Source: a virus. From it: 24,076 nucleotides of DNA. Position numbers and translations under genes: made by a program. Of this stretch, positions 1 through 24,076 are shown one piece after another; position 1 is the stretch's first letter; each line of letters begins with the position of its first letter. The stretch spans positions 1 through 24,076 of the IMG/VR virus record IMGVR_UViG_3300027969_000417; one strand, written 5' to 3'. A model generated the notes under the pieces. The model saw only the letters and a program-made list of their open reading frames with translations, ran no database searches and was not told the origin of the DNA.

Positions 1-165
1 GCGGAGCAAGCAAAAGCAAGGAAGATGCGGGATGCAGAATCATGGCTACGAAAGGAAAGGGAGCGTCTCCTAGCAGAAAAGCAAGCATACCTGTTAGTAA
101 CTTTCCTATTCCTAATATACCTTTGGATGCTAATAGGTCTGGTAAGCAGGATTGGGAGAGCGTAG
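1..165 (+). CDS. C-terminal end of a membrane protein, cut by the window edge
   Basis: Frame 1 is open from the first base to a TAG at 163-165 and reads as protein: a highly charged helix rich in K, R and E for about 28 residues, then a hydrophobic segment (YLLVTFLFLIYLWMLIGLV) and a short basic tail. This looks like a coiled coil or amphipathic helix ending in one membrane span. The start lies outside the window. Its stop overlaps by one base a GTG that makes a good start for the next gene (TAGTG), a usual sign of translational coupling. It immediately precedes lysis genes, so a role in lysis or in the virion membrane is possible, but I do not recognise the family. Confidence 0.5.
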   Translation, partial: AEQAKARKMRDAESWLRKERERLLAEKQAYLLVTFLFLIYLWMLIGLVSRIGRA

Positions 166-383
166 TGGGATGGATTGCCTGTTGTGTTCTCGTAATATTG
201 CTGCTACCAATTATGGGCATAATTCTGCTAGACACTCTAGAGGCAAAGCATGAGGTAAAGCAACAGGTTGAGAAGGTCGAACAGCTAAGACGCAAAATTG
301 AGAACTCTGAAAGGAAGAAGAATCGTGATAAAGAGCCTAGCAATAACTCTGACAATCCTGTTATTGACAGGGTGTCAAGATAG
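165..383 (+). CDS. Small inner-membrane protein with coiled coil (i-spanin-like)
   Basis: From the GTG at 165 the product is 72 residues: an N-terminal membrane segment (GWIACCVLVILLLPIMGIILL), then a charged helix (about residues 24-55) likely to form a coiled coil, and a polar tail. An N-terminal anchor with a periplasmic coiled coil is the layout of inner-membrane spanins. I chose GTG 165 because GGGAG at 154-158 lies six bases upstream and the codon overlaps the stop of the preceding frame; the longer ATG start at 42 would overlap that frame by 124 bases and has only a weak ribosome site. The next gene, a lipoprotein, begins inside its 3' end in another frame, as Rz1 does in Rz. The spanin role is inferred from topology and overlap, not from recognised homology. 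Confidence 0.6.
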   Translation: MGWIACCVLVILLLPIMGIILLDTLEAKHEVKQQVEKVEQLRRKIENSERKKNRDKEPSNNSDNPVIDRVSR

Positions 384-504
384 ATTCAGATACCCTTGTC
401 AAGACCCTCAAAATTGGTCTAATACTGAATGTAAACCCCCAATCTGTACTGCTACAGGTACTTGTCCAGAGCAACTCGTCAAACCCGAACAGGAGAAAAA
501 GTAA
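325..504 (+). CDS. Small cysteine-rich phage lipoprotein
   Basis: A 59-residue product from GTG 325, with AGGAAG at 312-317 seven bases upstream. The first 17 residues are a lipoprotein signal peptide with a hydrophobic core and the lipobox LTGC, so Cys17 would be lipidated. The mature part carries further cysteines (motifs YPCQDP, ECKPPIC and GTCPEQ) and is short. I recall similar small lipoproteins beside lysis genes in aquatic phages; this was not checked. The 5' end overlaps the preceding membrane-protein gene in a different frame. Together they may be an inner/outer membrane pair acting in lysis. An alternative TTG start at 298 would add nine basic residues before the signal peptide and is less likely. 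Confidence 0.7.
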   Translation: MIKSLAITLTILLLTGCQDRFRYPCQDPQNWSNTECKPPICTATGTCPEQLVKPEQEKK

Positions 505-824
505 TGCCTACTATTGGATATAAACCTAATAACCGCCTTAATGCTGATGAGATTGAAGTCCGAGTATGGGCATTTGTCATTGTGGTTCTTGTCAGCATAC
601 TGCTTGGCGCTATGGCTATGTTTCTCTACTCAGTCTCATTCGTGACCCAACCAATGGCAGGCATGGCAAAGATAGACTCTATCTACCTACAGCAGATCAA
701 TACCATAATGGTTTTCATCACTGGGGTGCTTGGTGGTGTAGCTGGTAGGTCTGGAGTCAAGGCAATAGCCAATGCGAGTGCCAAGGCAGAAGCCATTGAC
801 AACGATGAACCCCCAAAGCCATGA
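504..824 (+). CDS. Two-TM membrane protein, holin candidate
   Basis: A 106-residue product from ATG 504, with AGGAG at 491-495 and a start that overlaps the preceding stop (TAATG). It has two hydrophobic segments: about residues 21-43 (WAFVIVVLVSILLGAMAMFLY) and about 65-84 (IMVFITGVLGGVAGRSGV), with a polar N-terminus and an alanine-rich, acidic C-terminus. Size, two spans and position directly before Rz and the endolysin make a holin the best guess. Holins share little sequence, so this rests on topology and context. The end overlaps the Rz start by ATGA. Confidence 0.6.
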   Translation: MPTIGYKPNNRLNADEIEVRVWAFVIVVLVSILLGAMAMFLYSVSFVTQPMAGMAKIDSIYLQQINTIMVFITGVLGGVAGRSGVKAIANASAKAEAIDNDEPPKP

Positions 825-1285
825 GTTTGTTTAATCCTTGGGTACTTTTAGGCATCCTTATGGCGGTACTGTCTGCTGCTGGCGGTGGGTACTTCAAGGG
901 TCAGCATGACGAGAATACCCGCCAGCAAGTAGAAATAGCCGCCTTGAATGCCAAGGCAAGGGAAACTGAGCAAAACATGACAAAGGTAGCAAATACCTAT
1001 GCTGAAACTTTAAGGAAATCACAGAATGCTGCTAGGACTAAAGAAACTAAGTTACGGGCTGATGTTGCCTCTGGTGCTTTGCGCCTGTCAATCCCAACCC
1101 AAAGCCCCGTATGTTCCACCTCAGTTACCCCCGCTACCACTGGAGATAACAGCGGAGAAACACGAACCGAACTTAGTGGACAGGTTAGTGAAACTCTTAT
1201 CGCCATCGCCTCAGAAGGAGATGCCGCCATCCGAAAACTCAACCAATGTATCCAAACCTACGAAACCCTGAAAGGAATGAAATGA
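821..1285 (+). CDS. Rz: Rz-like inner-membrane spanin
   Basis: A 154-residue protein starting in an ATGA overlap with the holin candidate. Residues about 7-25 form an N-terminal membrane anchor (WVLLGILMAVLSAAGGGYF), followed by a long periplasmic helical region rich in E, K, Q and A, and a C-terminal segment with two separated cysteines. This is the standard architecture and size of phage Rz proteins, which with Rz1 join the inner and outer membranes in the final step of lysis of Gram-negative hosts. The Rz1 reading frame lies entirely inside this gene in the +1 frame, which is characteristic. The gene ends in an ATGA overlap with the endolysin. Confidence 0.85.
   Translation: MSLFNPWVLLGILMAVLSAAGGGYFKGQHDENTRQQVEIAALNAKARETEQNMTKVANTYAETLRKSQNAARTKETKLRADVASGALRLSIPTQSPVCSTSVTPATTGDNSGETRTELSGQVSETLIAIASEGDAAIRKLNQCIQTYETLKGMK
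1026..1271 (+). CDS. Rz1: Rz1-like outer-membrane lipoprotein, nested in Rz
   Basis: An 81-residue product read in the +1 frame inside Rz. AAGGAA lies about eight bases before ATG 1026. It has a signal peptide ending in a lipobox (VLCAC), after which the mature chain is proline-rich (motif VPPQLPPLPL), as is typical of outer-membrane spanin subunits. Complete embedding in the Rz gene matches the lambda arrangement. It would bind the periplasmic end of Rz and trigger fusion of the inner and outer membranes. An internal ATG twelve codons on would still keep the signal peptide. Confidence 0.82.
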   Translation: MLLGLKKLSYGLMLPLVLCACQSQPKAPYVPPQLPPLPLEITAEKHEPNLVDRLVKLLSPSPQKEMPPSENSTNVSKPTKP

Positions 1286-1752
1286 ATCTCTCCGCAAACT
1301 TTACCTTGAATGAACTCACCAAGTCTGAGACTGCAACCCGTCTAGACATTGATAACACGCCTAATGATGAGCAGATTGAGTCATTGCGTTTGTTATGCGA
1401 GAACATCCTGCAACCAGTGCGTGACCACTTTGGTAAGCCTGTGAAGATTTCATCTGGCTTTCGTTGTGCAGAATTAAATTCAAGTCCAGCAGTAGGTGGC
1501 AGCAAGACATCAGACCATTGCAAAGGTCAAGCAGTTGACTTTGAAATTGAGGGCTTATCCAATCCAGAAGTAGCCCAATGGATTATGGAAAATTTGACCT
1601 ATTCCCAATTAATCCTTGAATTTTATGTCCAAGGTCAACCTAATTCAGGGTGGATACATTGCAGCTATAACCCAGAGAAGCTAACTAAGCAAGAACTCAC
1701 AGCCGTTAAGGTGGCAGGGAAGACTCAGTACCTTCAAGGTCTACAGGCTTAA
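1282..1752 (+). CDS. Peptidase M15 endolysin
   Basis: A 156-residue zinc peptidase of the M15 type, which cuts peptide cross-links in peptidoglycan. The zinc-site pattern is visible: SSGFRC at 58-62 leading to SDHCKGQAVDF with His79 and Asp86, then WIHCSY with His126. Glu113 in the preceding strand is the likely general base. The size suits a single-domain phage endolysin without a cell-wall-binding domain. The start at ATG 1282 overlaps the Rz stop (ATGA) and has AAAGGA at 1271-1276; an in-frame ATG at 1246 lies deep inside Rz and is less likely. It lacks a signal peptide, so release through the holin upstream is expected. Its 3' end overlaps a converging minus-strand gene. Confidence 0.88.
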   Translation: MNLSANFTLNELTKSETATRLDIDNTPNDEQIESLRLLCENILQPVRDHFGKPVKISSGFRCAELNSSPAVGGSKTSDHCKGQAVDFEIEGLSNPEVAQWIMENLTYSQLILEFYVQGQPNSGWIHCSYNPEKLTKQELTAVKVAGKTQYLQGLQA

Positions 1753-1909
1753 TAAGCCGCCTACAAAAGTGTTTAGCGGTGAGGTGTTCGTACAAGATCA
1801 CCTCACCACACTTCTCGCATAACCAAGCTACGCCAATATCTATGGTGGTCTGCTTACTTCCATGCTGACCATTCTGCCGCCCGTAGAAGGTTCGTATCTT
1901 ACGAATCAT
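1706..1909 (-). CDS. Small protein with zinc-binding-like cysteines
   Basis: A 67-residue product, last gene of the minus-strand operon. It contains WLCEKCGEV (Cys-x2-Cys) followed by His and Cys about 12-18 residues later (HLTAKHFC), which could form a small zinc site. The start overlaps the preceding stop by ATGA. The ribosome site is weak (AAGGG about 12 bases off), so translation may depend on coupling. The 3' end overlaps the endolysin gene tail to tail by 47 bases, and a strong inverted repeat lies within its coding sequence. Function unknown. Confidence 0.55.
   Translation of the reverse strand: MIRKIRTFYGRQNGQHGSKQTTIDIGVAWLCEKCGEVILYEHLTAKHFCRRLIKPVDLEGTESSLPP
1778..1807. repeat. 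9-bp perfect inverted repeat at the convergent junction
   Basis: GGTGAGGTG at 1778-1786 and its exact complement at 1799-1807 enclose a 12-base loop. AGTGT at 1768-1772 and ACACT at 1808-1812 can add five more pairs with a bulge. It lies 25 bases after the endolysin stop and inside the converging gene. It may end transcription from both sides, though no run of T follows on either strand. Confidence 0.6.
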
Positions 1910-2085
1910 TTGCTTGATTTAGCCCTTGAATAGATAGTAATTTGTTGCTTTGACTCAAGTCCAATTTTAGCTTGTACAGCTTGACCCCATGCCCTACCCT
2001 GCGCTATTTGGCGCATTTCCTTGTCCCTTGTCCAAATTGAAGATGTACCATCTTTCCAATCAAATACGTTTTTTGGCTTGTTCAT
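1906..2085 (-). CDS. Small hypothetical protein of the left operon
   Basis: A 59-residue product from ATG 2085, with AGGAG (complement of 2094-2098) eight bases upstream. It begins in an ATGA overlap with the stop of the preceding short gene and ends in an ATGA overlap with the next. The N-terminal part is aromatic and charged (VFDWKDGTSSIWTRDKEMR); the rest is basic and probably helical. No family recognised. A longer reading from 2139 is open but would overlap the gene before it extensively. Confidence 0.65.
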   Translation of the reverse strand: MNKPKNVFDWKDGTSSIWTRDKEMRQIAQGRAWGQAVQAKIGLESKQQITIYSRAKSSK

Positions 2086-2228
2086 TTCTTCTTCTCCTTT
2101 TGAATCCCTGAACTCATTTGCAGGAACATTCTCATCCACTTAGTCCCGCCCAATCTGATGTACTCAGCGTATTCGGATTGGGTCAGTCTCAACGTGATGG
2201 CTCTACCCTGCTCTATCTTTTCTTTCAT
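2082..2228 (-). CDS. 48-residue basic protein, ribbon-helix-helix-like
   Basis: A short gene that fills the apparent gap between its neighbours and overlaps both by ATGA: its ATG at 2228 overlaps the preceding stop, and its TGA at 2084-2082 overlaps the next ATG. The product has a beta-strand-like start (AITLRLTQ), a helix (SEYAEYIRL), then GGTKWMRMFL and a lysine-rich tail. This strand-helix-GG-helix pattern recalls ribbon-helix-helix DNA-binding proteins such as Arc, but that is only a resemblance. The double overlap is strong evidence that it is translated. Confidence 0.72.
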   Translation of the reverse strand: MKEKIEQGRAITLRLTQSEYAEYIRLGGTKWMRMFLQMSSGIQKEKKK

Positions 2229-2425
2229 GTCTTCATGTTCCTGATGTAAACAGTTAGTGAGTCAATCGTGTCTTTTCCAAAGCCCTGCATCTTCTCAACT
2301 TCTTTGGCGACTTCCTCAATAACTTGATCTCTATATGGGTTTTTGGATATAGCAGCTTGTACGGCACGTTTACGCCACATACTCTGCTTCTCAATCTCGT
2401 TGAATGCTTCATCCTCATCTGTCAT
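2225..2425 (-). CDS. Small helical hypothetical protein
   Basis: A 66-residue acidic and basic helical product from ATG 2425, with AAGGG eight bases upstream. A GTG three codons earlier is possible but has poor spacing. It overlaps the preceding gene by 11 bases and the next by ATGA. The sequence is rich in E, K and Q with a MWRKRAVQAA segment and no cysteines or membrane span. Function unknown. Confidence 0.68.
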   Translation of the reverse strand: MTDEDEAFNEIEKQSMWRKRAVQAAISKNPYRDQVIEEVAKEVEKMQGFGKDTIDSLTVYIRNMKT

Positions 2426-2636
2426 AGTATTCACCCTTCAACTCAGCAATCAAGTCGGTGAGTCTAGAGATGCGTTTCTCGTTGTACGCAACAATTGATT
2501 GAGCATATTCAACAGCAGTCTGACCCTGCATCTTTGAATGTCGTGCCTCAATCAGTTCCTTTTCAGCTACCTCTAAAGGTGTTCTTGCTCTGAGTAAATC
2601 TTTGACATATTTGATTGTTAGTTCTCGCCAGTTCAT
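2415..2636 (-). CDS. Small coiled-coil hypothetical protein
   Basis: A 73-residue product from ATG 2636 with AAGGG about seven bases upstream. From about residue 17 it is a long helix (TPLEVAEKELIEARHSK to ISRLTDLIAELKGEY) with a heptad-like pattern. I recall similar TPLEVA-type small proteins in other phages, without a function; this is memory only. Its first 74 bases overlap the end of the preceding frame, which makes that frame's 3' end less certain. Confidence 0.72.
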   Translation of the reverse strand: MNWRELTIKYVKDLLRARTPLEVAEKELIEARHSKMQGQTAVEYAQSIVAYNEKRISRLTDLIAELKGEYYDR

Positions 2637-2946
2637 GCTTTACCCTTTTCTTTATTTGAGTTGCAATAATCACTCGTTCAATCTTCTTGCACACATATCT
2701 GTTATCAGGTGTTCTTTTCCACTCACAAACTGGACACTTCACTCGTCTTGATCCTTGCATAGTAGGTACAACACAAATCCTGTGCAAACGCATATTCCCA
2801 ATACGAACCCTGAAATCCCTGTGATGAATACCCATACGACTGTTTCCAACATTCGTCTTCTCCTTTGGTTTGAAATCTAACGAATCAAAGTACATCAGAG
2901 CCACAGCACAAGCAGCGGCAATGATGAACTTGATGAGCGTATTCAT
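2563..2946 (-). CDS. Unclear frame: N-terminal hydrophobic segment, C-terminal CPVC motif
   Basis: A 127-codon frame whose ATG at 2946 overlaps the preceding stop (ATGA). The first 20 residues are hydrophobic (LIKFIIAAACAVALMYF), like a signal or membrane segment. Residues about 36-68 are odd, basic, and coincide with a better-looking membrane microprotein in another frame. The last 59 residues, from GTG 2742, hold CPVCEW and YVCKK, a possible zinc ribbon. That GTG overlaps the microprotein stop by GTGA, so the C-terminal part may be a separate gene at 2563-2742. The 74-base overlap with the next gene is large. I report the full open frame but regard its gene structure as unresolved. Confidence 0.45.
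   Translation of the reverse strand: MNTLIKFIIAAACAVALMYFDSLDFKPKEKTNVGNSRMGIHHRDFRVRIGNMRLHRICVVPTMQGSRRVKCPVCEWKRTPDNRYVCKKIERVIIATQIKKRVKHELARTNNQICQRFTQSKNTFRGS
2739..2852 (-). CDS. 37-residue membrane microprotein
   Basis: An ATG at 2852 preceded at good spacing by AAGGAG opens a 37-residue frame that is almost entirely one membrane helix (VVWVFITGISGFVLGICV, then a second hydrophobic stretch) with an acidic end (KDQDE). The stop TGA overlaps a GTG start for the CPVC protein (GTGA). The ribosome site, the coupling and the clean membrane profile favour this frame over the longer frame that contains it. Function unknown; small phage membrane proteins of this kind can act on host envelope proteins, which is speculation here. 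Confidence 0.52.
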   Translation of the reverse strand: MLETVVWVFITGISGFVLGICVCTGFVLYLLCKDQDE

Positions 2947-3209
2947 TTGCTTTCAGCCGCTAACAGGTCGAGTTCCAAGGCTTTCATCTGGTCTTTGATG
3001 ATGGTCATCTCTTGTTCCATAACTTCAATCTTCTTCTCAAGACGCTTCCTTGTCATGCTCTCTGCATAAGTCCAGCCAATAGCAACGGCACTATTAGCAA
3101 CCTTGTCAATGAGTTCGATGATCTCGTTACGGCTCATAAAGCCACCAGCAATGTCTTTAGCTGGCGCTATGCGGTTAATCAGTTCTGTGATTTCTGATGC
3201 GATGCTCAT
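2943..3209 (-). CDS. Coiled-coil hypothetical protein
   Basis: An 88-residue product from ATG 3209; AAGGAG lies seven bases upstream and the start overlaps the preceding stop (ATGA). It has an N-terminal helical region, a central segment (SRNEIIELIDKVANSAV) and a C-terminal coiled coil (KRLEKKIEVMEQEMTIIK). The longer in-frame start at 3242 lacks a ribosome site. Function unknown. Confidence 0.7.
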   Translation of the reverse strand: MSIASEITELINRIAPAKDIAGGFMSRNEIIELIDKVANSAVAIGWTYAESMTRKRLEKKIEVMEQEMTIIKDQMKALELDLLAAESK

Positions 3210-3457
3210 GCTGTTTCTCCTTGGGGTTGTGATTGATTCCATGCGGATTGCAAGGCGGTGAAGTTCATAGGCGCAATGGTGACTGTGGACAGGAACAGAC
3301 CCTTACCATGCAGCTTGCGCCCCCAATCGTCAGTTGCCTTGGTATTGGTCAACTCCTTGCGTTGAACGGCGCTGTATACGCTATGAGGCTTGTAACCAGC
3401 CTCTACCAGTTCTTCCATAGTGCGATGCTCTTGGCAGAAGTCTTGAAGGTCAGTCAT
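3206..3457 (-). CDS. Small protein, possible winged-helix fold
   Basis: An 83-residue product from ATG 3457, whose start overlaps the stop of the membrane microprotein before it (ATGA). An upstream in-frame ATG at 3469 has no ribosome site. Residues about 10-50 (MEELVEAGYKPHSVYSAVQR, then a basic stretch and GLFLSTV) look like a small helix-turn-helix followed by a wing, so DNA binding is possible. I do not recognise a family and rate that as weak. Confidence 0.68.
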   Translation of the reverse strand: MTDLQDFCQEHRTMEELVEAGYKPHSVYSAVQRKELTNTKATDDWGRKLHGKGLFLSTVTIAPMNFTALQSAWNQSQPQGETA

Positions 3458-3540
3458 GTTGACCACCATGCGGTTAAGAGGATTGCAAGACCGATGCCGA
3501 TGGCAACGGCGGTGAGAATGTCGGGGATTGATTCTTTCAT
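3454..3540 (-). CDS. 28-residue membrane microprotein
   Basis: A very short gene with excellent signals: AAGGAG five bases before ATG 3540, and a TGA that overlaps the ATG of the next gene (ATGA). The product starts MKESIPDI, has one membrane helix (ILTAVAIGIGLAILLTA) and ends WWST. It explains why the next gene has no ribosome site of its own. Function unknown. Confidence 0.68.
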   Translation of the reverse strand: MKESIPDILTAVAIGIGLAILLTAWWST

Positions 3541-3549
3541 GTTGTCTCC

Positions 3550-3759
3550 TTAAAGGCTTTTACGCATTACAGCGGCGGCTATTGCATCGCACTTGTCAGA
3601 ATCAATTTCTGGGAAATTGCATTCAATGTTGTAGCCAAGGCTTTCAACATCCCATCCGCTAGATGACTCTAAGCAATTTTCTGCATGAGCAACTGCATTG
3701 CGGGTTATTGCAAATGCGTCAATTCTTGCTAAGTAGGCTTTGCTTTGGTTTGCATTCAT
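3550..3759 (-). CDS. Small hypothetical protein of the left operon
   Basis: A 69-residue product from ATG 3759 with AAAGGAG seven bases upstream. It is mixed helical, with cysteines at about positions 29, 47 and 57 and no clear metal-binding spacing. It sits between the first gene of the operon and the membrane microprotein, separated from the latter by nine bases. No family recognised. Confidence 0.68.
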   Translation of the reverse strand: MNANQSKAYLARIDAFAITRNAVAHAENCLESSSGWDVESLGYNIECNFPEIDSDKCDAIAAAVMRKSL

Positions 3760-3786
3760 TTCAATTCTCCTTTAAGGTTGAAAGAT

Positions 3787-3800
3787 GGGGCTTGCGCCCC
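3787..3800 (-). other. GNRA-type hairpin before a ribosome site
   Basis: On the minus strand GGGGC, GCAA and GCCCC form a five-pair stem with a GCAA tetraloop, followed by AUCUUU and then, about ten bases on, the AAAGGAG of the next gene. The T run is too poor for a convincing terminator; a partial terminator or an mRNA-stabilising stem between the first two operon genes is more likely. Confidence 0.4.
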
Positions 3801-3806
3801 GTTGGG

Positions 3807-4004
3807 TTAGGCTGCTTTGCGAGCATCCATTTTTGTGTTGAATTCAAACTGCTTGCTAGTAACGCATTTGACGCAACGAAACTGCACAGCCTCTTGTTTG
3901 AATTCAGACCAGTTAGTTGAAATTGGAGTACGCAACATATTGCGACCACAAGCTGTTTTTGATGACCATCCTGTACCAGATTTGTTAAGGTGTGTAACTC
4001 TCAT
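3807..4004 (-). CDS. First gene of the left operon, small cysteine-containing protein
   Basis: A 65-residue basic product from ATG 4004 with AGGAG seven bases upstream, and a sigma70-like promoter about 35-60 bases further up. It carries single cysteines near positions 19 and 44 and a later Cys-x2-Cys (RCVKC), so a zinc site is possible. Being first in the operon, it would be among the earliest products. A frame overlapping it at 3761-3949 is a shadow. I recall similar small proteins in related phages but no function. Confidence 0.72.
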   Translation of the reverse strand: MRVTHLNKSGTGWSSKTACGRNMLRTPISTNWSEFKQEAVQFRCVKCVTSKQFEFNTKMDARKAA

Positions 4005-4037
4005 TTGAAATCTCCTGCTTGGTTGTTGATGTTGCCA

Positions 4038-4065
4038 ATCATACGATGATGGACTACTAAGTCAA
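4038..4065 (-). promoter_or_regulatory. Sigma70-like promoter of the left operon
   Basis: On the minus strand TTGACT (complement of 4060-4065) and TATGAT (complement of 4038-4043) are separated by 16 bases; each differs from consensus at one base. The predicted start near 4031 leaves a leader of about 27 bases with a good ribosome site before ATG 4004. Confidence 0.65.
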
Positions 4066-4110
4066 CCCCCCTACATCTAATCCCACACATTTCACTAGGG
4101 TATTTAATCA

Positions 4111-4137
4111 GATAGGACTTGACTTATTAATCCTATC
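4111..4137. promoter_or_regulatory. Palindromic operator candidate
   Basis: GATAGGA at 4111-4117 and TCCTATC at 4131-4137 form a perfect 7-bp inverted repeat with 13 bases between. It covers the -35 box of the rightward promoter. Related half-sites TAGGG (4096-4100) and CCCTA (4140-4144) flank it. Location between the divergent genes and next to an XRE-type regulator makes it the likely binding site. Confidence 0.5.
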
Positions 4138-4148
4138 CTCCCTAGAAT
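4119..4148 (+). promoter_or_regulatory. Promoter of the regulator gene, near-leaderless
   Basis: TTGACT at 4119-4124 and TAGAAT at 4143-4148 with 18 bases between. The expected start, about seven bases after the -10 box, is near 4155, only two bases before ATG 4157. No Shine-Dalgarno sequence precedes that ATG, which fits a leaderless or almost leaderless message like that of lambda cI from PRM. Confidence 0.5.
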
Positions 4149-4156
4149 CCTTACCC

Positions 4157-4384
4157 ATGAACACACCAACCATGCAAACCATTGAAAACATTAAGGAAAA
4201 AGCTGAGAAGGCTGGCTTCACCATCACTGATGTTGCTCGCTATGCAGGCTTTGACCCATCACAGGTATCTCGCTACGCCACTGGTCGAACCATACCATTG
4301 GTGACTTCAATACAACGCTTGGAAGAATCGGTAGATTCCCTAATCCAGCAGCGTATTGAAGCCTTGAATGGGGGTACAGAATGA
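4157..4384 (+). CDS. XRE-type helix-turn-helix regulator
   Basis: A 75-residue protein with a helix-turn-helix of the phage repressor type: TDVARYAGFDPSQVSRYATG at about residues 24-43, followed by a helix (LVTSIQRLEESVDSLI). There is no C-terminal oligomerisation or peptidase domain, so it is a minimal Cro- or transcription-control-like protein. It is transcribed away from the left operon across a 150-bp control region with a palindromic site, so it probably regulates both directions. It starts the rightward cluster and its end overlaps the resolvase gene by ATGA. A second ATG at 4172 is possible. Confidence 0.8.
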   Translation: MNTPTMQTIENIKEKAEKAGFTITDVARYAGFDPSQVSRYATGRTIPLVTSIQRLEESVDSLIQQRIEALNGGTE

Positions 4385-4872
4385 CCACCACAGTCTTCAC
4401 CCCAAGGCGAATCATTGGCATTGACGTAGGCTTGAATGGCGCTATAGCAATGATGCAAGGCGAAACCTTAACTGGTGTAGTCGATATGCCCACAGTCACG
4501 CTAGACCGCAATGGCAAAGCTAAGAGGCAGATCAGTATCCCCGAACTGATTGCCATTCTTGATCTGTTTAAGCCTGAAGAAGCGTACATAGAGAAGGTGT
4601 TTGCTATGGCAGGGCAAGGGGTAACAAGCGTGTTCTCCTTTGGGCGCTCTCTAGGGGCTATAGAAGGCGTTATAGCGGCAAGATCAATCAAGTCCACTCT
4701 CGTTACTCCACAGACTTGGCAGAAAGCTATGGGAGTCTCAGGCGGCAAAGATGGCGCTAGAGCAAGGGCAATGGAAGTCTTCCCTTGGAATGTTGACCTG
4801 TTCAAACGGGTCAAAGATGATGGCAGAGCAGATGCGGCACTAATAGCAGCTTGGGGGCTAAGACATGGCTAA
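4381..4872 (+). CDS. RuvC-like Holliday junction resolvase
   Basis: A 163-residue RNase H-fold nuclease that would cut branched DNA during recombination, replication or before packaging. The first strand carries IIGIDVGLNGA with the catalytic Asp15; Glu71 follows in AYIEKVF; the C-terminal helix has DDGRADAALIAAW with Asp147 and Asp151. The FGRSLGAIEGV and TPQTWQKAMG segments are also typical of phage and bacterial RuvC relatives. The start overlaps the regulator stop by ATGA. A second, unrelated resolvase-type gene (endonuclease VII) is present at 20625. Confidence 0.88.
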   Translation: MTTTVFTPRRIIGIDVGLNGAIAMMQGETLTGVVDMPTVTLDRNGKAKRQISIPELIAILDLFKPEEAYIEKVFAMAGQGVTSVFSFGRSLGAIEGVIAARSIKSTLVTPQTWQKAMGVSGGKDGARARAMEVFPWNVDLFKRVKDDGRADAALIAAWGLRHG

Positions 4873-5695
4873 TCCATTTAAGATCACAGAGCCAACCTGT
4901 ATCAGCTTCTCAGGCGGTAGGACTTCTGCGTATATGTTGTGGCGTGTACTGGAGGCGCACGGCGGTAAATTGCCTCAAGAAGCGGTTGTTTGCTTTGCTA
5001 ACACTGGCAAGGAAGATGAGGCGACCCTTAAGTTTGTTAATGACTGCTCTGTCAACTGGAATGTGCCAATTACTTGGGTTGAGTATCGGGATGCAGACCC
5101 TGCATTTGTTGTTGTCAATTACGAAACAGCCAGCAGAAATGGAGAACCATTTGAGGCATTGATACGCAAGCGTCAATATTTGCCCAATCCCGTGACAAGA
5201 TTCTGCACTTCTGAATTGAAGATTCGTAGCATCCACAAATATTTGAAATCTACTGGATGGGATGACCATAACGAAACAATGGATTGGATTGGCATGAGGG
5301 CTGATGAGCAGCGTAGAGCAGCCAAGATTGCCGACAAATCAAGGATGCCACTTGTAACTGCTGGCGTTACAAAAGAAACTGTTGGTGAGTTTTGGCGCAA
5401 CCAATCCTTTGATCTTGAACTGCCAAACATTAATGGCGTGACTTATCACGGCAACTGTGATTTATGTTTCCTTAAAGGCGGTTCTCAAGTGTTATCTCTA
5501 ATTGCAGAAAAACCAGAACGTGGTATATGGTGGGCGCGAATGGAGGCACTGGCACTGGCACTGGCAAGCAAGCCAAGCGGTGCGGTGTTCCGTTCCGACA
5601 GGCCATCCTATAAATCCATGATTCAATTTGCGGCTGAACAAAAAGATATGTTCGACCCAAATGAAGAATCTATTGCTTGCTTTTGCGGAGATTAA
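4865..5695 (+). CDS. PAPS reductase / PP-loop family protein
   Basis: A 276-residue protein of the adenine nucleotide alpha-hydrolase class. The PP-loop is SFSGGRTSAYM (residues 14-24). NTGKEDEATLKFV and RFCTSELKIRSIHKYL resemble the PAPS-reductase/DndC branch. Cysteines at about 198 and 201 (NCDLC) and 272 and 274 (ACFCGD) with Cys114 could hold an iron-sulfur cluster. Family members reduce activated sulfate or transfer sulfur, including to DNA; the phage substrate is unknown. It overlaps the resolvase gene by 8 bases. A run of GGCACT repeats at 5545-5566 encodes LALALA. No other dnd-type gene is seen here. Confidence 0.8.
   Translation: MANPFKITEPTCISFSGGRTSAYMLWRVLEAHGGKLPQEAVVCFANTGKEDEATLKFVNDCSVNWNVPITWVEYRDADPAFVVVNYETASRNGEPFEALIRKRQYLPNPVTRFCTSELKIRSIHKYLKSTGWDDHNETMDWIGMRADEQRRAAKIADKSRMPLVTAGVTKETVGEFWRNQSFDLELPNINGVTYHGNCDLCFLKGGSQVLSLIAEKPERGIWWARMEALALALASKPSGAVFRSDRPSYKSMIQFAAEQKDMFDPNEESIACFCGD
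5545..5566. repeat. GGCACT hexamer tandem repeat
   Basis: Three full copies and most of a fourth of GGCACT in a row inside the PAPS-reductase-like gene, coding for alternating Leu and Ala in a helix. The length is a multiple of three in both units, so copy-number change would keep the frame. Confidence 0.85.
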
Positions 5696-5697
5696 TC

Positions 5698-5922
5698 ATG
5701 GATGACAAAGAAAGAAAGACCTTGCGTGAACATATCATTTGGCTAGGCTCACAGCTAGACCAAGAGCGTAGACAAAACCAACACACTATAGTCTTCATCA
5801 AGCGTCTGCTAGACCCTGAAGACTTAGGCCATGCAGTCTCAAATGAGACACGGCAACTCGCCTACCAATTACTCATCGAAAACCACCACATTGAAAGAGC
5901 ATCATGGCAACAAAACAACTAA
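5698..5922 (+). CDS. Small helical hypothetical protein
   Basis: A 74-residue charged, probably all-helical product from ATG 5698, two bases after the preceding stop, with CGGAG about eight bases upstream. It begins MDDKERKTLREHIIWLGSQL and contains several His and Gln residues but no recognisable motif. The end overlaps the nuclease gene by 19 bases. The open frame extends seven codons further up inside the previous gene, without a better start. Confidence 0.65.
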   Translation: MDDKERKTLREHIIWLGSQLDQERRQNQHTIVFIKRLLDPEDLGHAVSNETRQLAYQLLIENHHIERASWQQNN

Positions 5923-6995
5923 GCCTTAGAGCATCAGCGGCATCTAGATGGATTGCCTGCCCCGCCTCTGCCAGACTATCAGCACAAATGCCCTATGTAG
6001 AAGGTGGCGAGGCGGCAAAGATCGGGACTGCCATTCATGCCTTGGCAGAACACTGCTTCAAGGAACAATCAGACCCCATGACCTTTGTCGGCAAAGCCTT
6101 TGAGGGCATCACAATGACTGAGGAGAACTGTGATTTTGCTAAACAATACCTTCACGCTATTTTTAATATATATAACGAGCATGAATGGCATTGTGAAGGT
6201 CTTGTAGAAGAATTCCTACCCTATCAAGACACTCCACAGGTCAAGGTTGGTGGTACTGCTGATTTCATTGGCATTTGCAAATCATGGCGCAAACTCATCA
6301 TTGCAGACCTTAAAACAGGTCGAGGCTATGTCGATGCTGACAGTGAACAATTAAAACTCTACGCATTGGCTGCTCTAGAAGGCGAGAAACTCTATCAAGA
6401 CATAGACACTATAGAACTGTGGATCATCCAACCCCATCATGGTGAGGTACGCAAGCACACAATGACAACGCAAGAGTTGGTGGATTGGGAACATTACGTT
6501 CTAGTCCCTGCAATTGAGAATGCCCTCAACCCTGTATTTCCACCTGTACCCTCGGACTCTGCCTGCCAATACTGTAACGCTAGAACTATCTGCCCTGCAC
6601 AAGCAAATATTGCTGAAGTAGTTGCCACTGCACCACCTGTAGAGATGCTCACAGAAGGTCAAATCAGCGTCTTGCTGACTAAGTTTGATATGGTTGAGGG
6701 CTACATCAAGGCAGTCAGAGAACACGCCTTAAAACGCATGGAATCAGGCTCTGTGATTGATGGATGGCAACTGCAACCCAAACGAGCGTTGAGGTCGTGG
6801 ACAGATGAGAAAGAGGCTTATGCTGGACTTGTTGCCTTGGGACTTGACCCAAAAGAAGTAACGAAGACCGAAATGATTACCCCTGCACAAGCTGAGAAAC
6901 TGCTAACAAAAGACCAAAAGCCTAACCTTGAAGCGTTAACTTCCCGCATATCTAGCGGATTAACGCTTGCAAGGGATAAAGGTTTGACCCAATAA
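5904..6995 (+). CDS. Cas4/RecB-like PD-(D/E)XK nuclease (DUF2800 type)
   Basis: A 363-residue nuclease. GTAIHALAEH gives His45, GGTADF gives Asp120, IIADLKTGRG gives Asp135 and Lys137, and Gln149 starts QLKLYA: the RecB-family order H, D, DxK, Q. Four cysteines, Cys19 (WIACPAS) and Cys221, Cys224, Cys230 (CQYCNARTIC), fit the iron-sulfur cluster of Cas4- and AddB-type nucleases. The C-terminal 130 residues form a helical extension. It probably processes DNA ends for recombination and lies in the replication cluster next to the SSB-like gene. No CRISPR array or cas1/cas2 is present, so adaptation is not implied. Confidence 0.87.
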   Translation: MATKQLSLRASAASRWIACPASARLSAQMPYVEGGEAAKIGTAIHALAEHCFKEQSDPMTFVGKAFEGITMTEENCDFAKQYLHAIFNIYNEHEWHCEGLVEEFLPYQDTPQVKVGGTADFIGICKSWRKLIIADLKTGRGYVDADSEQLKLYALAALEGEKLYQDIDTIELWIIQPHHGEVRKHTMTTQELVDWEHYVLVPAIENALNPVFPPVPSDSACQYCNARTICPAQANIAEVVATAPPVEMLTEGQISVLLTKFDMVEGYIKAVREHALKRMESGSVIDGWQLQPKRALRSWTDEKEAYAGLVALGLDPKEVTKTEMITPAQAEKLLTKDQKPNLEALTSRISSGLTLARDKGLTQ

Positions 6996-7020
6996 TCACT
7001 ACCCCGAATCCCCCAACCCC

Positions 7021-7034
7021 GTGGCATAAGCCAC
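7021..7034 (+). other. Hairpin in the leader of the SSB-like gene
   Basis: GTGGC, ATAA, GCCAC form a perfect five-pair stem in the 70-base gap after the nuclease gene, 32 bases before the next ATG. No T run follows directly, so it is probably not a terminator; it may shape the messenger end of a highly expressed gene. Confidence 0.4.
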
Positions 7035-7065
7035 TTCAACTTAAACTTTAAACAGGAAACATCAA

Positions 7066-7650
7066 ATGAACCTTAACCTTTCAAACTCTGGCGGCTCTGG
7101 AAACTACATCCGCTTTTCTCCACAAGCTAACGCTTGGTCAAACCAAGATGGTGAATTCACCTTAGACAAGTTTGTCTTTGACTATGAGAACTTGCAAACT
7201 GGATGGATGCTTATTGCGGTTGGTGTTTATGAATTTATTGCTGATGAGTCTTTAGGTCGTAAAGCAGCACAACCAAGTCCCGAACACAAACGTGGCTTTA
7301 AGGCAACTTTCTATAACAAGACGATGGGTATTGCTGAGTTCTCGGCTAACGGCGCTGGAAGTAACATGGGCTTGGAAGCCTTGTACAAGCAAGTGCAAGC
7401 ACAAGCTGCAAGCAATGAGGGTAAGTTACCCGTGGTCGAGTACAAGGGTTCACGCCCCGAAAAGGTCGGCAAAGGTAGCACTCGTGTACCTGAGTTTGTT
7501 GTGACAGGTTGGGTGGCTAGACCAGCGGCATTAACTGCAAATGGTGAGTCAGAAGTTGAGGCTATACCTTTCAGAGAGAAACCCGCACCTAGCAAGCCTG
7601 CACCCTCTAAGCCAGCACCAGCATTAGAAGATGACGAGATGTTTAGCTAA
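7066..7650 (+). CDS. Probable single-stranded DNA-binding protein
   Basis: A 194-residue protein with a globular, beta-rich N-terminal part (about residues 1-155), a proline/lysine-rich linker with KPAPS repeats and a short acidic end, ALEDDEMFS. A flexible linker ending in an acidic tip with a terminal aromatic residue is the hallmark of bacterial SSB and of T7 gp2.5, where it recruits replication proteins. I see no clear canonical OB-fold signature, so the assignment rests on the tail, size and position between a nuclease and the replicative helicase. AGGAA lies upstream of ATG 7066, and a strong terminator follows, so this gene may be expressed at a high level. Confidence 0.55.
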   Translation: MNLNLSNSGGSGNYIRFSPQANAWSNQDGEFTLDKFVFDYENLQTGWMLIAVGVYEFIADESLGRKAAQPSPEHKRGFKATFYNKTMGIAEFSANGAGSNMGLEALYKQVQAQAASNEGKLPVVEYKGSRPEKVGKGSTRVPEFVVTGWVARPAALTANGESEVEAIPFREKPAPSKPAPSKPAPALEDDEMFS

Positions 7651-7669
7651 CCCTTAGCACTCAACAGCA

Positions 7670-7702
7670 CCAGAGTTTTCGGGGGAGAACTCTGGTTTTT
7701 TT
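7670..7702 (+). terminator. Rho-independent terminator
   Basis: CCAGAGTT at 7670-7677 pairs with AACTCTGG at 7688-7695 (eight pairs, ten-base loop TTCGGGGGAG), followed at once by seven Ts at 7696-7702. It stands 20 bases after the SSB-like gene and would limit transcription into the glycosyltransferase region. Confidence 0.92.
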
Positions 7703-7745
7703 GTCCCTTTAAACCTTTGATGGCAGACCTTAAAGAGAAATTGTG

Positions 7746-8006
7746 ATGCCTTACAAAAAACCAAATCTAGATCAAGAAGTTCTTTTTGGAGAACAAGAGT
7801 CGTGGAAAGAAGAATGGCAAGGTATGCCTGAGTTTGAACAAAAGAACCTTTTGCCAACTTATTCAGTGCGTGTGAATTTTGCTTCTTATGAAGATATGCA
7901 AAATTTTGCATCTATGCTTGGTCAAACAATTTCAGTCAAAACTCAATCTATTTGGTATCCCAAGCAGATGCGGGAAGACCTTGCGGGAAAGCGGTATGTT
8001 GAATAA
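7746..8006 (+). CDS. Small hypothetical protein upstream of the glycosyltransferase
   Basis: An 86-residue product from ATG 7746; a GTG one codon earlier is also possible. The N-terminus is acidic and aromatic. The second half (about 38-82, with YSVRVNFASYEDMQNFASML and SIWYPKQ) looks like a compact alpha/beta domain. I recall similar segments next to glycosyltransferases of this type in other phages, without a known function. It overlaps the glycosyltransferase by 11 bases, suggesting a linked role, and is the first gene after the strong terminator. Confidence 0.68.
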   Translation: MPYKKPNLDQEVLFGEQESWKEEWQGMPEFEQKNLLPTYSVRVNFASYEDMQNFASMLGQTISVKTQSIWYPKQMREDLAGKRYVE

Positions 8007-8880
8007 ATACCCCATCTACATTGTCTCTAAGGGGCGGTGGGATAAACGATTGACTGCAAACGCTCTTGACGAAATGGGTGCAGATTACAAAATAATTGTT
8101 GAAAAACAAGAGTTTGAAAACTACGCAAATGCTGTAGGCAAATCAAAGGTTTTAATTCTTCCGCAATCGTATTTGAATGAATACGTTACTTGTGATGATT
8201 TGGGTGACGATAAAGGAAAAGGCGCTGGTGCGGCTAGAAACTTTGCCCTCGACCATAGCAACTCTGACCGCCATTGGGTCATGGATGACAACATGGATGG
8301 CTTTTACCGATTGAATAGAAACTTAAAAGTCAAATGCCTGACCCCTTCAATTTTTAGGGCTGCTGAAGATTTTGTTGACAGGTATGAAAATGTCCCGTTG
8401 GCTGGATTAAATTACGCTATGTTTGCTAAACGTAAAGACAGCCCTCCTCCATTTGTTTTGAATACAAGAATCTATTCCTGTTTGCTGGTTAGCAATTCAA
8501 TAAAGTATCGTTGGGAGGGTCGATACAACGAAGATACACACTTGTCCCTTAGAGTTTTAAAAGATGGCGATTGCACAATTCAATTTAATGCTTTTCTTGC
8601 TAACAAGGTAAGAACTCAAACAATGGCAGGAGGCAATACAGATATGTTTTACGCCAAAGAAGGCACACTTAACAAATCTCAAATGCTTGAAAAACTTCAT
8701 GCAGACTGTGCAAAGGTGGTATGGAAGTTTGATCGGTGGCATCACTTTGTTGATTACAACCAATTCAAAAAAAATCAATTGAAGCGTAAAGCGGGTTGGA
8801 ATTACATTGGCGTAAACAATTACGGAATGAAGCTATATGTGCCGCAACAGCATGGCGAATCCTCACAGAAAGATAACTAA
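7996..8880 (+). CDS. TET-associated-type glycosyltransferase (TAGT)
   Basis: A 294-residue protein with the features I associate with the TAGT family described beside TET/JBP base oxidases in phages: YPIYIVSKGRW at the start, RLTANALDEMGADYKIIVE, GAGAARNFALDHS at about 77-88, and HWVMDDNMDGFYRLN at 93-106, where Asp97-Asp98 would bind the metal and the sugar nucleotide. NEDTHLSLRVL at about 178-188 may hold the catalytic acidic residue. Family members are proposed to glycosylate oxidised DNA bases; the acceptor here is unknown. ATG 7996 was chosen because the longer frame from 7879 runs through the previous gene. It directly abuts the primase gene. Confidence 0.75.
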   Translation: MLNKYPIYIVSKGRWDKRLTANALDEMGADYKIIVEKQEFENYANAVGKSKVLILPQSYLNEYVTCDDLGDDKGKGAGAARNFALDHSNSDRHWVMDDNMDGFYRLNRNLKVKCLTPSIFRAAEDFVDRYENVPLAGLNYAMFAKRKDSPPPFVLNTRIYSCLLVSNSIKYRWEGRYNEDTHLSLRVLKDGDCTIQFNAFLANKVRTQTMAGGNTDMFYAKEGTLNKSQMLEKLHADCAKVVWKFDRWHHFVDYNQFKKNQLKRKAGWNYIGVNNYGMKLYVPQQHGESSQKDN

Positions 8881-10902
8881 ATGTCAGCACAAGAAATAGC
8901 GTCCAGTTTGGGTAACGCAAAGAAGGTAGGCAATGGTTATCTCGCTAGTTGCCCCGTACCCTCTCATGGGCAAGGCAACGGAGACAAGCATCCAAGCCTC
9001 TCTATCTCAATGTCGGATGATGGCAACTTCCTGTTTAAATGTCACAGTGGATGCGATCAGCATACAGTCTTCTCTACCATCAAAGATATGGGACTCTTGC
9101 CTTCCCTTCCTGACAGACCTGACTACCTCGATAGCATCAAACCAATGAAACCAATCCCACTCATCTCTACGCCTGTGCTAGAGCATGAATGGCATTACAC
9201 AGATGAAGAAGGCATCAGCCTGTTTATCAAGCAAAGATTCAAGACCTTTGACTCCAAAGGCAAGACCTATAAGACCTTGAGAGTCATGCCCGATGGCACA
9301 AGAGTTGGCAAGTTAGGAGATTGCCGCCTTGTCCCTTACAAGCTGCCCGAACTGCGACAGGCTACTGCCGCTGGCAGAGTTGTCTACATCACAGAAGGTG
9401 AGAAAGCGGCAGATGCCCTAGGCAGCTTGGGCGTAGTAGCCACAACTTCACACGCTGGTGCTGGTGGTTGGAATGATGAGTTAAACCAATACTTTAAAGA
9501 TGCCAATGTGGTAGTAGTGCCAGATAACGACCTTGTAGGTTGGCATTACGCCCAAAAGGTCACAGAGGCACTCATACCATTTGCAAAGAGCGTCAGAGTC
9601 TTGGACTTGAACCTCAATAATCCCAAAGAAGATGCTTACGAATGGGTCAACAGATATGATGGTTCTCGCACCTTGCTGGCGCAAATAGCGAAAGCCTGTC
9701 CTGTCGTTAAGTCAGCAGATGAAGTCTGGACTCCGCAAAGGCTAAGTCTTTATGTGCCTGAACCTACGCAAGCAGCCGAAGAAGCCACCAAGTCTAGATT
9801 CCTTGTCGAGTCATGGGACAGCATAAAGGATGAACCAGTTGAGTGGCTCATAGAGTCAATCATCCCCAGACGAGCATTTGTAGCACTGTATGCACCACCA
9901 GCATCATTTAAGTCATTCATTGCGCTAGATATTGCAGAAGCAGTGGCGACAGGCAGGGATTGGATGGGCTACAGAGTACCTAAGAAAGGTGCAGTCCTGT
10001 ACATAGCTGGTGAAGGTCACGGCGGTATGGGCGCTAGGGTGAAGGCTTGCAAAATACAGAACAACAGTCCAGATGGCGCAAATCTCTATGTAATACGGGC
10101 TCAAATCAACATCAGATCAAGTCAAGAAGACTTTGATGCCTTAATAGCTGCCATCAATGAACTCATAGCCGAAATAGATGAACCCCTTGAACTCATCATC
10201 TTAGATACCCTGATGAGGATGTCAGGTGGCGGCTTTAACGAGAACTCCTCTGAAGATATGGGTGGTTTCATCACCCAAGCTGGCAAGATTCAAGCAATCT
10301 ACCTGTGCGCCATGTTGCTGATTCACCATAGCGGTAAAGACATAACGAAAGGTCTGCGAGGACACTCAAGCCTGTTAGGTGCTGTAGACACTGAACTTGA
10401 GATACAGCGTCAGGATTCGGTTATCAATTCGGCAGATACCTCAGTTGTAGGTAACGCAATCCTGACTGTAACCAAGCAAAAGGATGGAGCGGACTCCATA
10501 ACTGTAGGCATCGAAGTGGTGAATGTTGAGATCGGTGAGTCAGCCTTGGGTTTCGAGATCATCACTTCATTAGCCGTAAGACCTAACCCTGAGATCGCTA
10601 ACAGCAGACCAAAAGGGACTAAAAACAACTCAGGTAGCGGTGGAAATCAGAAGATTGAGTTGGATTCTCTCTACAAAGCAATTAAGTCTAAAGGCTCATA
10701 TCGTGTAGTAGATGGTTCTAGTAGGTTTGGCGTGAGTTTGGATGATTGGAAGGATGAATTTTGGAGCATGAAGGGCTGTACAGAGGATGATAAGGCTGCT
10801 TTTAAGAAGGCTTGGCTACGGGCAAGGGAGAGACTTGTAGCCGTGAATAAGGTTGTAATTGGGTCTGGTTGGGTGTGGCTGAAGTCTGCACTAGAGACAT
10901 GA
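8881..10902 (+). CDS. Primase-helicase: zinc finger, TOPRIM and RepA-like ATPase
   Basis: A 673-residue replication protein. Cys24, His29, Cys54 and Cys58 (SCPVPSH and FKCHSGCDQ) form a primase-type zinc site. A TOPRIM-like region follows at about 165-235, with VVYITEGEKAADAL (Glu172) and VVPDND (215-217). The ATPase domain has a variant Walker A, APPASFKS (338-345), and Walker B LELIILDT (Asp442), and a later IHHSGKD segment, as in RepA/DnaB-related helicases. It would prime and unwind DNA at the fork. The start follows the glycosyltransferase stop with no gap. A repeat-rich structured element comes after it, and the candidate origin lies 1.2 kb downstream. Confidence 0.88.
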   Translation: MSAQEIASSLGNAKKVGNGYLASCPVPSHGQGNGDKHPSLSISMSDDGNFLFKCHSGCDQHTVFSTIKDMGLLPSLPDRPDYLDSIKPMKPIPLISTPVLEHEWHYTDEEGISLFIKQRFKTFDSKGKTYKTLRVMPDGTRVGKLGDCRLVPYKLPELRQATAAGRVVYITEGEKAADALGSLGVVATTSHAGAGGWNDELNQYFKDANVVVVPDNDLVGWHYAQKVTEALIPFAKSVRVLDLNLNNPKEDAYEWVNRYDGSRTLLAQIAKACPVVKSADEVWTPQRLSLYVPEPTQAAEEATKSRFLVESWDSIKDEPVEWLIESIIPRRAFVALYAPPASFKSFIALDIAEAVATGRDWMGYRVPKKGAVLYIAGEGHGGMGARVKACKIQNNSPDGANLYVIRAQINIRSSQEDFDALIAAINELIAEIDEPLELIILDTLMRMSGGGFNENSSEDMGGFITQAGKIQAIYLCAMLLIHHSGKDITKGLRGHSSLLGAVDTELEIQRQDSVINSADTSVVGNAILTVTKQKDGADSITVGIEVVNVEIGESALGFEIITSLAVRPNPEIANSRPKGTKNNSGSGGNQKIELDSLYKAIKSKGSYRVVDGSSRFGVSLDDWKDEFWSMKGCTEDDKAAFKKAWLRARERLVAVNKVVIGSGWVWLKSALET

Positions 10903-10922
10903 GTGCTGTACGTTCATCCAGT

Positions 10923-11044
10923 GACAAACGAGACAAATGGGGACAAATGTCCCAAATGTCTTTCCGAGTAAATGGGGACAAACCACCTCTTGTCTATGTA
11001 CAAGAGGTTTGTCCCCTGTCGGTTTGTCCCTTTGTCGTTTTTTT
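10923..11044 (+). repeat. GACAAA repeat cluster with nested hairpins
   Basis: Seven GACAAA motifs lie in 114 bases: four direct (10923, 10932, 10942, 10977) and three inverted (starting 11008, 11023, 11031). GGGGACAAA (10974-10982) and CCTCTTGT (10986-10993) pair with ACAAGAGG (11000-11007) and TTTGTCCCC (11008-11016), giving 17 pairs with one 3-base bulge. An outer stem can form between 10932-10947 and 11023-11036, ending one base before seven Ts at 11038-11044. The whole lies between the primase gene and the ribosome site of the next gene. It could be a terminator, a protein-binding array or a replication element. Confidence 0.75.
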
Positions 11045-11058
11045 AAGGAGTTATGAAA

Positions 11059-11715
11059 ATGGTTAGATCAAGGTCGAGAAAAGATGTTCCTGAAGTTATC
11101 AAGCCAGCTAGACAGGCAACGCAGTGGGAGATTCAGTCTAACGCTGTGCTGGTAGAACTTGAACGTAAAAAGGGTCAGCACTACGAGAAATGGGGAGTTG
11201 ACCGATTGATTACTTTAGTTGACATTGAGTTTAGGACTAAGGTTTGGCTGCAAATGGGTAGAGTTTGGGATGCACTGGATATGGGTGACCTCGACAAGCT
11301 GCATAAAGCAGTTAACGGGATGTGCAAAGGATTTGATGCGTTGGAGAAGTGGGCTTTGGAAAATGAGATTGAACCCAACCCGCCCATCCAGTTCCTTGAA
11401 TGGAAGTCAGTCCGAGGAGTTCCGATGGTGGTGGTCAGAACAGAGAACGATGCGGTTGAACTCCAGACCCACCGCAAAGACATCAACAACGGCAACATCT
11501 GGACATTAGAAGAACTTGAGTTATTCCTGCAAGAGCCACAGGTGCAGACCATCATCAAGGCTAAAGCCCTGTCCCCAACTGCAAGGATGACTAAGTTCAC
11601 GCCCAAGGAAGGATTCGGTCAAGGTTCAGGCTTTGATGACATGGAAGAAGACCTAGATGCGATCTTCTCTGGTGAGCCTTATGAAGCTAAGTACAAGCCT
11701 ATTGGGACTAAGTAA
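11059..11715 (+). CDS. Conserved-looking phage protein of unknown function
   Basis: A 218-residue, mostly helical protein with a basic N-terminus, a central region (about 30-95) rich in aromatic residues and an acidic C-terminal part (FDDMEEDLDAIFSGEPY). AAGGAG at 11045-11050 is eight bases before ATG 11059; the ATG at 11053 is only two bases from it and so is less likely. No nuclease, ATPase or membrane motif is visible. It follows the GACAAA element and overlaps the next gene by one base (TAATG). A role in replication or in morphogenesis is possible from position, but I do not know the family. Confidence 0.75.
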   Translation: MVRSRSRKDVPEVIKPARQATQWEIQSNAVLVELERKKGQHYEKWGVDRLITLVDIEFRTKVWLQMGRVWDALDMGDLDKLHKAVNGMCKGFDALEKWALENEIEPNPPIQFLEWKSVRGVPMVVVRTENDAVELQTHRKDINNGNIWTLEELELFLQEPQVQTIIKAKALSPTARMTKFTPKEGFGQGSGFDDMEEDLDAIFSGEPYEAKYKPIGTK

Positions 11716-11963
11716 TGAATCGTGGTGGTAGACCGCCGAGCATCAACTCACGCTGGTTCTATCGTGAGTTAACCATGCCAGACAAGATCATCCTAGCTTG
11801 TGCTGGCGATGGGAACATCTCTGACGGGTTTAGAAACGTACTTGACGCCTATCAAGTCTTATGGAATTGCGGATACCGCCCTACAGTCGATTTATACGAT
11901 TTCCTTGGGGTAGATAAGGACAGCATAGAAAAGTCTGTTACAGGCGATTCTGAGGCTTCCTAA
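11715..11963 (+). CDS. Small hypothetical protein before the candidate origin
   Basis: An 82-residue product whose ATG overlaps the preceding stop by one base. It has a basic start (MNRGGRPPSINSRWFYREL) and a middle with a helical pattern (VLDAYQVLWNCGYRPTVDLYDFL). No family recognised. It is the last gene of the rightward replication cluster. Confidence 0.65.
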   Translation: MNRGGRPPSINSRWFYRELTMPDKIILACAGDGNISDGFRNVLDAYQVLWNCGYRPTVDLYDFLGVDKDSIEKSVTGDSEAS

Positions 11964-12288
11964 AGGCATTAACACTAGCGGTTTTGGCACTGGTTAACGA
12001 GAAACCTAGAAGTGCATAACAAATGCGTTTGATATAACCAAAAGTCCTTATGATTTAAAGTAGTCAAGTCCCCCAATAATGCACCACCCGCCTCTTTTCC
12101 TCTCCACCACCGCCCAGAAAATCCTTTTCAGAATGCGAAATATAAAAGTTATCCACAGGTTATCCATAGATCGGAAGGCAAGTTATCCACATTTTGCCTA
12201 TTTGGTTTCATTTCCAGTTGCAATTTGCAGATGCGTGTAATGCTTTCAGATATTTAAAGTTAACATAATGAACATTGTATAAAGCCGA

Positions 12289-12321
12289 TTTTGTAAGCAA
12301 TCTGTAAGCGTTTTGTAAAAG
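12289..12321 (+). repeat. Three 11-bp iteron-like repeats
   Basis: TGTAAGC, TGTAAGC and TGTAAAA start at 12292, 12303 and 12314, exactly 11 bases apart, within a longer shared pattern (TTTTGTAAGC-like). Helically phased repeats beside DnaA boxes resemble iterons or the 13-mers of bacterial origins. Confidence 0.55.
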
Positions 12322-12359
12322 TCCAATGGAATCAACAACTTACAGAAGTTATCCACAGA

Positions 12360-12379
12360 ATCCACAGATGCCTGTGGAT
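12360..12379. repeat. 8-bp perfect hairpin containing a DnaA box
   Basis: ATCCACAG at 12360-12367 pairs with CTGTGGAT at 12372-12379 around an ATGC loop. The right arm belongs to the inverted DnaA box. Confidence 0.7.
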
Positions 12380-12480
12380 AACTGTCTTATCATTTTGATA
12401 GGGGGGAGGGGGTGGTCGCTGGTCGTGATAATTGTGGGAGCCTCTGCCCCCCTGAAAAAGCGAAATTGAAAAAAAAATAG

Positions 12481-12557
12481 GTGTTGGCGCAGGGAGTTCC
12501 GATATCGCAACAAGATAACAATAGGAGTTATAAGTTTCGGGTACTATGCGCCAACGC
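12481..12557. repeat. Long-range inverted repeat before terS
   Basis: GTTGGCGCA at 12483-12491 is the exact complement of TGCGCCAAC at 12547-12555; one wobble and one further pair extend it to 12481 and 12557. The arms are 55 bases apart, and a GATATC palindrome lies between. Its place directly upstream of the terminase small-subunit gene is where pac or cos sites are often found. Confidence 0.55.
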
Positions 12558-12586
12558 TGATAACTCTAGCATATTACCCTCGTATT

Positions 12587-12595
12587 TGCTATAGT
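12587..12595 (+). promoter_or_regulatory. Extended -10 promoter candidate for the head genes
   Basis: TGCTATAGT fits an extended -10 element (TGn plus a near-consensus TATAAT). No good -35 box is present. Transcription would start near 12602, 32 bases before the GTG of terS. Confidence 0.35.
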
Positions 12596-12633
12596 CCCCC
12601 CCAACATCACGCCCACAACTCTCAAGGACAATC

Positions 12634-13056
12634 GTGAAGATAGAGCAAATGGACAGCATCCAAGATGAGGCAGAACCAACCAAGAAAAAGGCTGGCAGAC
12701 CCAAGGGCGTATTCAAACTCAAGCGTCAGATACAGGAGTACGCAAGGAATCCTGACTTAGCGTTACCCAAAACCGATAACCAAAGAATCAAAGACTTGAA
12801 GGATATGCTTATCAGGTCGAGTGGCAAGGATGTTGTCGAGAAGATGATCTCAATAGCGTTGAACGACAATCATCCTGCTCAAATGGCAGCTATCAAGATG
12901 TGTGTAGACCGCACCCTTCCCGTGAGTATGTTTGAGAAGGATAAGAGCCAGAGGAGTGCAATCCACATTAATATCACTGGCATAGGCGCACCAGTAGCGG
13001 CGACAGTTGAAGAAGAACCTAAAGACATAGAAGACATAGAGGCTAAAGATGGCTGA
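12634..13056 (+). CDS. terS: Terminase small subunit
   Basis: A 140-residue protein starting at GTG 12634, with AAGGA at 12624-12628 five bases away; an ATG at 12649 lies too far from that site. The N-terminal part is basic with a GRPKG motif (KKKAGRPKGVFKLKRQI), suited to DNA contact, the middle is helical, and the C-terminal end is acidic. Size, composition and an 8-base overlap with the large subunit gene identify it as the small subunit, which recognises the packaging site and loads the motor. The sequence itself is not strongly diagnostic. The inverted repeat upstream may be its target. Confidence 0.78.
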   Translation: MKIEQMDSIQDEAEPTKKKAGRPKGVFKLKRQIQEYARNPDLALPKTDNQRIKDLKDMLIRSSGKDVVEKMISIALNDNHPAQMAAIKMCVDRTLPVSMFEKDKSQRSAIHINITGIGAPVAATVEEEPKDIEDIEAKDG

Positions 13057-14308
13057 CCTGAACTTTGCGCTATTGCCTTGGCAGCAACAGGTATACGCTG
13101 ATAAGACGAGGTTCAAGGTTGTGGTAGCTGGCAGGCGGTGCGGTAAGTCTAGGTTAGCGGTTACTACGCTATTGATTGAGGGTTTAAGCTGCCCTGCTGG
13201 TAGTGCGGTGCTGTATGTTGCCCCTACTCAGGGGCAGGCTCGGCAAATTGTTTGGGATGTATTGCTTGATGTAGGCAGGGAGATTATCCAAAGCAGCCAT
13301 GTCAACAACATGGAAGTTACCTTGATTAACGGGGCAAAGATATATGTAAGGGGCAGCGACAGACCCGACACATTGCGGGGAGTCTCATTGACTTACGCTG
13401 TATTGGATGAGGTTGCTGACATTAAGCCTGAGACTTGGGAACAGGTCATTAGGGCAAGTTTGTCAGACAAAAAGGGTAAAGCCATGTTTATCGGCACACC
13501 CAAGGGGCGCAACTGGTTCTTTGACTTGTATAACTTAGGTCAAGAGGGGAGTGATCCTGATTGGAAGTCGTGGCACTTTACGACAGCAGACAACCCACTT
13601 ATTGACCCTAGCGAGATTGAGAGTGCGAAGAAAACCCTAAGTTCATTCGCCTTCAAGCAAGAGTATATGGCAAGTTTCTCAAATGCGGGGTCAGATGTCT
13701 TCAAGGAAGAATGGATTAAATACGGGGAAGAACCTGAGCATGGTTCTTACTTCATAGCCTGTGACTTAGCTGGATTTGAAGAAGTAGCTAGACAGGCGGC
13801 TAACTCCAAGAAAAGGCTAGACCAGACTGCCATTGCTGTAGTCAAGGTGACTGAAGATGGCAAATGGTTTGTAAAAGAGATTGCTTTTGGGCGTTGGGAC
13901 ATCAGGGAGACTGCTGCCACGATTCTGCTAAAGATGCGGGAATACCGACCTTTAAGCGTTGGAATTGAGCGAGGAGCATTAAAAAACGCTGTTTTGCCGT
14001 ATTTGTCAGACTTAATGCGGAAAAATAATGTATATTCCCATATAGTTGACTTAACGCATGGCAACAGGAAAAAGACTGACAGGATTATCTGGAGTCTCCA
14101 AGGAAGGTTTGAGCATGGGCGCATTGTGCTGAACTCTGAGGAAGATTGGGATGAATTCAAAGATCAACTCTTGATGTTTCCCGCCCAAGGTGTTCACGAT
14201 GACTTACCCGATGCTCTTTCCTACATTGACCAACTGGCTGTGACCTCATACTTTGTTGATGACCAAGAAGATGAGTGGGAGCCTCTAGATATTATTTCGG
14301 GGATATAA
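13049..14308 (+). CDS. terL: Terminase large subunit
   Basis: A 419-residue DNA-packaging motor with ATPase and nuclease domains. Walker A is AGRRCGKS (27-34); Walker B is AVLDEVAD with Asp120 and Glu121; FIGTPKGRNWF at about 147-157 is the coupling motif. The RNase H-like nuclease begins with FIACDLAG, continues with VGIERGAL and ends with HDDLPDALSY, which supply the metal-binding acidic residues. It cuts concatemeric DNA and drives it into the prohead through the portal encoded next. It has GAGG six bases upstream and overlaps terS by 8 bases. The length is on the short side but complete. Confidence 0.95.
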   Translation: MADLNFALLPWQQQVYADKTRFKVVVAGRRCGKSRLAVTTLLIEGLSCPAGSAVLYVAPTQGQARQIVWDVLLDVGREIIQSSHVNNMEVTLINGAKIYVRGSDRPDTLRGVSLTYAVLDEVADIKPETWEQVIRASLSDKKGKAMFIGTPKGRNWFFDLYNLGQEGSDPDWKSWHFTTADNPLIDPSEIESAKKTLSSFAFKQEYMASFSNAGSDVFKEEWIKYGEEPEHGSYFIACDLAGFEEVARQAANSKKRLDQTAIAVVKVTEDGKWFVKEIAFGRWDIRETAATILLKMREYRPLSVGIERGALKNAVLPYLSDLMRKNNVYSHIVDLTHGNRKKTDRIIWSLQGRFEHGRIVLNSEEDWDEFKDQLLMFPAQGVHDDLPDALSYIDQLAVTSYFVDDQEDEWEPLDIISGI

Positions 14309-16375
14309 ATGGCAACAAACAAAGAAGTCAAGTTAGAACAAAACGAATTTTATGAGCCTACTGAGGCTGATAAAGAACTGACCGACTTTGTTACCGACCA
14401 CTGCAACAAGTGGCGTGACTATAGAGACACCAACTTTCTTCCTGATTGGCTTGAGTATGAGCGCATCTTCCGAGGACAATGGGCTTCTGAAGACAAGACC
14501 CGTGAGTCTGAACGTAGCCGTATTGTTACCCCTGCTACCCAACAAGCCGTAGAGACTCGCCATGCTGAGATCATGGAAGCTATCTTTGGTCAAGGCGACT
14601 TCTTTGACATTGAAGACAATATCCAAGATATAGGTGGAAACCCTATAGATGTTGAAGCAATCAAGAATCAGTTGATGGAAGACTTCAAGAAGGACAAGAT
14701 TCGCAAGAGTATTGACCAAATTGAGTTGATGGCTGAGATTTATGGCACTGGCATTGGCGAGATTATTGTCAAGACTGAGAAAGAGTATGTACCTTCTACT
14801 CAAGCTATTCCTAATCAGCAAGGTCAAGCAGCTATTGGAGTGATGGAGAGAGACAGGATTTCTGTCAAAATCATGCCTATCAACCCCAAGAACTTCTTGT
14901 TTGACCCTAACGGGACAAGCATTGATGACTGTATGGGCGTAGCTATTGAGAAGTATGTCTCTATCCACAAGGTTGTTCAAGGCATTGAAAAGGGCATCTA
15001 TCGTAAGGTGGACATTGGTACAGCTAGTGAAGATACCGACTTAGAGCCCACCCAAGAAGTATCTCAGTATCAAGATGAGAAGGTTCTATTGTTGACCTAT
15101 TACGGGTTAGTACCCCGTGAATACTTAAATAATCTTGAGGAAAACAAAGACATTGTTGAGTTATTCCCTGAGAACTCTGCCGCTGAAGACTACTCAGACA
15201 TGGTAGAAGCCATTGTCGTAATTGCCAACGATGGTCAATTGCTCAAGGCTGAAGAAAACCCTTACATGATGAAGGATAGGCCAGTTCTCAGTTATCAAGA
15301 CGATACAGTGCCTAATCGCTTGTTGGGGCGAGGTACAGTGGAAAAAGCCTTCAATATGCAGAAAGCTATTGATGCTCAGACTCGTGCTCACTTGGATTCA
15401 CTTGCTTTGACCACTGCCCCAATGGTTGCTATGGATGCTACACGCTTGCCCCGTGGTATGAAGTTTGAGATTAAGGCTGGTAAAGCCATTCTCACCAATG
15501 GAAACCCCAATGAAATCCTCTATCCATTCAAGTTTGGTCAGAGTGACCCAAATAACCTAGCAACTGCCAAAGACTTTGAGCGAATGTTGCTACAAGCTAC
15601 AGGTACGCTTGACTCAAACGGCATGGTTTCCCAATCTAGCCGTGATGGGGGCGGTATGTCGATGGCGGTTGCATCGATTATCAAGAAGTACAAGCGTACT
15701 TTGGTCAATTTCCAAGAAGATTTCCTTGTGCCTTTCATCAAGAAGGCGGCTTTCAGGTTCATGCAGTTCGATCCAGAGCGTTATCCCTCTGTAGATATGA
15801 ATTTCATCCCCACTGCTACCCTTGGAATCATTGCTCGTGAGTACGAACAACAGCAATTCATTGGTTTGTTGCAGACTCTTGGCCCAAATACCCCTGTTTT
15901 GCCTGTGATTCTCAAAGGAATCATTGCTAATTCAAGTTTAAGCAATAGATACGAGATGATGGCGGCCTTGGATGAGATGAGTAAGCCTAATCCAGAGGCA
16001 CAGCAGATGCAACAGATGCAACAAGAGTTGGCAATGCAGACTGCACAGGCTAATATTGCTGTTCAGACTAGCCAAGCAGAGCAAAACAAAGCAGAAGCTA
16101 TCAAATTGTCAGTTGAAGCGCAGTTGTTGCCACAAGAAGTGCAGGCAAAGAACATGGCGGCAATGACTAAGAACCTTCCTAATCAGGATGACCAAGCATC
16201 TAAAGAGTTTGACAAGCGTGTCAAGATTGCTGAGTTGATGCTCAAGGAAGCAGACATCAAAAACAAGTCTAAAATTGTTGAGTTGCAAATGAATAATGCC
16301 AAGAGCAACGTAGTAGATATGGAAAACCAGTTTCTACAAAATTTAAATCAGGAGTTGTCAAATGGCAATAGATAA
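14309..16375 (+). CDS. Portal protein, P22-like
   Basis: A 688-residue protein whose ATG follows the terL stop directly, with GGGGA seven bases upstream. It opens with an acidic helical region (DKELTDFVTDHCNKWRDYRD) and ERSRIVTPATQQAVETRHAEI, typical of the long podoviral portals. The C-terminal 130 residues are Gln/Ala/Glu-rich (QQMQQMQQELAM and onward), as expected for the helical barrel seen in P22. It forms the dodecameric ring through which DNA enters and to which the tail attaches. Its length is much nearer to P22 (about 725) than to T7 (about 536). The end overlaps the fibre gene by 14 bases. Confidence 0.88.
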   Translation: MATNKEVKLEQNEFYEPTEADKELTDFVTDHCNKWRDYRDTNFLPDWLEYERIFRGQWASEDKTRESERSRIVTPATQQAVETRHAEIMEAIFGQGDFFDIEDNIQDIGGNPIDVEAIKNQLMEDFKKDKIRKSIDQIELMAEIYGTGIGEIIVKTEKEYVPSTQAIPNQQGQAAIGVMERDRISVKIMPINPKNFLFDPNGTSIDDCMGVAIEKYVSIHKVVQGIEKGIYRKVDIGTASEDTDLEPTQEVSQYQDEKVLLLTYYGLVPREYLNNLEENKDIVELFPENSAAEDYSDMVEAIVVIANDGQLLKAEENPYMMKDRPVLSYQDDTVPNRLLGRGTVEKAFNMQKAIDAQTRAHLDSLALTTAPMVAMDATRLPRGMKFEIKAGKAILTNGNPNEILYPFKFGQSDPNNLATAKDFERMLLQATGTLDSNGMVSQSSRDGGGMSMAVASIIKKYKRTLVNFQEDFLVPFIKKAAFRFMQFDPERYPSVDMNFIPTATLGIIAREYEQQQFIGLLQTLGPNTPVLPVILKGIIANSSLSNRYEMMAALDEMSKPNPEAQQMQQMQQELAMQTAQANIAVQTSQAEQNKAEAIKLSVEAQLLPQEVQAKNMAAMTKNLPNQDDQASKEFDKRVKIAELMLKEADIKNKSKIVELQMNNAKSNVVDMENQFLQNLNQELSNGNR

Positions 16376-18149
16376 AATCTTCAATGATGGAAATGTTGAT
16401 GGCATTGCAGATAATATCTTTAATGCAGTAAACAATTCTGTGTCTGAGGTTAAGCAAATGCAGCAGCGTAAGGCGGCTGAGAATGTTCAAATGGTTGTCC
16501 AATCTCTAAAGAAGATTGATACTGACATTCGTGATAAGTTTGACAATGTAGCCACTGTCCTTGAGAAACGCATCATCACCATTAAAGATGGGCGGGACGG
16601 GTCTAATGGTAAAGATGGTCGTGATGGCAAAGATGGTAAAGCTGGACGGGACGGCATCAATGGTAAGCAAGGGCCACAAGGTTTAAAAGGTCAAGATGGA
16701 ATAGATGGCATCGATGGTGTGTCTGTTGCCAATGCCAACATCGACTTTGATGGTTCTTTGATTATTGCTTTGTCTGATGGTAGAGAATTAAATGTTGGTG
16801 AAGTTGTTTCTCAAGATTTGGCTGAGAAGATTCAAGTTATCTCTACTATGTCCACCAATGGGTCGGTTGTTGTAAAGGATGAAGGAACAGTAGTTTCTAG
16901 TGGTGTCAAAAGTTTAAATTTTGTTGGCACTAATATTACGGCAACTACATCAGGCGATGATGTAACAGTAACTGTAACTGGCGGTAGCGGTAGTGGCACA
17001 GTCACAAGCGTTGCCCTTTCTGGTGGCACAACTGGACTGACTGTAAGTGGCAGTCCTATCACTACATCAGGAACAATCACACTCGCAGGAACATTGGCAG
17101 TTGCAAATGGTGGTACTGGTACTGCCTCTCCTGCTATTGTTGCGGGTACAAATATCACAGTAAGTGGTACTTGGCCTAATCAAACCATAAATGCTACTGC
17201 TGGTGGCAGTGGCACAGTGACCAGTGTTGCGGCAACAGTTCCAACATTCTTGTCTGTTTCAGGTTCACCAATTACAACCAGTGGCACATTGGCAATTACC
17301 TTGTCTGGTACTGCATTGCCTGTTCTTAATGGTGGTACAGGGGTTACAACTTCTACAGGCAGTGGTAATAATGTGTTGTCAACAAGTCCCACATTTGTTA
17401 CACCTATCTTGGGTACTCCAACAAGTGCAACATTAACCAATGCAACAGGTCTACCGATTTCTACGGGCGTGTCGGGACTTGGAACAGGTATAGCAACTGC
17501 TTTAGCTGTAAACGTGGGTACTGCTGGCGCTCCTCTTGTCAATGGCGGTGTTTTAGGTACACCCTCTAGTGGTACAGCAACTAACTTAACTGGCTTGCCA
17601 CTGTCTACAGGTGTAACAGGAACTCTGCCTATTGCTAATGGTGGTACAGGTCAAACCACTTTGGCAGCGGCTAATATTGCTGTTGTCAATGTTGCCAACA
17701 CTTTCACAGGGACTCAGACCTTTAGCGGCACATCATCAGCACTTGCAATGGTCTTGAATGATGTGGCAGAGGTAACAACAGTATCGGCTACAGCGGCAAC
17801 AGGCACGATTAACTACGATGTCACTACTCAAGCTGTTCTCTATTACACCAGCAATGCAAGTGCTAACTGGACAGTTAACTTCAGAGGTTCAAGCGGTACT
17901 TCCCTTGATACTTTGATGAGTACAGGTCAGTCAATGACTGTGGCTTTCTTGGTGACTCAGGGTGCTACTGCTTACTACAACAGTGCTGTGCAAGTGGATG
18001 GCACTGCTACAGGTGTAACAACAAGGTGGTTTGGTGGTGCGCCCACAGCGGGTAATGCGAGCGGCATCGACAGTTACCGCTATCTCATTATCAAAACAGG
18101 CAGTGCAACATTTACTGTCTTGGCAAGCAACACACAATTTAAGGCTTAA
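16362..18149 (+). CDS. Collagen-like fibre protein
   Basis: A 595-residue structural protein from ATG 16362, with AGGAG seven bases upstream. An N-terminal helical region (1-70) is followed by 14 uninterrupted Gly-X-Y triplets at 77-118 (GRDGSNGKDGRDGKDG and onward), which would form a collagen triple helix. The rest, Gly/Thr/Ser-rich, holds recurring SGSPITTSGT, NGGTG and LGTP segments typical of beta-structured trimeric fibres. The C-terminal about 130 residues form a distinct globular tip, probably for receptor binding. No cysteine-based features. It is probably a virion fibre. Its position, between portal and scaffold, is unusual for a tail fibre. Confidence 0.8.
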   Translation: MAIDKIFNDGNVDGIADNIFNAVNNSVSEVKQMQQRKAAENVQMVVQSLKKIDTDIRDKFDNVATVLEKRIITIKDGRDGSNGKDGRDGKDGKAGRDGINGKQGPQGLKGQDGIDGIDGVSVANANIDFDGSLIIALSDGRELNVGEVVSQDLAEKIQVISTMSTNGSVVVKDEGTVVSSGVKSLNFVGTNITATTSGDDVTVTVTGGSGSGTVTSVALSGGTTGLTVSGSPITTSGTITLAGTLAVANGGTGTASPAIVAGTNITVSGTWPNQTINATAGGSGTVTSVAATVPTFLSVSGSPITTSGTLAITLSGTALPVLNGGTGVTTSTGSGNNVLSTSPTFVTPILGTPTSATLTNATGLPISTGVSGLGTGIATALAVNVGTAGAPLVNGGVLGTPSSGTATNLTGLPLSTGVTGTLPIANGGTGQTTLAAANIAVVNVANTFTGTQTFSGTSSALAMVLNDVAEVTTVSATAATGTINYDVTTQAVLYYTSNASANWTVNFRGSSGTSLDTLMSTGQSMTVAFLVTQGATAYYNSAVQVDGTATGVTTRWFGGAPTAGNASGIDSYRYLIIKTGSATFTVLASNTQFKA

Positions 18150-18153
18150 AAAG

Positions 18154-20124
18154 ATGCCATTACAAGCAACAAGCGGTGCGGCTAGTTACGATGCCTTTGG
18201 TGGTGGTGCGCCAGCGGCTGCTCCAACGTATATTGAGGATGTGTTTTCTACTTGGCTGTACACAGGAAATAACTCCACCAACAATATTGTCAATGGTATT
18301 GATTTGTCTACTAAAGGTGGGATGGTTTGGTGTAAAGCAAGAAGTGCTGTAAATAGTAATACTATATGGGATAGTGTTAGAGGTGTTAAAAACTTTCTAA
18401 TAACAAATGCAACTAGTGCTAATGTAAACCTTACATCCTCATTCCCAACCTATGGTTTACAGTCTTTCAATACAAATGGTTTTACTTTAGGTGTAAATTA
18501 TGAGGGTGAAAATGATACTGGCGATAGTATTGCCTCATGGACATTCCGCAAGCAGCCTAAGTTTTTTGATGTTGTGACGTATACGGGGACGGGATCTAAT
18601 CGCACAATTGCCCATTCACTAGGGTCTGTACCAGCTTGCATCATGGTGAAGCGCACAGATACAACTGGCGATTGGCAGGTCTACCACCGCAGTCTAGCCA
18701 ATACCGAATACCTTGTTTTAAACTCTTCAGCCGCTAAAGCAACAGGTGCAACTCGGTGGAACAGCACAACGCCTACAAGTTCGGTCTTTAGTCTTGGTAC
18801 TGATGCAAGCGTTAACGCATCTGCTGGCACATACGTTGCATATATCTTCGCCCATGACGCAGGGGGCTTTGGCCTGACGGGTACGGACAATGTGATTAGC
18901 TGTGGGTCTTATACAGGTAATGGTTCTACATCAGGGCCAACAATTAACCTTGGATATGAACCTCAATGGTTGTTAGTTAAGAACGCCACTACCATTGGCA
19001 ATTGGTTCTTGATGGACAATATGCGTGGTATCCCAATGACTGGCGATACTGCAATACTTAAAGCAAATACATCGGCGGCAGAAGATAATAACCAAGGCCA
19101 TGCAATAGAATTAAATGGAACAGGCTTCCAAGTTACCACGTCTTTCACAGGAACAAACGGAAGTGGCGATACGCTCATCTACATAGCCATACGCCGTGGC
19201 CCGATGAAAGTTCCTACTACGGGTACGAGTGTGTTTGCGCCAAACATTGGAAATAATGTTTCTGGTTCTGGTCTTATTGCAAATGCAGGATTTCCTGTCG
19301 ATGCTCATTTTGAGGCATTTAAAGATACAACAGGAAGATTTTGGTTTGACAGGTTAAGAGGTGACTATAATTATTTGTCAACGGCTAGTACAGCCGCAGA
19401 AACGGCTGCTGGACAAAGGCAATTTGCAAATATGTCAGGTGCGTTTTTCTCAGGAACATTTAACTTTTCTAGTGCGGTTGTTTATGATTTCAGACGAGCC
19501 CCATCGTTTTTTGATGAGGTTTGCTATACGGGGACGGGAAGTACTACAACAATAACGCATAATTTGGGTCTTACGCCTGAATTAGTAATAACAAAAAGTA
19601 GAACAAATGGGTCATTAGGTTGGGTAGTTTGGACTACTAGTTTAACAAGCACAAACTATTGGATTCGTCTTGATGACACAATGGCTCAAGCAAATTCACC
19701 AGTTGGATATGGTGGAACTTTTTCAGCTAGTAATTACACAATTGCTAACACAGGCCCATACAACGCATTAAACGGCTCAGGACAAACTTATGTCGCCTAC
19801 CTTTTTGCAACTTGCGCTGGTGTTTCCAAAGTCGGCTCATATACAGGCACAGGAACAACTCTGCAAATTAACTGTGGCTTCACCGCAGGGGCGAGGTTTG
19901 TTCTAATTAAGCGCACTGATAGCACTGGTGATTGGTATGTGTGGGACACAGCAAGGGGCATTATTGCTGGTAACGACCCATACCTCTTGCTGAACAGCAC
20001 AGCCGCTGAAGTGACATCTACAGACTATATCGACACCTACAGCGCAGGGTTTGAGATTAGTAACACAGCGCCAGCCGCCATCAATGCAAATGGTGGAACA
20101 TACATCTTCTTGGCTATCGCATAA
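18154..20124 (+). CDS. Tail fibre-like protein with repeated modules (DUF7483-like)
   Basis: A 656-residue protein built from at least four copies of one module: SYTG or YTGTGS, a variable strand, a hydrophobic segment of P-x2-x2-K type (VPACIMVKRTD, EPQWLLVKNAT, TPELVITKSRT, ARFVLIKRTD), then W and an aspartate or asparagine (GDWQVYHRS, GNWFLMDN, GDWYVWDTARG). A degenerate copy lies at the N-terminus (TKGGMVWCKARS). I match this to the DUF7483 module of phage tail proteins from memory. It is probably a receptor-binding or tail surface protein. ATG 18154 follows the fibre stop after four bases; the open frame reaching 18031 is inside the previous gene. Confidence 0.75.
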   Translation: MPLQATSGAASYDAFGGGAPAAAPTYIEDVFSTWLYTGNNSTNNIVNGIDLSTKGGMVWCKARSAVNSNTIWDSVRGVKNFLITNATSANVNLTSSFPTYGLQSFNTNGFTLGVNYEGENDTGDSIASWTFRKQPKFFDVVTYTGTGSNRTIAHSLGSVPACIMVKRTDTTGDWQVYHRSLANTEYLVLNSSAAKATGATRWNSTTPTSSVFSLGTDASVNASAGTYVAYIFAHDAGGFGLTGTDNVISCGSYTGNGSTSGPTINLGYEPQWLLVKNATTIGNWFLMDNMRGIPMTGDTAILKANTSAAEDNNQGHAIELNGTGFQVTTSFTGTNGSGDTLIYIAIRRGPMKVPTTGTSVFAPNIGNNVSGSGLIANAGFPVDAHFEAFKDTTGRFWFDRLRGDYNYLSTASTAAETAAGQRQFANMSGAFFSGTFNFSSAVVYDFRRAPSFFDEVCYTGTGSTTTITHNLGLTPELVITKSRTNGSLGWVVWTTSLTSTNYWIRLDDTMAQANSPVGYGGTFSASNYTIANTGPYNALNGSGQTYVAYLFATCAGVSKVGSYTGTGTTLQINCGFTAGARFVLIKRTDSTGDWYVWDTARGIIAGNDPYLLLNSTAAEVTSTDYIDTYSAGFEISNTAPAAINANGGTYIFLAIA

Positions 20125-20133
20125 GGAAACATC

Positions 20134-20628
20134 ATGCAAATCAGAACAAATGACGGGCAAGTAATGTACGAAGCAGAGTTTCGTGCATATACCAAAGCCA
20201 ATGGTGGCCCTACTTGGGAGACAACAACAACTGAGGTGTTAGAAGCCTTGGGTGCTGATGTCATCTTTGAAGGACCACAAGCCACAGGTGGCACTGTCTA
20301 CCAATACTCAGTCTACGGCGGTATTGAGCAGATTGGCGGCAAGTGGTACACCAAATGGAATCTAGGCCCATCATTCTTTCAAACTGAAGATGCTGAAGGC
20401 AATGTAACCACTGCTGCTCAAAATGAAGCTGCTTACAAAGCCATTAAAGATGCAGAGCAAGCCAAGTCTGTTCGTGCTTCTAGGGACAGCAAGCTATCAG
20501 AAACTGATTGGCGGTTTCGCAGTGACATGACACCAGCGCAAGCATGGAAAGACTACTGCCAAGCCCTGCGGGATGTGCCATCTCAGGCTGGTTTCCCTTG
20601 GACTATTGAGTGGCCTGTAGCACCATGA
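20134..20628 (+). CDS. Tail fibre assembly chaperone-like protein
   Basis: A 164-residue protein with AAGGAA before its ATG. The C-terminal third carries the signature of phage tail assembly chaperones: VRASRDSKLSETDWRFRSD, then WKDYCQALRDVPSQAGFPW and ending in IEWPVAP. Such proteins help fold or trimerise the fibre encoded just upstream. The N-terminal 100 residues are a separate alpha/beta-like part. The stop overlaps the endonuclease start by ATGA. Confidence 0.8.
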   Translation: MQIRTNDGQVMYEAEFRAYTKANGGPTWETTTTEVLEALGADVIFEGPQATGGTVYQYSVYGGIEQIGGKWYTKWNLGPSFFQTEDAEGNVTTAAQNEAAYKAIKDAEQAKSVRASRDSKLSETDWRFRSDMTPAQAWKDYCQALRDVPSQAGFPWTIEWPVAP

Positions 20629-21086
20629 CCCCAGAATTACAAAAATACTACGAAAAAGACTTTTTTGAGTTAAAGTTTTCTGATGTTGAAATTACAACAA
20701 AATCTTGTGGTTTGTGTTATGAAAAAAAACCATTTAGCCAATTCATAAAAAATGTACGCTACAAAGATGGTTACTACAAACATTGTAAAAAGTGTCATTA
20801 CGAGGTTTATGGCAGGGATTCTCACTACAGAAGAACTTATGGCGTTACGCAACATGAATATAACTTAATGGTTGCAAAACAAGGGAATAAGTGTAAAGTA
20901 TGTGAAGTAGAGGCTGGTGATGGTCACATGAGTAGATTGGTTGTGGATCACTGTCATAAGAGTAATGAAATGCGTGGTTTAATATGCCAAAATTGCAATA
21001 TGGCATTAGGAAATGCTAAAGATAATTCTGAAATATTAAGAAAACTAGCTGATTATTTGGATGAATTTTATGACCCCAGAACTTGA
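20625..21086 (+). CDS. Recombination endonuclease VII (HNH family)
   Basis: A 153-residue nuclease related to T4 gp49. The core is YRRTYGVTQHEYNLM, GNKCKVCE (Cys90, Cys93), LVVDHCHKSNEMRGLICQNC (Asp108, His109, His111, Cys121, Cys124) and MALGNAKDN: the endonuclease VII zinc and catalytic pattern. An N-terminal pair CGLC (28, 31) and CKKC (54, 57) adds a second zinc site. It starts in the ATGA overlap with the chaperone. The first nine residues, MTPELQKYY, almost repeat the start of the next gene (MTPELEKYY), and its AT-rich codon use differs from its neighbours. Both facts suggest a mobile free-standing endonuclease inserted here. Confidence 0.85.
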   Translation: MTPELQKYYEKDFFELKFSDVEITTKSCGLCYEKKPFSQFIKNVRYKDGYYKHCKKCHYEVYGRDSHYRRTYGVTQHEYNLMVAKQGNKCKVCEVEAGDGHMSRLVVDHCHKSNEMRGLICQNCNMALGNAKDNSEILRKLADYLDEFYDPRT

Positions 21087-21309
21087 AAAATACTATACCA
21101 ATCGCTTTGACATGATGTCAACAGAGGGTTGGAAGGATTTGTCCGTAGATATTGACATTATGATAGAGTCGCTGAATAATCTAAGCGTTATTCCTGATGG
21201 AAATGCCTTAATGTTCAAAAAAGGTGAACTTTCTATCTTGACTTGGCTGAAAACCTTGAAAGAGGTCAGTGAACGAGCCTTTGAGGAATTGAATGAAAAG
21301 AATGTTTGA
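21070..21309 (+). CDS. Small helical hypothetical protein
   Basis: A 79-residue product beginning MTPELEKYYTNRFDMM from ATG 21070; the frame opens three codons earlier with another ATG. It overlaps the endonuclease gene by 17 bases. The rest is helical and acidic. I recall relatives starting in the same way in other phages with no function assigned. Before the endonuclease arrived this gene probably followed the chaperone gene directly in an ATGA overlap. Confidence 0.72.
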   Translation: MTPELEKYYTNRFDMMSTEGWKDLSVDIDIMIESLNNLSVIPDGNALMFKKGELSILTWLKTLKEVSERAFEELNEKNV

Positions 21310-21520
21310 TTTTGCCTGTGCAAACGGGCATAAAACCGAAAGACTTGTCAATTATGAGTTGATGAGTTTTAGGTGTGAATGCGGAGAAACAGCCAACCGC
21401 ATTTTGTCTGCTCCTAACTTCAAGTTAGAAGGGTGGTCTGGTTCTTTCCCATCAGAGCATGGGAAGTTCGAGAAGAAACACCTAGATCAACTGAAGTGGG
21501 AGCAAAAGCACAACTCATAA
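21293..21520 (+). CDS. Small zinc-ribbon protein (FmdB-like)
   Basis: A 75-residue protein with a compact cysteine set: FACANGH, then FRCECGETANRIL, as in small zinc ribbons of the FmdB regulator type, followed by an FKLEGWSGSFP segment and a lysine-rich end. GAGGA at 21283-21287 supports ATG 21293; ATG 21302 is the alternative. The overlap with the preceding gene is 17 bases. It lies just upstream of the scaffold gene. A role in head assembly is possible but not shown. Confidence 0.7.
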   Translation: MKRMFDFACANGHKTERLVNYELMSFRCECGETANRILSAPNFKLEGWSGSFPSEHGKFEKKHLDQLKWEQKHNS

Positions 21521-21577
21521 GCAGAAATGCCGAGTTGAATGTCCTAGAACCGATGAACGGCAGGAAAAGGAAGAAAT

Positions 21578-22333
21578 ATGTTGATTGACAATGAAGATGA
21601 GTCGCTAAGTGAGTTAGATGCAGTCGAGCAAAAGAAGCAACTACCTGAGACTGAACCCTTATCCGAGATGCCTGATAAATACAGGAATAAATCTTTGGAA
21701 GAAGTGGTCAAAATGCACCAAGAAGTTGAAAAACTTATGGGCAGACAGGCGCAAGAAGTTGGGGAAGTGCGTAAGCTGGCAGATGAACTCATAAAGCAAA
21801 ACCTCTCCTCTAGGCAACAACCTATTGAAAAAGAGCCAGAAGTAGATTTTTTTGAGAATCCACAAGAGGCAGTTCGTAGAACAGTTGATAACCATCCCGA
21901 TGTACTTGCGGCTAGACAAGCTGGTCAAGAGTTCAAAAAGATGCAGATTCAACAAAAGCTGGCGCAAGAGCATCCTGATTTTGGTCAGATTGCTCAAGAT
22001 ACAGACTTTGTGAATTGGGTGAAATCTTCACCTATTCGCCTTGGTTTGTACGCAAAAGCTGATGGTGAGTTTGATTACGACAGTGCAAATGAATTGTTAA
22101 GTACCTATAAACAGTTGCGTGGTGTTAAGGCAAGACAGACTACAGATGCAGGGGAAACTCAGCGAAAGTCAAACCTTAAGGCAGCAAGTGTTGATGTAGG
22201 TGGAAGTGGGGAGTCTGGAAAGAGGGTCTATAGAAGGGCTGATCTAATTCGGCTGAAAATGACCGACCCAGATCGTTACGATCAGTTAAGCGGAGAAATC
22301 ATGCAGGCTTATCAAGACGGACGGGTCAAATAA
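21578..22333 (+). CDS. Head scaffolding protein
   Basis: A 251-residue acidic, coiled-coil-rich protein directly before the capsid gene, with AAGGAAG before its ATG. The N-terminal half has helices such as KSLEEVVKMHQEVEKLMG; a central region resembles YNPHDFxxI-type scaffold cores (HPDFGQIAQDTDFVNWV); the C-terminal end is basic and helical (RRADLIRLKMTDPDRYDQL), as in scaffolds that bind coat protein by a C-terminal helix-loop-helix. It guides prohead assembly and leaves or is degraded before packaging. The assignment rests on position, composition and this pattern. Confidence 0.85.
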   Translation: MLIDNEDESLSELDAVEQKKQLPETEPLSEMPDKYRNKSLEEVVKMHQEVEKLMGRQAQEVGEVRKLADELIKQNLSSRQQPIEKEPEVDFFENPQEAVRRTVDNHPDVLAARQAGQEFKKMQIQQKLAQEHPDFGQIAQDTDFVNWVKSSPIRLGLYAKADGEFDYDSANELLSTYKQLRGVKARQTTDAGETQRKSNLKAASVDVGGSGESGKRVYRRADLIRLKMTDPDRYDQLSGEIMQAYQDGRVK

Positions 22334-22362
22334 TTTAACCTATCGTTTTTTGGAGATTTAAC

Positions 22363-23316
22363 ATGGCAACCTCATTTTCCCCCACCAATTCGGTGACAGT
22401 AACCACAGCAGCTAATTTCATCCCTGAAATTTGGTCAGATGAAATCGTAGCTGCCTACAAGAAAAACTTGGTTCTTGCGAACCTCATTATGAAGATGAAC
22501 TTTAAGGGCAAGAAGGGTGATGTAATTCACATTCCCGCACCTACCCGTGGTTCTGCTTCTGCTAAAGCCGCTGAAACAGCAGTCACCTTGATTGCCGCTA
22601 CAGAGTCTGAAGTTCAAGTTTCTATCAATAAGCATTACGAATACAGCCGTTTGATTGAAGATATTGTTGAAGCCCAAGCCCTGAACAGCTTGCGTAACTT
22701 CTATACTTCTGATGCTGGTTATGCTCTGGCTAAACAAGTTGATACTGACTTGGTTCAGTTGGGTCGTTCTACCAATGGCGGTGCTGGTACAAACGCATAT
22801 GCGACTGGGGCTTTCATTGGTGGTGATGGTACTACTGCTTATGTTGCTGGTAGCAACAATGAGTCAGCATTGACCGATGCCGCTATTCGCCGCACTATTC
22901 AGCGTCTTGACGACACTGATACCCCAATGGATCAGCGTTTCTTTCTGATTCCTCCCTCAAGCCGTAACACGCTGATGGGTCTGGCAAGATATACCGAGCA
23001 AGCCTTTGTCGGTGGTACTAACAATACCATTCGCACTGGTGAAATCGGTAACCTCTATGGTATCCCTGTGTTTGTCTCAAGCAATTGCGATACAGCATCA
23101 GGTTCTGCTGCCGCACGGGTTTGCTTGATGGGTCACAAGGATTCATTGGTTTTGGTTGAACAAATAGCTATTCGCTCACAAGTTCAGTACCAACAACCGT
23201 ACCTTGCAACTTTGTATACTGCTGACACTCTGTATGGAGTTCAAATCCTCCGTTCAGCGGCAAGCACTGGTGCGGCTAAGTCTGCATCTATGTTCGCTTT
23301 GTTGGTTCCTGCCTAA
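22363..23316 (+). CDS. Major capsid protein
   Basis: A 317-residue protein with a strong ribosome site (GGAG, 8-9 bases before the ATG), encoded after the scaffold. It starts with a flexible segment, then FIPEIWSDEIVAAYKKNLVLANLI, a typical beginning for HK97-fold coat proteins of this length, followed by GDVIHIPAPTRG, a long helix (SLRNFYTSDAGYALAKQVDTDL, the probable spine helix) and a C-terminal P-domain-like part with LYGIPVFVSSN. It should form the icosahedral shell. A terminator-like hairpin follows, consistent with high expression. Confidence 0.9.
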   Translation: MATSFSPTNSVTVTTAANFIPEIWSDEIVAAYKKNLVLANLIMKMNFKGKKGDVIHIPAPTRGSASAKAAETAVTLIAATESEVQVSINKHYEYSRLIEDIVEAQALNSLRNFYTSDAGYALAKQVDTDLVQLGRSTNGGAGTNAYATGAFIGGDGTTAYVAGSNNESALTDAAIRRTIQRLDDTDTPMDQRFFLIPPSSRNTLMGLARYTEQAFVGGTNNTIRTGEIGNLYGIPVFVSSNCDTASGSAAARVCLMGHKDSLVLVEQIAIRSQVQYQQPYLATLYTADTLYGVQILRSAASTGAAKSASMFALLVPA

Positions 23317-23327
23317 TTGCAGTTGCG

Positions 23328-23358
23328 CCCCCTGCCCTAGTGGTGGGGGGACTTTTTT
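23328..23358 (+). terminator. Terminator after the capsid gene
   Basis: CCCCCTGCC at 23328-23336 pairs with GGTGGGGGG at 23342-23350 (nine pairs including two G-T) around a CTAGT loop, then AC and six Ts at 23353-23358. Confidence 0.75.
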
Positions 23359-23380
23359 AACCTAATTAGGAGAAATCAAA

Positions 23381-23704
23381 ATGGCAGCAGCAACAGCAGT
23401 AGTTTCACGCCGTGGTAATGACAGTTTTCGGGGTTTATTCTCTGATACATGGTCTGTTTCAGCAACTCTTGACGCATCATCTCTTGCAGATGGCGTTGGT
23501 GAGACAAACACAATAGCAGTAGCAGGAGTCAAGTTAGGCGACATTGTGATGAACGTAAGTTTGGGTGTAGATGTCTCAGGCATATCTATCACACCTTACG
23601 TTTCAGCGGCTAACGTAGTGTCTATTCGTTTCCAAAACGAGTCAGGCGGTACATTGGACTTAGCATCCACAACAGTTCGCTGTGTGGTTGTTAGGCTGGT
23701 TTAA
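23381..23704 (+). CDS. Small beta-rich protein, probable virion component
   Basis: A 107-residue protein with AGGAG eight bases before its ATG. It lacks charge clusters and is rich in V, S, T and A, with alternating hydrophobic strands (ATLDASSLADGVGETNTIAV and onward, then VSIRFQNESGGTLDLASTTV). The fold looks like a small beta-sandwich. Its place right after the capsid gene, between two terminator-like hairpins, fits a head decoration or head-fibre protein. No family recognised. Confidence 0.7.
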   Translation: MAAATAVVSRRGNDSFRGLFSDTWSVSATLDASSLADGVGETNTIAVAGVKLGDIVMNVSLGVDVSGISITPYVSAANVVSIRFQNESGGTLDLASTTVRCVVVRLV

Positions 23705-23709
23705 AGATT

Positions 23710-23735
23710 GGGGGGCTAGTCCCCCCTTTCTCATT
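23710..23735 (+). terminator. Hairpin after the decoration-like gene
   Basis: GGGGGG at 23710-23715 pairs with CCCCCC at 23721-23726 around a CTAGT loop, followed by the weak T tract TTTCTCATTT. It is a strong stem with imperfect terminator features. Confidence 0.55.
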
Positions 23736-23745
23736 TAAGGGTTTT

Positions 23746-23955
23746 ATGGCTACTTTTCGTTGTCTTCAAACAGGTAATACTGTGACTTTTACATATCAGC
23801 ATGATATTGATTCTATGAAGGGTCATCAGGGGTATGTAAGAATAGATGAACCAGAAGTAACCATAGAATCTGAAACTAGAACAGATACCGCATTTGCGCC
23901 TGTCATGCCCACAATTAAGCGTATGGGAAGACCCCGAAAGGTAGCAAATGGCTGA
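23746..23955 (+). CDS. Small hypothetical phage protein
   Basis: A 69-residue product with AAGGG just before its ATG. It begins MATFRCLQTGNTVTFTYQHD, has a beta-rich first half and a basic C-terminus (TIKRMGRPRKVANG). I recall short relatives in other tailed phages near the head genes, without a known role. Its end overlaps the next gene by 8 bases. Confidence 0.7.
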   Translation: MATFRCLQTGNTVTFTYQHDIDSMKGHQGYVRIDEPEVTIESETRTDTAFAPVMPTIKRMGRPRKVANG

Positions 23956-24076
23956 GATTGATGCAAGAGATTTTGGTAGGTTAGAGGCTCAAGTTGATTC
24001 TCTACATGGTCAGGTAACTCAGTTGAGTACCGATGTAAAAGCCCTTTTGGAACTTGCTAACAAGTCTAAAGGCGGT
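23948..24076 (+). CDS. Start of a coiled-coil protein, cut by the window edge
   Basis: Forty-three residues are visible from ATG 23948, starting MAEIDARDFGRLEAQVDSLH and continuing as a coiled-coil-like helix up to KSKGG. The start overlaps the preceding gene by 8 bases. A short coiled coil followed by a membrane segment just after this point would resemble small XhlA- or holin-like phage proteins, but the rest lies outside the window. Confidence 0.65.
   Translation, partial: MAEIDARDFGRLEAQVDSLHGQVTQLSTDVKALLELANKSKGG

Follow-up and report, generated by a model that had tools for sequence, protein, structure and literature searches.

DnaA-dependent origins of plasmids and phages are already known. 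The parts of E. coli oriC include DnaA boxes, an IHF consensus and TTGT in the DNA unwinding element (DUE), the last being needed for DnaA to bind the single-stranded DUE (PMC5742627). In plasmid P1 the DnaA boxes form two arrays, one of which has an IHF site next to it (PMC4980987), and DnaA boxes have been predicted in the origin of the Pseudomonas phage vB_PseuGesM_254 (PMC11512268). The datA locus, which is not an origin, is made up of DnaA boxes and a single IHF site lying between these (PMC5742627).

The region analysed here (12149-12381) lies in an IMG/VR virus record of 24,076 bp, hereafter the window, and is probably an oriC-like origin, at which host DnaA and IHF would open the DNA of a phage without a recognisable initiator. 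In common with E. coli oriC it has two box arrays, an exact IHF consensus, a weak AT-rich stretch with TTGT and a conserved geometry. Unlike oriC, it is phage-borne, spans about 230 bp and adjoins terminase genes rather than the chromosomal oriC neighbours; moreover, the putative DUE lies between the arrays with a dif-like site inside it, and the helicase-primase is phage-encoded. It shares with P1 oriR the two arrays, the IHF site by one of them and the setting of a phage genome predicted to use host DnaA. Membership of the P1 oriR type, to which the first-pass annotation likened the region, is not supported: the scanned window proteins include no RepA-type or other Rep initiator, long iterons are absent, with only two short TGTAAG repeats present, and ParA (PF13614) had no match in 12 records. 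The DnaA-regulating loci datA and DARS likewise combine DnaA boxes with an IHF site, but differ from the present locus in its phage location, its weak AT-rich stretch and its replacement by repeats in phages with an O-like initiator. The vB_PseuGesM_254 origin rests on one software prediction; the present one has in addition its conservation, its linkage to a replication module and a match to the IHF consensus.

The window and its genes

The window encodes a primase-helicase, an exonuclease, a RuvC-like resolvase, the terminase large subunit (TerL), a portal and a major head protein (Table 1). The origin region is located within a 670-bp gap without genes (11964-12633), which bears out the earlier description of a long gene-free region. 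The product of orfA, conserved with 33–98% identity across 37 loci, could not be assigned to a family by family searches; a fold search gave no solved-structure match at E <= 0.001, and its structural matches were only uncharacterised or unnamed viral proteins, plus one annotated TerS. Family searches also gave no match for the products of orfB and of the probable terS. The window proteins that were scanned gave no match to a Rep family.

Two further gene products were noted. A TET-associated glycosyltransferase (PF20691) at 7879-8880 suggests a phage DNA with modified bases. The 276-aa protein at 4865-5695, also found in some relatives, has conserved cysteines and an SGGRTSAYML motif; it has no Pfam match and may be PAPS-reductase-like.

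Table 1. Coordinates of features in the window and, where a locus is named, in related contigs
Feature	Position	Strand	Remarks
RuvC-like resolvase	4381-4872		weak match
Exonuclease	5904-6995
Primase-helicase	8881-10902	+	primase profile matches and an AAA_25/RepA-like helicase domain
orfA	11053-11715	+	220 aa; conserved together with the origin module
orfB	11715-11963	+	82-aa ORF left of the origin
DnaA box B1	12149-12157	+	TTATCCACA, exact; exact in 36/47 aligned relatives
DnaA box B2	12160-12168	+	near match TTATCCATA in the window
DnaA box B3	12183-12191	+	TTATCCACA, exact
AT-rich, least stable stretch	12247-12296		candidate DUE; nearest-neighbour stability
dif-like site	12258-12285	-	GCTTTATACAA-TGTTCA-TTATGTTAACT, 28 bp; inside the AT-rich stretch
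Two TGTAAG repeats	12292-12308	+	11 bp apart
IHF-consensus site	12330-12342	+	AATCAACAACTTA (WATCAANNNNTTR); exact consensus match
DnaA box B4	12349-12357	+	TTATCCACA, exact; 34/47 aligned relatives
Weak or half box	12358-12366	+	xxATCCACA; ATCCACA kept in most B4-bearing relatives
DnaA box B5	12373-12381	-	TTATCCACA, exact; 36/47 aligned relatives
G-tract	12400-12412	+	AGGGGGGAGGGGG; kept in box-less TerL-sharing relatives, absent in L068 group
Probable terminase small subunit (terS)	12634-13056	+	by position; adjoins TerL in all relatives
TerL	13049-14308	+
Iteron-like repeats	L119:4575-4668; L105:4960-5086; L145:5160-5215		GTTAGTnAGTGCTTACT; phages with an O-like replication protein

DnaA boxes

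Four exact TTATCCACA boxes occur within 233 bp and none elsewhere in the window, where 0.26 would be expected; none of 100 shuffles reached four. The region thus contains a cluster of consensus DnaA boxes, as in oriC-type origins, above chance. The four exact boxes and one near match of the first-pass annotation were all recovered, and the same boxes are present in related phages, dozens of contigs keeping the fixed register +0, +11, +34, +200 and +224 (minus), sometimes with +253 (minus). Box number, orientation and spacing are conserved within the family, while number and orientation differ between groups; the L180-type group, for example, has a single exact box with near-consensus ones. At the B2 position the window is the exception, since 45 of the 47 aligned relatives have an exact TTATCCACA there. 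B3 reads TTATCCACA in 35 of these relatives, TTATGCACA in 8 and TTGTCCACA in 3, and box substitutions in general are mainly these two variants, with changes at box positions 5 and 3.

In 13 longer family records (29–41 kb), the exact boxes are located in the origin cluster; record G009 has two box clusters about 33 kb apart. The primase-origin region occurs twice, about 33 kb apart and with differing sequence, in IMGVR_UViG_3300028025_001978 (41,153 bp), the one contig that holds both L049 and L111; this is probably a strain-switched assembly exceeding one genome length. A turn of GC skew at the site, proposed earlier as a check, is absent from near-complete relatives; GC skew says little here because nearly all genes point one way.

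At least 29 other viral-contig loci that lack the proteins of this phage family (L302, L316, L320, L323, L336, L351, L356 and others) also have tandem TTATCCACA arrays, so that the earlier view of such an origin as uncommon for a phage was overstated. Part of these contigs may be plasmids. A search of 300 genomes from a single bacterial order found no tandem boxes.

AT-rich stretch and IHF-consensus site

The AT-rich stretch reported beside the boxes was confirmed: positions 12240-12320 are 73% AT, compared with 55% for the window, and only 0.15% of the 50-bp stretches of the window are weaker than 12247-12296. This easily melted DNA, such as oriC-type origins have beside their boxes, sits between the left (B1–B3) and right (B4–B5) arrays and contains TTGT three times. 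Three 11-bp phased repeats had been described; they are present (TGTAAG at 12292 and 12303, TGTAAA at 12314), but conservation is limited to the first two. There are no long iterons between the boxes.

An IHF-type bend site, predicted to bind IHF, is located between the box groups as in proteobacterial oriC. The consensus used is that of E. coli oriC (PMC5742627), and was matched in 41/41 intact aligned relatives with variation only at the N and R positions; part of the distant L068 group has a GATCAA variant. The match is moderate evidence, since the motif was picked out post hoc and arises by chance about 0.2 times per kb. The host's own DnaA box and its possession of IHF are assumed. The TGTAAG repeats, together with an inverted CTTACA inside the IHF match, could alternatively be the target of a phage protein such as that of orfA.

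Linkage to the replication module

Primase and terminase searches yielded 160 viral-contig loci. The box-bearing phages form a large uncultured group of tailed phages, mostly from lake water. Among loci with a homologous TerL, two or more boxes were present in 63 of the 64 with the primase module and orfA and in 0 of the 43 with an O-like initiation module, some contigs being counted twice. Box-less relatives with a TerL 86–90% identical keep the nearby G-tract, and just to its left, at the place of the boxes, they have GTTAGTnAGTGCTTACT repeats (four copies in L119) with replication-initiation proteins encoded upstream. These repeats are a candidate alternative origin in the O-like phages. 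Conversely, the distant L068 group, whose primase is about 50% identical and whose terminase genes have no match to those of the window at the cut-off used, keeps the boxes, the AT-rich core and the IHF-like site but not the G-tract. These two sets of relatives indicate that the boxes travel with the replication module, whereas the G-tract stays with the terminase. The G-tract stands beside terS, its right flank is conserved, and it is a candidate packaging or late-gene element. A cos site was considered and rejected, contig ends being scattered and not on one base.

The earlier reading of a DnaA-box origin is thus supported, at the level of sequence, by the conservation of the boxes, their linkage to the replication module, the IHF-consensus site and the low stability of the AT-rich stretch.

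dif-like site

The most conserved block of the region is 12258-12285. It has the 28-bp 11-6-11 layout of XerCD sites with a TTATGTTAA-type XerD arm, and recombination at it is predicted. The same layout and XerD-like arm, as well as variable central six bases, are common to dif, psi (pSC101), cer (ColE1) and the attP of dif-integrating phages; here too a host recombinase is presumed. In Burkholderiales, dif sites are mostly nnnnCGnATAA-TGTATA-TTATGTTAAAT. The 19-bp core is identical to Burkholderiales dif at 16/19 positions, the best score in the window and one reached in 1 of 300 simulated windows, and the 28-bp site agrees with one Burkholderiales dif at 21/28 positions overall. The XerC arm agrees with dif at 6/9 core positions, counted by eye, and diverges from known XerCD sites (TTTATACAA vs TTCGTATAA). 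The likeness to E. coli dif and pSC101 psi serves as a lead only.

Both primase groups retain the XerD-like arm, with variation at the six central positions, which is the pattern expected of Xer sites, although the search behind this comparison itself required the TTATGTTAA arm; independent column counts give GTTAACATAATG as above 90% conserved. No identical copy of the phage site was found in 398 Pseudomonadota genomes sampled. Dif-like blocks without DnaA boxes were seen in L181, L183, L193, L213, L225, L230, L242, L246 and L257. In this other phage group, which has different replication proteins, the block is nearly unchanged, and in L183 and L230 it comes directly after the O-like initiator gene. 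The occurrence of the core without boxes (L181, L183, L230) indicates that the origin region is not one indivisible unit; most box-less O-like relatives have no good dif-like site despite a homologous terminase, so that the core is found mainly together with boxes.

The dif-like site suggests multimer resolution or a plasmid-like phase. The dif-using phages in the literature searched are filamentous or non-tailed (PMC5357621, PMC9966536). An integrating prophage at dif (IMEX) should have relatives in bacterial chromosomes, but 84,980 species genomes gave primase matches only (27–34% identity), and no close prophage or plasmid relatives were found in bacterial genomes or plasmids. The origin DNA had no match among named plasmids and two short matches (43 bp) to Streptomyces phages among named phages. 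In 12 records, searches for DnaA, for an integrase and, among the polymerase and partition families, for family A polymerase and ParA (PF13614) gave no match. For the plasmid-like stage entertained in the first-pass annotation, the dif-like site therefore speaks in favour; against it stand the absence of partition and integrase genes from these searches and of close relatives from bacterial genomes or plasmids.

Alternative explanations

Because the phage region has the box and IHF-site combination of datA, which promotes DnaA-ATP hydrolysis, it might be a sink that titrates or inactivates host DnaA and halts host initiation, with phage replication starting elsewhere. This is unlikely. As would suit an origin swap, iteron-like repeats take the place of the boxes precisely in phages with an O-like initiator; the two arrays are separated by weak AT-rich DNA; and with four to six boxes per genome a phage would offer a small sink before it reaches a high copy number. 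A distinctly unlikely arrangement is one in which the dif-like core is the functional heart, DnaA and IHF acting as architectural factors in the way of PepA, ArgR and ArcA at cer and psi, and the origin lies elsewhere. The 16/19 match, the kept XerD-like arm with its varying centre and the near identity of the core in the box-less group would all agree with it, but we know of no Xer site that depends on DnaA, most box-less O-like relatives do without a good dif-like site, and boxes tend to be present where the phage has no initiator of its own.

The position of the region at the junction of early and late genes would suit a promoter at which DnaA regulates late genes, and TTGACT-17-TATTAA occurs in the core of some relatives (L039). 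That reading is very improbable, given that the window scan gave no sigma-70-like site above chance, that conservation is higher in the spacer than in the hexamers and that the region is linked to the replication module rather than to late genes. A terminator scan also gave nothing above chance. Repeats directly upstream of terS (12634) could also be bound by the small terminase in a packaging (pac/cos) or terminase-regulatory region; this we consider most improbable, as relatives with nearly the same TerL have no boxes yet keep the G-tract, and phages whose terminase genes do not match those of the window have kept the boxes.

Proposed mechanism and significance

For the oriC-like origin we infer the following course. 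Host DnaA would bind the two arrays, B1–B3 on the left and B4–B5 on the right, which an IHF-type bend at 12330-12342 would join. DnaA would then melt the weak AT-rich stretch at about 12240-12320, where the TTGT and TGTAAG motifs may keep it bound to single-stranded DNA. Loading of the phage primase-helicase (8881-10902) would follow, possibly with the orfA product as partner, although a role of orfA in helicase loading is a guess, and the host DNA polymerase would extend. At the dif-like site, host XerC/XerD would probably reduce multimers of the genome, circular or concatemeric, to single units.

More broadly, we tentatively put forward the possibility that widespread, integrase-free tailed phages gave up their own initiator for a replicon operated by host DnaA and IHF, with a XerCD site inside the unwinding element, and that in sister phages an O-like initiator with its own repeats came in exchange for this unit, at the corresponding spot to the left of the terminase. 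Judged by the open-licence literature searched, three things are new: a conserved oriC-like unit in phages that lack an initiator of their own, the swapping of this unit with an iteron-like one in the same position, and a dif-like site embedded in an origin.

If the proposed mechanism is right, replication of these phages would be started by the host's tightly timed initiator and tied to the DnaA state of the host. The terminase-sharing relatives with different origin types constitute a natural experiment in the trading of a private initiator for that of the host. The Xer-like site, a precise 28-bp target, would by its place inside the origin suggest a circular, plasmid-like phase in apparently strictly lytic phages.
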